Source of the DNA: Opitutaceae bacterium
Lineage (GTDB): Bacteria; Verrucomicrobiota; Verrucomicrobiia; Opitutales; Opitutaceae
Assembly: GCA_030693515.1 (NCBI GenBank)
Contig: JAUYAK010000093.1
Location: 62,001-126,000 of the forward strand
DNA: 64,000 nt
Direction of reading: 5' to 3'
Shown here: positions 1 through 64,000 of the stretch, in pieces
Position numbering within the stretch: position 1 is the stretch's first letter
Layout of the letters: each line of letters opens with the position of its first letter
The notes under the pieces: generated by a model
Database searches by the model: none
What the model saw: only the letters and a program-made list of their open reading frames with translations
What the model was told of the DNA's origin: nothing
Made by a program: the position numbers and the translations under genes

Positions 1-2
1 AC

Positions 3-740
3 GCCGCCCGCCGGAAACTCGCCACCGCCCGCGGCGTGAGCAGCGAGGCCCCCGAGATCAAGCAGCGCACCTTCTACGCCATCATCCAAGACGAAGAGTC
101 GAAGTGGGAAATCGTCTTCTGCCTCTGGGGCATGATCATCCTCGGCTACAAGCTGACGCACGTGACCCGGGAACGCGCCCTCCTGAAGCAGGATTTCGTG
201 CGCGTGCAGCCAGGCGAACGCATCATCCCCGAAGACGCGCTCGATCGCTACAAGGAGCTCAAGTCCGCGATCGAGCGCAACGGCCGATGGCGCGAACGCC
301 TGCTGCCGGAATGCATCCTCGCCTCGCTGCATCGTTTCCACGCCACGAACTCGGTGCAGGACGCCGCCACCGCCGTGCGCGAACGCGCCGAGCTGGCGGG
401 CGACGAACTCGACTCCTCGCTGGGCATGGTGCGCTACATCGCCTGGGCCATCCCCGCCCTCGGGTTCATCGGCACCGTGCGCGGCATCGGCGACGCGCTC
501 AACTCCGCCGAGGCCGCCATCAAGGGCGACATCGCGCCGGTGACCAACGCCCTCGGCCTCGCCTTCAACACCACCTTCGTCGGCCTCGCGCTCTGCATCG
601 TCCTGATGTTTTTCATGCACCTCGTGCAGGCCCGGCAGGAAGCCTTCATCATCGAGACCCAAGCCCTGTGCCGCGACAAGCTGATCGACGTGATGAAGGT
701 GCCGCACCTCGACAAGAGTGCGCCCGCTTCGTTCGCCTAG
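3..740 (+). CDS. MotA/TolQ/ExbB-family proton channel protein (5' truncated by window edge)
   Basis: Inner-membrane stator subunit of the ExbB/TolQ/MotA family, which forms a proton channel with a partner carrying one membrane helix. A first hydrophobic stretch (FCLWGMIILGYKL) is followed by a cytoplasmic helical region. Then come the two diagnostic segments IPALGFIGTVRGIGDAL and LGLAFNTTFVGLALCIVLMF, with the conserved Gly-Thr and Thr-Thr positions lining the channel in this family. A GTG at 36 could start the protein, but the frame stays open to the left edge (codons for AARKLATARG precede it), so the true start may lie outside. It ends 12 bp before the next gene, in a same-strand cluster with two vWA proteins that could supply the ExbD-like helix. 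The family assignment is firm; the role is inferred. Confidence 0.85.
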   Translation, partial: AARRKLATARGVSSEAPEIKQRTFYAIIQDEESKWEIVFCLWGMIILGYKLTHVTRERALLKQDFVRVQPGERIIPEDALDRYKELKSAIERNGRWRERLLPECILASLHRFHATNSVQDAATAVRERAELAGDELDSSLGMVRYIAWAIPALGFIGTVRGIGDALNSAEAAIKGDIAPVTNALGLAFNTTFVGLALCIVLMFFMHLVQARQEAFIIETQALCRDKLIDVMKVPHLDKSAPASFA

Positions 741-752
741 GCCGCCCCCATC

Positions 753-2243
753 ATGGCCACCCTTGGAATCGATCTGTGCGACGCGGCCTTCCAAGCCGCC
801 ATCGCAAACCACGACGAAGCGCGCCCGCTGACCATCGCCGACGCGCAGGGCTCGGGCGAATGGCCCGGCTTCGCCTACTTCGACGGCCAGAATTTCGCCT
901 TCGGCCGCGCCGCCGAGGACAACTGGTTCGTCCACCCACGGCGCGTGGCGCATACCTTCTGGGCGCGGCTCGCCCATGAGCCCTCGACCATCGGGCCCAT
1001 CGGCAAGGCCGCTCCCTTCTCCGAGCTGGCGTTCCACTTCTTCGGCGACTTCGTGCGCCGCGCCACCGCCGCGGCCCAGGCCGACAAGGTCGTGCTCGCC
1101 GTGCCCGGTGCCTACCTGAAGGACCCCGCCACCGAGGAGGAAAAAATCGGCCTGCTCCTCGGCATGGCCGGGGAACTCGACCTCCCGCTGACCGCCATCG
1201 TGGACGAAGCGTGCGCCACGCTCTGCGATCCGCGCGCGGGCGGCTTCAACCCCGCCCTGCCCGTCGTCCTGATCGACCTGCATCTGGAGGGCGCAGACCT
1301 CACGCTCCTCACCGCCGAGGAACACCTGGAGCGGCGCGACTTCATCCACCTGCCGCAGTCGGGCACGGCGCAGTTGCTGAAAAATTTCACCGCCGCGATG
1401 GGCAACCGCTTCCTGCGTCACACCGCGTTCGACATCCTTGAGGACGGCCGCATCGAGCAGCTGTTTTTCCGGCAGACCAAGGATTTTGTCCTCAACGGCG
1501 CCCCCGAGCATCGCTTCCAGATCAACACCGCCAAGCGCGCCTACGAGATGCTGGCCAAGCGCGACCAGCTCGTGGCCGACGCCCAGGGATTCGTCGCCAC
1601 GCTCGTCCAGGGCCTGCAGTCCTTCCTCCATCACTCCGCCCACGCGGGCGGCCCCTGCACCATCGCCCTCACCGACCGCGCCGCCATCGTGCCCGGGCTG
1701 GAGGAACGGCTCCGCACCGCGGGCTTCCATCGCATCCTCAAACTCGCGGCCGGGGCCGCCGCCTGCGGCGCCGCGCGCATTGGCGAGCATCGCTCCGCGC
1801 CCCCGGCCGACCTCGCGGATGTGCCGGTCGATACCGCCGTGCCGGTCGCGCTCACCCGCCGCAGTGCCGCTGCGCCTTGGGAGGCCCATCTGCAAAAACT
1901 CCGCGCCTCCGGCGCGGCGCGCCTGCAGCCCACGCACGCCGTGCTCGACGGCATCGGCCAGCCCATCGCAGCGGGCGCGCGCTTCACCATCGGTCTGGGC
2001 TCGCTCGGCGCCGATCTGGCCCTGCCCGCCGCGTTCGAGATCGCCGACGACTGCTCGATTCCGCTGCAGCGCGAGGGCGGCCGACTCTGGTTCGTCGATC
2101 ACGCGGCGCGTGCGATCGCTTCGTCCGCCGCCCGCACGCCGGTCGAGGCCGGCGATCGCATCACCGTGCGCTGCGGCGAGGCCTCCGCCGAGATTCTGTT
2201 TGCCCATTGCAATGGTCTCGCCGCCGGCCGCGCGCACGACTGA
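753..2243 (+). CDS. Divergent Hsp70/actin-fold protein with C-terminal FHA-like domain
   Basis: 496-residue cytoplasmic protein, no signal peptide. The N-terminus (GIDLCDAAF, residues 5-13) lines up with the phosphate-1 loop of Hsp70 (GIDLGTTNS). VVLAVPGAY (113-121), IVDEACATLCDP (149-160) and VVLIDLHLEG (171-180) match the later Hsp70 core strands. The Gly-rich phosphate-2 signature of DnaK is not kept, so ATP hydrolysis may be weak or lost. Residues about 405-490 (RFTIGLGSLGADL ... GDRITVRCGEAS) have the strand order and final G-D of an FHA domain, without a clear phosphothreonine-binding Arg/Ser pair. The gene sits 12 bp after the ExbB-like gene and 26 bp before the first vWA gene. Annotation pipelines would probably call it an Hsp70 family or hypothetical protein. 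The fold is an inference from motifs. Confidence 0.6.
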   Translation: MATLGIDLCDAAFQAAIANHDEARPLTIADAQGSGEWPGFAYFDGQNFAFGRAAEDNWFVHPRRVAHTFWARLAHEPSTIGPIGKAAPFSELAFHFFGDFVRRATAAAQADKVVLAVPGAYLKDPATEEEKIGLLLGMAGELDLPLTAIVDEACATLCDPRAGGFNPALPVVLIDLHLEGADLTLLTAEEHLERRDFIHLPQSGTAQLLKNFTAAMGNRFLRHTAFDILEDGRIEQLFFRQTKDFVLNGAPEHRFQINTAKRAYEMLAKRDQLVADAQGFVATLVQGLQSFLHHSAHAGGPCTIALTDRAAIVPGLEERLRTAGFHRILKLAAGAAACGAARIGEHRSAPPADLADVPVDTAVPVALTRRSAAAPWEAHLQKLRASGAARLQPTHAVLDGIGQPIAAGARFTIGLGSLGADLALPAAFEIADDCSIPLQREGGRLWFVDHAARAIASSAARTPVEAGDRITVRCGEASAEILFAHCNGLAAGRAHD

Positions 2244-2269
2244 CGCCGCCCTCGGCCGCTGCTTCCGCC

Positions 2270-3343
2270 ATGGCACATACCCGCAAGCGTCGCGACACCG
2301 AGGTCTTCAGCCTCTCTTTCCTCGACTGCATCTGCTGCGGGTTCGGGGCGGTGATCCTGATCTTCATTCTCACGGTCACGAAAAAGACCGACGTCGACAA
2401 AGCTGACGTGGACATCGCGCGCGAGAGACTCCGCGCCGCGCAAACCAACACCCTCTCCACCCAACAGGAGCTCGACCGCATCGCGCGCATCCTCGCCGCC
2501 GTGCAGCTCGAGTTGCAGGACCTCAACGCCAAGAGCGAGCAGGACCAGCTTAAGCTCAGTGACCGCAAGCGCGACCTGCTCCTCATGCTCCAGCAGACCG
2601 GCGCGCTGAAGGACGCGCTCCACTCCCTCCTCGGGGAAAAAAAAGCGCTGCCCACCGAGGACGTCGCCCCGCCCGTTCCCATTCCCAATATTGACCGACG
2701 CCAGTATCTCACCGGCGTGAAGCTCCACGGCGAGTTTGTCGTCTTCATCGTCCGCACCTCGGGCTCGATGCTCGACGAGACCATCGACGGCGCGGTCGCG
2801 CGCCTCGGCGACACCGACCGGCAGAAACGCGAGGCCCCCAAGTGGCAGCGCGTCGTGCAGTCGCTCGAGTGGATGCTCGCCTCGCTCGAGGAGGGCACGC
2901 GCTTCCAGATCCTGCTCTTTGCCGACGAGACGACGCCCATCCTCCCCACGCGCGGCGACGAATGGTTCAGCACCAAGGATCGCAAGACCATGTCCGAGGT
3001 CATCACCAAGCTCCACGCCATCGTGCCCCAGGGCGGCGCCAACCTTGAGCGCGCCTTCACCTCCGTCCGCTTCCTGCCCCGACTGCCCGACAGCATCGTG
3101 CTGCTCACCGACGGCCTCCCCACCAAGAGCGACTCGCTCCCGATGGAGGGGGAGATCGAGGAAGAGCACCGTAACCGTTTCTTCGACATCGCCACCAAGC
3201 AGCTCCCGCCCCGCATCCCCGTGAGCACGATCCTCTTTCCCATGCTCACCGGCGATCCCGGCGCCCCGGGGCGCTACTGGCAGCTTGCCAACGCCACCCG
3301 CGGCGCGCTCGTGAGCCCGTCCAAATCCTGGCCCGACACATGA
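2270..3343 (+). CDS. Membrane-anchored vWA-like protein with altered MIDAS
   Basis: 357 residues from ATG 2270. A basic N-terminus is followed by FLDCICCGFGAV and a hydrophobic run to about residue 36, giving one membrane helix with Asp19 at its entrance, like the proton-carrying Asp of ExbD/TolR. Residues about 45-125 are charged and heptad-like, probably coiled coil. A vWA-like domain fills about 155-357. Its MIDAS loop reads FIVRTSGSM, so the usual first Asp is Arg162; the codon is clearly cgc. LTDGLPTKSD later in the domain keeps the next MIDAS-type Asp region. The stop overlaps the start of the next vWA gene (ATGA at 3340). The upstream open frame to 1877 is a shadow of the previous gene, so ATG 2270 was chosen because it immediately precedes the conserved motif. 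Confidence 0.75.
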   Translation: MAHTRKRRDTEVFSLSFLDCICCGFGAVILIFILTVTKKTDVDKADVDIARERLRAAQTNTLSTQQELDRIARILAAVQLELQDLNAKSEQDQLKLSDRKRDLLLMLQQTGALKDALHSLLGEKKALPTEDVAPPVPIPNIDRRQYLTGVKLHGEFVVFIVRTSGSMLDETIDGAVARLGDTDRQKREAPKWQRVVQSLEWMLASLEEGTRFQILLFADETTPILPTRGDEWFSTKDRKTMSEVITKLHAIVPQGGANLERAFTSVRFLPRLPDSIVLLTDGLPTKSDSLPMEGEIEEEHRNRFFDIATKQLPPRIPVSTILFPMLTGDPGAPGRYWQLANATRGALVSPSKSWPDT

Positions 3344-4359
3344 TCCGCCGCCGCTCCGCCCAAGTCTTCAGCCTCGCCTTCCTCGACTGCATTTGCTGCG
3401 GCTTCGGGGCGGTCATCCTCATCTTCATCCTCACCATCAATTCGCGCGAAAAGGAAAAGATCGAGGTGCTCCTCGAGGTGAACCGCGAGCTCGCCGCGCA
3501 GATCGAGCAGCTGCTCAAGCTCCGCGTCAGCAAAGAGGACCTGGAGAAGAGCAACTCCCGCATCACCACCCTCGTCACCGACGCCCGCCTGCGCAACGAC
3601 TCGCTTCAAAGCCTCCTGGAGGATCTCGAGAAAAATCTCCAGCGCGAGAAGCGCGGCCAGGAGGCCCTCCTTGTGGACCTCGACGAACTCAAGAAGGAGA
3701 TCGCCGCGCGCCAGAAGAAGCCCGAGCACGAAGTCGTGCTCAAGGATGTGAAGCCCGCGCCCGTGGGCCTGCCCGTGGGCGACAACTACATCGCCTTCGT
3801 CATCGACACCTCCGGCTCGATGCGCGACCCCAATACCAATGGCCTCTGGCCCATCGTCATCCGCAGCATCGAGTCTGTCCTCGACTCCTACCCCAACATC
3901 GAAGGCATCCAGCTCATCGACGGCGACGGCCGCTTCGTCCTCGGCCGGCGCGGCGCCGGCAGCAGCGCCTGGCTACCCGATAACCGCGACACCCGCGAAG
4001 CCATCAAACGCACGCTGCGCCGCTACGAGCAGGACACCGTCTCCAATCCCGTGCCCGGCATCTACAACGCGATGCGCTTCCTCTTCGACCGCGACAACGA
4101 AAAGATGCGCATGGGTATCTTCGTCTTCGGCGATGAATTCAACTCCAGCGATTCCGCCGACGCCGTGATCCGCCGGCTTGAGGAACTCAATCCCCAGGAC
4201 GAGAAGGGCAACCGCCGCGTCACCATCAACGCCGTCGGCTTCCCCACCACGATTCGCTACCAGTTTTCGATGGGCAACACCGGCCTGCGCTTCGCCAACC
4301 TCATGCGCACCGTGACGCACCTGCACGGCGGCGCCTTCATCGCGCTGCAGGATTTGTAG
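3340..4359 (+). CDS. Membrane-anchored vWA domain protein with intact MIDAS
   Basis: 339 residues. The N-terminus repeats the membrane module of the preceding protein almost exactly (FLDCICCGFGAV, Asp16 before the helix). A long coiled-coil-like region (about 35-130, rich in E, K, L and R) follows, then a vWA domain from about 148. The MIDAS motif here is canonical: FVIDTSGSM with Asp156, Ser158 and Ser160, so metal-dependent ligand binding is plausible. The start overlaps the previous stop by 4 bp, which suggests translational coupling and a fixed ratio of the two products. Together with the ExbB-like and Hsp70-like genes it forms a four-gene unit. The C-terminus ends in the vWA domain with no OmpA-type peptidoglycan-binding motif. 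The function is unknown; a role in a motor or stator complex is inference. Confidence 0.8.
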   Translation: MIRRRSAQVFSLAFLDCICCGFGAVILIFILTINSREKEKIEVLLEVNRELAAQIEQLLKLRVSKEDLEKSNSRITTLVTDARLRNDSLQSLLEDLEKNLQREKRGQEALLVDLDELKKEIAARQKKPEHEVVLKDVKPAPVGLPVGDNYIAFVIDTSGSMRDPNTNGLWPIVIRSIESVLDSYPNIEGIQLIDGDGRFVLGRRGAGSSAWLPDNRDTREAIKRTLRRYEQDTVSNPVPGIYNAMRFLFDRDNEKMRMGIFVFGDEFNSSDSADAVIRRLEELNPQDEKGNRRVTINAVGFPTTIRYQFSMGNTGLRFANLMRTVTHLHGGAFIALQDL

Positions 4360-4557
4360 GCGGCTGCTCCTCCGTTGCCGAGCGCGACCGGACCCCGGCC
4401 CGCACGCGGCCTACGATCAATCGCGCTGAGATCAATCGCCCGCGGATTCCATACTTTCAGACAGGAAAGGTGGGGGTTTAGCGGTGAATCGCCCTGCAAC
4501 CCAGGCCGTCTCGGAGAGACGGCCCCACCATACAAACCCACCCTGAACGACCCCGGC
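4360..4557. other. Convergent intergenic region with a perfect 8-bp hairpin
   Basis: 198 bp between the ends of the vWA gene (+) and the P450 gene (-). It contains an inverted repeat GGCCGTCT (4504-4511) and AGACGGCC (4517-4524) with a 5-nt loop. It lacks a T-run on either strand, so it is at best a weak bidirectional terminator. The rest is GC-rich with no convincing ORF. It may be a remnant of a dispersed intergenic repeat, which cannot be tested from one window. Confidence 0.35.
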
Positions 4558-5697
4558 TCAGCGCGCCACGAGCCGCAGCACGAGGGCCTCGAAGCCGACG
4601 GGGCGTTCGTAGGCCGGGTTGCGCTCCACACGCTCGCGCGCCTCGATCACTTCGATCCGCGCGAGGCGGGCGGCGCAGTGCTGGAGCAGCGTGCGCACGA
4701 GCAGACGCGCATGCGCGGCGCCGAGGCAGAGGTGCGCGCCGAAACCAAACGCGAGGTGGGGGTTGGGCTTACGGTCGAGGCGGATCTCGTCGGGCGCGGG
4801 GAAGACCGCGGCGTCACGATTGGCGGAGGCCCAGCCGAGCGACACGCGGCCGCCGGGCGGCACCGTCTCGCCGTGCACGTCCGTCTCGACCGGGCACACG
4901 CGGCCGATGTGGGTGAGCGGCATGAACACGCGGAAAAATTCTTCCGCCGCGTGCACCGCGCGCGCGGGCTCGGCGCGCAGATAGTCGAGCGCCCCGGGAT
5001 TTTTCCCCAGGTAGTGCAGCACGGAGGCGATGGTGTAGATGATCGTGTCGCGGCCGCCGGCAAAGGCCAGGTTGCCGAAGCCCATCATCTCCTCGCGCGT
5101 GAGGGGCCGGCCACGGAACTGGGCGCGCGTGAGCACGCTGAAAAAATCCTCGCCCGGCGCCGCCGCGGCGCGGTCAAACGCCCCGTGCAGGTAGGCCTCA
5201 AGCGCACTGCCCTTCGTCGGTCCGCCGCCGTCGTGAAAGACGTGCGTCCCCCACCCGATCCAGATCTCGGCCTCGGCTTCGGCGACGTTGAGCAGGCAGG
5301 CGAGCGCGCGCGATTGGAGCGGTAGCGCAAATTCATGGACGGCCTCGATCGACGGGCGGGCCAGCGCCTCGCCGATGAGGCGCGCGATGAGCGCCTCGAT
5401 TTGGGCAATCACGGCCGGTTCCTTGGGCCGGCGGAAGATAGGTTCGACGATCTCGCGGTAGTCCGTGTGCTCCGGCGGATTGGTCTCGATGGGGAGCTGG
5501 CGCATCGTGCGATCCTCCTCCTCGGACGGGATGGGCACGCGGAACGGCGCGTCTGAGCTGTAGGTCTGCCAATCCTTGGCCGCGCGGCGCACGTCCTCAT
5601 GGCGGAGAATCATGGGAATGGCCTCACCTTGGAAAGGGCAGCGGAGGACGCCGTTTTCAGTGCGAGCCTGGCGAAAAGGATCGGAGGGGGCGGACAT
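4558..5697 (-). CDS. Cytochrome P450
   Basis: 379-residue soluble bacterial-type P450, a haem mono-oxygenase. The I-helix oxygen-activation motif is AGGRDT (213-218), the ExxR pair is E253/R256, and the haem-thiolate loop is FGFGAHLCLG with Cys324. The length is close to the roughly 400 residues of soluble bacterial P450s and there is no membrane anchor. No ferredoxin or ferredoxin reductase lies beside it, so electrons must come from elsewhere. Start ATG 5697 gives MSAPSDPFRQ, a typical short lead. It stands alone on the minus strand between the vWA cluster (convergent) and the glycosidase gene, 115 bp apart. The substrate cannot be predicted. Family assignment is secure from the three motifs. 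Confidence 0.93.
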   Translation of the reverse strand: MSAPSDPFRQARTENGVLRCPFQGEAIPMILRHEDVRRAAKDWQTYSSDAPFRVPIPSEEEDRTMRQLPIETNPPEHTDYREIVEPIFRRPKEPAVIAQIEALIARLIGEALARPSIEAVHEFALPLQSRALACLLNVAEAEAEIWIGWGTHVFHDGGGPTKGSALEAYLHGAFDRAAAAPGEDFFSVLTRAQFRGRPLTREEMMGFGNLAFAGGRDTIIYTIASVLHYLGKNPGALDYLRAEPARAVHAAEEFFRVFMPLTHIGRVCPVETDVHGETVPPGGRVSLGWASANRDAAVFPAPDEIRLDRKPNPHLAFGFGAHLCLGAAHARLLVRTLLQHCAARLARIEVIEARERVERNPAYERPVGFEALVLRLVAR

Positions 5698-5812
5698 GGG
5701 GAAAAGGGCATCCAGCTTTGGAGCGTCCGCTACGGCGTGGCCAGCATAGTCGTCGCACGCGGCGTCACGGCAGCGCGTAGATTTCAGGGAAGGCGCGGAT
5801 CACCATTCCCCC

Positions 5813-7432
5813 CTACGGCCCGGGTGCCAGCCGCACGATCAGGACGGCCATGCGGCCGGGCGCCGGGGGCGTGAAGAACAGGTCACTGCCGATCGGGCGA
5901 GGCGTCTCCATCCGAGACGCGCCGGAAAATGGATCGAACCACGTGGCGTGCAGGGTGCCCTTGGCCTCCTTGGGCGGGCGCACGACGAAGGCGGAGGTTT
6001 CACGGGGAACGAGATAAACGAAAAGGTCGCGCTGGTTGGAGAGGCAAAAGCCGTTGTTGCTGCGCCTCGGCTCCGGCTCGAGGCCGGTGAAGCCGTAGCG
6101 CGCGGCGAGCGTCGCGAGATGGCGGTAGTAGTGGAGCCGGGGCCGATCGGCCTCCGGGAGCACGGACGGATCATGGATGACGACGTTCCACGAGGTGTCC
6201 TGCCAGTAATGGGTCGGGAAGGCCCCGGCGAAAACGATCTGGTAGGCGCGCTCGAGGCAGACCTCCGGATCGAGGTAGCTGCCGGTGAAGACATGGATGG
6301 GGCCGCGTTCGTAGCCGCCGTGCTCGATGTTGAGAATCGGCTTCGTGGGATGCTTGGCGCGCACGTCCATCATCACGTGCCAGAGTTCAGAGGCCCAGGT
6401 CTGGATCGAGATGAAGTCAACGGTATCCGGATACCGCGAGCAGTAGCCGTAGTCGTGCACGGTCACGAGGCGGCGGCCCGCATCGAGGGCGCGGAGCCGC
6501 GCGGCGCGCTCGGCGATGTAGGGCATGTCGTTGCGTCCGTAGCCGGTGGCCTCCTTGGAGACATCCCAAAGCATATTAGGAAACGCCTGGTAGCGTTTGA
6601 CGATGTAATCGAAGTAGCGGTTGTCCTCCGCCGAGCGCGCGGCCGGCCAGGAGACTTGCTTGTTCCACACGTAGATCATCAGGTGGGCAATGAGCCCGCG
6701 CTGATCGAGGTGGGCGATGACGCGGTCGAGGTGCTGGAAGAAAGCCACGTTGAGCGTGGAAAAATCAGGGTTCGTGTTGTCGCCGCCGAAAGGGAAAATA
6801 CGCGGCCGGCCGTAATCGTGCGCAGGGTCCAGCTGGTGATCGCGCGGCCAGGTGACGTCGTAGGCATAGACGTTCATCACGACCTGGTTGAAGCCGTTGG
6901 CGGCGATGTGGCGGACGAGGGACACGGTCTTCGGGATGCCGGCGGGATTCTCCGCATCGAGGGCGAAGAGCCAGTCGGCCTCGAAGGCGATGGGGAAGCT
7001 GGGCGTGCCGTCGGCGTGGGCAAACTGGCGGGGATTTTTCGGATCGATGCCGAGCGGTCCGTGGCGCCCCGGGCCGGCGGCGGTCGCGCGGATGGCGCCG
7101 GAGAGTTGATTGAGGCCGGGCACGGCCGAGGCGGTGGTGAAGGTCCAGCGGCCTGCGCGGGGCGGCGCGAAGCGGAGCACGGTGCGACCGGGGCCGTCGA
7201 AGAACCCGGGGATAATCAGCTTTTCGCCGGCGGGACCGGTGAACGCCGCGCTGAACTCGACATCGAAAGGGTGGCCCGCACCAGTCGGCGCAGAGAAAAC
7301 CAAATCGAAGGGCTGCCATTGCTCCGTCGTCACCTCCGCCCCGGACCGAAACGGCGCGGAGGGCACGGGCAGTGCAGTGACGAGCGGCAAGGCCCAGAAC
7401 GCGAGGCCGACAGCGAGGCACCGAAAGCTCAT
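5813..7432 (-). CDS. Apiosidase-like glycoside hydrolase (DUF5060 + DUF4038-type barrel)
   Basis: 539 residues with an N-terminal signal peptide (MSFRCLAVGLAFWALPLVTA), so exported. Residues about 30-115 look like the DUF5060 beta-sandwich (QWQPFDLVFSAP ... RAGRWTFTT). A TIM barrel of the DUF4038/apiosidase-like type follows. Candidate catalytic acids are the Glu in WDVSKEATG and the Glu in ILNIEHGGYE, placed as acid/base and nucleophile in retaining barrel enzymes. The C-terminus (FVYLVPRETSAF ... ATWFDPFSG) matches the collagen-like or beta domain often found after this barrel. It lies 34 bp downstream of the sulfatase on the same strand, so the two are probably co-transcribed from the region at 9003-9315. 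The exact glycan specificity is unknown. Confidence 0.82.
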   Translation of the reverse strand: MSFRCLAVGLAFWALPLVTALPVPSAPFRSGAEVTTEQWQPFDLVFSAPTGAGHPFDVEFSAAFTGPAGEKLIIPGFFDGPGRTVLRFAPPRAGRWTFTTASAVPGLNQLSGAIRATAAGPGRHGPLGIDPKNPRQFAHADGTPSFPIAFEADWLFALDAENPAGIPKTVSLVRHIAANGFNQVVMNVYAYDVTWPRDHQLDPAHDYGRPRIFPFGGDNTNPDFSTLNVAFFQHLDRVIAHLDQRGLIAHLMIYVWNKQVSWPAARSAEDNRYFDYIVKRYQAFPNMLWDVSKEATGYGRNDMPYIAERAARLRALDAGRRLVTVHDYGYCSRYPDTVDFISIQTWASELWHVMMDVRAKHPTKPILNIEHGGYERGPIHVFTGSYLDPEVCLERAYQIVFAGAFPTHYWQDTSWNVVIHDPSVLPEADRPRLHYYRHLATLAARYGFTGLEPEPRRSNNGFCLSNQRDLFVYLVPRETSAFVVRPPKEAKGTLHATWFDPFSGASRMETPRPIGSDLFFTPPAPGRMAVLIVRLAPGP

Positions 7433-7466
7433 GAGGGATCGGACCGGACGAGGAGGAGAAGCAGGC

Positions 7467-9002
7467 TCAGTTCGCGCCGGGACCGAGGAGCTTCAGAAGT
7501 TCGGGATAGCGATCGTCGGTGTCGCCGATTTCCTGCTTCACTTTGCGGAGTTCGGCTTGGAGCCGGGTGACGGTCGCGGCGTAGGCGGGATCGGCGAAAA
7601 CATTGCGGCGCTCGTCGGGATCCTGGCGCAGGTCGTAGAGTTCCCAGCCTGGCTTGGTGGGAGTCTTCAGCGCGCCCGTCGCATCGAGCGGGAGGCCGTA
7701 GAAGAAGATCAGTTTGAAATCCTGTGTGCGAATCCCGTAGTGCGCGGGATTGTCGTGGTGCGTCATGTGCATCCAGTAGCGGTAGTAGGTCGCCGTGCGC
7801 CAGTCGGCCGGTGTGCGGCCGGTCTCAAGGATGGAGCGCATGCTGCGGCCCTGCATCGAACCCGGGACGGCGACGCCCGCGAGATCGAGGAGCGTGGGGG
7901 CAAAGTCGGTGTTGTTGACGAGCGCATCGGTGATGCTGCCGGCGGCGATCCGGGCCGGATAGCGGACGATGAACGGCATCCGCAGCGAGGGTTCATACAT
8001 CCAGCGTTTGTCGATGTAGTCGTGCTGGCCGAGCATGAAGCCCTGGTCGGAGGTGTAGAGAATGATGGTGTTGTCGAGATCGCCGGTCTTGCGCAGATGG
8101 TCGAAGAGGCGCTGGAGGTTGTCGTCGAGGCCGCGCACGGTGCGCAGGTATTTCTTCATGTAGCGCTGGTAACTGACGCGCAGATACTCGGCCTCGGGCA
8201 GGGCGGGATCGACGAACATGTGGTGGCCCATGTTGCGGCGGGTGTTGCGTTTTCCGACGGAGGTGCCAGTGCCCTGCGTGGCCGCGGAGCCGTGGTTGGG
8301 CGAATCGCGCAGGCTGGCGGGCTCGGGGATGTCGACGGTGTCGTAGAGAAAATCGTAGCGCTCGGCGTTCTCAAAATTGTCATGCGGGGCCTTGAAGTGG
8401 TGCATGAGAAAAAACGGCTTCGAGCGGTCGCGCTGGTTGAGCCATTCGATGGAGAAATTGGTAATGACATCGGACGAGTGAAGGGAGTCGTAGCTCTCGG
8501 GCGAGTTGACGAGGTTCTTGGGCCAGACACCGGCGCCCTTCTTGTGAAAGGTCGGGTTGAAATAGCGGCCCTGGCCGGGGAGCACGCAGTAGTAGTCGAA
8601 CTCCGCGGGCTCATTGTGCAGATGCCATTTCCCAATCATCGCGGTCTGATAGCCGGCGCCCTTCACGAGGCGGGGCAGATCGTGCTTCGCGACGGGCAGC
8701 GGATCGCTGAGGGTGCGGACGCCGTTGGTGTGCGAATACTGGCCGGTGAGGAGGGTGGCCCGGCTCGGCGTGCAAATGGAGTTGGTGCAAAAAGCGTTGG
8801 TGAAGCGCATGCCCTCCGCGGCGAGCCGATCGAGCGCGGGCGTGGGGTTCAGTTTTGCGAGATGGCTGCCGTAGGCGCCCACGGCCTCGGCCGCGTGGTC
8901 GTCGGACATGATCCAGAGGATGTTGGGGCGCGACGGCTGGGCCGCGGCGGTCACGGACAGGAGGGCAAGGACCGGGAGGTAACAACAGGGGGATAATTTC
9001 AT
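7467..9002 (-). CDS. Sulfatase, type I (formylglycine-dependent)
   Basis: 511 residues from ATG 9002; a TTG at 9011 would add three residues but ATG directly precedes the signal sequence MKLSPCCYLPVLALLSVTAA. After cleavage the protein starts RPNILWIMSDDHA, giving the paired metal Asp34/Asp35. The CTPSR motif (77-81) is the substrate for conversion of Cys77 to formylglycine, followed by the usual TLLTG. The full alkaline-phosphatase-like domain extends to the end. It removes sulfate esters from a carbohydrate or other substrate in the periplasm. No maturase (FGE or anSME) is in the window, so it must be encoded elsewhere. It is the first gene of a minus-strand pair with the apiosidase-like enzyme. 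It is divergent from the TonB receptor, which suggests a shared sulfated glycan target. Confidence 0.93.
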   Translation of the reverse strand: MKLSPCCYLPVLALLSVTAAAQPSRPNILWIMSDDHAAEAVGAYGSHLAKLNPTPALDRLAAEGMRFTNAFCTNSICTPSRATLLTGQYSHTNGVRTLSDPLPVAKHDLPRLVKGAGYQTAMIGKWHLHNEPAEFDYYCVLPGQGRYFNPTFHKKGAGVWPKNLVNSPESYDSLHSSDVITNFSIEWLNQRDRSKPFFLMHHFKAPHDNFENAERYDFLYDTVDIPEPASLRDSPNHGSAATQGTGTSVGKRNTRRNMGHHMFVDPALPEAEYLRVSYQRYMKKYLRTVRGLDDNLQRLFDHLRKTGDLDNTIILYTSDQGFMLGQHDYIDKRWMYEPSLRMPFIVRYPARIAAGSITDALVNNTDFAPTLLDLAGVAVPGSMQGRSMRSILETGRTPADWRTATYYRYWMHMTHHDNPAHYGIRTQDFKLIFFYGLPLDATGALKTPTKPGWELYDLRQDPDERRNVFADPAYAATVTRLQAELRKVKQEIGDTDDRYPELLKLLGPGAN

Positions 9003-9083
9003 GAGAGACAAAGGCGCGAGACGGAGCGGCTCCGCAAGCTGGCGTTGTAGGAGCCGCCGCCGGAGATGAAACCGGCCAAGACG

Positions 9084-9095
9084 TTAATCAGTTAA
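9084..9095. promoter_or_regulatory. Operator half-pair 1, TTAATCAGTTAA
   Basis: 12-bp site of form TTAA-N4-TTAA, itself close to palindromic, and an exact reverse complement of the second site at 9136-9147. The centres are 52 bp apart, about five helical turns, so one regulator could bind both on the same DNA face. The LacI-type gene at 13016 is the obvious candidate binder, by position only. Confidence 0.55.
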
Positions 9096-9135
9096 GCCCG
9101 GCGGGCCAGACCGAGGCCGCGCCTTCGCGCCGGCA

Positions 9136-9147
9136 TTAACTGATTAA
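9136..9147. promoter_or_regulatory. Operator half-pair 2, TTAACTGATTAA
   Basis: Exact inverted copy of the site at 9084-9095 in the same divergent region. It lies about 65-80 bp upstream of the putative TonB-gene -10 and on the far side from the sulfatase start, so it could control both directions. AT-rich sites stand out sharply from the GC-rich surroundings. Confidence 0.55.
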
Positions 9148-9210
9148 GTAGAGCAGCCGTTGAGCGCGGCGGTGTGGTTTGGCCACGTTTTCATACGCCA
9201 TAGTGGTGTT

Positions 9211-9219
9211 TGCTATCCT
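9211..9219 (+). promoter_or_regulatory. Possible extended -10 element for the TonB receptor gene
   Basis: TGCTATCCT resembles an extended -10 (TGnTATAAT). No good -35 is visible at 17 bp, which is compatible with an extended -10 promoter or with an activator. It would give a leader of roughly 90 nt before ATG 9316. Confidence 0.3.
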
Positions 9220-9315
9220 GCCCAACGGACTCCGAGCGCGCCCTCACCGGCGCAGCGGCGTCCACAGGGACTGCCTCCGCTCCGCCCCACCCTCGTCCAA
9301 AAACCACCTGACAAC

Positions 9316-12300
9316 ATGACTGCCTCCCCCTGCCCTCGCTTCCTCCCCCGCCCGGCCCGCGCAGCGCGCGGCGCTGCGCTCGCCTTGGCCTTGCCCGCCC
9401 TGCTACTGGCCCAGGCTGCCAAACCGACCACACCCGAAACCGCGGAGAAAATCGTCGAGTTGAGCCCCTTCGTCATTTCCGAGGATAGCAACCTCGGCTA
9501 CGCCGCCACCTCGACCCTCGCCGGCACGCGCCTGAAGACCGACCTGAAGGATCTGGGAGCCGCGATCACGGTGGTCACCGCCCAGTTCATGAAGGACACG
9601 GGCGTGACCAATCTCGAAGAGCTGCTGACCTACACGCCGAGCACGGAAATCGGCGGGCCGCTGGGCAACTATTCCGCGGGTGGCTTCGTGGATTCCGCAG
9701 GCCGGGCCGACCAGGACAGCGCCCGGCGCGATCCCCAGTCGGGCGCCCGCGTGCGTGGGTTCGCCTCGCCGAACTTCACCCGCAGCTATTTTTCGACGAG
9801 CATCAGCAGCGATGCCTACAATGTCGAAGGCGTCACCTTCAGCCGCGGCGCCAACTCGCTGCTCTTCGGCCTGGGCAGCGCCGGTGGCGTGATCGATACC
9901 GGCCTGAAGTCGGCCATCATCGGCCGGAACTCGGGCGAGATCACTTTCCGCTATGGCTCCCAAGGCTCCAATCGCTCCACGGCCGACTATAACACGACGC
10001 TGATTCCGCGCCGCCTGGCCCTGCGCGTGTCGTTGATGCACAAGAACGAAAACTACAAGCAGGAGCCGGCCTATGATCGCGAGAGCCGCGTTTACGCCGC
10101 GCTCAACGCCGTGGTCTTCGAGAACAAGAACAGCAACGTGCTCGGCAAGACCGTCGTGCGCGCCAATTTCGAGGCCGGCGAGGGCTCGCGCAATCCGCCC
10201 AGTGCCTTTGCGCCCCAGCTCGCCTACGAGTCGTTCTTTCTCCCGCCGCCGAACTACACCCCCTACACCGGGCAGGACTACCCGCTCGGTGGCGGCTACG
10301 CGATGTTGACGGCGAACTGGCGCAAGTGGGCGGTCAACGACACCCGTCGGCGCGAAGTTTCACCCGGCGTCTTCCAACCCGGCTGGTATGAGTCTTTCGC
10401 CACCGCCGTGCGTGATGGCCGTCCGGACTTGGTCGCCCAGAATCACTCCTCCTCCCACATCTTCCAGCAGATCGGCATTGTTTACAACGGCACCGGCGCG
10501 GCCCGTATCGGCATCCCCGGTTCGACGGCTGCGGGTTTCCAAGGCTGGATTTCGCAGGAGCCGGGCCAAAACGCCTTCACGGCCGGTCACATCAACACCC
10601 GCGCCTATCAGGACGGTGGCCAAAGCGTCGGCTTCAAAGTTCCGACGCTGACCGACACCAATGTATTCGACTACCGCAACAACCTCCTCACCGCCGGCCT
10701 GCAGGACATCAATCGCCGGTTCGACGCGGCTTCCGTCACGCTGGAGCAATCGTTCTTCCGCAACCGGCTCGGTTTCGAGGCCACCCTCGACAAGCAATTT
10801 TTCCACATCGACTACTACCAGCCCTTCGGCGGCAACAACCGCAACGTGCCGGTCTATGTGGATACCACGCTTTACCTTTCCGACGGCACACCGAATCCGA
10901 ACGTCGGCCGCGCGTTCATGTTTTCCCAGAACACTTCCGATCAGTGGCGCAACACCGCCCGGACGAACCAGCGCGTGACGAGCTTCTTCGATCTGAACTT
11001 CAAGGACCTCAACCCCACGCTGGGCAAATGGCTCGGCCGCCACACCTTCACCGGCCTCTGGCAAAAGGAGAGCGTCGAGACCAAGGGCCTCAACTATAAC
11101 ATGTATCTTCAGGGCGTGAACTTTGACCTCAACCGCTCCCTGAACGGCATCACGGCGGGCACCGGACTTTCCAACGCCCTCCAGAATCCCGCGATTCTCT
11201 TCGCCTACCTCAGCGATGATTTGCGCGGCAAAGAAATGAATCAGGTGCGCCTCAACCAGTTCGTGCTGCCGCGCCCGCAGGACGGCGAGACCTTCACGAC
11301 GTCCTATTACGACCTCAACACCCAGCTGGGCACTCCGGTCGGCACACAGCCGCGCACCTTCAAGACCGGCACCGTGGTCTATCGCCGGCTCGCCAACGGC
11401 GGCCAGGCCTTCCGCACCGACGTCACGAGCAAGGCGCTCGCCTGGCAGTCCCGCCTGCTGGGGGAGAACATCGTCGGCCTCGTCGGCTGGCGTGAGGACA
11501 AGATCGAGAATTTCCGTCAAATCGCCACCAACGGCCGCGCCGCCAACAACGAGTATCTCGCCTCGAACCTGCGCGTGAACAACGTCCCCGCGACGACCTC
11601 GACCGGCCGCACCTTCACGTGGAGTGCCGTGGGGCATCTGCCGAGGAAGTGGGTGGAAAAACTCCCGAGCTTCATCTCCAGTGTCTCCGCGCACTACGGT
11701 GTGGGTGAAAACTTCCAGGCGATCTCGGAGCGCCGCAGCGTCAACAACCAGGCGATCCCCAGCCCCTCCGGCACGACCACCGAGCAGGGCGTCCTGATCG
11801 GCTTCATGAGCAACAAGTGGACGCTGAAGATTAACCGGTTCGAGTCCGACAGCCGCTATGCGGGCGTCAACGCCGGCTTCGTCAGCACCTCGATCACGGA
11901 AGTCACCCGCGCGCTGAACAACTACCGGGCCGCGGAAAACTCCGGCCTGGCCTTCAATCAATTGTCCAGTTTCCCGTCCCTCTCGGCGGCCGGCTACTCG
12001 TCCTACGACCAGCTCTACACCGCGATCAAGAACCTGATTCCGCAGCCCACCCGCGCGCTCTACGACTACCAGATCATCAACAACACCTGGCAGCTGCCCA
12101 ACGGGGGCGGCGTCCAGGGCCTGGCCGCCACGACTGACGTCGTCGCCAAGGGCTGGGAAGTCGAGCTGACCGCCAATCCCCTCCGCAATTGGCGCATCTC
12201 GCTTAACGCCACGCAAGTCGAGGCGACCAACTCCAACTCAGCGACCGATCACGTGGCGCTCCAGGCCGCCTACGTCAAAAACCTGAACGACTCGAAACTC

Positions 12301-12792
12301 GCCAATATCGTCGAGGGGCCCGCCAGCATCACGACCTTCCTCGGTCGCTATACGCAGGAAGACATCGCTCCGCTCGTGCTGCTGCGCTCCAAGGATGGCG
12401 CCGTCAGCCAGGAACTCCGCAAGCACCGCGTGAACGTGTCCACCAACTATGACTTCCCCGAAGGCCGCCTCAAGGGCTTCGGCCTCGGCGGCTCGCTCCG
12501 CTGGCAGTCCAAGGTCGCGATCGGCTACGCCACGCAGCTGAACAACCTCAACCAACAGGTTCCGATCCTGAGCCGGCCGTTCTTCGGCCCGGACGAGCTG
12601 AACGGCGACGTGTGGTTCACCTACTCCCGAAAGCTCACCGAGAAGATTCGCTGGAAAGCCCAGCTGAACTTCCGCAACGCCATCGGCACCACCTCCGACA
12701 TCCCGGTCGCTGCCGATCCGGACGGCAAGCGGTCCGTCTATCGCATTGCGCCCGAGAAACAGTGGTTCCTGACCAACACTTTTTCGTTCTAA
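9316..12792 (+). CDS. TonB-dependent outer-membrane receptor
   Basis: 1158 residues from ATG 9316. The open frame extends to 9160, but the signal peptide (MTASPCPRFL, then an Arg/Ala-rich n-region and ALALALPALLLAQA) begins here, so this start is preferred. After cleavage comes an acidic IVELSPFVIS segment typical of Opitutaceae receptors, then a plug domain (TLAGTRLKTDLKDLGAAITV, NLEELLTYTP). A long beta-barrel follows, ending in aromatic WFLTNTFSF as outer-membrane barrels do. It imports a ligand, probably an oligosaccharide, using TonB-ExbBD energy. At 1158 residues it is long for the family, consistent with large extracellular loops. The gene is divergent from the sulfatase/apiosidase pair and followed by a strong terminator, so it is likely monocistronic. 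Confidence 0.93.
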   Translation: MTASPCPRFLPRPARAARGAALALALPALLLAQAAKPTTPETAEKIVELSPFVISEDSNLGYAATSTLAGTRLKTDLKDLGAAITVVTAQFMKDTGVTNLEELLTYTPSTEIGGPLGNYSAGGFVDSAGRADQDSARRDPQSGARVRGFASPNFTRSYFSTSISSDAYNVEGVTFSRGANSLLFGLGSAGGVIDTGLKSAIIGRNSGEITFRYGSQGSNRSTADYNTTLIPRRLALRVSLMHKNENYKQEPAYDRESRVYAALNAVVFENKNSNVLGKTVVRANFEAGEGSRNPPSAFAPQLAYESFFLPPPNYTPYTGQDYPLGGGYAMLTANWRKWAVNDTRRREVSPGVFQPGWYESFATAVRDGRPDLVAQNHSSSHIFQQIGIVYNGTGAARIGIPGSTAAGFQGWISQEPGQNAFTAGHINTRAYQDGGQSVGFKVPTLTDTNVFDYRNNLLTAGLQDINRRFDAASVTLEQSFFRNRLGFEATLDKQFFHIDYYQPFGGNNRNVPVYVDTTLYLSDGTPNPNVGRAFMFSQNTSDQWRNTARTNQRVTSFFDLNFKDLNPTLGKWLGRHTFTGLWQKESVETKGLNYNMYLQGVNFDLNRSLNGITAGTGLSNALQNPAILFAYLSDDLRGKEMNQVRLNQFVLPRPQDGETFTTSYYDLNTQLGTPVGTQPRTFKTGTVVYRRLANGGQAFRTDVTSKALAWQSRLLGENIVGLVGWREDKIENFRQIATNGRAANNEYLASNLRVNNVPATTSTGRTFTWSAVGHLPRKWVEKLPSFISSVSAHYGVGENFQAISERRSVNNQAIPSPSGTTTEQGVLIGFMSNKWTLKINRFESDSRYAGVNAGFVSTSITEVTRALNNYRAAENSGLAFNQLSSFPSLSAAGYSSYDQLYTAIKNLIPQPTRALYDYQIINNTWQLPNGGGVQGLAATTDVVAKGWEVELTANPLRNWRISLNATQVEATNSNSATDHVALQAAYVKNLNDSKLANIVEGPASITTFLGRYTQEDIAPLVLLRSKDGAVSQELRKHRVNVSTNYDFPEGRLKGFGLGGSLRWQSKVAIGYATQLNNLNQQVPILSRPFFGPDELNGDVWFTYSRKLTEKIRWKAQLNFRNAIGTTSDIPVAADPDGKRSVYRIAPEKQWFLTNTFSF

Positions 12793-12848
12793 GCCGGGTG
12801 GCCCGCAAACGGGCCGCTTCCTTTGGTTAGGGTCAATGTCCGGGTCAG

Positions 12849-12886
12849 GGCGCGGCCTCTTTCATGGGGGCCGCGCCTCTTTTTTT
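12849..12886 (+). terminator. Rho-independent terminator after TonB receptor
   Basis: Perfect 9-bp stem GGCGCGGCC (12849-12857) and GGCCGCGCC (12869-12877), 11-nt loop, then TCTTTTTTT. It lies 57 bp after the TonB stop. Confidence 0.9.
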
Positions 12887-13015
12887 GCCCGGGCGTGAGT
12901 TTCCATGTTAAGACTCCGGGGGCCCGCGTCATCCCTTTAGGACATGATTACCCCAGATGCATGCGTCGCCCGCGCATCCAGCGCGGACACCCCCCGCCCG
13001 CCAGCGGCCCAACCG

Positions 13016-14116
13016 ATGACTCGCCCTACTCTGAAGGACATCGCGGCCTTGGCTGATCTCAGCGTCGCGTCCGTCTCCATGGCGCTCCGCAACAGCCCCA
13101 ACGTCTCGCGCGGCACCATCGCGCGGGTGAAGGAAATCGCCCACTCGCTCGGCTACCGCCCCGATCCCACGCTCTCCGCCCTCGCCACCTATCGTAAGCG
13201 CCTGAACGGAGCACCTATCACCGCGGCCTTGGCGCTAATCACCAACTGGCGCGACAAGGAGAAATGGATTACCCATCCCAACCCGCGGCTCTTCGTCGCC
13301 CGGGCCACCGAGCGCGCCGCCGAACTCGGCTACTCCCTCCAACATTTTTGGGCCCGCGAGGGCGGCATCACCCCCCGTCGCTTCAACCAAATCCTCCAGG
13401 CCCGCGGCATCCGCGGCGTGCTCCTCGCCCCGCCGGAGCATCCCGCCGACGAGCTGGAGCTCGAATGGGACCGCTATTCCGTGATGTGCCTTGAGCGCCC
13501 GGGCCGCATCGGCCCATTCGATTTTGTCGAGCCCGACCAATACCACGCCATCGCCCTGTGCTGGGAGCACCTGCAGGCCCGCGGCTACCGCCGCCCCGGT
13601 CTCGTGGTCGACGAGTATTTCACCGCCCGCTGGGGCCACCGCTGGGAAGCTGCGCACGGGCAGCTCCAGCTTCAGCACTGCCCCCGCAGCCAACGCGTGC
13701 CGACCTTGGTCGTGACCGAGCAGCGCCCGGTGGATCAGATTCGCAGTTGGCTGCGCAAGCACCAGGCCGACGCCGTCATCAACCGCAGCCTGAGCTTTGC
13801 CGCGGCCGTGACCACGGAGGGTCTCTCCATCCCCGGCGATCTGGGCTACGTCAGTCTCAACACAGACGCCGACCGCCCCGATGCCAGCGGCATCACCCAG
13901 CGCTTTGACCTGCTCGGCCAACTCGCCATCGACCAACTGCACCGCCGGCTCCTCACGAGCCAACGCGGCCCCGGCCAAATCGCGGTCGGCACCCAAGTCT
14001 GCGGCTCCTGGCGCGACGGCACCACCCTGCCCGACGCGCGCCTCTCCGCCGGAGATCATCACGATCGCGCCACGGTTCGGTCCGGGTTGCGTGACCGCGT
14101 CACGCAGGTGGCCTGA
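13016..14116 (+). CDS. LacI-family transcriptional regulator
   Basis: 366 residues from ATG 13016, placed just before the helix-turn-helix (TLKDIAALADLSVASVSMAL, then NVSRGTIARVKEIAHSLGYRPD with the hinge helix). An in-frame ATG at 12944 would add 24 residues unlike the family, so it is less likely, though possible. The C-terminal part is a periplasmic-binding-protein-like effector domain (LALITNWRDK ... GIRGVLLAPPEHP ... GLVVDEYF ... GDLGYVSLNTD). It binds DNA as a dimer and responds to a small sugar ligand. It stands between the TonB gene and a DJ-1-like gene and is the most likely regulator of the TTAA-N4-TTAA sites at 9084-9147. That link is inference from position. Confidence 0.9.
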   Translation: MTRPTLKDIAALADLSVASVSMALRNSPNVSRGTIARVKEIAHSLGYRPDPTLSALATYRKRLNGAPITAALALITNWRDKEKWITHPNPRLFVARATERAAELGYSLQHFWAREGGITPRRFNQILQARGIRGVLLAPPEHPADELELEWDRYSVMCLERPGRIGPFDFVEPDQYHAIALCWEHLQARGYRRPGLVVDEYFTARWGHRWEAAHGQLQLQHCPRSQRVPTLVVTEQRPVDQIRSWLRKHQADAVINRSLSFAAAVTTEGLSIPGDLGYVSLNTDADRPDASGITQRFDLLGQLAIDQLHRRLLTSQRGPGQIAVGTQVCGSWRDGTTLPDARLSAGDHHDRATVRSGLRDRVTQVA

Positions 14117-14182
14117 ACCAGCGGCGCGCTGGCTGGCCTTGCCAGAGCCTCGGATGGACGCTCCATTCCGGCGCATCATCGC

Positions 14183-14935
14183 ATGAACTCGCCCCAAGAC
14201 TTCACCGCCGTTCGCAACACCGCGCTCCTACGCGCCCAAGCGTTGATGACGCCTGCGCTCGTGCCGTCGATTTCGACCGAGCTGCTGACCACGGCCGATG
14301 GCGAACTCAACCGCGAGCTGCATCATTTCCTCTTCGACCCGCCGTCGCACCCCACGCTGTTAAAGGGAAAAACGATCGCCCTCTGCTGCACCAACGGCGT
14401 CGAGGAAGTGGAGATCACCGGTTCGATTCGCTGGCTCACCGAGCACGGAGCCACCGTGCATGTCGTGTCGCCGCGGATCGGGGAATTTCATCCGACCCTC
14501 GGGCTGCGCTTTCCACCGCAGTGCGCCACGCACGTCCTCGCCATCCGCCTCATGGAAAATGCCGGCTGGATCGCGATCGACCGCCATCTCGATCAGGCCA
14601 CGATCGCCGACTATGACGCCTGCATTTTTCCGGGCGGCTGCTGGAACCCCGACGCCCTCCGCGCCGATCCGCTGGCCCGGGCCTTTGTCCGCGACATGTG
14701 GGAGGCCGGCAAACCGACCTGCGCGATTTGCCACGGCCAGTGGGTGATGGTGAGCGCGGGGATCCTCAAGGGCCGGAAAGCCACGGCGGTCTGGAACATC
14801 CATCCCGACCTCGCCAACGCGGGCGCCACCGTGCTGGACGAACCCTGCGTGGTGGACGGCAACCTGATCACCGCGCGTTTCCCCTACGATCTCCCCCGCA
14901 TGATCCAGGCGCTGGTGAAACAACTGGTGGGCTGA
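14183..14935 (+). CDS. DJ-1/PfpI family protein
   Basis: 250 residues, cytoplasmic. The core has the class I glutamine-amidotransferase-like fold: KTIALCCTNGVEEVEI carries the conserved Glu region, and AICHGQWVMVSAG holds the nucleophile-elbow Cys followed by His, as in PfpI. ACIFPGGCWNPD is the Gly-rich oxyanion segment. The first 45 residues are an extra helical N-terminus. Family members act as deglycases, glyoxalases, proteases or chaperones, so the reaction cannot be specified. It begins 66 bp after the LacI gene on the same strand and may be co-transcribed, but no promoter evidence decides this. The stop at 14935 leaves 86 bp before the convergent rhomboid gene. Confidence 0.85.
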   Translation: MNSPQDFTAVRNTALLRAQALMTPALVPSISTELLTTADGELNRELHHFLFDPPSHPTLLKGKTIALCCTNGVEEVEITGSIRWLTEHGATVHVVSPRIGEFHPTLGLRFPPQCATHVLAIRLMENAGWIAIDRHLDQATIADYDACIFPGGCWNPDALRADPLARAFVRDMWEAGKPTCAICHGQWVMVSAGILKGRKATAVWNIHPDLANAGATVLDEPCVVDGNLITARFPYDLPRMIQALVKQLVG

Positions 14936-15021
14936 TACCGTCGGAGTCTAAACAGGCCCACGGACGGTTGGCGCTCGTCCGGTCAGCCCGCGGGTGCGCG
15001 GGCGATGGCCGATCAACCTCA

Positions 15022-15798
15022 TCAACCCGATCGGCTCACAAAATCGTCGAGCCTGCCCCCATCCCGGCCCCGGCTGCGGTGGCGCCAGAGCAGCATCAGG
15101 AGAAAGCCGATCGCGGCTCCGCCGAGGTGCGCGTAGTGGGCGATGCCAGCACCGAAGAGGGAAAATCCGGTGACACCGGAGAACAGGTCGAGAAGCAGTA
15201 GAGCCGGGATGACGAATTTCGCCGCGACCGGGATCGGCACGAACATGAGGGCGAGCTTTGCATGGGGATGGAGACACCCGAAGGCCACCAGCAGCCCGTA
15301 AACCGCGCCGGAGGCCCCGAGCATCGGGCTCGCGTAGATCCCATAAAGATCCATGAGCACCGCCTTGGTCGCCGGATCCGAGGGGATCGCGCCGCTCCCG
15401 GTCGCCAACAGCGAGGCGATCGCCGACGGGGTCAGCCCCGCCGCGACCAGGCGGTCGTGCAGACCGTGGAATTCCTGCCAGTTGATGCCCATCTGGATCA
15501 GCCCGGCGCCCACGCCGCAAAGAAAGTAGAAAAGCAAAAAGCGTCCCGCGCCCCACTCCCGCTCCAAAATCGTGCCGAAGGAAAACAGGGCGAACATATT
15601 GAAGAAAATGTGGCCCACCCCCGCGTGCAAAAACATATACGACACCACCTGCCACAGACCAAAATGGCCATTGGCCGGATACCAGAAGGCCCCGGCGTCG
15701 ATCAACCGCTCGCGCCCGTTCGGCAGCAGGAAACCCGCGGCAAACACCACGATGTTCACGATCAACAGGCCGGCGACCGCCGGGGAAGTTCGATTCAT
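15022..15798 (-). CDS. Rhomboid family intramembrane serine protease
   Basis: 258 residues from ATG 15798; a longer frame to 15891 adds a polar segment with no match to the family. Six or so membrane helices are visible. HIFFNMF (63-69) is the HxxxN oxyanion motif, GASGAVYG (161-168) holds the nucleophile Ser163, and HYAHLGGAAIG (221-231) holds the catalytic His224. Rhomboids cut transmembrane segments within the membrane. Between the second and third core elements there is an extra loop (about 105-150) rich in polar residues. It is alone on the minus strand, downstream of rpsA and separated from it by the rpsA terminator, so it has its own promoter. Confidence 0.93.
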   Translation of the reverse strand: MNRTSPAVAGLLIVNIVVFAAGFLLPNGRERLIDAGAFWYPANGHFGLWQVVSYMFLHAGVGHIFFNMFALFSFGTILEREWGAGRFLLFYFLCGVGAGLIQMGINWQEFHGLHDRLVAAGLTPSAIASLLATGSGAIPSDPATKAVLMDLYGIYASPMLGASGAVYGLLVAFGCLHPHAKLALMFVPIPVAAKFVIPALLLLDLFSGVTGFSLFGAGIAHYAHLGGAAIGFLLMLLWRHRSRGRDGGRLDDFVSRSG

Positions 15799-15994
15799 CG
15801 GCCTACCGTTGCCGTCCGCCGCACGTTCGCAATCCCACAGCGCGAGCCATGGGAGCGGAAGGCCATCGGATCGATCCCGTGCCTGCGGCAAGAGCCGACG
15901 ATGGAGTAGATAATCGCCGAGCGTTGGCCTTCACCGGCCTGACGGTAGTCTCCGTCAAGTTTCGCCCATTAGAAAAAGGCCGGCCGTCGCGTGC

Positions 15995-16030
15995 AGCAAA
16001 AGGCCGCCGTCCTTGCGGAACGGCGGCCTT
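15995..16030 (-). terminator. Rho-independent terminator after rpsA
   Basis: On the minus strand, an 11-bp perfect stem (16020-16030 with 16000-16010), 9-nt loop, then TTTTGCTG. It starts 28 bp after the rpsA stop. Confidence 0.85.
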
Positions 16031-16057
16031 GAATTCTGCGCGATACGCGCGAAGGGA

Positions 16058-17728
16058 TTACTCCTTCTTCGCGGCCTCGTCGAGGATGTCGCCGAGGTTC
16101 ATCATGTCGTTGCCGGCGCTGCGATTGAGCTGCTCGTAGGCGGAGGTCTCGGCGGCGAGTTCCGACTCGGAGTAGTTGGCGGCCTTGATCGACAGGCCGA
16201 GGCGGCGCTCCTCGCGATCGATCTTGATCACGCGGGCGGTGACTTCCTGGGCGGGTTTGAGCACGTCCTTCACCTTGTCGATGCGCTCCTCGCTGATCTG
16301 CGAGATGTGCACGAGGCCGTCGATGCCGTCCTTCAGCTCCACGAAGGCGCCGAACGAGGTGATCTTGGTGACCGTGCCCTTCACGACATCGCCGATCTTG
16401 AAGAAGGCGTCGATATCCGACCACGGATCAACCGCGAGCTGCTTCATGCCGAGGCTGATGCGCTGCTGGCCGGAATCCACATCAAGAACGATGGCATCCA
16501 CTTCGTCGCCCTTCTTCAAGACTTCCGACGGGTGGTTGACCTTGCGGGTCCAGCTCATGTCGGAGACGTGCACCATGCCGTCGATGCCCTCTTCGAGTTC
16601 GATGAAGGCCCCGTAGGTGGTCATGTTGCGGACCTTGCCGCGGACGCGCGCACCGATCGGGTAGTTGTGGCGGACCATATCCCACGGATTCGGCTCGAGC
16701 TGGCGGAGGCCGAGCGAGATCTTCTGCTCGTCCTTCTGGATGCCGAGGACCACCGCATCAAGCTCCTGACCGACCTTAAGCAGTTCGGAGGGCTTGGTGA
16801 TGCGCTTGGTCCAGGACATCTCGGTGATGTGCACCAGACCTTCGACGCCAGGTTCGATTTCGACGAACGCGCCGTAGGGCACGAGGTTGACGACCTTGCC
16901 GTGAACCTTGGCGCCGACCGGGAACTTCCGGTCGATCTCGTCCCACGGATTCTTGGTGGTCTGCTTGAGACCGAGGGAGACGCGCTCTTTGTCGCGGTTC
17001 ACCTCGATGATCATGACCTGAATCTCCTCGCCCTGCTTGAGCATCTCGGAGGGGTGCGAAATGCGACCCCACGACATGTCGGTGATGTGGAGCAGGCCGT
17101 CCATGCCGTCGAGGTCGATGAACGCGCCGAAGTCGGTGATGTTCTTGACGACGCCCTTGCGGACCTGGCCGGGCTGGATCGAGTCGAGGAGGTTGCGGCG
17201 CTTTTCGGTGCGCTGCTGCTCGATGAGCTCGCGGCGGGAGAGGACGATGTTCTTCCGCTCGAGGTTGATCTTGAGGACCTTGAAATCGTAGGTTTGGCCG
17301 ACGTATTGGTCGAGGTTCTTGGGGGGCTGGATGTCGATGTGCGACGCCGGCATGAAGGCATCGACGCCGATCGAGATGATGAGGCCGCCCTTGACCTTGG
17401 CCTTCACGCGGCCCGCGGCCACAGAGCCTTCGGGAAACTTGGTAAGGATGTTGTCCCAGTTTTTCTTCTGCTCCGCCTTGTCGAACGACAGGATCGGGGC
17501 GCCGAATTTATCCTCCAGTTTCTCGACCATCACGTCGATGGTGGAGCCGATCTGGAGTTCACCGATGTCGATGAATTCGTGGGCGGGGATTACTCCCTCG
17601 GACTTGCCGCCGATATCAACGACGACGTCGTTGTGGCGAATTTCGGTGATGACACCGGGGACGATCGCGCCCTCTTTCAGTTTGTCGAACGACGACTGCG
17701 CGAGCAGTTCTTGCATTACGGAACTCAT
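16058..17728 (-). CDS. rpsA: 30S ribosomal protein S1
   Basis: 556 residues from ATG 17728 (MSSVMQELLAQSSFDKLKEG), a standard S1 length. Six S1 RNA-binding repeats are visible in order. The first two are divergent (VVDIGGKSEGVIPAHEF; GGLIISIGVDAFMPASHID). The other four are canonical, each with a GAFI/V-L/I-E-G-L-H-I-T/S pattern such as YGAFVEIEPGVEGLVHITEMSW. S1 binds mRNA upstream of the start codon and helps its loading on the 30S subunit. The long upstream open frame to 18097 has no matching sequence and is excluded. The gene is flanked by terminators on both sides (15995-16030 and 17945-17972), so it is a single-gene unit with a leader of up to 217 bp. Confidence 0.97.
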   Translation of the reverse strand: MSSVMQELLAQSSFDKLKEGAIVPGVITEIRHNDVVVDIGGKSEGVIPAHEFIDIGELQIGSTIDVMVEKLEDKFGAPILSFDKAEQKKNWDNILTKFPEGSVAAGRVKAKVKGGLIISIGVDAFMPASHIDIQPPKNLDQYVGQTYDFKVLKINLERKNIVLSRRELIEQQRTEKRRNLLDSIQPGQVRKGVVKNITDFGAFIDLDGMDGLLHITDMSWGRISHPSEMLKQGEEIQVMIIEVNRDKERVSLGLKQTTKNPWDEIDRKFPVGAKVHGKVVNLVPYGAFVEIEPGVEGLVHITEMSWTKRITKPSELLKVGQELDAVVLGIQKDEQKISLGLRQLEPNPWDMVRHNYPIGARVRGKVRNMTTYGAFIELEEGIDGMVHVSDMSWTRKVNHPSEVLKKGDEVDAIVLDVDSGQQRISLGMKQLAVDPWSDIDAFFKIGDVVKGTVTKITSFGAFVELKDGIDGLVHISQISEERIDKVKDVLKPAQEVTARVIKIDREERRLGLSIKAANYSESELAAETSAYEQLNRSAGNDMMNLGDILDEAAKKE

Positions 17729-17944
17729 GACTTTTTCGGAAGCGCCGGCCGCGCGCCTGCTCCATGGGCGCCCGTCCGACGGATTCGGCCGCGCCGTGAA
17801 GCGCGACCGGATGGGTTGATGGTTGAACCAACGTGACAGATTGGCGGGAGCTCGCGGCGGGACGCCAACCTGACCGACTAACTGCCGCGAACGGTCAGGT
17901 TCGCCGATACGGCCACCTGACGGCAAGCGGATAATCGACCGGCC

Positions 17945-17972
17945 CAAAAAAGGCGGCCGGAGACCGGCCGCC
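17945..17972 (-). terminator. Rho-independent terminator after the RHH gene
   Basis: On the minus strand, GGCGGCCGG-TCT-CCGGCCGCC (9-bp perfect stem, 17952-17972) followed by TTTTTT. It starts 37 bp past the stop of the RHH gene and closes the minus-strand operon that runs from the LysM gene. Confidence 0.88.
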
Positions 17973-18008
17973 GTAGCGGATGCAAACGCCGTGGAGGCGG
18001 CTCGCGGG

Positions 18009-18326
18009 CTACTTCTTTTTCTTGGGGCCCTTGGTGGGCAGCGCCTCGATGGCGATGCGCAGCAACTCGCCCACGCTGGCCTTCTTGAGGCGGGCATAGC
18101 GCTTCAGCATGGCACGCTGGTCGCCGGCGATGCGCACCGAGATTTGGCGGTGCGGGTCACGCTCGGGCTGGCAGGACTCGAAATCGAAGGAGGCGATGGC
18201 CGTGCGCACCACCTCGCTGGCGGTGGCGAAGCCGTGGCCTTTGCGGCATGTCTCGATACGGGCGATCAGCGAAATCGGCAGATCGAAGGTGAGCGGAGCG
18301 GAGGGTTTGCTAGATTTTTTGGCCAT
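18009..18326 (-). CDS. Tandem ribbon-helix-helix DNA-binding protein
   Basis: 105 residues from ATG 18326 (MAKKSSKPSAP); the longer frame to 18377 adds a non-conserved lead. Two segments each look like a ribbon-helix-helix unit. The first is FDLPISLIARIETCRKGH followed by ATASEVVRTAIASF. The second is QISVRIAGDQRAMLKRYARL followed by ASVGELLRIAIEAL. RHH repressors normally bind as dimers of single units, so this chain could fold as an intramolecular pair. The tail KGPKKKK is basic. It is 60 bp downstream of the HAD gene and precedes a strong terminator. Targets are unknown. CopG/Arc-like regulation is known for the family; the two-unit reading is inference from the strand-helix-helix pattern. 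Confidence 0.7.
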   Translation of the reverse strand: MAKKSSKPSAPLTFDLPISLIARIETCRKGHGFATASEVVRTAIASFDFESCQPERDPHRQISVRIAGDQRAMLKRYARLKKASVGELLRIAIEALPTKGPKKKK

Positions 18327-18386
18327 GGTCGGCGATGAATGCATGCGGAGCAGGCACGCGCGTCGCGCCCGCGGCAACGAAATTTT

Positions 18387-19061
18387 TCATCCTGTTGGTT
18401 TCCCCGCCCCGCCAATCATGTGCAGCACGCTCGCGTATGCCTCCGGCGGCGACGCCACGATGCACCAGGCCCGGGCCGCGATCACAGGAGGCACGGCGCG
18501 ACCGTGGGCGATCAGCACCGTATCGACTCCCGCAGCCGCCCCGCCGAGCACATCCACGTCGGAATCGCCCACGAGGATCGCCTCGCTGGCAGGCACACCG
18601 ATCCGGGCGAGAATCGCCTGCAACCCCTCGGGCTCGGGTTTGTGCGAAGCAAAGTCGTCGCCGCACACTATCGCGGCGAAGCGTTCGGTCCAGCCGCGGA
18701 GGCCAAGCAAACGGGCGGTGGAGTGCCGATCCCGGCCAGTCCACAGGGCGACCGGAACCCCGGTCATGGCCAGCGCCTCGAGGACGGCGTCGGCGCCAGC
18801 AAAAGGCTCCATCAGGTGGGAGTTCTCGCGGTGAAACCGCATCAGCCGCTCAAGCGCAACGGGCAGGTCCCCCGGATCATGGAGCAAGGGCACCAGAAAG
18901 CGCTCCGGCGGGCCGCCGAGGGTGGCGAAGATTTCCTTCGTGGGCCTGGGTCCGAAGCCTTCGACTGCATGGGTGATGGCAGCTAAAACGAGCGGCAGGC
19001 TGTCGATGAGTGTGCCGTCGAAATCAAACACCGCGACGCGCGGCGCGCGGCGTGGCGTCAT
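18387..19061 (-). CDS. HAD-superfamily hydrolase (phosphatase-like)
   Basis: 224 residues from ATG 19061, which overlaps the stop of the preceding gene by 4 bp (ATGA). All four HAD motifs are present: FDFDGTLIDS (nucleophile and acid Asp), LWTGRD (motif II), HKPEPEG (Lys of motif III) and VGDSDVD (metal-binding acids). The cap between motifs I and II is helical, like the beta-phosphoglucomutase/Gph group. It probably hydrolyses a small phosphorylated metabolite in the cytoplasm. The coupling to the LolA-like gene is positional and gives no substrate clue. Confidence 0.9.
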   Translation of the reverse strand: MTPRRAPRVAVFDFDGTLIDSLPLVLAAITHAVEGFGPRPTKEIFATLGGPPERFLVPLLHDPGDLPVALERLMRFHRENSHLMEPFAGADAVLEALAMTGVPVALWTGRDRHSTARLLGLRGWTERFAAIVCGDDFASHKPEPEGLQAILARIGVPASEAILVGDSDVDVLGGAAAGVDTVLIAHGRAVPPVIAARAWCIVASPPEAYASVLHMIGGAGKPTG

Positions 19062-19942
19062 GGCGCGATGCGCGTCAGTCGCCCCGGGTCGATCCGGGGA
19101 GCGGGCTGCGCGAGCGTAGCGGGGTCGAACAGCGACGAGGGATGGCTCAGGTTGAGCGCGGCGCCCGTGAGCTGGAGGCGCGTTTTGTCGCGGGTGATCT
19201 CGTTGCGATAGTCGACCGCCTTCGGCAGGTGCTGACCGCCCACGTTCTTCAACTCGAGCAGTGAAAAACTGCGGCGCGCGCGTCCATCGACGCCGATGAC
19301 TTCGATTTGGTTCGGGGCGTTGAACTGCGTGTCGAGCCACGCGCGCACAGCGCCGATCTCGGGGTGCAGGGCGGTGAAGGCCGCAGGCGCGGGAAACAAA
19401 AACTGGTGCGAGGGCCGGCCCAGCATTCGCGTGATTTTTTCCACCGTGGGGCCGGGCCAGTAGAGAAAGGGCATCATGAGATCGAAGGCCGTCAGCTCGA
19501 TTTCGGGGGTGAGTGCGACGAGCAGGGCCGCCGGTTTCATCGGGGCGGCTCCACCCTCGTCCGCCCGCCACACGGTGGCGCCGTCGCCGTTCTGCAGGAT
19601 GAAGCGATGCATCGCTCCGGTCGTCCCGGTGATCTCGATGCGGCTCAGGGTGCCTCGGTCGTTGCGGGTGCCCCACCAGCGGCCCGTGAGCGTCGGACCG
19701 GTGCCACGGCGAGGCAGCGCCCGCAGCTCGAATTCGAGGTAGTAATCGCCCGGAATACCGGACGTGCGAAACTGCTCGACCAAGCGCGCCGCCTGTTCGG
19801 CGTTGGGCTTTCCGATCTGCGCCAACTCCGGAAACACGGTGGGGGGCGATGCGCCGTGCGCGCTCATGGCGGCGAGGCTCGCCGCCAGAAAGCAAAACGC
19901 CCGCCGGAATGGGGCGGGCGCGGACTTGCCGGGAGTCGGCAT
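19058..19942 (-). CDS. LolA-like outer-membrane lipoprotein-sorting protein
   Basis: 294 residues with a signal peptide (RRAFCFLAASLAAMSAHGA). The body has many short beta strands and segments typical of the LolA/LppX half-barrel superfamily: YYLEFELRALPRRG, LTGRWWGTRNDRGTLSRIEI, FILQNGDGATVWRADEG, and FDLMMPFLYWPGPTVE with a strong aromatic core. Proteins of this group carry or handle lipids and lipoproteins in the periplasm. The gene lies 8 bp after secG and overlaps the HAD gene, so it is inside the LysM-parB-secG operon. No lipobox Cys is seen. The assignment is by pattern and is less sure than for neighbours. Confidence 0.65.
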   Translation of the reverse strand: MPTPGKSAPAPFRRAFCFLAASLAAMSAHGASPPTVFPELAQIGKPNAEQAARLVEQFRTSGIPGDYYLEFELRALPRRGTGPTLTGRWWGTRNDRGTLSRIEITGTTGAMHRFILQNGDGATVWRADEGGAAPMKPAALLVALTPEIELTAFDLMMPFLYWPGPTVEKITRMLGRPSHQFLFPAPAAFTALHPEIGAVRAWLDTQFNAPNQIEVIGVDGRARRSFSLLELKNVGGQHLPKAVDYRNEITRDKTRLQLTGAALNLSHPSSLFDPATLAQPAPRIDPGRLTRIAP

Positions 19943-19950
19943 GGAGGTGC

Positions 19951-20373
19951 TTATTTCTTGGGCGCCTCGGGCGTAGGCGTCGGAACTGTCACAGGAGCCG
20001 CCACGGCCGCAGCTTCGGTCGCCGGAGCCGGGACAGCCACCGCCGGAGCGGTCCCGGGCGTAGCAGCGGGCGCCGGAGTGGCGGCCGCCGGCATGGCAGG
20101 GAGCGCGCGACCTGAGTCGGCTCCCGCGTGCTTGGACTCGTAGATGCGTCCAAGATACAGCCCAAAGGCCAGCACGAAGAAGATGATCGCAGAGTAGATG
20201 GTGGACTTGCTGAGCACGTTGTTGGTCTCCGCGCCGAAGGCCGCCTCGGTGGCGCCGCCGCCAAGGGCCGCACCGATCCCGCCGTCCTTGGTCTTCTGCA
20301 TGAGGACGATGAGGACGAGGAAGAGCGAGACGAGGATCAGGACAAAGGTGAGGATTCCGAGGAGGATGCTCAT
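19951..20373 (-). CDS. secG: Preprotein translocase subunit SecG
   Basis: 140 residues from ATG 20373. Two membrane helices ([20 protein letters not shown] and [19 protein letters not shown]) frame the conserved cytoplasmic loop [17 protein letters not shown] and [12 protein letters not shown]. This is the SecG signature. SecG joins SecYE in the inner membrane and assists SecA-driven export. The C-terminus is extended by about 60 residues rich in Ala and Pro ([13 protein letters not shown]), longer than most SecG proteins and likely disordered. It lies 65 bp after parB on the same strand. Confidence 0.95.
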
Positions 20374-20438
20374 GGATGAAAGAGGATCAGCAGGGCACAG
20401 GCGGCCCGGGGTTGTCAATGACGGGTTCGGCGCGAACC

Positions 20439-21404
20439 TCACGCCTCGACGCCGAGCTTTTCGAGCAGACGCTGGAGGTCTTCGTTGCCGCGATACTCGA
20501 TGACGATGCGGCCCTTTTTCGGCGTGTGCAGGACTGCAACCCGGGCACCGAGGTGCGAGGTGAGTTTCTTTTCGATGCCCGCCACGGTTGCGGTGTCCTT
20601 GGCGGAGAGGCCGGCCTTGGCGGCCGCAGGGCGCGCCCCGGCGGCGGACTTGGCGGCCAGCGCGAGCTTCTCAGTGGCGCGCACGCTCAGGCCCTCCTCG
20701 ATCACGCGGCGGCCCAGCAGGGCGCGCTGCGCGGAGTCGGCGATGCCGAGGAGCACCTTGGCGTGGCCCACGCTGAGCATATTCTTGGCGACGTAGCCCT
20801 GCAGATCGGCGTCGAGCGAGAGCAGGCGGAGGGCGTTGGCGACGCTCGCCCGGCCCTTCCCCACCCGCTCCGCGGCGGATTCCTGCGTGAGATCGAAATC
20901 GCGGATGAGGCTCGCGTAACCATGCGCCTCCTCGATGGGGTTGAGGCCTTCGCGCTGGAGGTTCTCGATCAGGCCGAGGGCGGCGGAGGAGGCGTTGCTG
21001 GCCTCCACGATCCGGGCGGGGATGGCCTTGATCTTGAGGAGCTGAAAGGCGCGCCAACGGCGTTCGCCGGCGATGAGCTGGAATTTTTCGCCGGTCTTGC
21101 GCACGACGATCGGCTGGAGCAGGCCTTCGGAGCGGATGCTGTCGGCCAGTTCGCGGAGCTGCTCGGGCGTGATCTCGCGGCGGGCCTGGTAGGGGCTGGG
21201 TTCGATCATGCTGACGGCAATCTCGAGGTAGCCGGGCGCGCCGGTCGGCGCGGGGGCGGGAGCCACTGCGGCCGAATCCGGCTTGGCGGCGGGCGCGCCG
21301 GCCCCAGCGGGCGCGGTCGCAGGCGTGGCGGAGACCACGGGCTTGGCGGCGGAGATGAGGCCGCCGAGTCCGCGACCGAGACGTGATTTGGGTGCAGCCG
21401 GCAT
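20439..21404 (-). CDS. parB: Chromosome-partitioning protein ParB
   Basis: 321 residues from ATG 21404 ([20 protein letters not shown], the classic RLGRGL start). A variable Ala/Pro linker follows. The ParB/Spo0J core has box motifs [17 protein letters not shown] (CTPase/nuclease-like fold) and [20 protein letters not shown]. The helix-turn-helix is [21 protein letters not shown] short C-terminal dimerisation domain ends [20 protein letters not shown]. It binds parS sites and slides as a CTP clamp. No parS-like 16-mer (TGTTTCACGTGAAACA) was seen in the window, and parA is not adjacent. It starts 8 bp after the LysM gene's stop and precedes secG. Confidence 0.95.
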
Positions 21405-21412
21405 GGGGTGGA

Positions 21413-21979
21413 TTATTTTCCTCCGGGAATGAAGAGCGTCTGCCCAACATTGATGCGAGAAGGATCGGAGAGTTTGTTGGCGTTGATGATATCCTGCTGC
21501 TTCGCGCCGGTCTTCTTTGCGATGAGGGCGAGCGAGTCGCCTTTTTGCACGGTGTAGCTCACCCCCTCCTTCGAGTAATCCTCGGCGAAGCTTGTCTGGA
21601 CCGCGGGTCGGGTCGCCTGACCTTTGGCGAGGGAATCGAGCGCGGCGTTGGTCTGCTTGCCGAGTTTTTCGAGCTGGGTGGCGACCTGCTGGAGCGTCTC
21701 GGTCCGCGAGCTGGCTATGGCCGAGCGGAGCGAGGAGGTGGCGTCGGCAATGGCGGCGTTGAGCTGGGTGAGCGTGACGTGCTGACGGTCCGCCGCACTG
21801 GAGCGCTGACGGAGTTCGGCATTCTCCCGCTCGAGCTGCTCGATGCGCAGCGCCAGCTCGCCCACGCGCTGCACGAGGCCGCGGACATCTTCGCGGAGGT
21901 TGGCAAACTCGATCTGCGCCGGAGTCTGAGCGCACGCAGCGGCGGCGCAGAGCGCGGCGGCGATCAAGTTTTTCCACAT
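21413..21979 (-). CDS. LysM-domain protein with coiled coil
   Basis: 188 residues from ATG 21979. A signal peptide (MWKNLIAAALCAAAACAQ) is followed by a coiled coil (about 25-115, LREDVRGLVQRVGELALRIE and ELRQR). A single C-terminal LysM (about 140-187) reads SYTVQKGDSLALIAKKTGAK ... NVGQTLFIPGGK. LysM binds N-acetylglucosamine-containing glycans such as peptidoglycan. The Cys near the end of the signal (AAACAQ) could be a lipobox, but the context is imperfect. It is the first gene of the minus-strand operon continuing into parB, an unusual pairing of a wall-binding protein with chromosome segregation. Confidence 0.88.
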   Translation of the reverse strand: MWKNLIAAALCAAAACAQTPAQIEFANLREDVRGLVQRVGELALRIEQLERENAELRQRSSAADRQHVTLTQLNAAIADATSSLRSAIASSRTETLQQVATQLEKLGKQTNAALDSLAKGQATRPAVQTSFAEDYSKEGVSYTVQKGDSLALIAKKTGAKQQDIINANKLSDPSRINVGQTLFIPGGK

Positions 21980-22115
21980 AGGGGCGGAGCTTGCGGAATC
22001 GTTTTCCCGAAAACAAGCGGCTTGTGACCGCACGGGATCGCGCGCGCGAGTTTGACGCCGAGCCGTCGGCGGCAACGATGCGATTGCGCGCGCCCGGCGC
22101 CCGCTTCCCCACCCC

Positions 22116-22922
22116 ATGTGTCGCTCCGCCCGATTCCTCGCGTTCGCCCTCATCACCCTGCCCTTACTGCGGGCCGCCCCGCCGCCGGCACTGATCGCGG
22201 CGCTTGAGCATCTGCGCGACCAGAAGAGTTTCCGCTGGGAGGTGATCAATGGGGACCCGGGGCCGGTGTCGCACCAAATCGAGACGCGCCGCGGCACCGT
22301 CACGACCGTCGTGCAGAGCAACGCCCCGAACATGAAAGGCATCCTCGATCGCAACGGCGACATACTCATCCAGCGCGAATGGCCCGACGGCCTGCGGCTC
22401 GATTCGGTCATCGCCGCCGACGGTGCCATCGTGACGAAGACCCCCGAGGGTTGGCTCACCGATCGCGAGATTCTCACGGCGCAGGCCGAGGAGCGCATGC
22501 GCGGGCAGACGCCGACGCCGCGCTTTCAATGGCTGCGCCGCGCCGACCGGCCCGAGGTGCGCCGGCCCGACCTCGAACTGGCGCCGCTGCTGAAGAGCCC
22601 GCACAATTTCGAATCGACGGGCGAAGGCTACGTGGTGCGCCTCCGCAGCCGCTCGGGCGATCCGGCGAAGCCTACCGATGATGACGCCGAACCGGCGACG
22701 ACCGTGACGGTGACCATGAATCTGCGCGCGGGCGTGATTCGTGATTACGAGGTGAAGCTTGAGGGTGTCAGCCGTGTCACGCGGGCGCGCGTCCCGCTGC
22801 CCGTGAGCGATCAGCGCATCGTGATCCTGACCTACCTGCCGGTGACGCGAATCGACATCCCGGAAGAGGCGCGCGAAAAGCTGAAGGCCGCTCGCACTTC
22901 CCCTACGACGCGGGCCCAGTAA
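22116..22922 (+). CDS. Secreted protein of unknown function, paralogue of 25061-25918
   Basis: 268 residues with a signal peptide (FLAFALITLPLLRAA). No family recognised. The sequence begins with a helix (LIAALEHLRDQKSFRWEVIN), then many beta strands with charged surfaces. The last third reads GVIRDYEVKLEGVSRVTRAR and ends ITRIDIPEEAREKL in style (VTRIDIPEEAREKL). The gene at 25061 has the same plan: helix plus YSWTA near the start, YQVQLQGLLRVKTRAG in the middle, and VEVPDEARFNF at the end. The two therefore look like old paralogues and may be periplasmic beta-sheet proteins. The stop is 1 bp from the fmt stop on the opposite strand, so the genes converge with no terminator space. Confidence 0.6.
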   Translation: MCRSARFLAFALITLPLLRAAPPPALIAALEHLRDQKSFRWEVINGDPGPVSHQIETRRGTVTTVVQSNAPNMKGILDRNGDILIQREWPDGLRLDSVIAADGAIVTKTPEGWLTDREILTAQAEERMRGQTPTPRFQWLRRADRPEVRRPDLELAPLLKSPHNFESTGEGYVVRLRSRSGDPAKPTDDDAEPATTVTVTMNLRAGVIRDYEVKLEGVSRVTRARVPLPVSDQRIVILTYLPVTRIDIPEEAREKLKAARTSPTTRAQ

Positions 22923-22923
22923 C

Positions 22924-23928
22924 TCATTTCAACGGCCGGCGCTCGACGAGAGCCGGCATCGGCCGTGAGGGCAGCTGCGTTCCGGCCGTGAGCGGAAACC
23001 CGCGCAGAAAATCCGCGGCCGCGAGCATCTTGCCGCCGGGCCGTTGCAACCGCCGCAGCCGCAATGTGCCGGCACCCGTTGCGACGAGCACGCCGTCGGC
23101 GTCGGCTCCGAGCACGGCGCCGGCGCTGCTGCGGGCGTCACCGGCGTCGGCCACCTGGAGCAAGGCCTCGGCAAGCCCGATTTTCAGGTTCTGGCCGGCG
23201 ATTTCGACGGCGCAACCAGGCCACGGAAACAGGCCGTTGATACGCGCCGCGAGTTCTGTCGCCGGAGCGGAGAAATCAAGCGCGCCGTCGTCCTTGGTGA
23301 GTTTTCGGCAGTAGGTCGCCTGCGCCTCGTCCTGCGGGGCAAACTCCTGCGTGCCGGCCACGACCCGCGGCAAGGCGCGGCACAGGAGCGGCACGCAGGC
23401 CTGGGCCAGCTTCGCATCGATTTCCAGGGCCGTTTCGAGCGGACTGATCGCCACGCGCTCCACCTCCGCGATCGGCCCGGCGTCGAGTCGTCGCACGATG
23501 CGCATCAGCGTGACGCCCGTCTCGCGCTCCCCGTTGGCGATGGCCGTCTGAATCGGTGATGCGCCCCGGTAGCGCGGGAGGAGAGACGTGTGAAAATTGA
23601 GCATGCCCAGTCGCGGTGCGACGATGAAGTCGTCGCGCAGGATGTGCCCATATGCCATCACGAGGCCGAGATCGGGCTGCAATGCGACCAGTTGTTGCCG
23701 CACGTCCTCGGTCAATTTTTCCGGTTGAAACACTGACAGCCCGCGCGCCTGCGCCCAGAGCTTGATGCCGTTGGGCTGCACCCGCTGGCCGCGGCCGGTC
23801 TCCCGATCGGGTTGGGTAAACACGGCCACAATTTCGACCGCGCTAGTGCCCTCGCCTGCCAGCCATTCGAGCATGGGCAGGGCGATGGTGTCGGACGAGA
23901 GGATGACAACCCGCGTGTTGGATTTCAT
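22924..23928 (-). CDS. fmt: Methionyl-tRNA formyltransferase
   Basis: 334 residues. The formyltransferase domain has the hallmark NFHTSLLPRYRGASPIQTAI, with the folate-binding and catalytic Asn-His. The preceding VMAYGHILRDD and the following RRLDAGPIAEVE are also typical. The C-terminal OB-like domain binds the tRNA (GTLRLRRLQRPGGKMLAAADF). The enzyme transfers a formyl group from 10-formyl-tetrahydrofolate to Met-tRNA for initiation. The peptide deformylase gene def, often next to fmt, is not here. Start ATG 23928 gives MKSNTRVVILSSDTIALPML, a normal beginning. Confidence 0.96.
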   Translation of the reverse strand: MKSNTRVVILSSDTIALPMLEWLAGEGTSAVEIVAVFTQPDRETGRGQRVQPNGIKLWAQARGLSVFQPEKLTEDVRQQLVALQPDLGLVMAYGHILRDDFIVAPRLGMLNFHTSLLPRYRGASPIQTAIANGERETGVTLMRIVRRLDAGPIAEVERVAISPLETALEIDAKLAQACVPLLCRALPRVVAGTQEFAPQDEAQATYCRKLTKDDGALDFSAPATELAARINGLFPWPGCAVEIAGQNLKIGLAEALLQVADAGDARSSAGAVLGADADGVLVATGAGTLRLRRLQRPGGKMLAAADFLRGFPLTAGTQLPSRPMPALVERRPLK

Positions 23929-24133
23929 GTCACGCCGGAGGTCATGCTCGTGCGACCCGTGGAATCATTGCGGTGGTGCTGGTCATGGCCGGAGCGCGTT
24001 GGTCTAGGATCGCGCGGAGGTGGTTCAACGCAATTATCCGCACCAAGGATCCATGCGGTCGAAATGTTCGAGGTTGTCCGGCGGACAAAGCGGCGCTCAC
24101 ACTGACGTTGAACCCCAAACCCCGAGCCACGCC

Positions 24134-24994
24134 ATGTCGACGACCTCACCGCTCACCTGCCTTGTTACGATTCTGGCTCTCGGATGCGCCCTGCAAGCCG
24201 GCGAACCTCCATCGGTGCGCCCGCCAACGCGCACCCGCGCCGAGGTCGCCGCCGTTCTGCGTCTCGCCGAAGCCCCGCCCGCAAACCCGCGCGCCCTGCG
24301 AATCCTCCTGGTCGCGGGCCCCAAAGATCACGGTGCAGGCCAGCACGATTATCCAGCGTGGCAGAAGGCCTGGGTCCCGCTCCTGGCCAAGTCTCCCGGC
24401 GTCACCACCGACACGGCGTTTCCCTTTCCGACCGACGAGCAGCTCGCGGCCGCCGATCTCGCGGTGTTTTACCTGCGCGGCAAATGGGACGCGGCCCAGG
24501 TCGCCGCGCTGGAAAAATTCCAACAGCGCGGCGGCGGAGTCGTCACGATCCACTGGGCCATCGGGGTGACCGGCGAGCCGCAGGGTTTCGCCGCGCGCGT
24601 GGGCCTCGCCTACCCGTCCGCCAAATACCGCCACGGCATCGTCGATCTGAAAATCGATCCCGGCCACGCGATCACCCGCGGGTTTCCGGCGACGCTGCGC
24701 TTTACCGATGAACCCTACTGGCCGTTTGTCGGCGACACCACGCGCGTGCAGGTGCTCGCCACGTCGGACGAGAAGGCCGGACCCGATGGCGCGCTGCAGC
24801 CTGTGCCCGTGTTCTGGACGCATGAGCCGGCGGGCGGCGGCCGGGCGTTTGTGTGCGTTTTTGGCCACTACATGTGGACCTTTGAGGATCCGTTGTTCCG
24901 CCTGCTGCTGCTTCGCGGCATGGCCTGGGCGGCGGGGCAACCGGTCTCACGGCTTGATGCGCTCGCGACCGAAGGTGTGACATTGGTCGATTGA
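24134..24994 (+). CDS. Secreted ThuA-like domain protein
   Basis: 286 residues from ATG 24134; the longer frame to 24020 only adds non-conserved residues before the signal peptide (CLVTILALGCALQAG). The domain is a ThuA-like Rossmann fold of the glutamine-amidotransferase superfamily: ILLVAGPKDHGAGQHDYPAW, VFYLRGKWDAAQVAAL, GGGVVTIHWAIG, and FGHYMWTFEDPLFRLLLLRG. ThuA acts with ThuB (a Gfo/Idh protein) on 3-keto-disaccharides in rhizobia, and exported homologues are common in Planctomycetes and Verrucomicrobia. It is divergent from fmt (205 bp apart). It is followed 66 bp later by the unknown secreted paralogue at 25061. The substrate is unknown. Confidence 0.85.
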   Translation: MSTTSPLTCLVTILALGCALQAGEPPSVRPPTRTRAEVAAVLRLAEAPPANPRALRILLVAGPKDHGAGQHDYPAWQKAWVPLLAKSPGVTTDTAFPFPTDEQLAAADLAVFYLRGKWDAAQVAALEKFQQRGGGVVTIHWAIGVTGEPQGFAARVGLAYPSAKYRHGIVDLKIDPGHAITRGFPATLRFTDEPYWPFVGDTTRVQVLATSDEKAGPDGALQPVPVFWTHEPAGGGRAFVCVFGHYMWTFEDPLFRLLLLRGMAWAAGQPVSRLDALATEGVTLVD

Positions 24995-25060
24995 TTCCCG
25001 CGCCATGCTGCTTTTCGCCCTGTTCCGGCCGAGCCGATACGAGTTCCTTCATTCACGGAT

Positions 25061-25918
25061 ATGAACCGGAGCCTCGTCACCTGCTTCGTGGTCGCGTGCA
25101 TGGCCGTCGCACTCCGCGCCGGGCCCAAAGAGGACGCGATCATCGCGATCATGCGGCTCTCCGAGGCGGCCAACTACAGCTGGACCGCCACAGTGGCCGA
25201 CGACGCGCGCACCTACGACATCGAAGGTCGCACCCTGCGCGGCGGATTTACCCGAGTGAAGATGCCGCTGATCACCGCGGTGCGCCGCAAGCTCGGGCGC
25301 AGCGCAACCGACACCCAGGCGGAGCTCATTTTCCGTGGGAACGTCGAGTGTGTCGTCCTGACTGAAAATGGTTGGGTGCGGCCGGCCGACCTGCCTGAAC
25401 CGATCGGAGACGAGAGCGATTTCAGCCATCCCGCGGGTGCCACCGGCCCGGCGTCGATCCCGCGCCCTCGCGGTGGCGCGATCATGCGCCCGTCCCTGCC
25501 ACCGGGCCCCGGCGCACCGCGCAAACGCACGGAACGCCCGACCGCCTACAGCAACCTCCAGCTTGCCATCAGCCACCCGCACGAGGATCTCGGCGTGATT
25601 TTGAGCGGCCACGCCGACTTCAATCTCGAGGCAGACCTCGTGAGCGGAACATTGAGCGAGCTGGCCGCGCTCCTCTTGCTCGTGCGCGACGGGCAGGGGG
25701 AAATCACGCCGTTGCGTGCCGAAGGTTCCTTCCGGGTGTGGCTGGGCGGCGGGATGGTCACCAAATATCAGGTGCAATTGCAGGGACTCCTGCGAGTGAA
25801 GACCCGCGCCGGCACGCGGGAAATCGCGGTGCAACAGAGCACGGTCACTCAGATCAAGCAGGTTGGCACGACCAAGGTCGAGGTGCCCGACGAGGCCCGG
25901 TTCAATTTCCCACCCTGA
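25061..25918 (+). CDS. Secreted protein of unknown function, paralogue of 22116-22922
   Basis: 285 residues, signal peptide MNRSLVTCFVVACMAVALRA. The region after it (AIIAIMRLSEAANYSWTATV) and the end (VTQIKQVGTTKVEVPDEARF) match the layout of the protein at 22116. A Pro/Arg-rich insert lies at about 125-165. Strand-rich segments such as SNLQLAISHPHEDLGVILSG and GSFRVWLGGGMVTKYQVQLQ suggest an all-beta fold. No enzyme motif is visible. The gene follows the ThuA-like gene by 66 bp on the same strand, so they may share a transcript, and it converges on the antiporter gene. Function unknown. Confidence 0.55.
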   Translation: MNRSLVTCFVVACMAVALRAGPKEDAIIAIMRLSEAANYSWTATVADDARTYDIEGRTLRGGFTRVKMPLITAVRRKLGRSATDTQAELIFRGNVECVVLTENGWVRPADLPEPIGDESDFSHPAGATGPASIPRPRGGAIMRPSLPPGPGAPRKRTERPTAYSNLQLAISHPHEDLGVILSGHADFNLEADLVSGTLSELAALLLLVRDGQGEITPLRAEGSFRVWLGGGMVTKYQVQLQGLLRVKTRAGTREIAVQQSTVTQIKQVGTTKVEVPDEARFNFPP

Positions 25919-25959
25919 CGGAGCGGTTTGGCCGCGTTTCGCGACCGAATGAGTGGCCC

Positions 25960-27480
25960 TCAGAGCACCATGAACGAGAATGCCACGATGAGCGTGGGCA
26001 GCAGGGCGCCGAGCAAGAGCCCGAGCGGCGACACGCCGTCGGGAAAGAAACGCTGCAGGATGGACTGGCCGGCGGGATTCGGCGCATTGGCGATGACGGT
26101 GAGCCCGCCGCCAGTGACAGCACCGGAGACGACCGCAAACTTCAGCTCCTCGCTGAACCCGGGCACGAGGGTCGCGAGGTAGGTGATGAGCGCGTTATCA
26201 TTGAAGGCGGTAAGGACGATCGCACCCACGAAGAGCGGGACCTCCCCGAGGCTGCCCAGCACCGGTTGAATCCACCAGCCCTGCAGCCCACCGTGAATCA
26301 CGAGGCCCGCGAGAAAAAATCCGACGAGCAGCGGCGACTTGAGTTCGACGCGGCTCTGGTGGTGCGCGGTCGCCTGGGCAAAGGCTAGGAAGAATAGAAA
26401 CCCGCCGACAAACATCACCGGGTGATGCGCCATCCAGACGGTAAACCCGAGAAACAGAAGATGGACGAACGTGACCCACCATGGCACGCGATCCTCGGTC
26501 GCGGCGGCGTCAACCGGCTTGGCCTTCATGGCCAAAAGCTCCCGGCGGAACATCAGGAGATAGGCGGCGTTGGCGAGCACGATGCCGGTGACCGCGTGCC
26601 AGCCGAAGTGCGTAAGCATGTATTTCATGTCCCACCCCCACGCGGCCGCCACCATGAGCACGGGCGGAGCGGCGAAATGCGTAAGCGTTCCGCCGATGGA
26701 AATATTGACGAAGAGCAGCCCGATTGTGGCGTATTTGAGCCGGGGCGTGGGGTTGAGCGCAAAGAACTGCTTGGCGAGTAACAACGCAGCAATCGTCATG
26801 GCCGCGGGCTCGGTGATTAAAGAACCGAGCAGTGGCGCGATGGTGAGAATCGAGAGCCACCACGCCACGGGCCGGCCGCCGCCGAGCTGCGCCACGGCCC
26901 GCATGCAACGCTCGGCGAGCCGCAACACCGGCCGCGTCGAGGCCAGCGCCATGATGATCACGACGAACATGGGCTCGGTGTAGTTCACTTTGTCGGCGAT
27001 GTAGTGAATCGCGGTGTCAGTGCCCTTGAACCACACGATCGCACCCGCCAGCGCCAGAACCCAGATCCCGAAGATGGCTTCAATTTCACCGAAAAAATGG
27101 AGGGTCTGCCCCCAAAAGCTCACTTCATCCGGCTGCCCGTCCTCATTCCGATCGGAGGCGCGGGGCGGAAGCTTGCGGCGTGCGAGATGGCGCTCTTCGA
27201 CGACATGGGCCCAGTGGCGAATCCTGGCGGAGACAAAGGTGTGGAGGATGGCCAGCAGGAAGATGAGACTCGCGATGAGATTGAAAGGCTCGATGCGCGC
27301 GCGCCCCGCCAAGGTGGCCCCGAGGTCAGCGGACTGCACGGTGTCGTAGTCCGATAGCGGTCGGGGAAACTCCGGCAGATCGGCCGGCGCAGCCGCGCCG
27401 AAGGCCGACACCACTCCGAGCACAAGGAGGAGAAAGCCGCGGGTTGCGAGTCGCCGCGGCCAGGAAAATGCCATGAACAT
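25960..27480 (-). CDS. Putative Na+/H+ antiporter (PF07399-type)
   Basis: About 506 residues from ATG 27480 (a second ATG at 27474 is equally possible); the frame to 27531 lacks a signal-like start. It has an N-terminal signal or first helix (RGFLLLVLGVVSAFG) and about ten further hydrophobic segments. Examples are IASLIFLLAILHTFVSA, MFVVIIMALASTRPVL, SLITEPAAMTIAALLLA and VLTAFNDNALITYLATLVPG. The last has the polar Asn-Asp-Asn stretch expected in ion-translocating helices of this transporter superfamily. A charged loop with NEDGQPDEVSFW follows the second helix. It would exchange sodium for protons across the inner membrane. It is convergent with 25061 and is followed upstream by the DUF1015 gene, 71 bp away, which is read toward it. 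Confidence 0.8.
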   Translation of the reverse strand: MFMAFSWPRRLATRGFLLLVLGVVSAFGAAAPADLPEFPRPLSDYDTVQSADLGATLAGRARIEPFNLIASLIFLLAILHTFVSARIRHWAHVVEERHLARRKLPPRASDRNEDGQPDEVSFWGQTLHFFGEIEAIFGIWVLALAGAIVWFKGTDTAIHYIADKVNYTEPMFVVIIMALASTRPVLRLAERCMRAVAQLGGGRPVAWWLSILTIAPLLGSLITEPAAMTIAALLLAKQFFALNPTPRLKYATIGLLFVNISIGGTLTHFAAPPVLMVAAAWGWDMKYMLTHFGWHAVTGIVLANAAYLLMFRRELLAMKAKPVDAAATEDRVPWWVTFVHLLFLGFTVWMAHHPVMFVGGFLFFLAFAQATAHHQSRVELKSPLLVGFFLAGLVIHGGLQGWWIQPVLGSLGEVPLFVGAIVLTAFNDNALITYLATLVPGFSEELKFAVVSGAVTGGGLTVIANAPNPAGQSILQRFFPDGVSPLGLLLGALLPTLIVAFSFMVL

Positions 27481-27551
27481 CCCGCCAGCAAACGCTTCGG
27501 GGCGCACGGGGCAAGCAAGCGCCGGCGCCACGAAACGTTTTCCTCCGCCGG

Positions 27552-28766
27552 TCAGAACGTGTGCACCACGAGGCCCGAGCGGAGCTTGGGCTCAAACCAC
27601 GTGCTCTTGGGCGGCATGATCTGGCCGGCGTCGGCGATATCCATGAGTTGCGTGAGCGTCACCGGGAACATTGAGAACGCCACGCCGCCGTCGGCATCGA
27701 CGCGTTTCACGAGTTCGCCAGGGCCCCGGATACCGCCGACGAAATCGATCCGCTTGCTGGTCCGCACGTCGGCGATGCCGAGCACGGGCCCGAGCAGCTT
27801 ATCCTGCAGCACGCTGACATCGAGACGGGAGACGGGATCAGCGCTGACCTCGGCCACACACCGCAGCCCATACCATTTGCCATCAAGATACATGCTCACA
27901 TCGCCGAGGGCCGCGGGCGATGGCGCGGCGTTTTCGCGCAGGCCGAAGAGTGTCTTCACCTTCGCGAGCAACTCGGCCGGCGAGAGCCCGTTGAGGTCAG
28001 TCACGATGCGGTTGTAGGGGAGAATTTTGAGTTCGCTCGAGGGAAAGAGCACGCAGAGGAACCAATTGTAATCCTCGTTGCCCGTGTGGCGGGAATTGCG
28101 CTCGCGGCGGAGCCGAGCGACGCGCGCCGCGCTGGCGGCGCGATGATGGCCGTCGGCAATATAGGTCACGGGCACGGCAGCAAAAGCCTGCACCCATTCG
28201 GCGCCACCGGCGATGCGCCATACCGTGTGGCGGATCCCATCGGGAGCGGTGAAATCATGCAGGGGCTTCTCCTTCGTCTTTGCATTCACCAACGCCGTCA
28301 CCGGCGCGTGATCGCGATAGGTCAGAAAAACCGGGCCGGTGTCGGCGCTTAGGGTGTCGATGAGCTTGGTGCGATCGTCCTCCTTGTCCCTCCGGGTCTT
28401 CTCATGCTTTTTGATGAGTTCGCGATCGTAGTCATCGACGTGGCAGCCAGCGATGAGCCCCCGCTGCACGTGGGCCCCCATCTGCTGCTGATACACGTAG
28501 AGGCACGGCTCGGTCTCGCGGACGAGCACGCCCTTTTTTTGGAGCGCAAGGAAGTTGTCCCGCGCCCGAGCATAGACGATGTCGCTGTAGGGATCGGTGT
28601 TCGGCGGCAGCCCGATCTCCGCGCGATCGACGTGCAACAGGCTGTCGGGCTTGCCCGCGGCGAGCGCGGCAGCCTCGGCGGTGTTGACGACGTCATAGGG
28701 CACACAGGCCACCTCGGACGCGGCTGCGGGCGTGGGAACAAGACCTTGAAACGGATGGATGCGCAT
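27552..28766 (-). CDS. DUF1015 family protein
   Basis: 404 residues from ATG 28766 (MRIHPFQGLVPTPAAAS). Motifs of the family are clear: CVPYDVVNTAEA, PDSLLHVDRAEI, LYVYQQQM, HEKTRRDKEDDRTKL, VTYIADGHHRAASAARV and LLGPVLGIADVRTSKRIDFV. The His-rich ADGHHRAAS block resembles a ParB/Srx-like nucleotide-binding loop. The family is widespread, often beside serine-biosynthesis genes, and its reaction is not settled. Neither serA nor serC is next to it here. It is read toward the antiporter gene with 71 bp between. The terminator at 28866-28895 isolates it from the ribosomal genes upstream. Confidence 0.85.
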   Translation of the reverse strand: MRIHPFQGLVPTPAAASEVACVPYDVVNTAEAAALAAGKPDSLLHVDRAEIGLPPNTDPYSDIVYARARDNFLALQKKGVLVRETEPCLYVYQQQMGAHVQRGLIAGCHVDDYDRELIKKHEKTRRDKEDDRTKLIDTLSADTGPVFLTYRDHAPVTALVNAKTKEKPLHDFTAPDGIRHTVWRIAGGAEWVQAFAAVPVTYIADGHHRAASAARVARLRRERNSRHTGNEDYNWFLCVLFPSSELKILPYNRIVTDLNGLSPAELLAKVKTLFGLRENAAPSPAALGDVSMYLDGKWYGLRCVAEVSADPVSRLDVSVLQDKLLGPVLGIADVRTSKRIDFVGGIRGPGELVKRVDADGGVAFSMFPVTLTQLMDIADAGQIMPPKSTWFEPKLRSGLVVHTF

Positions 28767-28865
28767 GAAAGGAAAAGGACACGCAGCGTTGCGCACGGAA
28801 CCCGTGGAAGACACGGAAAAAATCCGCCACGCACACGAATCCATGCCGCCGGCGACCGCTAGGCA

Positions 28866-28895
28866 CAAAAAAAGCCCGCCACAGTGGGCGGGCTT
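28866..28895 (-). terminator. Rho-independent terminator after rpmE
   Basis: On the minus strand, stem AAGCCCGCC with GGCGGGCTT (28872-28895), 6-nt loop, followed by a run of seven T (28866-28872 region). It is 31 bp past the rpmE stop. Confidence 0.9.
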
Positions 28896-28926
28896 GAGGG
28901 AAGTGGTCCGGTAAGGCGCGCTGCGC

Positions 28927-29184
28927 TTACTTCTTGGCGCCGGTGCCGCGCTTGAACTTCGAGGTGAACTTCTCGACGCGACCCGCGGTGTCGACGAGGC
29001 GCTTCTCGCCCGTGTAGGCGGGATGCGAGTCCATCGTCACGTCGCGGACGATGACGGAATACTCCTGACCATCGATCTGCTCCTTGCGGGCGGACTTCAT
29101 GGTGGACTTGGTGAGGAAACGACGGCCGGTTCCAATATCGAGGAAGCAGACGTTGTTGAGGATGGGATGACCTTCGGCTTTCAT
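28927..29184 (-). CDS. rpmE: 50S ribosomal protein L31, type B
   Basis: 85 residues, starting MKAEGHPILNNVCFLDIGTG, with TMDSHPAYTGEKRLVDTAGR in the conserved C-terminal half. It lacks the CxxC zinc pair of type A L31, so it is the zinc-independent type B form. It binds the large subunit near the central protuberance and bridges to the 30S. It starts 15 bp after the rpmJ stop, so the two form an operon, closed by a strong terminator. Confidence 0.96.
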   Translation of the reverse strand: MKAEGHPILNNVCFLDIGTGRRFLTKSTMKSARKEQIDGQEYSVIVRDVTMDSHPAYTGEKRLVDTAGRVEKFTSKFKRGTGAKK

Positions 29185-29199
29185 CGCGATAGAAGAGGG

Positions 29200-29325
29200 T
29201 TAGCCTTGGCGCGCCTTGTAACGCGGCTCGACCTTGTTGATGACGTAAATACGGCCCTTGCGACGGACGACCTGGCAGGCCGGGTGACGCTTCTTGGCCG
29301 ACTTGATGGAGGAAACAACTTTCAT
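29200..29325 (-). CDS. rpmJ: 50S ribosomal protein L36, type B
   Basis: 41 residues, too short for many ORF callers. Translation of the minus strand from ATG 29325 gives [20 protein letters not shown] and then [20 protein letters not shown] before the last Gly and TAA at 29200-29202. This matches the type B L36 (YkgO-like), which keeps only one Cys of the zinc set. It is 15 bp upstream of rpmE. In Enterobacteria such type B L31/L36 pairs are Zur-controlled, but no Zur box is apparent here. The 54 bp upstream end at the transposon's target duplication, so native promoter sequence may have been separated from the gene. Confidence 0.95.
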
Positions 29326-29371
29326 AAAAGGCCGCAAAGCATCGGTCGCGGATGGCACTGTCAACGGAATA

Positions 29372-29379
29372 GTTGGTTG
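29372..29379 (+). repeat. Target-site duplication, left copy (GTTGGTTG)
   Basis: 8-bp direct repeat abutting the left inverted repeat of the transposon; the identical octamer is at 32581-32588 on the other side. IS1-family elements make duplications of about 8-9 bp. Confidence 0.9.
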
Positions 29380-29401
29380 GGCACTGTCTCATTTTGAATT
29401 T
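29380..29401 (+). repeat. Left terminal inverted repeat of the transposon
   Basis: 22 bp beginning GGCACTGTCTCATTTT, an exact reverse complement of 32559-32580. It contains the stop codon of the transposase (TGA at 29391-29389, minus strand), so the last residues GNSK are encoded within or at its edge. Confidence 0.92.
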
Positions 29402-30270
29402 CCTTTCTTGTAAGGGCCTCGTTTGGCGGGAGCCGGGGATGCGGCGTCAATCAGGCCAACAATGTCAGTCATCGACCAAAGCCGATTCGAGAGACCGGCG
29501 GCCATGGCCGGAGCCATGCGCACGGCGCTGTTGATCCGAGCGAAGTTATACCAGACGGTGTAAAGCGCGATCATGTGGCAGTGGTTTTCCAGCTTCTTGC
29601 TGTGGCCGTTCGTCAGGCGCGTGAAGCGGCGCATGTGCATCCGAAACGATAGGTTGCTGCGCTCAACGTGAGACGTTGAAACGAGCGACGATTCGGGGTT
29701 GCCGCTAATGGTCTTTTTCTTCGCGCCAACGAACGGCGCGGGGCTGTAGCGGGCCTCTGGATTATCTGTCGGTGCGCCGTAGTGCTTCACTAATTGTGCG
29801 TAGTCAATTTGATCGCCGAAGGCTGATTCAACCGCAGTCAAATAGGGTTTGTGCCCGTCGGTGCTGAGCTGAACGCGCGTCGAAAGACGCGACTTCAAAT
29901 CCTCCATGAACTCCAAGGCGTAGGCGGCATCGCGGCCACCCACCAAGCACGAGACGATCAGCTTGCTCTCCATGTCGAGAGCGGTCCACGTCCACACGGA
30001 ACCCGCGCCTGCCGGGGCTGCCTTCGCATCGCCAAGATTCTTGTCCTTCGCGTAGCAGAACGACCAAATTTCGTCGGCCTGCACGTGCTTCGCCGGGACA
30101 TTGCGCACGTTCTTGTCGTGGTATTCCGCGCACGCCTTCCCCGCATCAACGAGAATCTTCGTGACGGTGTTGATCGAAACATCCGCCACCCGGCTGATAG
30201 CGCGCATGGATGAACCCTCGCAAAGCATGTTGAGGATTTGCGTGCGCTTTTCGAGCGGGAGCTTGTTCAT
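29389..30270 (-). CDS. IS1-family-like DDE transposase
   Basis: 293 residues. The N-terminal helix-turn-helix is EGSSMRAISRVADVSINTVT, which would bind the inverted repeats. A catalytic DDE triad is placed as Asp66 (VQADEIWSF), Asp138 (LSTDGHKPYL) and Glu203 (TSHVERSNLSFRMHMRR). The block RFTRLTNGHSKKLENH is characteristic of single-frame IS1-like transposases. Unlike classical IS1 there is no InsA/InsB frameshift: one frame encodes the whole protein. The C-terminus ends inside the left inverted repeat. It is read toward rpmJ-rpmE and ends 63 bp before rpmJ. A promoter with TTGACG and TTGAAT elements lies right before the start. Confidence 0.93.
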   Translation of the reverse strand: MNKLPLEKRTQILNMLCEGSSMRAISRVADVSINTVTKILVDAGKACAEYHDKNVRNVPAKHVQADEIWSFCYAKDKNLGDAKAAPAGAGSVWTWTALDMESKLIVSCLVGGRDAAYALEFMEDLKSRLSTRVQLSTDGHKPYLTAVESAFGDQIDYAQLVKHYGAPTDNPEARYSPAPFVGAKKKTISGNPESSLVSTSHVERSNLSFRMHMRRFTRLTNGHSKKLENHCHMIALYTVWYNFARINSAVRMAPAMAAGLSNRLWSMTDIVGLIDAASPAPAKRGPYKKGNSK

Positions 30271-30277
30271 GAGACAT

Positions 30278-30307
30278 ATTCAAACTGAACTCTTTTCTTA
30301 GCGTCAA
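30278..30307 (-). promoter_or_regulatory. Putative transposase promoter
   Basis: On the minus strand, -35 TTGACG (30307-30302) and -10 TTGAAT (30283-30278) with 18-bp spacing. The -10 is only 7 bp from the start codon, so the transcript would have a very short or no leader. Confidence 0.45.
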
Positions 30308-30317
30308 GCATAACACG

Positions 30318-30357
30318 AAAAAGAAAACGGCACCCGGTTGCAAAGCCGGGTGCCGTT
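30318..30357 (-). terminator. Terminator-like hairpin inside the transposon
   Basis: Perfect 12-bp stem AACGGCACCCGG (30327-30338) and CCGGGTGCCGTT (30346-30357), 7-nt loop. On the minus strand it is followed by TTCTTTTTCG, so it likely ends transcripts from the zinc-ribbon gene and upstream, separating them from the transposase. Confidence 0.75.
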
Positions 30358-30368
30358 GATCTAACTCG

Positions 30369-30527
30369 TCATGCGCTCATCAAGAACGGCATGAGCATCT
30401 GACCACAGGAGCCGTCCAAATGAATTGGAATGGGCTTCCCGGTGTGAACGATCTTCCCATTTTTCGTGCGCACGCACATGCGAAAAATGAGCCGACCGCC
30501 GCACTTCCGACAGGCGTAAATAGCCAT
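30369..30527 (-). CDS. Small zinc-ribbon-like passenger protein
   Basis: 52 residues from ATG 30527 (MAIYACRKCGGRLIFRMCVR). CRKCGG is a CxxC knuckle; further Cys at the end of RMC and in DGSCGQM could complete a metal site. A longer frame to 30599 exists, but ATG 30527 gives a compact zinc-ribbon start. It lies 11 bp before the terminator hairpin and 287 bp downstream of the DUF5343 gene. The role is unknown; a nucleic-acid-binding or assembly factor is possible. Small size lowers confidence. Confidence 0.5.
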   Translation of the reverse strand: MAIYACRKCGGRLIFRMCVRTKNGKIVHTGKPIPIHLDGSCGQMLMPFLMSA

Positions 30528-30662
30528 GGGAGTGAACGCTTCAATGAGTGGTAGCGTCCGACCTTGACGAGCAGTGGGACGTGGAACATTGTTCCACACA
30601 CAAACGAGCCTTTTTCTGCTCAGCTCCCTTCAACCGGACGCTTGCGGAAGAGAGTTCGCCTC

Positions 30663-30706
30663 CCACCCCGCAAGCCTCTCCGTCGAAAGTTTGGCTTACG
30701 GGGTGG
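30663..30706. repeat. 14-bp near-perfect inverted repeat in the transposon
   Basis: CCACCCCGCAAGCC (30663-30676) and GGCTTACGGGGTGG (30693-30706) pair at 13 of 14 positions around a 16-nt loop. There is no T-run on either strand, so it is not a clear terminator. It lies in the 287-bp gene-free stretch 30528-30814, which otherwise shows only the direct repeat ATTTAGTTA (near 30711 and 30757). Confidence 0.6.
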
Positions 30707-30814
30707 TTCCATTTAGTTAGAGCTGTTCACGGTCGGCGAAGGCCGTTTCCGCTCTTATTTAGTTAACATCGTAGTAGTGGTTACACCGAATCGTTGATCG
30801 GTTCGGGGAGATTA

Positions 30815-31531
30815 TCACTCATCGGCTTCTTCCCAACCCACGAACAAAGTGACCTCCATCCATTTTTGGAGACGACGAATTTCTTTGTCCGTCATATCAA
30901 GCGGAGCGGTTATTCTGACACTGCGAGTCCCTTCTTTGTCCAGCGGCACAACGTGCGACTTCATGCCGCCCTGAAATTCGCTAGGGTCGTCCGCGTCGCC
31001 GTCGTCGCTGGCCGCGCTCGAACTCGGGCGGCGGCGGCGAGGCCGCTGAGGAGCGGCTCCATTCCCGGCGGCCTTATTCTTCGCGCTCTTGACGTGAGGA
31101 CTGATTTTGATCCCTGCGGCGTCGGCCATCATAACAAAGAAGGTGAGTCCCTTACGGATCGTCTCACCGCCCAATCCCGCAGCTCGAAAAGCCTCCTGAA
31201 GCTGGCCGTCTGTAGCAGTCTCCAGATTGAGACCGTTGCTAAAAATAAAAGGGTAAGACCGCCGAGCGAGATCGGCGTATTGCTTCGTTTCGGTCTCTGG
31301 GTGCTCAACCAAGTTAACGAGTGCCGGCGTCGGCGTTCCGTTCTCCTGGATCAGTCCAAAATATTTCAGGGTCAGCATCAAACTCGACTGCGTCGCGCCT
31401 GATTGGCCTGCCATTACAGTCCGGTCGATGCGGGCAGGCAGTCCGGCCTGCCGAAAACCGTTGATGAAGTTCTGGAATGTTTTGAACGCCAAGTAGGGCG
31501 GATTCGGTGTTTTTGTGGTTGTTTCTTCCAT
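30815..31531 (-). CDS. DUF5343-like passenger protein
   Basis: 238 residues from ATG 31531 (MEETTTKTPNPPYLAFKTFQ). The region AFKTFQNFINGFRQAGLPAR ... DRTVMAGQSGATQSSLMLTL ... GLIQENGTPTPAL fits the DUF5343 winged-helix-like pattern seen in many mobile-element proteins. A low-complexity Arg/Ser/Asp linker (PQRPRRRRPSSSAASDDGDA) follows, then a short C-terminal beta-rich tail with LDMTDKEIRRLQKWMEVTLF. No catalytic motif is visible. It is divergent from the small plus-strand gene, and the region between holds a cluster of GGAATA repeats that could be its operators. Confidence 0.7.
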   Translation of the reverse strand: MEETTTKTPNPPYLAFKTFQNFINGFRQAGLPARIDRTVMAGQSGATQSSLMLTLKYFGLIQENGTPTPALVNLVEHPETETKQYADLARRSYPFIFSNGLNLETATDGQLQEAFRAAGLGGETIRKGLTFFVMMADAAGIKISPHVKSAKNKAAGNGAAPQRPRRRRPSSSAASDDGDADDPSEFQGGMKSHVVPLDKEGTRSVRITAPLDMTDKEIRRLQKWMEVTLFVGWEEADE

Positions 31532-31543
31532 ATGTGAAATCGG

Positions 31544-31687
31544 TTTATTCCGCGACAATGGCTGGATTTATTCCGCGGTCAATACGTAAGTGGAATATTC
31601 CTCTTGGAATAAATGCCATGGAATTAACGGGAATGAGGTCAACTATTCCTCGAATGGATTGCGCGGGATTATGTGTAGCGGAATAAA
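31544..31687. repeat. Cluster of TTTATTCCGC / GGAATAAA motifs
   Basis: Between divergent passenger genes. TTTATTCCGCG occurs twice in direct orientation (31544-31554 and 31567-31577, 23 bp apart). GGAATATTCC is a palindrome (31592-31601). Inverted GGAATAAA copies are at 31606-31613 and 31680-31687. The density suggests operator or iteron-like binding sites in the promoter of the DUF5343 gene. Confidence 0.6.
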
Positions 31688-31710
31688 TGAGGTTGACGTA
31701 TCATTGCGTA

Positions 31711-31953
31711 ATGAACTCACACCTTGTTATTGTAAGGGATTTTACGGGTCGCTCCCGTGTTCTTGAAGTGTGTAATTCCACGGCAGATTCCGTGTTCGTT
31801 ACATCACAATCAAACGCGAAACTGCTCAAAAATGGAGATTCGACAGTCCCACCGATTTGGTTCCCTCGCGCCGACGTGTTCACTTACGAAGGAAAGCATC
31901 CTCCTGAAAGGCCAAATTGGACCCAAATGCTGCCTTGGATAGAATCAGACTAA
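31711..31953 (+). CDS. Small hypothetical passenger protein
   Basis: 80 residues from ATG 31711 (MNSHLVIVRDFTGRSRVLEV). It has alternating strand-like segments (SVFVTSQSNAKLLK) and ends PNWTQMLPWIESD. No family recognised. It is the only plus-strand ORF of the transposon and overlaps the stop of the convergent small basic gene by 4 bp. AT-rich codon use fits the transposon rather than the host. It could be spurious. Confidence 0.4.
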   Translation: MNSHLVIVRDFTGRSRVLEVCNSTADSVFVTSQSNAKLLKNGDSTVPPIWFPRADVFTYEGKHPPERPNWTQMLPWIESD

Positions 31954-32180
31954 ACCCAGCGAGCCTTAGCGGCCTTCTTCGCGATTTGTGAACGGGCTTT
32001 CTTACTAAGGCTTTGAGCGCGAGCTTTCCCACCTAATCGACCCAATGCAGCCGCCGCTTGGTTTTTCCCGTCAACCGGCGGCGTGCTTTCCTCAATCTGT
32101 CCCGTCGCGATCTGCATCACGCGAACGGCGTTGCTCGCTACGTCGGCGACGCGCTTCTGTCCTTTGGGTCCGGTTGGCAT
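31950..32180 (-). CDS. Small basic passenger protein (GKNxAAxALGRLGGKARA type)
   Basis: 76 residues from ATG 32180 (MPTGPKGQKRVADVASNAVR). The second half, GKNQAAAALGRLGGKARAQS and the basic tail KKARSQIAKKAAKARWV, is a recurrent motif of short proteins found on plasmids and mobile elements. It is sometimes labelled RNA-binding or histone-like. The pattern suggests two amphipathic helices with a Lys/Arg face for nucleic acids. An upstream ATG at 32207 would add nine residues. It follows the 107-residue ORF by 13 bp, so the two may be translated together. Confidence 0.6.
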   Translation of the reverse strand: MPTGPKGQKRVADVASNAVRVMQIATGQIEESTPPVDGKNQAAAALGRLGGKARAQSLSKKARSQIAKKAAKARWV

Positions 32181-32193
32181 TTCGTGGCGATGC

Positions 32194-32517
32194 TTAGCGG
32201 CAAGCATGGTGTAAATCCAGCCTTTTCGTTTCCTCGCGCCATGTCGGCGAGGCCCACTTGTCGGCAATGCGCGTCAACGCAGAGATGCCCGTGCGATGCT
32301 TCGTGCGCGGAGCATTGGATTTCGCGGCATCCGGCTTTGCGACCCATTCCTTCCGCCGATCTGGCTCGTGTAGCGCGATGCCGTAAACGCTAGAGCGCCA
32401 CGGCTGCGGGCTGGGTCTTGCGACACGCTTGTGCTTCGGACTTGGCGCGGGAGTGGAGGCTGGGAAAAGTGCTTTGAATCGCGCCTTCAAAAGCGCAGCC
32501 CGTTCCGTGGGGTTCAT
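32194..32517 (-). CDS. Hypothetical passenger protein near the right transposon end
   Basis: 107 residues from ATG 32517 (MNPTERAALLKARFKALFPA); an upstream ATG at 32547 is also in frame. The first helix is amphipathic, followed by a Pro/Lys-rich stretch and HRTGISALTRIADKWASPTW. No family recognised. It lies 42 bp from the right inverted repeat and 13 bp before the small basic gene on the same strand. Plausible as a leader gene of a two-gene passenger unit, but it could be a non-coding open frame. Confidence 0.4.
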   Translation of the reverse strand: MNPTERAALLKARFKALFPASTPAPSPKHKRVARPSPQPWRSSVYGIALHEPDRRKEWVAKPDAAKSNAPRTKHRTGISALTRIADKWASPTWREETKRLDLHHACR

Positions 32518-32558
32518 CGCCCGCGGGTTTCGCTTTATCCAGCGCACTGGACAACCGA

Positions 32559-32580
32559 AAATTCAAAATGAGACAGTGCC
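32559..32580 (-). repeat. Right terminal inverted repeat of the transposon
   Basis: 22 bp ending ATGAGACAGTGCC, exact reverse complement of 29380-29401. Confidence 0.92.
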
Positions 32581-32588
32581 GTTGGTTG
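32581..32588 (+). repeat. Target-site duplication, right copy (GTTGGTTG)
   Basis: Identical to 29372-29379, directly after the right inverted repeat. Confidence 0.9.
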
Positions 32589-33096
32589 GTGCTCAAGTCC
32601 ACGAGCAATCGTGAGCCATGCGCTCGAAACACAAATCCCAAATCATCGCAGCCTCTTCGCGTGAACCCTGGCCGATGGTATCACCGTTGTTGACCTCTCA
32701 TCGGCCGCATAGCTGTCGTCTAACCAGCTAGCCTTCAACACATCTCACGCACGTATCGTGAGCAGGATGCAAACCATTACGCAGTTTCCGCAAACGATCT
32801 GCGGGGAATGCACGTTGTGCCAATCGGCACCATGCAGCAGCTTTGCACCAACGTTCCATGCTCACTCTAGCCCCACTTTTCCCGAGCCACATCAGGTTCT
32901 CCGCCTGCGTCCGCCGCGTCCTCCTGACGCACGTGCTGCCGACGCCGAAGGAACCGGAACGACCTGTCGAGCGGCGCCGAAAACGGCGCGACGATCATTC
33001 CCGCTAGGAGGCGGGACATTACGCCAAATGAGTATGGGCCGCCTTCCGTGTTGTGACGGAGGGCGGCCTTCTTGTCTGGACTGACACCGCTCGCCG
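32589..33096 (+). ncRNA. Gene-free stretch with a possible structured RNA and terminator
   Basis: 508 bp with no convincing protein gene. The right half has several hairpins in series on the plus strand: TGCGTC with GACGCA near 32905-32932, GCGCCG-AAAA-CGGCGC near 32974-32989, and CCCGC with GGCGGG near 33000-33015. Then comes a strong stem GGCCGCCTTCCGT with ACGGAGGGCGGCC (33038-33069) followed by TTCTTGTCT. A plus-strand terminator here, with no plus-strand gene before it, hints at a small RNA. No match to 6S, SRP, tmRNA or RNase P signatures was recognised. The left half (32589-32880) shows nothing. Confidence 0.3.
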
Positions 33097-34455
33097 CTAC
33101 TTGCCCACCCCCGAGGCGCGGAAGCCGATCTGGCGGAGCTTGGCGAGGTCGAGAATGTTGCGGCCGTCGAAGATGCTGGCCGGCTGCTGCATCGAGGCGA
33201 AGAGCCGCGCGTAGTCGAGGTGCTTGAATTCATCCCACTCCGTGACGACGGCGATGGCGTGCGCGCCCTGCGCTGCCTCGTAGGCTGAGGTGGCAACCGT
33301 GAGCCGCGGCTCTTCACGGCCCTTGCCGAGCACATCCTCGCGAATCTCCGCCGCCGGCACCTTGGGGTCATAGACCACCACCCGCGCCTGCTCCGCCAGC
33401 AGATCACGGCAAACGGCAATCGCGGCCGATTCGCGCGTATCGTTGGTGTCCTTCTTGAATGCAAAACCGAGCACGGCGATTTTTTTGTCGGCGACCGTAT
33501 TGAACAATGATCGCACAATCCGCCCGGCGAAGCGGTGTTTCTGCCAGTCGTTCATCTTCACGACACTCTCCCAATACGCCGCAACCTCGGGCAGGCCGTA
33601 GTGCTCGCACAGATAAACGAGATTCAGGATATCCTTCTGGAAACACGAGCCGCCGAAACCGACGGAAGCCTTCAGAAATTTGGGCCCGATGCGCGAATCG
33701 CGCCCGATGGCGTTGGCCACCTCGTCCACGTCAGCCCCGGTCACCTCGCACAGCGCCGATACGGAATTGATCGACGAAATGCGCTGGGCGAGAAAAGCGT
33801 TGGCCACGAGCTTCGAGAGTTCCGACGACCACAGGTTGGTCGTGATGATGCGATCACGCGGCACCCAGTGGGCATAGACGTCGACGAGCTTTTGCAGCGC
33901 CGCCTGCCCGCCCGGCGTCCGCTCGCCACCGATCAAGACGCGGTCGGGCGCCTGGAGATCGGCCATCGCGGTGCCCTCGGCCAGAAACTCAGGATTCGAG
34001 AGCACCTCGAAGGCATAGCCGCGCGAATTGGCCGCGAGGATGTCCTTAATCGTCTCGGCGGTGCGCACCGGGATCGTCGATTTCTCCACGATGATCTTCG
34101 GACCGTTGGCGTGCGCGGCGATCGTGCGGGCGACGGATTCGATGAAGCGCAGATCGGCGGCGCGACCCGCACCGACGCCGTAGGTCTTTGTGGGCGTGTT
34201 TACGGCCACGAAGATAATGTCGGCCGCCGCGATGGCGCCGTGCACATCCGTCGAGAAATGCAGGTTCTTGCCGCGCGTCTGCCGCACGATCTCATCAAGG
34301 CCGGGCTCGTAGATGGGCAGCGTGGCTGAGTTCCATGCGGCGATGCGCACGGCGTTCATGTCCACGACGCGCACCTCGATATCGGGCGCCTTCAGGGCGA
34401 TCATGGCCATCGTGGGGCCGCCTACGTAACCAGCGCCGATGCAACAGATTTTCAT
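33097..34455 (-). CDS. ugd: UDP-glucose 6-dehydrogenase
   Basis: 452 residues from ATG 34455 ([20 protein letters not shown], an NAD-binding GxGxxG). [14 protein letters not shown] and [15 protein letters not shown] are family blocks. [16 protein letters not shown] holds the catalytic Cys, and [17 protein letters not shown] the C-terminal UDP-binding region. It oxidises UDP-glucose twice to UDP-glucuronate in the cytosol, feeding polysaccharide or capsule synthesis. The length and the [20 protein letters not shown] block place it closer to the longer, eukaryote-type UGDHs. It stands alone between the transposon flank and the ftsH terminator. The open frame to 34581 has no conserved residues and is excluded. 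Confidence 0.96.
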
Positions 34456-34531
34456 AGTTAAATGCGTTAAGAGAGTTGCCACTACATCGTCCCGATCCAA
34501 GGCCGATTTGCACCGGGCAGGTGAAAACGCA

Positions 34532-34560
34532 TAAAAAAGGGGCGACACTCGTCGCCCCGT
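34532..34560 (-). terminator. Rho-independent terminator after ftsH
   Basis: On the minus strand, GGGGCGAC-GAGT-GTCGCCCC (8-bp stem, 34539-34558) followed by TTTTTTATG. It ends the serS-tilS-ftsH operon. Confidence 0.9.
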
Positions 34561-34587
34561 CAATTTGGTGATGCCACCCAATGCGGA

Positions 34588-36594
34588 TCAGGCCGGATTG
34601 GGCGCGGTCGCGAGTCCGGGCGGTGTCTCGGGCTTGTCGGCCGTCTTCTTGTCCGTGCCTTTGTCGACCAGTTTCGGGGGCAATTCACGCACCACAGGAG
34701 AGCGAATTTCGCCGTGCGCGAGAATCTCAAGCACATGTTTGCCCTCGATGGTCTCGTGCTCAAGCAGCGCTGCGGCGATCTTATCGAGCGCCTCGCGCTT
34801 GCCGGTGATGATCTCTTTAGCGCGGACGTATTGATCGTTGATGATGCGGGAGACCTCCGCGTCGATCCGGCGCGCGGTTTCCTCACTCACGTGCTGGGAG
34901 CGGGTGATGTCGCGGCCAAGGAAAACGGTGTCTTGGTTGTCGCCCATCGAGATCGGGCCGAGCGCACTCATGCCGTAGTCGCAGACCATGGCACGGGCGA
35001 TTTTGGTCGCCTGCTTGATGTCGCCGTAGGCGCCATTGCTGAAATCACCGGTCACCAGTTCCTCCGCGATGCGACCGCCCATCGCCATGGCGATTTGATC
35101 GAGGAGTCTCTTCATCGGACGGGTGAGGATGTCTTTCGTCGGGATGTAGGTGGTGCTGCCGAGGCTCTGCCCGCGCGGAATGATGGTGACCTTATGGACG
35201 GGCACCGTGCCGTCATCGAGCACGGCCTGCACGATGGCGTGGCCGGCTTCGTGCCAGGCGACGAGTTTCTTCTCCTCGTCATCCATGACGCGGCGGCGTT
35301 CGCGGCCAAACAGCACCTTCTCACGTGCATCCTCCACATCGATCATCTCGACCTTCTTCTTGCCGCGACGGGCGGCGAGGAGCGCGGATTCGTTGAGTAA
35401 ATTGGCCAGGTCAGCACCCGAGAGGCCTGGCGTGCCCCGCGCGACAACTTGCAGGTCCACCGCGTCGGCGAGGCTAATCTTTCGCGCATGCACGCGCAGG
35501 ATTTGCTCGCGGCCCAGGATGTCGGGCAGATCCACGTAGATCTGGCGATCGAAACGGCCCGGACGCAGCAGCGCGCTGTCGAGCACATCCGGGCGATTGG
35601 TAGCCGCGATGATGATGACCCCCTCGGTGGTGTCGAAACCGTCCATCTCGACGAGCATGGAGTTGAGCGTCTGCTCGCGTTCGTCGTTACCGCCGCCGAG
35701 GCCGGCGCCGCGCTGGCGGCCCACCGCGTCGATCTCGTCGATGAAGATGAGGCAGGGCGCGCTCTTGCGGCCTTGCTCGAACATGTCGCGGACGCGGCTC
35801 GCGCCGACACCAACAAACATCTCCACGAAATCCGAGCCCGAGATGCTGAAGAACGGCACGTCCGCCTCACCCGCCACGGCTTTGGCGAGCAGGGTCTTGC
35901 CGGTGCCCGGAGGGCCCACCATCAGGATGCCCTTCGGGATCCGGCCGCCCATCTTCGTGAACTTCTTCGGCTCCTTGAGAAACTCGACGACCTCGGAGAC
36001 TTCTTCCTTGGCCTCGTCGCAGCCCGCGACATCGGCGAACGTCAGCCGGTCGCGGTCGCGCGTGAGGAGCTTGGCCCGGCTCTTGCCGAAGCTAAGCGCG
36101 CCCCGCCCCGCCTGCCGCAGCTGGCGCACAAACAGGAAGTAGAGCAGGCCGATCACGAGGAGGATGGGGAGGATGCCCATCATGAAATTCGTCAGCGCCG
36201 TCTGCGCGGGTTGCTCGACGAAGGCCTTGGTCTGCTGCAGCCGCTCCATGCTCGCATCGGTAATCCGGCCTGAGGCGCGGAACGGTCTAAAAGGCGAATC
36301 AGCGTCTTTGCGGCTGTTACCCGTGATAGTATAGCCGTCGCGCCCCCCGCTGAGATCGGGCCGGATGATCGCCTGCACGCTTGCCCCCAGCTGGACGTTC
36401 TTCGCCTCGGCGCGCTCGACGACATCCCGAATCATCAACGTCTCGGGCTGGCTGTTCGTGCCGGTCGTGGTGAACAAAAGCGCCACCACCGCGCCCACCA
36501 GCAGCAGCCAGAAGAGCAGCATCTTCGGCTGGAATCGATCGGGGGGCAGGGTCTTGAGCGGCCGACGGGCCTTTTTTGATTCGGGTTCGGACAT
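34588..36594 (-). CDS. ftsH: ATP-dependent zinc metalloprotease FtsH
   Basis: 668 residues. Two membrane helices (about 24-41 and 135-156) flank a periplasmic domain. The AAA+ domain has Walker A GPPGTGKT (227-234), Walker [11 protein letters not shown] and the second-region-of-homology block [20 protein letters not shown]. The protease domain carries HEAGH, the zinc-binding and catalytic site. FtsH forms a hexamer that extracts and degrades membrane and regulatory proteins. The C-terminal 30 residues ([19 protein letters not shown]) are a disordered tail. It is downstream of tilS by 70 bp, a conserved tilS-ftsH order, and ends in a terminator. Confidence 0.97.
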
Positions 36595-36664
36595 TTTTAC
36601 GTGTGGGACTTGGGGCTAACCGTGGATGTTCCAGCTCCGGAAGTCAATTGGCGCGCCCGCGGAA

Positions 36665-37660
36665 TCATGCGCTCTTTTTTCGGACTGATTGGAAACGCAA
36701 CTCCCGCCCGTCGCTCACCGCGAAGCCGGCGCGGCCCGCGCTCTGCCGCGTCGGACCGCGCATAATCGCACCGAGCAAGGTCTCAAACGCCGCCCGCGAA
36801 AGTTCACCCGCGCGCGGCTCCGCCCGGAGCCAGCGGTGAAGCGCGCGGCGCCACAGCGCGCGCGGCCGGCCGGCGAGCGACGCCAACGGCAGCGGACCGC
36901 GACGGCGCAGCGGCGGCAGGATCTCGTCGAGCCACGCTTCCAAGGCCGCGTCGTCCTCCTCCAGCAGGGCGCGCGAGTTCGCGGCGCCCGCAGTGGCGTC
37001 GCGTTGCGCCGCCCGGATCCACGCGGGCACGACGGCGCGGCGCACCCGATTGCGGAAAAAATCATCGCCCGCATTCGTCGCATCCTCGCGCCACGCCACA
37101 CCCGCGGCCCGCAGCGCCGCCGTGATCTCCGTTTTTTTGAGCGGGAGCAGCGGGCGCAGATGCACGCGGCCGCGCGGCTGCGGCTGCACCGGTCGCGGCG
37201 CGGCGAGGCCGCTCGTGCCGCTGCCCCGCGCGAGACGCATCAGCATCGATTCCGCGATGTCGTCCTGCTGATGGCCGAGCCACAGCACGCGCGCATGGCT
37301 TTCGAAAAACGCCATCCGTGCCGCCCGGGCCTCGGCTTCACTCGCGCCGCGTCTCCGGCCCTTCCACGTCCCGGTCACGCACGCCATGCCCAGCTCCTGG
37401 CACACGCGCTCGCAGAACCGCGCATCCGCCCGGGAGGCCGCCCCTCGGAGCCGATGATCAAAATGCAGCGCGCGGAGCGTGCGGCGACGCTCCGGCCAAT
37501 GCGCCCAGATCAGCAGCAGCAGCGCCAGCGAGTCGGCGCCGCCGGAAAATGCCACCGCCCACCGCGTGCGAGGCGGCGCCGCATCGGCCCACGCCCGCAC
37601 GGTCGCGTCCAGTCGCTCGCGCGGGATGATCGCTGCGAGCCTGGCCGCCGCCTCACGCAA
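36665..37660 (-). CDS. tilS: tRNA(Ile)-lysidine synthase
   Basis: 331 residues. The PP-loop ATP-pyrophosphatase motif is SGGADS (39-44). LRALHFDHRLRG, GHQQDDIAESMLMRLARGSG and RPLLPLKKTEI are the conserved TilS blocks. The enzyme converts C34 of the AUA-reading tRNA-Ile to lysidine, changing both codon and amino acid identity. The start is TTG at 37660, overlapping the serS stop by 8 bp, so it is translationally coupled. The protein is shorter than the roughly 430-residue E. coli enzyme: the C-terminal domain is reduced, as in many short TilS forms. It is in the serS-tilS-ftsH operon. Confidence 0.93.
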   Translation of the reverse strand: MREAAARLAAIIPRERLDATVRAWADAAPPRTRWAVAFSGGADSLALLLLIWAHWPERRRTLRALHFDHRLRGAASRADARFCERVCQELGMACVTGTWKGRRRGASEAEARAARMAFFESHARVLWLGHQQDDIAESMLMRLARGSGTSGLAAPRPVQPQPRGRVHLRPLLPLKKTEITAALRAAGVAWREDATNAGDDFFRNRVRRAVVPAWIRAAQRDATAGAANSRALLEEDDAALEAWLDEILPPLRRRGPLPLASLAGRPRALWRRALHRWLRAEPRAGELSRAAFETLLGAIMRGPTRQSAGRAGFAVSDGRELRFQSVRKKSA

Positions 37661-38924
37661 AAGTCAGGAACTCCTTGCCGAAATACGGCACGAGCGCGGC
37701 GGGCAGTTTCACGCGCCCGTCGGGTTGCAGGTTGTTCTCCAGGAGCGCGGCGAGCACGCGCGGGACGGCGAGGCCGGAGCCGTTCAGCGTGTGGACGAGC
37801 TCCACCTTGCCAGTCTCCTTGCCGCGGAAACGGATCTGCGCGCGCCGCGCCTGGAAGGCCTCGAAGTTCGAGCAGCTCGACACCTCGAGCCAGCGCTGCT
37901 GCCCGGCCGCCCACACCTCGAGGTCGTATTTTTTGGTCTGCGAAAAACCAAGATCTCCGCCGCACATCAGCAGCACCCGGTAGGGCAGGCCGAGTTTCTG
38001 CAAGAGCCGCTCGGCGTCCTCGCGCAACAGGTCGAGCTCGGCATAGCTCGCGCTCGGGTGCACCCATTTCAGCAGCTCGACTTTGTCGAACTGGTGCAGG
38101 CGGTTGAGGCCACGCACATCCTTGCCGTAGCTGCCTGCCTCGCGCCGGAAGCAGGGCGTATAGGCGCAGCGCTTCACGGGGAGCACGGCCTCGTCCAGAA
38201 TCTCGTCGCGGAAGAAATTCGTCAGCGGCACCTCCGCCGTCGGCACCGCGTAGAGCTGATCCGGCGTGGTCTCATACATCTGGCCTTCCTTGTCGGGAAG
38301 CTGGCCGGTCGCGGTCGCGCTCGCCGCGTTCACGAAGATCGGCGGGTTCACCTCCGTATAGCCGGCCTTCACATCCTCATCCAAAAAGAACTGGAGCAGC
38401 GCCCGCACAATCCGCGCGCCGTCGCCGACGTAGAACGGAAAACCCGCGCCCGTCACTTTCGCGCCCCGCCCAAAGTCGAAGAGTTTCTCGAACCCAGGAA
38501 TCTCCCAGTGCGGCTTGGCAGCCGACGATACCGCGGCCACGTCGCCGTGCGTCGAAAACACCATGTTCTGCTCGGGCGTGCGGCCCTCGGGCACGCTCGC
38601 GTGCGGCAGGTTGGGAATCGAGAGCATCGCCTGTTTAAACTTGGCCTCGATTTCGTTGAGGGCGGCCTCGCGCTCCTTCGCCTGCGCCGAGACGGCCTTC
38701 ATCTCGCCGACCTTGGCGATGAACTCCGGCGATCCCTTCGGCAGCGCGGCCATGGCGGTGTTGGCCGCCTTCTGCTTCGCGCGCAGGGCTTCGACCTCCT
38801 GCAATTGCGCTCGCCACGCCGCGTCGATCGCGAGCACGGCGTCGAGATCGACTTCGAGATGTTTCTTGGCAATCGCCGCCCGCACAAGGTCGGGCGATTC
38901 GCGGAGGAGCTTCGGATCAAGCAT
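37653..38924 (-). CDS. serS: Seryl-tRNA synthetase
   Basis: 423 residues, normal length. The N-terminal coiled coil (about 30-105, AQLQEVEALRAKQKAANTAM and KEREAALNEIEAKFKQAML) holds the tRNA-Ser long arm. The class II core follows with motif 2 (CAYTPCFRREAGSYGKDVRG) and motif 3 (TLNGSGLAVPRVLAALLENN). It charges tRNA-Ser in the cytosol. Start ATG 38924. It leads the minus-strand operon; no promoter was marked in the 76 bp before the aldolase gene's end. Confidence 0.97.
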   Translation of the reverse strand: MLDPKLLRESPDLVRAAIAKKHLEVDLDAVLAIDAAWRAQLQEVEALRAKQKAANTAMAALPKGSPEFIAKVGEMKAVSAQAKEREAALNEIEAKFKQAMLSIPNLPHASVPEGRTPEQNMVFSTHGDVAAVSSAAKPHWEIPGFEKLFDFGRGAKVTGAGFPFYVGDGARIVRALLQFFLDEDVKAGYTEVNPPIFVNAASATATGQLPDKEGQMYETTPDQLYAVPTAEVPLTNFFRDEILDEAVLPVKRCAYTPCFRREAGSYGKDVRGLNRLHQFDKVELLKWVHPSASYAELDLLREDAERLLQKLGLPYRVLLMCGGDLGFSQTKKYDLEVWAAGQQRWLEVSSCSNFEAFQARRAQIRFRGKETGKVELVHTLNGSGLAVPRVLAALLENNLQPDGRVKLPAALVPYFGKEFLTFA

Positions 38925-39000
38925 GGAACCGCCACGAAAGAGGTTCGGCGCGTAGGAATCAAACCCTCACTTGCACCTCACCATCGACCCGCCAGCGGGG

Positions 39001-40959
39001 CTAAATCACGCGTTCGTTGCCCCCGTCGATCGGAATCTGGGCGCCGGTGGTCTTCGCAAAGACCGGCCCGCAGAGCTCCGCCACGAGTTCGGCCACGTCC
39101 CGGCTCGTGATCTCCACGCGCAAGACATTGTTGCTTTTATAGTCCTCGATCGTGAGGCCGTAGTGCTGCGCGCGCTTGGCGAGCAGTTCGGGCGTCCAGA
39201 GGGCGGTGTCGAAGACCATGTTGGGGTGCACCGTGTTGAGCCGGATGCCGTCGCTCCCCCACTCCAGCGCCGCGACGCGTGCGAGCTGATTCACGGCAGC
39301 CTTGGAGGCCGAATACGCCGCGGCGCCCGGACCGGGCGCGGGCACGTTCTTGGAGCCGACGATCGCGACCCGGCCGCGGTTGGGCGCGAGGCGCAGCAAC
39401 GGATGGCACTCGCGCAGCAGCGCGAGATTGGCGTCGAGATTCACGGCCATGACGCGGCGGAAAAAATCACCGGTCATCTCCGCAATCTTAACGGCGTCCG
39501 GAAAGATGCCGGCATTCAGCACCAGCATGTCCAACCCGCCGAACCGCCTCACCCCCGCCTCGATCGCGGCGACCACCTCGTCATCCCGCGTGAGGTCGGC
39601 GCGCACGCCGAGAAAGTCGGGCCGTGCATGCAAGGTCTCGATCGCAGGGTTGAGGTCGAAGCCGACGACGGCGGCTCCACGGCGCAGCAGCGCCTCGACA
39701 CAAGCCCGCCCGATGCCGGAAGCCGCACCGGTCACCAGCGCCACCTCGCCGGCAAAGACCGCCGGTTTCCCGGCCTGCCGCAGCTTGGCCTGCTCGAGAT
39801 CCCAATACTCCACGTCAAAGATGTCGCCCTCCGGCAGCGCCTGCCAGCGCCCCAGTGCCGTCGCGCGCTGTATGATATCGATGGTGCGCCGGTAGATGTC
39901 GGCGACGACGCCCGCCTCCCGCGCGCTCCGCCCCACCGTGCAAAGCCCGAACTCCGCATCGAGGATCACGCGCGGGGCGGCGTCGAGCATCGTGAGCCCG
40001 CCATCCGTGTGCCGCGCGAAATAGGCCCGGTAATCCGCCGCGTAGGCGGCCACATCCCGGCCGACGAGAGGCAGGCGTTTGGTGCGAATCACGTGATCCG
40101 GTGTCGCCGGACCCTGCTGGCTGATCGCGGCCACATCCAGGCGACGGGCAAACTGCTCCTCGGGCCGTGAGGACAGGATGACGGGCGCACCCGCCACGGC
40201 GGAAACTTCCCGCCGCAGCTCCGCCAGACCGACGCGCAGCGAACGTGCGGGGGCCAGCGGCACAGCCGCCGGGGGCAGATGCCACGCGTTTTTCTTCGCG
40301 AGGTAGTCCTCCGCCTGCGTGACCGACTCGATCATCCGCGTGTAGGAGGTGCGGGCATCGGGCCCAAAAGTGAAGAGCCCGTGGTTGAGCAGCGCGAGGC
40401 CGCACGTGCCCGCGTGCGCGTGCTGCGGAAACAGGGTCGCGCACAAGCGCGCGAGTTTGAAGCCCGGCATCACGTAGGGGATCACCACGATACTATCACC
40501 GTAAATTTCGCGGATGCGCGCCTCGCCCTCGGGTGTGTTCGAGATCGCGATGAAGGCGTCGGCGTGCGTGTGGTCCACGTAGGCGTGCGGCAGCAGCGCG
40601 TGCAGGATGGCCTCGACCGAGGGCGCGGGGGCGGCGGGGTTGGTCAGGCAGCCGCGCAGCTCGTCGGCCATGCGCGCATCGGAGAGCGTCTCAAGCTGGG
40701 CGAGCCGGAGCAGATGGGCCAGCCGGCACGGCGAAAATCCCGCCGGCTGGATCGACTCGAGGTCCCAGCCGCTGCCTTTGACGAAGAGAACATCCTCCTC
40801 CTCGCCGAAGACATTTTTCCGGCGGAGCTTCACCGAAGTGTTGCCGCCACCGTGCAGCACGAGCGCCGGTTCGCGGCCGAGCAGGCGCGAGGAATAGGCG
40901 CGCAGTTCGAGTTCGTCCGCGCAGCGGGCGGCGTCGGGGTCGTTCCAAAGGCTTTGCAT
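39001..40959 (-). CDS. Bifunctional class II aldolase / short-chain dehydrogenase
   Basis: 652 residues from ATG 40959 (MQSLWNDPDAARCADELELR). The N-terminal half is a class II aldolase/adducin fold: HGGGNTSVK and the zinc-binding VDHTHADAFI. The C-terminal part (about 425-652) is a short-chain dehydrogenase with NAD motif VTGAASGIGRA, NAG in LVLNAGIF, and the YSASKAA catalytic Tyr and Lys. This architecture matches YuxG/RhaEW-type enzymes, which split rhamnulose-1-phosphate and oxidise the lactaldehyde formed. The exact sugar here is not proven. It follows the XylR-like regulator by 52 bp on the same strand, so it is probably under its control. It converges with nothing and ends 76 bp before serS. 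Confidence 0.88.
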   Translation of the reverse strand: MQSLWNDPDAARCADELELRAYSSRLLGREPALVLHGGGNTSVKLRRKNVFGEEEDVLFVKGSGWDLESIQPAGFSPCRLAHLLRLAQLETLSDARMADELRGCLTNPAAPAPSVEAILHALLPHAYVDHTHADAFIAISNTPEGEARIREIYGDSIVVIPYVMPGFKLARLCATLFPQHAHAGTCGLALLNHGLFTFGPDARTSYTRMIESVTQAEDYLAKKNAWHLPPAAVPLAPARSLRVGLAELRREVSAVAGAPVILSSRPEEQFARRLDVAAISQQGPATPDHVIRTKRLPLVGRDVAAYAADYRAYFARHTDGGLTMLDAAPRVILDAEFGLCTVGRSAREAGVVADIYRRTIDIIQRATALGRWQALPEGDIFDVEYWDLEQAKLRQAGKPAVFAGEVALVTGAASGIGRACVEALLRRGAAVVGFDLNPAIETLHARPDFLGVRADLTRDDEVVAAIEAGVRRFGGLDMLVLNAGIFPDAVKIAEMTGDFFRRVMAVNLDANLALLRECHPLLRLAPNRGRVAIVGSKNVPAPGPGAAAYSASKAAVNQLARVAALEWGSDGIRLNTVHPNMVFDTALWTPELLAKRAQHYGLTIEDYKSNNVLRVEITSRDVAELVAELCGPVFAKTTGAQIPIDGGNERVI

Positions 40960-41011
40960 CGCGCCCGGAGCTGAGACGTCCGGGCGCGCGCTGGCAACGG
41001 CCTTGCGCGCC

Positions 41012-42172
41012 TTATGCCCGCGACGCGGCAAGTCCCGCCCGGTGCCGCGCGCGATACTCGCGCGGTCCGACGCCACACTCGCGGCGAAACATCGCGCTCA
41101 GATACTCCGGGTGCTCGAAGCCCGTCGCCGCCGCGATTTCCCCCACGGGCAGGCTCGTGCTCACGAGCAATTGCTGCACGCGCTCGATACGGAGCTTGCG
41201 CAGGTGGGCGTGCGGCGTGGTGCCCAGCGCCGCCTTGAAGCGGCGCTCCAGCGCCGTGCGGGCCATCGGCACCGCGCGCAGCACATCGGCGACGTTGGCC
41301 CCGCGCGCCGCCTGTTCGCGCATCACGCGCACCGCGCTCGCGATCTTCGCGTCGCCCACGGCGGCAAGGTCCGTGGACTGGCGCGCCTCGACCCCGAGCG
41401 GCGCGATCTCATGAAGCGCCAGCGGCAGCCGCTTGCCCGCCATCGCGCGGGCCAGCAGCGCGGCCGCTTCGTAGCCGGCGCGCTGGGCATTGGGGATCAC
41501 GCTTGAGAGGGGCGGATCACACAGCTCGCAGAGGAGTTCGTCGTTGTGCACCCCGATCACCGCGACCTCGTCAGGGACATGCAGGCCCGCGAGCCGGCAG
41601 GCGGCCAGCACCTGCTGCCCACGCAGATCAAGACAGGCCAGCACCCCGACGGGGCGTGGCAGTGTGCGCAGCCAGCGCGCGATTTCACCCACCTCATCGT
41701 CCACCGCGCCGGGCGTCGGCGAGAACAGCGGGCAGCGCCCGCCGACCTCCCGCGTCGCCCGGGCAAAGGCCTCGCCCCGCCGGCGCGCCCAGTGGAAACG
41801 CCGGTCGCCGCAGTAGGCAAAGCGCGTGAGGCCCCGCTCGATCAGATGCCGGGCCGCGAGCTGCGCGGCGCTCTCGGCATCGGTCGCCACGCGCGGAAAC
41901 GCCAGCCGCGGCAGCGCCGCGCTTACATCGATGACCGGCAGCCCCGTGGCGCGCAGGCCGCGTGCGATGGCGGTGTTTTCCACCCGCGCGATCACGCCGT
42001 CGCCATCCCAGCCGTGCAGCCAGGCGGGCAGCGCCGCGCCCCGCCCCTGCTCCGTCAGCCGGATCGACCACGGCCCGTGCTCGCGCACCCAGGCGCGCAC
42101 GCCCTGCAGCAGCGCGCGGGCGTAGCTGTTGGAGGTCTCGATGAGGAGCGCGACCTTGGGCGGATGCTTCAC
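41012..42172 (-). CDS. XylR/AraC-type transcriptional regulator
   Basis: 386 residues with GTG start at 42172 (KHPPKVALLIETSNSYARAL). The N-terminal about 270 residues are a LacI-like ligand-binding domain (LPVIDVSAALPRLAFPRVAT, VGVLACLDLRGQQVLAACRL, VAVIGVHNDELLCELCDPPL). The C-terminal about 100 residues are an AraC/XylS DNA-binding domain with two helix-turn-helices (MARTALERRFKAALGT and LPVGEIAAATGFEHPEYLSA). This is the XylR architecture: an activator that binds DNA when a sugar is present. It is divergent from the long plus-strand locus starting at 42273 and upstream of the aldolase gene, so it likely controls both. Confidence 0.93.
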   Translation of the reverse strand: MKHPPKVALLIETSNSYARALLQGVRAWVREHGPWSIRLTEQGRGAALPAWLHGWDGDGVIARVENTAIARGLRATGLPVIDVSAALPRLAFPRVATDAESAAQLAARHLIERGLTRFAYCGDRRFHWARRRGEAFARATREVGGRCPLFSPTPGAVDDEVGEIARWLRTLPRPVGVLACLDLRGQQVLAACRLAGLHVPDEVAVIGVHNDELLCELCDPPLSSVIPNAQRAGYEAAALLARAMAGKRLPLALHEIAPLGVEARQSTDLAAVGDAKIASAVRVMREQAARGANVADVLRAVPMARTALERRFKAALGTTPHAHLRKLRIERVQQLLVSTSLPVGEIAAATGFEHPEYLSAMFRRECGVGPREYRARHRAGLAASRA

Positions 42173-42214
42173 GACCCGCAGCGTGGTCGCGCGGAGCTGC
42201 GACGCAATTTCTCA

Positions 42215-42232
42215 GTTTTAATATGGAATAAC
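42215..42232. promoter_or_regulatory. AT-rich imperfect palindrome in the divergent promoter region
   Basis: GTTTTAATATGGAATAAC reads GTTATTCCATATTAAAAC on the other strand; the outer three bases and some inner ones are symmetric. It is the only AT-rich patch in the 100 bp between the regulator and the dehydrogenase gene. TAATAT inside could serve as a -10. Confidence 0.35.
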
Positions 42233-42272
42233 TCATGCCCATCCGCGCCGCCACCTGCTAAGCTGCCGGGGC

Positions 42273-43337
42273 ATGAGCCATACGTTCACCATCGCGATCC
42301 TCGGGGGCGACGGCATCGGGCCGGAAGTCGTCGCCGAGGGGCTGAAGGTCCTGCGCGCCGTCGAGGCCCTCCTCCCCGGCGTGCGCTACCGCTGCGTCGA
42401 GCATTCCGTCGGCGCCGGCGAATACCTGCGCGGCGGCGATCCCCTGCCGGCCGCCACGCTTGAGCGGCTCAAGGAGGCGGATGCGATCCTCCTCGGCGCC
42501 ATGGGCCTGCCCGACGTGCGCTGGCCGAGCGGTGTCGAAATGACTCCTCAGATCGATCTCCGCGAGAAGCTCGATCTCTATAATGGCGTCCGGCCGATCC
42601 GGCTCTACCACGAGGCGCACTCGCCGCTGAAGGGCTTCGGCCCCGCGCTCCGCCCGATCGACTTCGTCATTGTCCGCGAGAATTGCGAAGGCCTCTTTTC
42701 CGAGCGGCTCACGCCCCGCCCCGCCGGGCGCGACTTCGAGACCGACACGATGAAGATCACGCGCCACGGCGCCGCGCGCATCTGCCGCGAGGCGTTCAAG
42801 CTCGCGCAGCAGCGCCGCAAGCTCTGCACCCTGGTGGACAAGGCCAACGTTCTCCCCTCGATGGCCTTTCTCCGGAAAATCTTCGATGAGGTCGCGCGTG
42901 ATTTCCCCGATGTGAAGACCGAGCACGTCTATGTTGACGCGATGGCCCTCTTCCTCGTGCAGCGGCCGCACACGTTCGACGTGATGGTCACGGAAAACAT
43001 GTTCGGCGACATCCTCTCCGACCTTGGCGCCGGCATCATCGGCGGCATGGGCATGGCGCCCTCGGCCGACATCGGCGACGAGTATGCGGTGTTCCAGCCC
43101 TCGCATGGCACCGCCCCCACCATCGCCGGCAAAGGCATCGCCAACCCCATCGCCACCATTCTTTCCGTCGCCCTGATGCTCCGGTGGCTCGACCACCCGG
43201 ACGCGCAGCGCGGCGCCAAGCTCATCGAAGCCGCGGTCGAGAGCGTGCTCTCCGATCCCGCCAACCGCACCTCTGATCTCGGCGGCCAGATCTCGACCAC
43301 CCAGATGGGCAACCTCGTCTGCCAGGCCCTCACATGA
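42273..43337 (+). CDS. Isocitrate/isopropylmalate-type dehydrogenase
   Basis: 354 residues, beta-decarboxylating dehydrogenase family (IDH, IPMDH, tartrate dehydrogenase). GGDGIGPEVV is the N-terminal block, FVIVRENCEGLFSE the substrate loop, and LVDKANVLP the catalytic Lys region. VYVDAMALFLVQRP and TENMFGDILSDLGAGIIGG hold the metal-binding Asps. The NAD-type loop reads FQPSHGTAPTIAGKGIANPI. It oxidises a 2-hydroxyacid with NAD+ and metal. The context in a sugar locus rather than a leu or tricarboxylic-acid cluster suggests a sugar-acid or tartrate-like substrate. It is the first gene of the long operon and overlaps the DUF1080 gene by 4 bp. Confidence 0.92.
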   Translation: MSHTFTIAILGGDGIGPEVVAEGLKVLRAVEALLPGVRYRCVEHSVGAGEYLRGGDPLPAATLERLKEADAILLGAMGLPDVRWPSGVEMTPQIDLREKLDLYNGVRPIRLYHEAHSPLKGFGPALRPIDFVIVRENCEGLFSERLTPRPAGRDFETDTMKITRHGAARICREAFKLAQQRRKLCTLVDKANVLPSMAFLRKIFDEVARDFPDVKTEHVYVDAMALFLVQRPHTFDVMVTENMFGDILSDLGAGIIGGMGMAPSADIGDEYAVFQPSHGTAPTIAGKGIANPIATILSVALMLRWLDHPDAQRGAKLIEAAVESVLSDPANRTSDLGGQISTTQMGNLVCQALT

Positions 43338-44074
43338 AACACCCGTTCGCCATGGCGCTCGCGCTGCTCTGCTCGCTCGCGGCCTCCGCCGCCGAGCCGG
43401 CGTGGCGGGACCTGTTCAACGGCCGCGATCTCACCGGCTGGAAGATCGTCGGGGCCGAGCCCAAGGCCAAAACCTGGGTCGAGGCTGGCGCGCTGACCGG
43501 ACACATGGTGCGCGGCACGCCGGAGCATACGTTCTTCTGCACCGAGGAATCGTTCGGCGATTTTATCCTGGAACTGGAATGTTTCCAGACCGGCGGCTTC
43601 AACACCGGCATCCTCTTCCGCTGCGTCGACACCCCGCCTTCCGCCACCGTGCGGCTCCACGGCTACCAGGTTAAAATTGATCCGTCGCCCACGCGGCGCT
43701 GGACCGGCGGCCTCTTCGACGACTACGGCAAGAACTGGCTCTGGCTCCAGACCCTCAAGGACGATGATCGCGCGCGATCCGCCTACCGCTTTAACGAGTG
43801 GGCCCGCTTCCGGATCGAGGCCATCGGCCGCACGCTCAAGGTCTGGGTCAACGGCATCCCGACCGCGCACCTGCTCCACGACAAATACTCCCGCGGCCCC
43901 CTCGCCTTCAAAATCCATTCCTTCGCGGCCAACGGCGATCCGGCCCAGGAAAAAAACCTGATCCGCTACCGCCGCATCCGCATCCTCACGTCCGACCTCG
44001 CGCGCCATGCGCAACCGATGGACCTGCCCGCTCGCGAGGCCGACCCAACGCAGACGGTCCTGCCAAAACCCTAG
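43334..44074 (+). CDS. Secreted DUF1080 (3-keto-disaccharide hydrolase-like) protein
   Basis: 246 residues, signal peptide MKHPFAMALALLCSLAASAA, then a concanavalin-like jelly roll of the DUF1080 family: WRDLFNGRDLTGWKIVG, FILELECFQTGGFNTGILFR, LHGYQVKID, and FNEWARFRIEAIGRTLKVWV. Members of this family hydrolyse glycosides already oxidised to 3-keto sugars by Gfo/Idh proteins, and such an oxidoreductase is encoded at 46024. The ATG overlaps the upstream stop (ATGA), so it is translationally coupled. The C-terminal tail is polar. Confidence 0.88.
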   Translation: MKHPFAMALALLCSLAASAAEPAWRDLFNGRDLTGWKIVGAEPKAKTWVEAGALTGHMVRGTPEHTFFCTEESFGDFILELECFQTGGFNTGILFRCVDTPPSATVRLHGYQVKIDPSPTRRWTGGLFDDYGKNWLWLQTLKDDDRARSAYRFNEWARFRIEAIGRTLKVWVNGIPTAHLLHDKYSRGPLAFKIHSFAANGDPAQEKNLIRYRRIRILTSDLARHAQPMDLPAREADPTQTVLPKP

Positions 44075-44082
44075 CCCCCGCC

Positions 44083-44742
44083 ATGCCCCGCCTCATCGAT
44101 CTCACCCTCCCGCTCACGCCCGGCCAGCGCGGCGTCGCGATGGAGCCTAAGTTCACCGTCGCCCGCGAGGGCTGGAATGCCGCCACGTGGCATCTCTACT
44201 CCCACGCGGGCACGCACATGGATTCGCAGCTCCATTTCGGCGCCGGGCCCGAGACCATCGACACCAAGCCGCTTGATAAATGCCTCGGCCCCTCGACCGT
44301 CGTGAACCTCACACCGCTCGCCCCGCGCACGCTGCTCACGGTCGCGCACCTCGGCGCAGTCGCAAACACCTTCACCCCCGGCGAGAGCCTCCTGCTCCGC
44401 ACCGACTGGCACAAGCACGCTGCCGAACCCGCGATCTACCGCGACGGCCTGCCGCGGATCTCTGAGGAACTCGCGCAGTGGTGCGTCGTCCAGCGTGTGA
44501 AGATCCTTGGCGTCGAGCCACCGTCGGTCGCCGACGTGAACAATCTCCCTGAAGTCACGCGCATCCACCACATCCTCCTCGGCGGCGGCGTCACCATCGT
44601 GGAGGGTCTCGCCCATCTCGATCAACTCACGCAGGCGCGCGTGTTCTTCGCCGCGCTCCCGCTGAAACTCGCGGGCGGCGACGGCTGCCCCGTCCGCGCT
44701 TTTGCCGCCGAGGGTATCGATCCCATCGCACTCACCGGCTGA
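44083..44742 (+). CDS. Cyclase family protein (kynurenine-formamidase-like)
   Basis: 219 residues from ATG 44083, 8 bp after the DUF1080 stop. The HxGTHxD metal motif is SHAGTHMDSQLHF. LLLRTDWHKHA and ILGVEPPSVADV are the second and third conserved regions, followed by HHILLGGGVTIVEGLAHLDQ. Family members are metal-dependent hydrolases or isomerases acting on small amides or lactones. In this sugar locus a lactone or keto-sugar substrate is more plausible than formylkynurenine, but this is inference. No signal peptide, so cytoplasmic. Confidence 0.88.
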   Translation: MPRLIDLTLPLTPGQRGVAMEPKFTVAREGWNAATWHLYSHAGTHMDSQLHFGAGPETIDTKPLDKCLGPSTVVNLTPLAPRTLLTVAHLGAVANTFTPGESLLLRTDWHKHAAEPAIYRDGLPRISEELAQWCVVQRVKILGVEPPSVADVNNLPEVTRIHHILLGGGVTIVEGLAHLDQLTQARVFFAALPLKLAGGDGCPVRAFAAEGIDPIALTG

Positions 44743-44761
44743 GCCCAAGCCCGCCATCACC

Positions 44762-46024
44762 ATGCCCCTTCCCCGTCGCGCCCTCGTCGTCACCGGCACG
44801 TTCCTGCTCTCGGTCCTCCTCTACGTGGACCGCGTCTGCATCTCGACCGCCAAGGGCCCGATCACCCAGGAACTCGGGCTCACCGACACGCAGTTCGGCT
44901 GGGTCATGTCGTCGTTCGCGATCGGCTACGCGCTCTTCCAGACGCCCTCCGGCATGCTGGCCGACAAGATCGGCGGTCGCAAAATCCTCGCCGCCATCGT
45001 CACCCTCTGGTCGCTCTTCACCGGACTCAGTGCGCTCGCGTGGAACTACACCTCGCTCCTCGTGATTCGCTTTCTGTTCGGCGCCGGCGAGGCGGGCGCG
45101 TTCCCCGGCATGGCGCGCGCGGTCTATTCATGGATCCCCACCCGTGAGCGCGGCCTCGTGAAAGGCATCAATTTTTCCGGCTCGCGGCTCGGCGCGGCGT
45201 TCGCGCTGCCCGTGCTGGCGACCGCGATCGATTCGCTCGGGTGGAAGCTCACGTTCGCCGTGCTCATGGGTATCGGCTGCCTTTGGTCGATTGCCTGGTG
45301 GCTCTGGTTTCGCGACGACCCGGCGGACCATCCCAACATTTCCAAGGAGGAACTCGCCTACATCATAGCCCACCGACAGGCCGGGGCCGACACCGCGCCG
45401 GCCGGCAAGCTGCCCCTCGGACGCATGTTTCGCTCCGCCGGACTCTGGCTGATGATGGTGCAATACCTCTTCGCCAACTTCACCACCTTCTTCTGCCTCA
45501 CGTGGCTCTACCCGCACGTCAAGGCCACCTATAAGCTCACCTCCACCGACGCCGGTTTCTATAGCATGATCCCGCTGCTCTGCGGCGCGCTCGGCAACGT
45601 CGTCTCCGGCTGGCTCGTCGATCGCATCTACGCCTCCGGCCGCCACGCGCTCTCACGCAAGCTCCCCGCGATTGTCGGCTTCGGCCTCACGGCTGTGGGG
45701 ATGGTGATGAGCGTGCAACAGACGAGCGTCGGCCCCGCGGTCTTCTGGCTTTCGCTCGCCGTCTTCGGCGTGGACATGGTGCTGAGCCCGTCGTGGTCCT
45801 TCTGCATCGACATCGGCGGCAAGCACGCCGGCCAGGTCTCCGGCACCATGAACATGGCCGGCAACATCGGCTCCGCGATCATCGGGCCGCTGTTTCCCAC
45901 GCTGCTCCTCTGGACCGGCAGCGCCAACGTCTTCTTCTACATCGTCGCCGCCTGCAGCGTAGTCGGCGCCGGCTGCTGGGTGCTCGCCGACTCGACGAGG
46001 AAAATCTCCGACCTGCCCGCGTGA
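44762..46024 (+). CDS. MFS transporter, anion:cation symporter-like
   Basis: 420 residues from ATG 44762. Twelve membrane helices, with the A-like motif GMLADKIGGRKIL between helices 2 and 3 and RFLFGAGEAGAFPGMAR in helix 4. The latter two are typical of the ACS (hexuronate/glucarate/phthalate) family. The opening VTGTFLLSVLLYVDRVCIST is also characteristic. It probably imports a sugar acid or oxidised sugar with cations. It sits between the cyclase and Gfo/Idh genes and overlaps the latter by 1 bp, so it is co-expressed with the catabolic enzymes. Confidence 0.93.
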   Translation: MPLPRRALVVTGTFLLSVLLYVDRVCISTAKGPITQELGLTDTQFGWVMSSFAIGYALFQTPSGMLADKIGGRKILAAIVTLWSLFTGLSALAWNYTSLLVIRFLFGAGEAGAFPGMARAVYSWIPTRERGLVKGINFSGSRLGAAFALPVLATAIDSLGWKLTFAVLMGIGCLWSIAWWLWFRDDPADHPNISKEELAYIIAHRQAGADTAPAGKLPLGRMFRSAGLWLMMVQYLFANFTTFFCLTWLYPHVKATYKLTSTDAGFYSMIPLLCGALGNVVSGWLVDRIYASGRHALSRKLPAIVGFGLTAVGMVMSVQQTSVGPAVFWLSLAVFGVDMVLSPSWSFCIDIGGKHAGQVSGTMNMAGNIGSAIIGPLFPTLLLWTGSANVFFYIVAACSVVGAGCWVLADSTRKISDLPA

Positions 46025-47085
46025 TGTCTGCTCCCGTTTCCGTTTCCACTCCTGCCCGTCGCCTGCGCGGCGTCTGCCTCGGCGCCGGCTATTTCAGCCG
46101 CTTCCAATACGAAGCCTGGGCCCGACTCCCCGAGGTCGAGATCATCGCGGTCGTGAATCGCGACGTCGCCAAGGCGCACGCCGCCGCCGCGCAGCACCGC
46201 ATCCCGCGCGCCGCCGCGTGGAGCGAACTCGCCGCCGTGCTCGACGCGGAGCGGCCCGATTTCGTCGACATCATCACCCCGCCCGAGACGCACCTCGAGG
46301 CCGTCCAGCTCGCCGCCGATCGCGGCATCGCGATCATCTGCCAGAAGCCGCTCGCGCCGACGTGGCACGATTCTGTCGCGGTCGTCGAGACCGCGCGCCG
46401 CGCCGGCGTGCGCTTCATGGTGCACGAGAATTTCCGCTGGCAGCCCTGGTATCGGGAGATGCGCCGGCTGCTCGACGCCGGCGTGCTCGGCGACCTCTTC
46501 TCGATCAACATCCGCATGCGCATGGGCGACGGCTGGCAGGAAGACGCCTACCTCGCGCGCCAGCCGTTTTTCCGGACCTACCCGCGCCTCTTCGTTTACG
46601 AGACCGGCGTCCACTTCCTCGACACCTTCCGCTACCTCGGCGGCGAGATCACTTCGGTTTACACGCGGCTGCAGAAACGCAACACCGCCATCAAGGGCGA
46701 GGACGCCGCGCAGATCGTGTGCGGTTTCGCCAGCGGCGCCACCGCGATCCTCGACGCGTCGCGCTACAACGAGGCCGACACCGACAACGCCCGCTACACC
46801 TTCGGCCTGGTGCGCCTCGACGGCAGCAAAGGCCACCTGGAGCTCGACCTCGAAGGCAACCTCACGCTCAAGCTCCTCGGCCAGCCTTCGCGCCGGCTCG
46901 ACTATCCGCACACGCGCGAAGGCTTCGCCGGCGACTGTGTTTACACGCTCCAGCGCCACTTCGTGGACCGGATGCGCGACGGCGCGCCGTTCGAAAACAC
47001 CGGCGACGACTACCTGAAATCCACCGCGCTGATGGAGGCATGCTACCGCTCGCACGCGAGCGGCCAGGTGGTCTCCCTCGTTTGA
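46024..47085 (+). CDS. Gfo/Idh/MocA family oxidoreductase
   Basis: 353 residues. Rossmann N-terminus RLRGVCLGAGYFSRFQYEAW, then PDFVDIITPPETHLEAV and IICQKPLAPTWHD, in which the EKP-type motif reads QKP with Lys kept. The C-terminal domain has RFMVHENFRWQPWYREMRRL and YETGVHFLDTFRYLGGEI with the catalytic His. It oxidises or reduces sugars with NAD(P). Pairing with DUF1080 suggests glycoside 3-oxidation before cleavage. Start ATG 46024 shares a base with the MFS stop. The Glu to Gln change in the EKP motif is a small oddity within the family. Confidence 0.9.
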   Translation: MSAPVSVSTPARRLRGVCLGAGYFSRFQYEAWARLPEVEIIAVVNRDVAKAHAAAAQHRIPRAAAWSELAAVLDAERPDFVDIITPPETHLEAVQLAADRGIAIICQKPLAPTWHDSVAVVETARRAGVRFMVHENFRWQPWYREMRRLLDAGVLGDLFSINIRMRMGDGWQEDAYLARQPFFRTYPRLFVYETGVHFLDTFRYLGGEITSVYTRLQKRNTAIKGEDAAQIVCGFASGATAILDASRYNEADTDNARYTFGLVRLDGSKGHLELDLEGNLTLKLLGQPSRRLDYPHTREGFAGDCVYTLQRHFVDRMRDGAPFENTGDDYLKSTALMEACYRSHASGQVVSLV

Positions 47086-47093
47086 ATTTACCC

Positions 47094-48221
47094 ATGAAAA
47101 CCCGCCATCTCGTCCACCTCGTCGCGACCGCCGCCGCCCTGCTGCTCACCTCGGCGTCCACCCTCGCGGCCACGCCCGCCGCCCCCAAGACCACCGTCTC
47201 CATCGACGGCGAACGCTTCCTCCTCAACGGCCGCCCGACCTTCGAAGGCCGCACCTGGAAAGGGAAAAAGATCGAGGGACTCATGACCAATTCCCGCATG
47301 GTGCAGGGCATCTTCGACGACCTGAACCCCGAGACGATCCCGCGCTGGGCCTACCCCGACACCGGCAAGTGGGACGCGGAGCGCAACACCCGCGAGTTTC
47401 TCGCCGCCATGCCCGTCTGGCGGGCGCACGGCCTGCTCTCGTTCACGATCAATCTCCAGGGCGGCTCGCCCGAGGGCTACTCCGCGAAACAGCCTTGGCG
47501 AAACTCCGCGATCAACGCCGACGGCAGCCTGCGTCCCGACTACATGGCGCGCCTGAAGCGCATCGTCGATTTCGCCGACGACCTCGGCATGGTCGTCGTG
47601 CTCGGCTACTTTTATTTCGGTCAGGACGAGCACATCAAGGACGAGGCCGCTGTCATCCGCGCGGTGGACAATGCCACCCGCTGGGTCCTCGACGGCGGCT
47701 GGCGCCACGTGATCATCGAGGTAAACAACGAGTGCAACGTCCGCTACGATCACCCGATTCTCCAGCCCGCCCGCGTGCATGAGCTGATCGAGCGCGTAAA
47801 GGCCACGAAGTCTCTCTCCGGCCATCGTCTCCTCGTTAGCACCTCCTACGGCGGCAACACTGTGCCGCTCGAGAATGTCGTTCGCGCCTCCGATTATCTC
47901 CTGCTCCACGGCAACGGCGTCAGTGATCCCAAACGCATCGCGGAGCTGGTGCAGCTCACCCGCAAGGTCGCCGGCTACACGCCCAAGCCGATCTTTTTCA
48001 ACGAGGACGACCACTTCAACTTCGAGGTGCCCGTGAACAATTTCACGGCCGCCATCGGCGAATACGCCGGCTGGGGCTATTTCGATTTCCGCATGAAGGG
48101 CGAGGGCCACGCCGAAGGCTACCAGAGCATCCCCGCCGACTGGACGATCAGTTCTCCCCGCAAGGCCGGCTTCTTCCGCCTCCTCGCCGAAATCACCGGC
48201 CACAACCCCGCCTCAAGGTAA
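47094..48221 (+). CDS. Secreted clan GH-A-like glycoside hydrolase (short paralogue)
   Basis: 375 residues, signal peptide (MKTRHLVHLVATAAALLLTS), then a short beta strand block (VSIDGERFLLNGRPTFEGRT) and a TIM barrel. Candidate catalytic residues are the Glu after Asn in IIEVNNECNVRYD (acid/base of clan GH-A) and the Glu of FFNEDDHFNF (nucleophile). The protein at 59913 repeats this whole sequence layout and adds a kelch propeller, so the two are paralogues within one operon. It has FTINLQGGSPEGYS, shared with the paralogue. The exact family was not recognised. It starts 8 bp after the Gfo/Idh gene. Confidence 0.75.
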   Translation: MKTRHLVHLVATAAALLLTSASTLAATPAAPKTTVSIDGERFLLNGRPTFEGRTWKGKKIEGLMTNSRMVQGIFDDLNPETIPRWAYPDTGKWDAERNTREFLAAMPVWRAHGLLSFTINLQGGSPEGYSAKQPWRNSAINADGSLRPDYMARLKRIVDFADDLGMVVVLGYFYFGQDEHIKDEAAVIRAVDNATRWVLDGGWRHVIIEVNNECNVRYDHPILQPARVHELIERVKATKSLSGHRLLVSTSYGGNTVPLENVVRASDYLLLHGNGVSDPKRIAELVQLTRKVAGYTPKPIFFNEDDHFNFEVPVNNFTAAIGEYAGWGYFDFRMKGEGHAEGYQSIPADWTISSPRKAGFFRLLAEITGHNPASR

Positions 48222-48241
48222 TCACCCAGAAAACCCCTCTC

Positions 48242-50605
48242 ATGAAAAACCCCACCCTGCTCCCCCTGCTCGTGGCCGCCGCCCTGCTGGCCGCCGCTCG
48301 TTCGCCGGCGCAAACCACCTCCACTCAATCCGCTCCGCCCGCCGCGGGCACACCGGGCGCCACGGCGGTGCAGATGTCCGCCTTTGAGGTCGAGGACGTG
48401 CGCACCCACGAATACCGCGCCACCAACTCCATGAGCGCGAGCCGCCTCCCGATGGCGCTCTCCGAGGTCCCGTTCAACATCGCGATCGTCACCGAGGATT
48501 TCCTGATCGACACCGCGTCGTTCGGCGGCGCGCTCTCCGAGGGCGATTTCTCCGGCGGCGCCAACCGCGAGGCCGTGAGCTGGAACGCCTCCGTCAACGG
48601 CAAGGCCGTGCGCGGCTTCAACACCCTCGAGTTCATGCGCAACGGTTTCCTGCGCTACTCCGACAACGGCTCCGCCACCATCGAGCGCATCGAGATCGTC
48701 AAGGGCCCGACCTCCGTGCTCGACGCCGTCACCGAGGCCGGCGGCGTGATCAACGTCATCACCAAGCAGCCGCAGCCGACCAAACCGTTCACCCGTATCC
48801 GCGGCTCCTACGGCAGCTTCAGCCGCTATGTGAACACGCTCGACATCAACGGCGCCCCCCTCCTCCGCCGCGCCGATGGCAAGTCCCTCCTCAGCTACCG
48901 TCTCGTCGGCTCGCTCGAAGGCTCCAAGGGACAGTCCAAATACCGCAAGCGCGTCGTCGAAAATATCATGCCGTCGCTCCTCTTCCAGCCCACGGCCAAG
49001 ACCAACGTCCTCTTTCAATGGGAATATTATTACGTGGACGGCGAGCGCGGGAACAACATCGACGGTTTCGCCCGCACCGTCTCTGTCCCGCACGCCAACG
49101 GCCTCAATGGCGACGTGCCCATCGCCGTTCTCTTCGGCATCAATCCCACCATGTCGTGGGATGGCCCGGACCACAAGCAGCCGGAGTTTGTGAACGACGT
49201 GCTTTTCCAAGTGGAGCACCGCTTCACCAACAACTTCGTGGCGACGTTCGCCATGAACAACCACAACCGCAACCGCCGCTGGGGCCCCCAGGTCATCAAC
49301 ACCGGCATCTTCCAGGCGCCCGCCGCCGTGAACGGCAACCCCGCCGGCACCGCCTACAACCACGCCGCCGCCAACGCCAATCCCGCGATGCGCCGTTCGT
49401 GGCAAAAGAACGTCTTCGATCAGGAGGTCGCCGGCATCCGTGGCAATTTCGCCTACCGTCTCGACGCCCTCGGTGCCACGCACCGTTTCGTCGCCGGCTA
49501 CCTCTCCCAGATCGAGGATCAATACACCCGCACCGACCCACTCCGCCGCCCCGGCTCGACGGCGGTCGCGTATGAGTTCTTCCCCGTCCGCGATCCGAAT
49601 CCCGACCTGCGCCTCCCGTCCACGCTCGTGGTCTCGCCCGGCACCACCTTCGGCGAAAATCATTTCGAGGTCGTCTCGACCTACATCAACCACCACGCCC
49701 GCTGGCTCGACGGCCGCCTCAACACCCTCTGGGGCCTCTACCGCGCCGAGAACAACACGCGTAACGACACCAAGAACGTCGCCGACAGCACCTCCCGCCC
49801 CGGCGCGCTGCGCACCTACAAGACCAGCAAGGTCACGCCGCAGGTCGGCACGATCTTCGGCGTCACCCGCGGCCTCAACGTCTACGCCAACTACTCGAAA
49901 TCCGTGAAGGGTAACCCTGGCTCGCTTGACGGTTTCGACCAGCCCTTCGGCCCCACCTCCGGCCAAATCTACGAGATTGGCAGCAAGGTTTCGCTCTTCC
50001 GCGACCGCGTGATCGGCACGCTCAGCCTCTACAAAATTGAGGAGAACGACCGCATCATCAACGACCCCGAGGCGCCCAACAAAGACAACCCCACGGCCAA
50101 TCCCAATCTGCCGCGCGGCGCCAATGTGCAGGTCGGCCAGGTGGTCTCCAAGGGCTTCGATGCCGACATGCACCTCTACCCGATCCGGAATTTCACGACC
50201 GTCTTCAGCTACGCCTACAATCAGCGCGAGACCACCAAGGACCCCGTCGCCTCGCGCCGCGGCCCGCTCGCCGGCTACAAGCACAAGGCCACCATCGTGA
50301 ACAAATACTCGTGGCGCGAAGGCTCGCTCAAAGGTCTCAGCGCCAATCTCAATGTCCGCTACGTCTGGGACCAGGTCCGCTCGACCAATCGCTTTGGCGC
50401 CCCCTCCTACCTTGAGACGACGCCCAACGCCTCGCTCGGCCTCAACTACTCGTGGCGCGCCCGCGGCGTCACCTACCGCGTCAGCGGCCACGCGCAAAAC
50501 CTCCTCAACACTCAGCGCAGCAGCGGCTACATCCCCGGCACGCGCAACGCCTACTACCTCGACAACCCCAAGACCTACCTCGCCTCGATCGACCTCGAGT
50601 TCTGA
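48242..50605 (+). CDS. TonB-dependent outer-membrane receptor
   Basis: 787 residues from ATG 48242. Signal peptide (LLPLLVAAALLAAARSPAQ), an acidic patch VQMSAFEVED, then a plug (NSMSASRLPMALSEVPFNIA, IERIEIVKGPTSVLDAVTEA, GGVINVITKQPQ) and a beta barrel ending KTYLASIDLEF with terminal Phe. The plug resembles siderophore-type receptors, but in this context it more likely imports a glycoside or oligosaccharide. It follows the GH gene by 20 bp and is followed by a stable intercistronic hairpin. A second receptor for a different locus is at 9316. Confidence 0.92.
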   Translation: MKNPTLLPLLVAAALLAAARSPAQTTSTQSAPPAAGTPGATAVQMSAFEVEDVRTHEYRATNSMSASRLPMALSEVPFNIAIVTEDFLIDTASFGGALSEGDFSGGANREAVSWNASVNGKAVRGFNTLEFMRNGFLRYSDNGSATIERIEIVKGPTSVLDAVTEAGGVINVITKQPQPTKPFTRIRGSYGSFSRYVNTLDINGAPLLRRADGKSLLSYRLVGSLEGSKGQSKYRKRVVENIMPSLLFQPTAKTNVLFQWEYYYVDGERGNNIDGFARTVSVPHANGLNGDVPIAVLFGINPTMSWDGPDHKQPEFVNDVLFQVEHRFTNNFVATFAMNNHNRNRRWGPQVINTGIFQAPAAVNGNPAGTAYNHAAANANPAMRRSWQKNVFDQEVAGIRGNFAYRLDALGATHRFVAGYLSQIEDQYTRTDPLRRPGSTAVAYEFFPVRDPNPDLRLPSTLVVSPGTTFGENHFEVVSTYINHHARWLDGRLNTLWGLYRAENNTRNDTKNVADSTSRPGALRTYKTSKVTPQVGTIFGVTRGLNVYANYSKSVKGNPGSLDGFDQPFGPTSGQIYEIGSKVSLFRDRVIGTLSLYKIEENDRIINDPEAPNKDNPTANPNLPRGANVQVGQVVSKGFDADMHLYPIRNFTTVFSYAYNQRETTKDPVASRRGPLAGYKHKATIVNKYSWREGSLKGLSANLNVRYVWDQVRSTNRFGAPSYLETTPNASLGLNYSWRARGVTYRVSGHAQNLLNTQRSSGYIPGTRNAYYLDNPKTYLASIDLEF

Positions 50606-50619
50606 TCCGTTTTCCCGCG

Positions 50620-50646
50620 ACGGATCGCGCCGTGAACGCGATCCGT
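50620..50646 (+). repeat. Intercistronic hairpin after the TonB gene
   Basis: Perfect 10-bp stem ACGGATCGCG (50620-50629) and CGCGATCCGT (50637-50646), 7-nt loop. No T-run follows, so it is more likely an mRNA-stabilising or processing element than a full terminator, lowering expression of genes from 50670 on. Confidence 0.6.
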
Positions 50647-50669
50647 CCCTCTCTCCGTCTCCTCTTCCC

Positions 50670-52271
50670 ATGACCATGCATTCGCCCCTTCGCTTTTTCC
50701 GTATCGCTTGCTCCTTCATCGTCGGATCCGTTGCGGCCTCCGCTGCGACGGCGCCGCGGCCCGCCTACGAAACGGAATCGTGGCCGGCCGCTCGCACGCT
50801 CACCTGGGCCAAACCTGGCGTGAGTGGCGCGTTTGCCGAAGCGGCCAACTGGCTCGAACAAGGCCAGCCCGCCCCCGCGGCGCCCGATCGCGCCACCGAT
50901 GTTGTCCTGCCCGCCGCGGCCCAGAACTACAGTGTCACCGCCCCGCCCAACGCCGAGGTCCGTCATCTCACCGTCGATAAAAACGCCTACATCGAGGCGA
51001 AGCACCGCAACGATCTCCAGGTCTGGGGCAACATCTGGGTGAAGGACGGCGGTCGCCTGCAGTTCGTCGCCTGCCGGGGACCGAAGCACACGTTCTTCCG
51101 CGTCGATGCCGCCGAGTTTCCCACCCCCGAAAACAACCAGACCTTTCTCGGTGGCGTCAAAGGCCGCTCCGACAAACCCCAGAGCCGCGCCCGCGTCTCC
51201 CACAAATTCGAAATCGCCAAATACGGCGACGCCTCCGTCGAGCTCATCGGCAACATCGGCGTCGGCGACGAGATCATGGTGCAGCACGGCCGCTGCATCG
51301 TGAGCGGCGATCTCCGCTGGAGTGGCGTCACCGACAAGGGCGCGCTCGAGGTCTTCGACGGTGCCATTCTCGAACTCCAATCCGGCGGCGCCGTCGGCCC
51401 GTTCATCAGCACCAACGCCAAGCACGTCTACAACATCAACCTCTACCGCGGCGCCACGCTCCGCGCCGGCTCACCCGAGCGCCCGCTCATCGCCGACGCA
51501 TATGTGTTTCTCGGTTATGGGCCGAACAAGGCCGCCGGCGACACCGGCCTCTATGCCGCCGCGGGCTCCGTCATCCGTGTCCACAGCGCCAATCCCAAAA
51601 CCGCCCGCCTCGTCTTTACCTCCCTCACGAGCCAGGCCAACCGCCACGATGGCAAAGGGGCCCCCGTCTCCGCGCCCGAACGTGCCGCGCAGGGCACCGA
51701 TGGACTCGTGCTCCGTCTCGCGGGCGACGTCGATCTGCGCGGCGCGCACTTCGATTACGTCAGCGAAAACGGCGTGCGCCTCGCCCGCCCCGAGGCCCGC
51801 GCGCGCTGGACCGATGTGACGTTCGGCGCCCACAACGCCGGCCCGCCCGACCGGTTGTTCGGCGCGTTCGATGTCGACGCCAACGTTTACTATCACAACC
51901 GCGGCGACGGGGAGAGCGAGTTCGCGCTTACCACCAAGGCGACGAAGTCGATGGCGGACTACATGAAGAAGTCCGACCCCTATCAGCTCCAAGTCTCGCC
52001 CGAAGCCGTCACCACCGGTCGCGATGGCGCCAAGTTCGACAAGCCCCTCAGCATCGTATTCGAGCAGCCCATCGAGGTCACCCTCGCGACCAAGCACGCC
52101 GCCGCCGCCATCCACTACACGACCGATGGCTCCGACGTCACCGCTGCGTCCCCCCGCTACACCGCGCCCCTTCGCCTCGACCGGACGACGCGCCTCAACG
52201 TCCGCGCCTTCGCCCCCGGCATCGCCCCCAGCGCTCCGCTGACCGTCTCCTATGTCTTCGGAAAGAAATAA
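50670..52271 (+). CDS. Secreted beta-helix-like protein with chitobiase C-terminal domain
   Basis: 533 residues from ATG 50670. Signal peptide (FFRIACSFIVGSVAASAATA), then a repeated strand pattern (VRHLTVDKNAYIEAKHRNDL, LQVWGNIWVKDGGRLQF, ELIGNIGVGDEIMVQHGRCI, ALEVFDGAILELQSGGAVGP). This suggests a right-handed beta-helix as in G8/pectin-lyase-like surface proteins. The last 75 residues are a CHB_HEX_C_1-like domain (AAAIHYTTDGSDVTAASPRY, TRLNVRAFAPGI). No catalytic residues are clear, so binding rather than cleavage is possible. The next gene starts inside its end (52252), a 20-bp overlap. Confidence 0.7.
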   Translation: MTMHSPLRFFRIACSFIVGSVAASAATAPRPAYETESWPAARTLTWAKPGVSGAFAEAANWLEQGQPAPAAPDRATDVVLPAAAQNYSVTAPPNAEVRHLTVDKNAYIEAKHRNDLQVWGNIWVKDGGRLQFVACRGPKHTFFRVDAAEFPTPENNQTFLGGVKGRSDKPQSRARVSHKFEIAKYGDASVELIGNIGVGDEIMVQHGRCIVSGDLRWSGVTDKGALEVFDGAILELQSGGAVGPFISTNAKHVYNINLYRGATLRAGSPERPLIADAYVFLGYGPNKAAGDTGLYAAAGSVIRVHSANPKTARLVFTSLTSQANRHDGKGAPVSAPERAAQGTDGLVLRLAGDVDLRGAHFDYVSENGVRLARPEARARWTDVTFGAHNAGPPDRLFGAFDVDANVYYHNRGDGESEFALTTKATKSMADYMKKSDPYQLQVSPEAVTTGRDGAKFDKPLSIVFEQPIEVTLATKHAAAAIHYTTDGSDVTAASPRYTAPLRLDRTTRLNVRAFAPGIAPSAPLTVSYVFGKK

Positions 52272-54273
52272 ACCCTCCGCCGTGCGCGTTCTCGCTTTCC
52301 TTACGTTCAGCGTTCTCGCGCTGCTCCCGGTTTCCCTGTGGGCCGTGATCAACGTCGGCCTCCAGCCGTCCGATCTCTTCCAACGTCACGAGACCGTCCT
52401 CTCCGGCGAAATAGAACGCGTGGACCGCGACGCCGGGAAATTCTTCCTCCGCGTCACCGCCCTGCACAAGGGAGACTCCCCGAAAGTCGGCGACGTGATC
52501 GAAATCGCCGCCGTCGACGCGATGGCCGGCGTGCTGACGGCCGGCGCCTCCGCGCCCACCGACATCGCCGTGGGTCAGCCCGTCGCCGCCTTCGTCGGCA
52601 AACGCCAGCGCCGCCGCGAAAACGAACTCCTCTTTTACGCCGGTGCCTTTTACCTCGGCCTCCGCGAGTCCCCCACCCAATGGAAATGGAACGCCGGCGA
52701 CACCCAGCTCATCGGCACCGATGGCAAACCGGTCCCCACGATGCTCGGCACGTGGAACGGCTCCACGCCCCAGCTCGTCCGCATGCTCGCGGATCTCGCG
52801 CGCGACCGCTCCTACTACCCGCGCCGTGGCTACGCCGCTTTCAAGCCGGACCTGCTCATTGAAAAGCTTCCCGGCCCCGTGAAGGGCGTCGCGCTCTACG
52901 ATATCGACCGCAACGGCCTCCCCGACCTCTACGCCTGCTCCCCGGCCGGTGATCGCGTTTTCCTCCAAATGGAAAAACTCGAGTTTGTCGACGCCACCGA
53001 GTGGCTCGGCCTGAAGCAGGCCAGCGTCAGCGTCGCCTTCGCCGATTTCGATCTCGACGGTATTCCCGATCTCCTCGCCGGCGGCACTCTTCTCCGTGGT
53101 TTCGTCGAGGGCGAACAACGCGGCTTCAAACCCACCGCGCGGCTTCCGCTCTCCGCCGCCGATCTCGCCATGGTTCATGCCGCCGCGTTCATCGAGGCCA
53201 ATGGCGACGGCTACCCCGATATCCTCGTCTCGCTCAACGGCGGCGGCCTCCGGCTGTTTCTCAATCCCGGCAAGGCGGGCGGCGCCTTCACCGATATCAC
53301 CGCGCGTGCCGGACTCGATCGCGCCGAGACCGGCGCGAAGGGCACCGGCTACTTCACGCTCGGGGATTGGAACGGCGACGGCCTGACCGATCTCTACTAC
53401 GCCGCCGGCTCCGGACTCTTGCTCATCCAAGACAAGGCCGGCCGCTTCACCCCGCAACCCGGCGCGCCCAAGCTGCGCTTCCTCTCCGGCGAAGACGAGA
53501 AACCCGGCTTCACGGGCGCGGGTGCCTTCACGCCCATCCTCGGCACCGGCCGCACCGATCTCATCGTCCCCGTCGAAAACGGCTGGCACGTGATCGAGAA
53601 TCGTGCCGGCCAGCCCGTCGATGTCACCGAACACGGCAACGAGATCAGCGAAGGTTCTTTCCTGCACATCGCCACCGTCGCCGCCGACCTCAACCTCGAT
53701 GGCCACGTCGATTTCTACACGGTCAGCCGCGCGAAAAACGGCCACAATCGTTTCATCATCAACCGCGGCTACGGCTCGTTCATGCTCGGCGACGTGCACC
53801 GCGCCTACGAGCACATGTTCCAGGGCCCGGCGCAGGAGCTCGGCGGCTGGGGCCTCGCTGCCGGCGATGCCAACGGCGACGGCCAGCCCGATCTGCTCAT
53901 CGGCAACGAGCACGGCCATCTCGTTCTCATTCTGAACGACACGCTCGCCTTCCGGCAGCCCGTCGAAAATGCAACCGACGAGATCGCCCGCATGCTCAAG
54001 ACCGGCGTCCTCGTCGTCACCGTCGATGGCCCGCTCGGCGTCGTCGGTGCCACCGTCCGGCTCGAAACCACCGCGGGGGAAGTGCGCGATGTCCGCTTCA
54101 TCGGCGGCAACAACGCCTCCGGTTGCCGCAGCCCCGACGAAGCCATCTTCGCCGTGCGTGAACCCGGCTCCTACGTCGTGCGCGTCCGCCACGCCGACGG
54201 CCACGAACGCACCTGGCCGGTCGAAATCGGCGCCGCATCGTCGGCCATCGGCCGCCTGAAAGCCGTCCGATGA
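52252..54273 (+). CDS. FG-GAP/VCBS-repeat surface protein
   Basis: 673 residues. A membrane anchor or uncleaved signal (VLAFLTFSVLALLPVSLWAV) is followed by a beta-rich domain (about 35-130). A propeller carries six calcium-type loops: DIDRNGLPDLY, DFDLDGIPDLL, EANGDGYPDIL, DWNGDGLTDLY, DLNLDGHVDFY and DANGDGQPDLL. Each has the D-x-[DN]-x-G-x-x-D pattern of FG-GAP/VCBS repeats, as in integrin-like and lipoprotein-anchored adhesins. The C-terminus (VVGATVRLETTAGEVRD) resembles the ASPIC/UnbV tail found after such repeats. It overlaps both neighbours (20 bp upstream, 4 bp downstream) and so belongs to the four-gene set. Confidence 0.85.
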   Translation: MSSERNKPSAVRVLAFLTFSVLALLPVSLWAVINVGLQPSDLFQRHETVLSGEIERVDRDAGKFFLRVTALHKGDSPKVGDVIEIAAVDAMAGVLTAGASAPTDIAVGQPVAAFVGKRQRRRENELLFYAGAFYLGLRESPTQWKWNAGDTQLIGTDGKPVPTMLGTWNGSTPQLVRMLADLARDRSYYPRRGYAAFKPDLLIEKLPGPVKGVALYDIDRNGLPDLYACSPAGDRVFLQMEKLEFVDATEWLGLKQASVSVAFADFDLDGIPDLLAGGTLLRGFVEGEQRGFKPTARLPLSAADLAMVHAAAFIEANGDGYPDILVSLNGGGLRLFLNPGKAGGAFTDITARAGLDRAETGAKGTGYFTLGDWNGDGLTDLYYAAGSGLLLIQDKAGRFTPQPGAPKLRFLSGEDEKPGFTGAGAFTPILGTGRTDLIVPVENGWHVIENRAGQPVDVTEHGNEISEGSFLHIATVAADLNLDGHVDFYTVSRAKNGHNRFIINRGYGSFMLGDVHRAYEHMFQGPAQELGGWGLAAGDANGDGQPDLLIGNEHGHLVLILNDTLAFRQPVENATDEIARMLKTGVLVVTVDGPLGVVGATVRLETTAGEVRDVRFIGGNNASGCRSPDEAIFAVREPGSYVVRVRHADGHERTWPVEIGAASSAIGRLKAVR

Positions 54274-55901
54274 TGTTCGATTTCTCGCCGCCGCTCGCCG
54301 TCGTCCCCATCCTCGTCAACGCCGGGGCCGCCGTCATGCCGGCCCTCATCGCCGGAGCCGCCAGCTTCGCGGCCCTCCTCTTCAAGCCGCGCGAACTGAT
54401 CGGTGCCTGTCGCCGCTACCCGGGCCGGGCCGCGGGTGTGCTCGCGAGCATCGCCGGCCTGACGGCCCTCATCGTTTTCTGGCCCGCGACGGAAACGCCT
54501 TCGATCATCGCCACCCGCGCGCGCCCCACCGAATCGACGACCGACTGGACCAAGGTCGCGCTCGAACTCATCCGCGAAGAACAGCGGCAGAAATCATCGC
54601 CCGTAGCGACCAGTGTCACCCCCGCAGCCACCACGCCCGCACCTGTCGCGGCCACGACGACATCGGCTGCGACCAATTTCCGCGGCGGTTTCGACCGCAC
54701 CGGCCACGCCGGTGGACCCGCCCCGCTGGAGCTGCGCGCGCTCTGGGAATACGAGGAGGAGTTCGCCATGTTCCTCTCCGCGCCGGTCGTGCACGGCGGC
54801 CGGGTCTTCGCCGCGTGGTGCCTTTTGGATCCGCCCAAGACGTTTGGCGCCATCGTCTGCCTCGACGCCACGACCGGCCGCAAGCTCTGGCAAGTCGAGG
54901 AGCGCAACGACAAGCAGCCGTTCAAAGGTATTTTCAGTTCGCCCGCCGTCAGTGCCGATGGTCGCTCGGTCGTCATCGGCCAGGGCCTGCATCCGGATTC
55001 CAACTGCGACCTCATCTGCCTCGACGCCCAGACCGGTCGCATCAAGTGGCTCGTGCCCACTCCCCTCCACCTCGAAAGCTCCCCGGCCATTGTCGGCAAC
55101 CTCGTCGTGATCGGTGCCGGCGCGATCGAGGTCGGCAACGATTATCGGGTGAGCGGCCATCCCGGCTACGTCTTTGCCGTCGATCTCGAAACCGGCCGCG
55201 AGGTCTGGCGCCACGATGTCGCCGATCCCGAGAGCTCTCCCGCCATCGTCGGCGACGTCGCCTACATCGGCAGCGGCTTCAACGGCAGCGCCATCGTCGC
55301 GCTCCGCACCGGGTCCGACGACGCGCTGAAAGCCGCCGGCCAAAAACGCGAACTCTGGCGCCGCGCCACGCCACATCCCGCCACCGGTGCCATCACCGTC
55401 ACCGGCGATCTGCTCCTCGCCGGCTGTGGCAACGGCGACTTCGTCAACGCGGCCAAGGTTCCCGCCGGCGCCGTGCTCGCGCTCGATCGCGCCACCGGCG
55501 CCGTGCGCTGGACCGTCGCGCTGCCCGACGCCGTGCTCGGCCCCATCGCAGTTCGCGGCTCGCTCGCGATCTGCCCCGTGCGCAACGGCGAGGTCGTCGC
55601 CCTCGACCTCACGAAAAACGGCGCGATCGTCTGGCGCCAGCGCATCGCCGGCACCTCCCCGATTCTCGGCGGCCCGGCCGTCACCGAGGAACTCGTCTAC
55701 GCCGCGAGCGCCGACGGCTACCTCGGCGTGCTCTCGCTCGCCGACGGCGCCCTGCTCGAGAAACACTACCTCAACGCCAAGTCCCGCCCGGGCTCGCTCG
55801 GCATGTCGCTCAGCGCACCGTTCGTCAGCGGCGGCCTCGTTTTCGTCGGCAGCGAGACGGGCGGGCTGCGCGCCTACACCGGAGCCAAGTCGCGCCGATG
55901 A
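54270..55901 (+). CDS. Membrane-anchored PQQ-like beta-propeller protein
   Basis: 543 residues. Two N-terminal hydrophobic stretches (AVVPILVNAGAAVMPALIAG and AGVLASIAGLTALIVFWPA) with a short basic loop between, then an Ala/Thr/Pro linker. A PQQ-like propeller (about 150-543) follows, with repeated blades such as AIVCLDATTGRKLWQVEERN, CLDAQTGRIKWLVPTPL, FAVDLETGREVWRHDVADPE and LALDRATGAVRWTVALPD. The Trp-docking pattern AxDxxTGxxxW is clear. No Cys pair or quinone ligands typical of true quinoprotein dehydrogenases are seen, so it may be a BamB-like scaffold. It overlaps the FG-GAP gene and the dikinase gene by 4 bp each. Confidence 0.85.
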   Translation: MMFDFSPPLAVVPILVNAGAAVMPALIAGAASFAALLFKPRELIGACRRYPGRAAGVLASIAGLTALIVFWPATETPSIIATRARPTESTTDWTKVALELIREEQRQKSSPVATSVTPAATTPAPVAATTTSAATNFRGGFDRTGHAGGPAPLELRALWEYEEEFAMFLSAPVVHGGRVFAAWCLLDPPKTFGAIVCLDATTGRKLWQVEERNDKQPFKGIFSSPAVSADGRSVVIGQGLHPDSNCDLICLDAQTGRIKWLVPTPLHLESSPAIVGNLVVIGAGAIEVGNDYRVSGHPGYVFAVDLETGREVWRHDVADPESSPAIVGDVAYIGSGFNGSAIVALRTGSDDALKAAGQKRELWRRATPHPATGAITVTGDLLLAGCGNGDFVNAAKVPAGAVLALDRATGAVRWTVALPDAVLGPIAVRGSLAICPVRNGEVVALDLTKNGAIVWRQRIAGTSPILGGPAVTEELVYAASADGYLGVLSLADGALLEKHYLNAKSRPGSLGMSLSAPFVSGGLVFVGSETGGLRAYTGAKSRR

Positions 55902-58900
55902 ACGACCACCCGTGGATTCTTCCGCTCGCCGCGGCCCACGATGCGGCGCTCGTCGGCGGCAAAGCCGCCAGCCTCTCGCGCCTCATCAACGCCGGCCTGC
56001 CCGTGCCGCCCGGCTTCGCGCTCACCACGGCGGCGTTCGAAGCGTGGCGCGACGCCGGTCGCGACGCGATCCCGGCGGAGATCCTCGCGGCCCTGCTCGC
56101 CGCCTACCGCGCGCTCGGTGACGTGACCGTCGCCGTCCGTTCCTCCGCCACCGCGGAGGATGGCGCCGCCATGTCGATGGCCGGCCAATACGAGACGATC
56201 CTCGGCGTGCGCGGCGCGGCGGAGTTGCAGGACGCCGTGCGCCGTTGCTGGCATGCCTCCAACTCCGAGCGCGTCACCGGCTACCTCGCTGGCCACGCCG
56301 TCGCCGCCGAATCCGTTTCCCTGGCGCTCGTCGTGCAGCGTCTCGTGCCTGCCGATGCCGCCGGCGTCCTCTTCACGGCCAACCCGCGCAACGGCCGCCG
56401 CCGCGAGATGCTCCTCGAGGCCGCCTGGGGCCTCGGCGAAGCCGTCGTATCCGGGAAGGTCCAGCCCGACATCCTCGTGCTCGATCGCGACACCGGCGAC
56501 GTGCGCGAAGCCGTCATCGCGGAAAAATCCGCCGTCTTCGACAGCTCCTCCGGTGCCTTGCGTCCGCTCGCCGGAGCCGCGCGCACCGCTCCGGTGCTCA
56601 CCACGGGCGACGTCCACGTGCTCGCCGACCTCGGCCGCCGAATCGAGACTCTTTACGGCGCACCCCAGGACATCGAGTGGGCGTTGCACGAGGGCCGCGC
56701 GTTCATCCTCCAATCCCGCCCCATCACCACGCTCGCCGCCGTCGCAGCGCAAGATGCCGTGCTCGGCGATACCCGCGCCCGCCTGCTCGCCGCCCTCGAC
56801 GCCGGCCGCGGCCCGTGGGTCGAGCACAACCTCGGCGAAACCGCCCCGCGCCCCACGCCACTCACCTGGAGCGTGCTCCAGCGCTTCATGTCCGGCTCCG
56901 GCGGCTATGGAAAACTTCTGCGCGAGATCGGTTTCACGCCGGGACCCGTCGTCGCGCACGACGGTTTCCTCGAGCTCATCGGCGGTCGGATCTACCTTGA
57001 TGTGGCCCGCGCGCCCGAGATGTTCGGTGAAAAATTTCCGTTTCGCTACGACCTGGAAAAACTCCGCGCGGACCCCGCCGCCGCCGGCGGTCCGCCCACC
57101 ATTCCACACGGCTCGATGCGCGCGCTGGGACGCGCCAGCCGGCTCGTCGCCGCGGTCGGCCGCCGCCTCGACACGCTCGCGGTCGATCTCGATCACCGGC
57201 TCGCCTCGGAGATCATTCCGGCCTTTGACGCGTGGGTCGCCGAAGAAAAAAAGCTCGATCTCAGCGCCCTCACCCCGGCCGGGTGGGGCGAACTCTGGCA
57301 CGCCCGCGAACAGCGCACGATGGACCAGTTTGCGCCGCAGTCGCTGTTGCCGAGCATGCTCTGCGTGCTCGCGACCGATCGGTTGAGGCAGTTTCTCGCC
57401 GCGCATTTCTGGACGGAGGATTCCGACGCCCTGCTCGCCACGCTGTCCGTCCCGTCGCGCCCCGACGCCACCTTGCGTTCCAATTCCGGCCTCCGCGAAG
57501 TCGCCGAGGGCCGGCTGCCGCTTGAGCGCTGGCTCGCCGACTTCGGTCATCGCGCCCCCGAAGAGTTCGAACTCGCCACGCCCCGCTGGTCGGACCGTCC
57601 TGCCACCATAGCGACCCTCGCTGGCCATTGGCGCGGGCAAGAGGATCCTGCGGCCAAACACGCCGCCCGCGAGCACGCCGCGCAGGCGCACCTCGCACGC
57701 CTCACCGCGCGTCTCTCCGCCGCTGACGCCGCGGCCCTGCGCGCCCACGTCTCGCTGCTCGCTCGCTTTCTGCCCTACCGCGAGGACGGCAAGCATCACC
57801 TCATGCTCGGCTACGGCCTCCTGCGCGATCTCGCGCTGGAAGCGGGCCGCAGGCTTTGGCTCGGCGAGAAAATTTTTCTGCTCACGCAACCGGAAATCGC
57901 GCACGCGTTGCGCACCGGCTACGCGCCGCACGCCCTGCTCGCAGAGCGCCGACTGCGCCGCGCTGCGGAGGAAAAGCTCATCACACCTCCGCTGATCACA
58001 CGGGCCGAGGCTGAAACGTTCGGCGCACCGCCGCCCATCGACGCCGCTGCCGAACAGTGGCCGGCGCTGCCGCTCGCCAGCGGCCGGGCATCCGGTCCCG
58101 TGCGCGTCCTCTCCGCCCCGGATCAGCTTCCCGCCGGCGAACGCGGCTTCGTCCTCGTCTGCACCACGACCGACACTGGCTGGACTCCCCTCTTCGCCAG
58201 CGCCGCCGCCGTCATCGTCGAGTGCGGCGGCAGTCTCTCGCACGGTGCCGTGGTCGCGCGCGAGATGGGCGTGCCCGCGGTCACGCTGCCCGGCGCCACC
58301 CGCCTTTTCCGCGACGGCGAGATCGTCACCGTCGACGGTCGCCAGGGCCAGGTCGCACGCGGCGCTGCTCATATCACCCCGAGTTCATCGTCCGATGCCG
58401 CGCCGCTCGCGCGCGAACAACTCCCGCCACCGCCCGGCCCCGGCGAGGCGCGCTCCGCCCGCTGGCGCCGGATCGGATTCATCGGCTGGGGGCTTTTCCT
58501 CGCTGCGTTTTTTCTGCTGCCGCCCGCGTGGCTGCACGACCCGGTTATCCAAGGGCTCGATCGGCTGCTCTGGCCGTTGGTCGCCGCGTGGGGCAAAGCC
58601 GCCACAGTCGCTTTTGTCGCGGCCGTCACCGCCACGCTCACACTCGTCGGCCAGCGCGTGCTCAACGACCACGCGCGCCTAGTCGCCGCGAAGCAACGCT
58701 GGCAGCGACTGCAGGCCGAGGCCGCGCCTCTTCCCCTTGATGCTCCGCGCCGGGCCCGCCTCTCAGCCGCGTCAGCCGGCGTGCAGGCGCGACTCACCCT
58801 CGCGTCCTTCACTCCGCTCGCGCTCCTCCTCGGCCCGATGGTGATTTCCTTCATGTGGCTCACCGAGCGCATCGATCCCGCGGTTTGGAATCCCGCGCCC

Positions 58901-59500
58901 GGCAGTCGCGCCGAGATCGTCGCGCTCATCGCCGGCGACCACACGCAACCCGTGTCGCTCGATCTGCCTGAGGGCCTGCGCTTCGCCAGCCACAGTTCAC
59001 CGGCGCAGAAACTCCCACTCATCCGCCCGACGCTCGAAGGGCTGCTTCAGCGCTGGCAGGCCGCGCCGACGGATGACACCTTGCCGTGGGATGTGCGCGC
59101 CGCCGCGAAGCGCACGCGCTCGGACCTGCTCGCTGATCTCCAAGCCTATCTCGCGCGCCCGATTCCGCCGCAGCCGCTCGCGTGGACCGTCGAGCTTCCC
59201 GCGGATAAATCCGGCGCTTTCCCCATCACCCTGCGCACCGCCGGCGCCACGCCCGCCACGCTGACGCTCGTGGCGGGCGATTCCGCTCCGCCCGCGCCAC
59301 GCGCGCTGGAGCCGAGTGACTCCGGCCTCGTGCGCGCCTTGAGCGTCGATTACCGCGAAGCCCGCGTGCGCGGTGATCGCATCTTCTGGGCGCCCTTCGC
59401 GTCCCTCGGCTGGTCGTGGGACGCCGGCTGGCTCGGCGTCTATCTCGCGGTGTATCTGCCCCTCATGTTTATCCTGCGGCTCGGGTTGCGCCTTCCCTGA
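55898..59500 (+). CDS. PEP-synthase/rifampin-phosphotransferase-like dikinase fused to Oxa1/EMC3-like membrane domain
   Basis: 1200 residues from ATG 55898. Residues 1 to about 290 are the PEP-synthase ATP-grasp domain: GGKAASLSRLINAGLPVPPG with Lys22, VAVRSSATAEDG, AGQYETILGV and LEAAWGLGEAVVSGKVQPD. A helical middle (about 290-720) is followed by the swivelling phosphohistidine domain VECGGSLSHGAVVAREMG with His782. The PEP-binding barrel of PEP synthase is absent, as in rifampin phosphotransferase. After a Ser/Pro linker, four membrane helices start at about 864. A basic loop LNDHARLVAAKQRWQRLQAE and LLLGPMVISFMWL resemble the DUF106/EMC3 branch of the Oxa1 superfamily. A beta-rich domain and a last helix close the protein. 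The fusion is unusual; the membrane family call is tentative. Confidence 0.8.
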   Translation: MNDHPWILPLAAAHDAALVGGKAASLSRLINAGLPVPPGFALTTAAFEAWRDAGRDAIPAEILAALLAAYRALGDVTVAVRSSATAEDGAAMSMAGQYETILGVRGAAELQDAVRRCWHASNSERVTGYLAGHAVAAESVSLALVVQRLVPADAAGVLFTANPRNGRRREMLLEAAWGLGEAVVSGKVQPDILVLDRDTGDVREAVIAEKSAVFDSSSGALRPLAGAARTAPVLTTGDVHVLADLGRRIETLYGAPQDIEWALHEGRAFILQSRPITTLAAVAAQDAVLGDTRARLLAALDAGRGPWVEHNLGETAPRPTPLTWSVLQRFMSGSGGYGKLLREIGFTPGPVVAHDGFLELIGGRIYLDVARAPEMFGEKFPFRYDLEKLRADPAAAGGPPTIPHGSMRALGRASRLVAAVGRRLDTLAVDLDHRLASEIIPAFDAWVAEEKKLDLSALTPAGWGELWHAREQRTMDQFAPQSLLPSMLCVLATDRLRQFLAAHFWTEDSDALLATLSVPSRPDATLRSNSGLREVAEGRLPLERWLADFGHRAPEEFELATPRWSDRPATIATLAGHWRGQEDPAAKHAAREHAAQAHLARLTARLSAADAAALRAHVSLLARFLPYREDGKHHLMLGYGLLRDLALEAGRRLWLGEKIFLLTQPEIAHALRTGYAPHALLAERRLRRAAEEKLITPPLITRAEAETFGAPPPIDAAAEQWPALPLASGRASGPVRVLSAPDQLPAGERGFVLVCTTTDTGWTPLFASAAAVIVECGGSLSHGAVVAREMGVPAVTLPGATRLFRDGEIVTVDGRQGQVARGAAHITPSSSSDAAPLAREQLPPPPGPGEARSARWRRIGFIGWGLFLAAFFLLPPAWLHDPVIQGLDRLLWPLVAAWGKAATVAFVAAVTATLTLVGQRVLNDHARLVAAKQRWQRLQAEAAPLPLDAPRRARLSAASAGVQARLTLASFTPLALLLGPMVISFMWLTERIDPAVWNPAPGSRAEIVALIAGDHTQPVSLDLPEGLRFASHSSPAQKLPLIRPTLEGLLQRWQAAPTDDTLPWDVRAAAKRTRSDLLADLQAYLARPIPPQPLAWTVELPADKSGAFPITLRTAGATPATLTLVAGDSAPPAPRALEPSDSGLVRALSVDYREARVRGDRIFWAPFASLGWSWDAGWLGVYLAVYLPLMFILRLGLRLP

Positions 59501-59514
59501 CTCCTTTTCCCACC

Positions 59515-59916
59515 ATGAAACACCAAGGCCTCGACCATTTCGCGATCTGCGTGCCGTCCACCGAGGACGCGCTGAAAATCTGGCGTGACCAACTCGGCTT
59601 CCCGGTCGTGTGCAGCGAAGTCGTCAACGGCGGCGTGGTCCGCCTCACGCACCTCGACCTCGGCAACACGCACCTGCAACTCGTCGAGCCGCTCACGCCG
59701 GATCATCCGCTGCAGGCTTGGCTGGCGAAGAACGGTCCGGGGCTCCACCACTTTTGTTTCAAAGTGGATGACGTCGGCGTTTCTCAGGCCGAGCTGGTCG
59801 CCGCCGGTCTCGCACCCGCCACCCCGCCGCCCCACCAAGGCACGCAGGGCAAACGCGCCCTCTTCCTCGCCAAGGCCGCGACGCAAAACGTGCAGGTCGA
59901 GGTCACCGGCCCATGA
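59515..59916 (+). CDS. VOC-family protein (methylmalonyl-CoA epimerase-like)
   Basis: 133 residues from ATG 59515. Two beta-alpha-beta-beta-beta halves of the vicinal-oxygen-chelate fold: LDHFAICVPSTEDALKIWRD and LHHFCFKVDDVGVSQAELVA. Candidate metal ligands are the His in LDHF and LHHF, with Glu in QLVEPL and VQVEVTGP. This resembles methylmalonyl-CoA epimerase, though in a sugar locus another epimerase or lyase role is likely. It is 14 bp after the dikinase gene and overlaps the next gene (ATGA at 59913). Confidence 0.88.
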   Translation: MKHQGLDHFAICVPSTEDALKIWRDQLGFPVVCSEVVNGGVVRLTHLDLGNTHLQLVEPLTPDHPLQAWLAKNGPGLHHFCFKVDDVGVSQAELVAAGLAPATPPPHQGTQGKRALFLAKAATQNVQVEVTGP

Positions 59917-61985
59917 TTGCTCCCATGAACACTCATCCACTCCGTCTCCGCGCGCTCGCCTTATTCCGCACCATGCTGGGCCTGGGCCTGGCGATTATTT
60001 GCGGCGCTCCTAAACTGTCCGCCGCCGACCAACCCGCGCGCACGACCACCGTCGCGATCCGCGGTGGGGATTTCCTTCTCAATGGCCGGCCGACCTACGA
60101 AGGCCGCACCTGGCGCGGCCACCGGGTCGAAGGCCTGCTGATGAACAACCGCGTCGTCCAAGGCACCTTCGACGATCTCAATCCGGAGACCGTCAAACGC
60201 TGGGCCTATCCCGACACCGGCCGCTGGGACACCGAGCGCAACAATCGCGAGTTCCTCGCGGCCATGCCCGGATGGAAAGCCCACGGTGTGCTCGGCTTCA
60301 CGGTGAATTTCCAGGGCGGCTCGCCCGAGGGCTACTCCAAGGACCAGCCTTGGGAGAATCATCCTTTCAACCCGGATGGCTCGCTCCGCCCCGCGTTCAT
60401 GGACCGGATGAAACGGATCCTCGACGAGGCGGACCGCCTCGGGATGGTCCCGATCGTCGGCTATTTCTATTTCGGCCAGTCGGGCCGCCTGCAAACCGAC
60501 GAAAATGCCATCCGCGCCACCGATACCCTCACGCAATGGCTCCTCGCCGGCGGCTGGAAGAACCTGCTCGTCGAGATCAACAACGAGTCGAATCCGAAAT
60601 ACAATCCGCCGATCCTGCGTCCTGATCGGGTGCACGAATTGATCGCGCGCGTGCGAGACACCCGCGCCGCCGACGGCCGCCGCCTCCTCGTCGGCACGTC
60701 ATTCCCCGTGGCCGTGATGCCGACCTTCGAGGCGATGCGCGCCTCCGATTTCATGCTGCTGCACGGCAACGCGTTCAAGACCTCGGCGGAACTCGTCGCC
60801 AAAATCCGCGCCACCCGCGCGCTCGATCCCTCGCGCGTGATTCCGATCCTCGTCAACGAGGACGATCATTACGACTTTGAGGCCGACGACGGCCGCCTCG
60901 CCGCGTCCGTCGCCGAACACGTGTCGTGGGGTTGGTTCGACTGGCGCCGCCAAGGCGAGGCGTTCGACGAAGGCTACCAATCGCTGCCTACGAACTGGGG
61001 CCTGAGTTCGGCCCGCAAGCGGGCCTTCCACGCCAAGGTCGCCGAGATCACCGGCACCGCGCCCACGTGGCGGACCGTCGAGACGCGCGGCAAGCCCCAC
61101 GCCCGCCACGAAGCCGCCTTCGTCGGCCTCGGCTCCAAGCTCTATCTCCTCGGCGGCCGGCGCATTCAGCCCGTGGACATCTACGATCCCGCCACCCACG
61201 CGTGGGCCGTGGGGAAGGCCCCGCCCGTCGAGACGCACCACTTTCAACCCGTCGTGTGGGAAAATAAAATCTGGCTGCCCGGCGCGATGACTGGCGCCTT
61301 CCCTCGTGAGCAGGCCCTCGCGCAAATTCCCATCTACGATCCCGCCGCCGACGCGTGGAGCCAGGGTCCGGCGCTGCCGGCCGATCGCCGCCGCGGCGGC
61401 TCCGGCGCGGTGATTCACGACAGCAAGCTCTACGTCGTCTGCGGCATCATCAACGGCCACTGGGACGGCCACGTCGCCTGGCTCGACGTGCTCGACCTCA
61501 AGACCCACCAATGGTCCCGCCTCCCCGACGCCCCGCGCGCCCGCGATCATTTCCAGGCCGCCATCATCGATGGCAGAATCTACGTGGCCGGCGGCCGGCG
61601 TTCCTCCGCCGCGACCAAGCAGGTCTTCGAGCTCACAATCCCGGAGGTCGATGTCTTCGACCTCGCCAGTCGGAAGTGGTCCACGTTACCGGCCCCTGCC
61701 GGAAATCTGCCGCATCTCCGCGCCGGCACGATGAGTCTCGGCGTCGGTCCGTTGCTCCTCGTCGCGGGAGGCGAGAGCGTCACGCAGCCCCACGCCTACA
61801 CCGAGGTCGAGGCGCTCGACACCCGCACGGGCACGTGGAGCACCTTCGCCCGTTTCGCCCGCGGGCGTCACGGCAGCGGCCTCGTGCGCCTCGACGACAC
61901 GCTCTACGTTGCCGCCGGCAGCGGCAGTCGTGGTGGTAAACCCGAACTCGATTCGCTAGAGTCCTTCACCCTGCCGAGCCGCTAG
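59913..61985 (+). CDS. Secreted clan GH-A-like hydrolase fused to kelch propeller
   Basis: 690 residues from ATG 59913 (ATGA overlap); ATG 59925 is an alternative nearer the signal peptide. Residues about 45-385 repeat the protein at 47094: RGGDFLLNGRPTYEGRTWRG, FTVNFQGGSPEGYSKDQPWE, and the catalytic candidates LVEINNESNPKYN and LVNEDDHYDFE. From about 395 there are kelch repeats (KLYLLGGRRIQPVDIYDPAT, KIWLPGAMTG, KLYVVCGIINGHWDG, RIYVAGGRRSSA, LYVAAGSGSRGG), enough for a six-bladed propeller that may bind substrate or a partner protein. This glycosidase-kelch fusion next to its shorter paralogue in one operon suggests two enzymes acting at different places on one glycan. Confidence 0.82.
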   Translation: MIAPMNTHPLRLRALALFRTMLGLGLAIICGAPKLSAADQPARTTTVAIRGGDFLLNGRPTYEGRTWRGHRVEGLLMNNRVVQGTFDDLNPETVKRWAYPDTGRWDTERNNREFLAAMPGWKAHGVLGFTVNFQGGSPEGYSKDQPWENHPFNPDGSLRPAFMDRMKRILDEADRLGMVPIVGYFYFGQSGRLQTDENAIRATDTLTQWLLAGGWKNLLVEINNESNPKYNPPILRPDRVHELIARVRDTRAADGRRLLVGTSFPVAVMPTFEAMRASDFMLLHGNAFKTSAELVAKIRATRALDPSRVIPILVNEDDHYDFEADDGRLAASVAEHVSWGWFDWRRQGEAFDEGYQSLPTNWGLSSARKRAFHAKVAEITGTAPTWRTVETRGKPHARHEAAFVGLGSKLYLLGGRRIQPVDIYDPATHAWAVGKAPPVETHHFQPVVWENKIWLPGAMTGAFPREQALAQIPIYDPAADAWSQGPALPADRRRGGSGAVIHDSKLYVVCGIINGHWDGHVAWLDVLDLKTHQWSRLPDAPRARDHFQAAIIDGRIYVAGGRRSSAATKQVFELTIPEVDVFDLASRKWSTLPAPAGNLPHLRAGTMSLGVGPLLLVAGGESVTQPHAYTEVEALDTRTGTWSTFARFARGRHGSGLVRLDDTLYVAAGSGSRGGKPELDSLESFTLPSR

Positions 61986-62025
61986 AGCCCGGCCCCACCA
62001 TTCCCCAAAACAATCCAACTATTCC

Positions 62026-64000
62026 ATGAAAACCAAACACCTCATGACTGTCGCCGCATGGGTGGCCTTCGTCGCGCTCACCCGCCTGGGCGCCGCCTCC
62101 GCTGCGGTGCCCACAAGTGGCGTCGTCACCGCCGCCTCGCTCAAGCTCGACGGCACCGGCTACTACCTCGACAAAGGCAAGTGGGCCGCGATCAACCCCA
62201 ACAATCACAAGGAAGCCGCCGTCACCTTCACCGCCCCCGCCGCCAACGGCCGCTACCGCGTCACGCTCCACGTGGTCGGCGAGAACGACGGCAATTCCTC
62301 CTACGAGGTTCTCCTCGGCGGCCGCAGCCTCGGTCAGTTCACGAGTCCCCCGAGCAAGGAGATGTTCGAGGAAGGCCCGGCCTTTGCGAAGACTTGGAGC
62401 GACGTCGCCGTCAACGAAGGCGAGTCCGTCGAAGTCCGCGCCCGCATCGGCTCCAACGATGGGAAGGAATTCAGCCGCGCCCGCTGGTCGCAAATTGTCT
62501 TCGCCGCCGAACAGGCCGATCCCGGCAAGGAAGTCGCCCGCCTCGATCTCGCTGCGAAGCAAAAAACCGCCGCCCGCCGGCCCGTCGCCCGCCAGCCGCA
62601 TGGCAACGGCACCGTCACGATCTCCGGCGAGCTGAAGGCCTGGCACAAGGTCACGCTCAATCTCGCCGGTCCGTTTGCCGCCGAGACCGACACCGGGCCC
62701 AATCCCTTCACCGACCTCGCGCTCAACGTCACCTTCACGCACGAGTCCGGCGCGCCCCGCTACACCGTGCCCGGCTACTTTGCCGCTGATGGCCGCGCCG
62801 CCGAGACCTCCGCCACCGCCGGCACCGTGTGGCGCGCCCACCTCTCGCCGGACAAGCCGGGCAAGTGGAACTACCGGGTCTCATTCACCCAAGGCCCGGC
62901 GGCGGCCACCGCCGCCGGCGGCCGCGCCCTCGCGCCCTTTGACGGCAAGACCGGCACCTTCACCGTCGCCGCCTCCGACAAGACCGGCCGCGACTTCCGC
63001 GCCCATGGCCGCCTCGTGCAGCGCGGCCACTACCTGCACCACGCCGGCACCGGCACGGTGTTTCTCAAGGCCGGGCCCGACGCCCCCGAGACGATGCTGG
63101 CGTATGCCGACATCGACGACACGATTGCCCTGAAGAAAAACGTCCCGCTGAAAACTTGGGCACCCCATGTCGGCGACTGGCGCGCGGGGGACCCGACGTG
63201 GCAGGGTGGCAAAGGCAAGGGCCTCATCGGAGGTCTCAACTACCTCGCCGCGAAAGGTCTGAACGCTTTTTCTTTCCTCACCTACAACGCCGCCGGCGAC
63301 GGCGACAACATCTGGCCCTTCATCTCCCGCGACGAGAAATTTCACTACGACTGCTCCAAGCTCGACCAGTGGGGCATCATCTTCGACCACGCGACCAAGC
63401 TCGGCCTCTTCCTGCATTTCAAACTGCAGGAAAATGAAAACGACGACGAGCGCCTCGGCGCCCAGCGCACGCCCGGCAAACTCCCCGAGGCCCTCGACGG
63501 CGGCGCGACCGGCCCCGAGCGCAAACTCTACCTGCGCGAATTGATCGCGCGCTTCGGCCACGCCCTCGCGCTCAACTGGAATCTCGGCGAGGAAAACACC
63601 CAGAGCACCGAGGAGCAGGTCGCCATGGCCGGCTACATCCGCGCCACCGATCCCTACGCCCACCTCATCGTCGTCCACACCTTTCCCAACCAGCAAGATC
63701 GCGTCTACGTTGCGCTGCTCGCGGTGCCATCGGCCCTCTCGGGTGCCTCGGTGCAAAACTCCTGGAGCGCCGCGCACGCCCGCACTGTTAAGTGGGTGCG
63801 CGCCTCTGCCGCCGCCGGACGGCCATGGGTCGTCAACCAGGACGAGCAAGGCTCCGCCGCCCTCGGCGTGCCGCCCGATCCCGGCTACCAAGGCTATGCC
63901 GGAAAGTCGAAGGACGGAAAGGACGTCGGCTACGATCTCCACTCAATCCGCCAGAGCACACTCTGGGGCACGCTCCTGGCCGGCGGTGGCGGGGTGGAAT
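62026..64000 (+). CDS. Secreted DUF5060 glycoside hydrolase (3' truncated by window edge)
   Basis: 658 residues visible from ATG 62026, still open at the right edge. Signal peptide (HLMTVAAWVAFVALTRLGAA), then a carbohydrate-binding-like jelly roll (about 30-150, GRYRVTLHVVGENDGNSSYE, GESVEVRARIGSNDG). The DUF5060 sandwich is about 200-300 (WHKVTLNLAGPF, TVWRAHLSPDKPGKWNYRVS). A TIM barrel from about 330 has LKTWAPHVGDWRAGDPTWQG, ALNWNLGEENTQS (likely acid/base Glu) and WVVNQDEQGSAALG. It is a periplasmic or extracellular polysaccharide-degrading enzyme. It is 40 bp after the kelch-fused enzyme and presumably in the same transcript. Confidence 0.85.
   Translation, partial: MKTKHLMTVAAWVAFVALTRLGAASAAVPTSGVVTAASLKLDGTGYYLDKGKWAAINPNNHKEAAVTFTAPAANGRYRVTLHVVGENDGNSSYEVLLGGRSLGQFTSPPSKEMFEEGPAFAKTWSDVAVNEGESVEVRARIGSNDGKEFSRARWSQIVFAAEQADPGKEVARLDLAAKQKTAARRPVARQPHGNGTVTISGELKAWHKVTLNLAGPFAAETDTGPNPFTDLALNVTFTHESGAPRYTVPGYFAADGRAAETSATAGTVWRAHLSPDKPGKWNYRVSFTQGPAAATAAGGRALAPFDGKTGTFTVAASDKTGRDFRAHGRLVQRGHYLHHAGTGTVFLKAGPDAPETMLAYADIDDTIALKKNVPLKTWAPHVGDWRAGDPTWQGGKGKGLIGGLNYLAAKGLNAFSFLTYNAAGDGDNIWPFISRDEKFHYDCSKLDQWGIIFDHATKLGLFLHFKLQENENDDERLGAQRTPGKLPEALDGGATGPERKLYLRELIARFGHALALNWNLGEENTQSTEEQVAMAGYIRATDPYAHLIVVHTFPNQQDRVYVALLAVPSALSGASVQNSWSAAHARTVKWVRASAAAGRPWVVNQDEQGSAALGVPPDPGYQGYAGKSKDGKDVGYDLHSIRQSTLWGTLLAGGGGVE

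Follow-up and report, generated by a model that had tools for sequence, protein, structure and literature searches.

The motors ExbB-ExbD, TolQ-TolR, MotA-MotB and ZorA-ZorB each have a partner subunit with one Asp-bearing N-terminal helix, and these partners end in an ExbD/TolR or an OmpA domain. Motors of the MotA/TolQ/ExbB class drive swimming and gliding, nutrient import, division, and also phage defence. A motor in which TolQ is combined with two vWA proteins forming its axle was put forward, with AF3 models, in June 2025 (Mol Biol Evol, main text of PMC12204202), where the single Asp-bearing N-terminal helix of MotB, ExbD and TolR is also described. Here we analyse a four-gene operon lying at the left end of a 64,000-nucleotide stretch of Opitutaceae DNA (hereafter the window). 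We consider it rather probable that its products make up a 5:2-type motor of the MotA/TolQ/ExbB class that is driven by ions, with a cytoplasmic pseudo-Hsp70 docked on it as clutch or activator. The first-pass annotation knew of no characterised system with this composition. Since the TolQ plus vWA-pair axle is proposed in the main text of PMC12204202, the four-gene system is not wholly new; for the Hsp70-shaped motor part no earlier description was found.

All four ORFs (ExbB-like, Hsp70/FHA, vWA1 and vWA2) are open on the plus strand (Table 1). They are separated by 12 bp and 26 bp and then joined by a 4-bp ATGA overlap, exactly the spacing given in the first-pass annotation. The ExbB-like gene, coding for 287 amino acids, starts at G000:C44:61877 (L007:17877), 124 bases to the left of the window, which therefore contains just part of it. 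The gene-neighbourhood check proposed earlier was run, and the four families were found to adjoin regularly elsewhere: all four genes in the same order were present in 60 of 80 named loci, an order and linkage far above chance. The vWA genes were paired in all loci long enough to show both, with the exception of L062, which has the ExbB and pseudo-Hsp70 genes and no vWA match within the 11 kb examined. L206 was left out of all comparisons, and the partial matches G521, G532, G724, G751 and G910 and all weaker vWA matches were left out of the locus set. The phylum match in G384, a single weak match without the operon, was taken as false. Halioglobus japonicus and Pelagicoccus strains, which can be cultured, are represented among the loci; the pseudo-Hsp70 gene is present in the gammaproteobacterial locus L162, for instance, and missing from L188.

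Table 1. Features of the operon (window positions, 5' to 3')
Feature	Position	Strand	Basis
ExbB/TolQ/MotA-like motor subunit, 3' 740 bases	1..740	+	profile match, alignment
Cytoplasmic loop G113-E-R-I-I-P-E-D120 of the ExbB-like subunit; candidate docking site	213..236	+	sequence correlation
T200, invariant Thr, GFIGTVRGIG helix of the ExbB-like subunit	474..476	+	alignment
T233, invariant Thr, last helix (FNxT) of the ExbB-like subunit	573..575	+	alignment
Pseudo-Hsp70/FHA protein, 496 aa	753..2243	+	ORF, hydropathy scan, predicted fold
Hsp70-type nucleotide-binding-domain fold, residues 1-350	753..1802	+	predicted structure
Degenerate FHA-like C-terminal domain, about residues 393-488	1929..2216	+	homologue profile matches
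vWA1: basic N-terminus, one Asp-bearing transmembrane helix, linker, vWA domain, altered MIDAS (RTSGS)	2270..3343	+	ORF, alignment
D19 of vWA1, conserved Asp in SFLDCICCGFGA, presumed proton carrier	2324..2326	+	alignment
vWA2: basic N-terminus, one Asp-bearing transmembrane helix, long helix, vWA domain, intact MIDAS (DTSGS)	3340..4359	+	ORF, predicted structure
D16 of vWA2, conserved Asp in AFLDCICCGFGA, presumed proton carrier	3385..3387	+	alignment

The ExbB-like protein, a four-helix protein with an extra N-terminal helix, matched the MotA_ExbB model PF01618 with 54.3 bits (cut-off 22.9) in a Pfam search, and its GTV segment aligns with TolQ. T200 and T233 correspond to the conserved Thr residues of the two pore-lining helices and were identical in 80 of 80 aligned ExbB sequences, the long-branch rows L148 and L211 having been removed beforehand from the 82 collected. 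The ExbB tree mostly tracks taxa, with some members of the window's phylum clustering with Proteobacteria.

vWA1 (357 amino acids, the ATG at 2270 being the start that agrees with its relatives) and vWA2 (339 amino acids) scored 25.6 and 20.7 bits with the vWA Pfam models, below the cut-off of 27. The predicted fold of vWA2 resembles known vWA domains in structural comparison; its transmembrane segment was drawn as a low-confidence strand, to which no weight was given. The spacer between membrane and vWA domain has a near-constant length in both proteins. In vWA2 a long helix is predicted at residues 36-124 (confident to about 110) and the spacer shows heptad periodicity (peak at 104 degrees), which is not clear in vWA1 (peak at 112). 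The helix Asp was found in 90 of 91 distinct vWA1 and 91 of 92 distinct vWA2 sequences (loci L111-L216), the one sequence of each not counted being unmatched by the search pattern. With the ExbD/TolR model PF02472, vWA2 gave 11.6 bits against a cut-off of 25.4 and vWA1 was not among the matches. A PF02472 search of the genome found no exbD or tolR gene on the contig of the operon; the matches were on contigs C9, C14 (two), C58, C61 and C96. ExbD genes adjoin four of the six ExbB/MotA-family genes of the genome (one of them below cut-off). The MotA/ExbB-family gene on C106 is likewise without ExbD, a situation thus not unique to the operon, and the ExbD gene on C9 has no adjoining ExbB match. 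With an Asp that is near-universal and no ExbD on the contig, the vWA proteins fit the role suggested for them at the outset, in which an ExbB/TolQ pore is paired with a subunit that has one Asp-bearing helix.

In the motor that we propose, the pore would consist of five ExbB-like chains of four helices each, and the axle of a vWA1/vWA2 heterodimer, with the N-terminal helices (SFLDCICCGFGA) inside the pore. The driving ion is probably the proton, which would be taken up by the helix Asp of vWA1 and vWA2. The vWA domains are envisaged in the periplasm, linked to the membrane by the spacer (the long helix in vWA2). Because the spacer joins axle to vWA domain, an axle that rotates or tilts would set the vWA pair in motion and would deliver force into the space between the two membranes. 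vWA2, in which a metal-site motif is kept, would hold on to a partner located at the outer membrane or the cell wall; the first candidate is a conserved glycine-zipper protein whose gene adjoins the operon in back-to-back orientation. Its gene was divergent from the operon in 37 of 41 Verrucomicrobiota loci and in none of 23 outside this phylum, for which reason a universal glycine-zipper partner was rejected. Outside Verrucomicrobiota a glycine-zipper gene followed the operon in the same orientation in 7 of 27 loci (at the loosened thresholds of the glycine-zipper scan, 71 of 4290 flanking ORFs were positive), and the neighbour there is a PEGA/FGE-sulfatase-domain protein without glycine zipper.

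No N-terminal hydrophobic segment was found in the pseudo-Hsp70/FHA protein by hydropathy scan, and the protein is presumed to be cytoplasmic. Structural comparison matched the predicted structure of its Hsp70 part to the Hsp70 ATPase domain (the match list spans residues 1-350). The protein had no Pfam match, PF00012 included, and the two matches of the Pfam HSP70 model in the genome are at other loci. Among 70 full-length homologues the phosphate-1 and phosphate-2 motifs were found in none and the adenosine motif in two, off the expected place; all motifs were present in the DnaK control. The idea of a canonical Hsp70 ATPase was dropped on account of these missing motifs. Because the phosphate loops are lost, the protein is, as judged from its sequence, unlikely to work through canonical ATP binding, and the 'Hsp70-like sensor' of the first-pass annotation has to be modified to that extent. 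Of 26 distinct homologues found outside Verrucomicrobiota, 19 were scanned with the FHA model PF00498 and 16 of these matched. In the alignment of the window protein itself 2 of 27 sequences matched, at E values up to 0.1, neither of them being the window protein, and the SRxH phosphopeptide signature was not seen in the Verrucomicrobiota members. The predicted fold and these homologue matches agree with the earlier description of a divergent Hsp70-fold protein with an FHA-like tail. The gene is missing from 33 of 116 motors, indicating that it is dispensable. In most Proteobacteria the protein might read phosphorylation through its FHA domain, and in Verrucomicrobiota it might bind by shape alone.

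As docking site of the pseudo-Hsp70 we propose the loop at about residues 113-120 on the cytoplasmic side of the ExbB ring, where the pseudo-Hsp70 would act as clutch or activator. Residues 116-118 of the ExbB-like protein (222-230) covary with the presence or absence of the pseudo-Hsp70. An initial version of the docking pattern, comprising R115, D120 and A150 jointly, described the first sample: all three residues were lost in 11 of 12 motors without pseudo-Hsp70 and two of three in the twelfth, and at most one was lost in each of 68 motors possessing it. This version failed on a second independent sample, where 0 to 3 were lost with the adaptor and 1 to 3 without. A second pattern, [IVL][IL]P at residues 116-118, was derived from both samples and fixed before the third, in which it was present in 2 of 2 motors with pseudo-Hsp70 and in 0 of 12 without, the positives being just two and the negatives apparently near relatives. 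In the first set the strict pattern fails in 3 of 68 pseudo-Hsp70-bearing motors, and it was widened post hoc to [IVLF][ILM]P, admitting the conservative variants IMP, IMP and FLP. (The loop counts omit L271 and L272, whose ExbB is cut by the stretch end, and L276 and L286, which have no ExbB match.) Loop change and gain or loss of the pseudo-Hsp70 coincide at four changes on the tree, a number with which significance is out of reach (sign test, p = 0.125). In the verrucomicrobial lineage without pseudo-Hsp70 the change extends beyond the loop: out of 21 conserved cytoplasmic positions, 8 to 10 are altered, and in the loci listed the N-terminal tail of vWA1 has SSALSF in place of VFSLSF. We suggest tentatively, and with some doubt, that a catalytically dead Hsp70-fold protein has become a cytoplasmic clutch of an ion-driven rotary motor, where it couples phospho-signals read by its FHA domain to mechanical force at the outer membrane, and that its gain or loss, on four or more occasions, went along with a change in one docking loop of the motor ring.

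The altered vWA1 tail would also suit a motor working as proposed in which the pseudo-Hsp70 serves the paired vWA subunits as assembly chaperone or helps to insert them into the membrane, instead of being a permanent motor part. Such a role, which we regard as unlikely, is consistent with the Hsp70 fold, with the gene lying immediately 5' of the vWA pair in 60 of the 80 named loci, and with its absence from 33 of 116 motors, which would be acceptable for an assembly factor. However, the ATP loops are found in none of the 70 homologues, the domain make-up includes no Hsp70 substrate-binding part, the C-terminus being FHA-like, and the change that recurs in four of four lineages sits in the cytoplasmic loop of ExbB. 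It is less probable still that the vWA proteins are TolA/TonB-like force transducers on the side of the ExbB pentamer, the true axle being an ExbD encoded elsewhere. The main text of PMC12204202 describes a first vWA family of this kind, and the ExbD gene on C9 could supply such an axle, but that family has a helix with SHLS/His and adjoining tolR genes, whereas the helix Asp here is in ExbD-like register (compare PLIDV in an ExbD of the same genome). Moreover, ExbD is unlinked to the operon, and the vWA genes occur in pairs wherever loci are long enough, L062 excepted.

A Zorya-like anti-phage device, whose motor would sense envelope damage and trigger an effector, appears very improbable. 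The best defence-library match of the ExbB-like protein is indeed ZorA, but these matches are weak (E 7e-5 to 8e-3), and in the PADLOC search of the four operon proteins the other three matched none of ZorB, ZorC and ZorD; membership in Zorya was rejected. Across Opitutales the locus also keeps the same neighbours, two divergently encoded families present in 32 and 30 loci, and branching in the ExbB tree is for the most part in line with taxonomy, apart from the members clustering with Proteobacteria, so that a housekeeping envelope system fits better than a mobile defence gene. If the preferred reading, a vWA-armed motor with a pseudo-Hsp70 adaptor, is correct, this widespread machine would add to its class a branch with its own regulation, and it would be unusual in employing an Hsp70 fold for structure or signalling within a membrane machine. 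A direct and cheap handle on the docking idea is offered by the loop that covaries with the adaptor.

With the Exb, Tol, Mot and Zor motors the operon has in common a PF01618 subunit with conserved Thr and a partner whose single N-terminal helix carries an Asp. It differs from them in that the partner ends in a vWA domain and carries the helix signature SFLDCICCGFGA, the two partner chains are non-identical, and the ExbB-like subunit has its additional N-terminal helix. Unlike Hsp70/DnaK, the pseudo-Hsp70 lacks phosphate and adenosine loops, has an FHA-like C-terminus and is missed by the Pfam HSP70 model. The MoxR-vWA and GTPase-Hsp70 conflict systems (eLife 2020, PMC7159879) also join vWA or Hsp70 proteins with regulators, but TolQ, ExbB and MotA are absent from the main text of that article. 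Unlike the MoxR-vWA systems, the operon has no MoxR gene among the 10 ORFs scanned to its left, where the first-pass annotation had proposed to look for one. The closest likeness is to the 'transpore-helix' vWA system of PMC12204202 (Fig. 4c-d; predicted only), with which it shares, according to the main text, a TolQ-like subunit, two heterologous vWA genes, the helix Asp, the conserved pore Thr, the lack of tolR/exbD and a range including Proteobacteria and Verrucomicrobia; the likening to the Idiomarina vWA family of that article is by description. Hsp70, chaperone, DnaK and ATPase do not occur in that main text, and its single FHA match is FhaC. Compared with it, the elements added here are the pseudo-Hsp70/FHA gene, the ExbB loop that covaries with this gene, and neighbours of the PEGA/FGE or glycine-zipper kind.

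The operon lies on contig C44 of a 6.6 Mb genome assembled in 130 contigs; the window covers positions 62001-126000 of that contig. The pseudo-Hsp70 gene follows the ExbB-like gene after 12 bases and vWA1 after a further 26, and vWA1 and vWA2 overlap by 4; the first-pass annotation had given the same values. The nearest relatives among the matches listed in the named collection were Opitutaceae (Verrucomicrobiota), and the closest ExbB among the best 80 of at least 562 relatives was 96% identical.

The four-gene operon is real, conserved and coherent. Of the 26 other genomes of the genus, 24 have homologues of the pseudo-Hsp70 protein (P0001); across all 57 searched genomes the figure is 29, the source genome included. 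When the neighbours were compared in the 28 loci outside the source genome, 27 had ExbB immediately upstream of the pseudo-Hsp70 gene, while downstream of it vWA1 was present in 27 and vWA2 in 23. The misses were contig ends with the sole exception of L062 (G044:C10). In that locus ExbB and pseudo-Hsp70 adjoin, no vWA match was detected within the 11 kb fetched, and the next open reading frames resemble, by eye, a Vsr-type endonuclease and a DNA methyltransferase. Contigs were also scanned (genome_contigs) with a vWA alignment, which yielded at least 562 confirmed relatives. Among the best 80, all four genes stood in the same order in 60 loci, ExbB-vWA1-vWA2 occurred without pseudo-Hsp70 in 9, and an ExbB match was absent from 11, ten of which were explained by a contig end. 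The adjacency pointed out in the first-pass annotation is thus found in other genomes. By record names, complete loci belonged to Verrucomicrobiota, Pseudomonadota, Kiritimatiellota, Myxococcota and Thermodesulfobacteriota. The eleventh locus without an ExbB match, L158 (CP070843.1), is chromosomal: no ExbB match was found anywhere in the fetched stretch, and a short pseudo-Hsp70 (252 aa) that retains the FHA end precedes vWA1-vWA2.

Among 387 genomes drawn evenly from the phylum of the window, 23 carried a strong vWA pair (each member above 140 bits in the list), and 19 of these had pseudo-Hsp70 (5 assigned from match coordinates, the rest from fetched loci). The operon parts were divided between two contigs in G342 and G205. 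Within the class of genome G433 (369 genomes), 26 strong-pair loci were fetched, G433 aside, 17 with and 9 without pseudo-Hsp70; in its phylum (398 genomes) the 14 fetched loci divided into 2 with and 12 without. The variant lacking pseudo-Hsp70 is therefore common outside Verrucomicrobiota. Two of the 26 loci from the class of G433 (L271 and L272) have a rearranged order, pseudo-Hsp70, vWA1, vWA2 and ExbB last.

The ExbB-like protein scored above the PF01618 cut-off, its profile matched TolQ chains at E 0.0026 and aligned with them over the GTV segment, and T200 and T233 were constant in 80 of 80 compared ExbB sequences. The vWA helices carry the motif SFLDCICCGFGA or near variants. Its Asp was present in 90 of 91 distinct vWA1 and 91 of 92 distinct vWA2 sequences, the remaining ones failing the search pattern, and ExbD-like proteins of the source genome have PLIDV at the equivalent position; these data fit the proposed role of the vWA proteins as one-helix, Asp-bearing partners. 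ExbD genes adjoin ExbB genes on contigs C14, C58, C61 and, below cut-off, C96, and a lone ExbD gene lies on C9. The source genome search detected no ExbD on C44, the contig of the operon, nor on C106, which has a MotA/ExbB-family gene.

The basic residues ahead of the vWA helix would place the N-terminus in the cytoplasm and the vWA domain in the periplasm. The AlphaFold model of vWA2 contains a single helix (36-124), modelled with confidence as far as roughly residue 110; the domain after it has Foldseek matches to vWA domains. The distance from helix motif to metal site is near-constant (127-140 residues in vWA2, 124-157 in vWA1), therefore both chains reach about equally far. A heptad-like periodicity peak was found at 104 degrees in vWA2 but was not clear in vWA1, so a coiled coil common to both chains is only a guess. 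The MIDAS motif DxSxS was retained in 91 of 92 vWA2 and 35 of 91 vWA1 sequences; judged by these counts, the vWA2 arm should bind metal and vWA1, in most sequences, should not.

Presence or absence of pseudo-Hsp70 required two changes on an ExbB tree of 82 sequences and four on a tree of 116 sequences, for which the columns of the loop were masked. In the cytoplasmic loop, residues 116-118 were hydrophobic-hydrophobic-Pro ([IVLF][ILM]P) in 83 of 83 motors with pseudo-Hsp70 and in 0 of 33 without it. The loop change coincided with the gene change in all four cases (sign test p = 0.125, the strongest result possible with four events). Membrane residues conserved in the presence of pseudo-Hsp70 (186-237) were, except I188, retained in its absence too. 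In the verrucomicrobial lineage lacking pseudo-Hsp70 further cytoplasmic positions and the vWA1 tail were altered, so in this lineage the recurrent loop step belongs to a broader change. This correlation between sequences points to the loop as a candidate docking surface on the ring for the pseudo-Hsp70 adaptor. An earlier form of the docking idea failed on further data.

Coordinates of the operon and of genes beside it
Feature	Position	Strand	Remark
Whole operon	124 bases left of window to base 4359	+	
ExbB-like gene	start L007:17877	+	287 aa, extra N-terminal hydrophobic segment
Glycine-zipper protein	L007:17034-17693	-	219 aa; weak Pfam match below cut-off
DUF4136-like protein	L007:16248-17003	-	251 aa; weak Pfam match below cut-off
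PEGA + FGE-sulfatase-domain protein, examples	L174:2-2455, L160:2-2350, L166:2-2119		directly upstream of ExbB
Cytochrome P450 (-), DUF5060 apiosidase-like glycosidase (-), sulfatase (-), TonB-dependent receptor plug protein (+)	window 4558-14116		right of operon; span includes the LacI-type regulator gene
LacI-type regulator	window 12944-14116		after TonB-dependent receptor plug gene

To the left of the window (locus L007), glycine-zipper and DUF4136-like genes are divergent to the operon, and both products have, by eye, a lipobox-like N-terminus. In the named set the two families stood beside the operon in 32 and 30 loci, respectively. A divergent glycine-zipper protein, called by a composition rule, occupied the place before ExbB in 37 of 41 verrucomicrobial loci. 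When loci with an ExbB match and at least 900 bases upstream were counted, the preceding gene was related to a PEGA + FGE-sulfatase-domain protein in 23 of 23 non-verrucomicrobial loci, as against 0 of 41 verrucomicrobial ones. In two further samples this neighbour was present in 19 loci out of 26 and in 13 out of 14, both with and without pseudo-Hsp70. Of the eight misses, six either had less than 450 bases of upstream sequence or contained no ExbB; the other two, L270 and L300, had upstream sequence but no PEGA/FGE match. The PEGA/FGE gene of L290 is 1161 bases away. Both kinds of neighbour suggest an envelope role.

Our reading, which we consider somewhat better than an even bet, is that the operon encodes a regulated, ion-driven vWA force transducer working on the cell envelope. 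Confidence is higher for the identity of the motor and lower for the exact role of the regulator.

In its main text, PMC12204202 (Mol Biol Evol, June 2025) proposes, with AF3 models, a second vWA family as the axle of TolQ-like motors. The central idea of the first-pass annotation, a stator with vWA partners presented as possibly new, is therefore already in print as a prediction. A term search of the same main text returned none of 'Hsp70', 'chaperone', 'DnaK' and 'ATPase', and a term look-up in two other papers on such motors (PMC12505986 and PMC9389320) did not return vWA. Open PMC titles and abstracts, a scope outside which preprints and most subscription papers fall, held no recognisable account of the Hsp70 component. 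The motor core is of a known, predicted kind, and the new part is the pseudo-Hsp70/FHA adaptor together with the matching loop of the ring.
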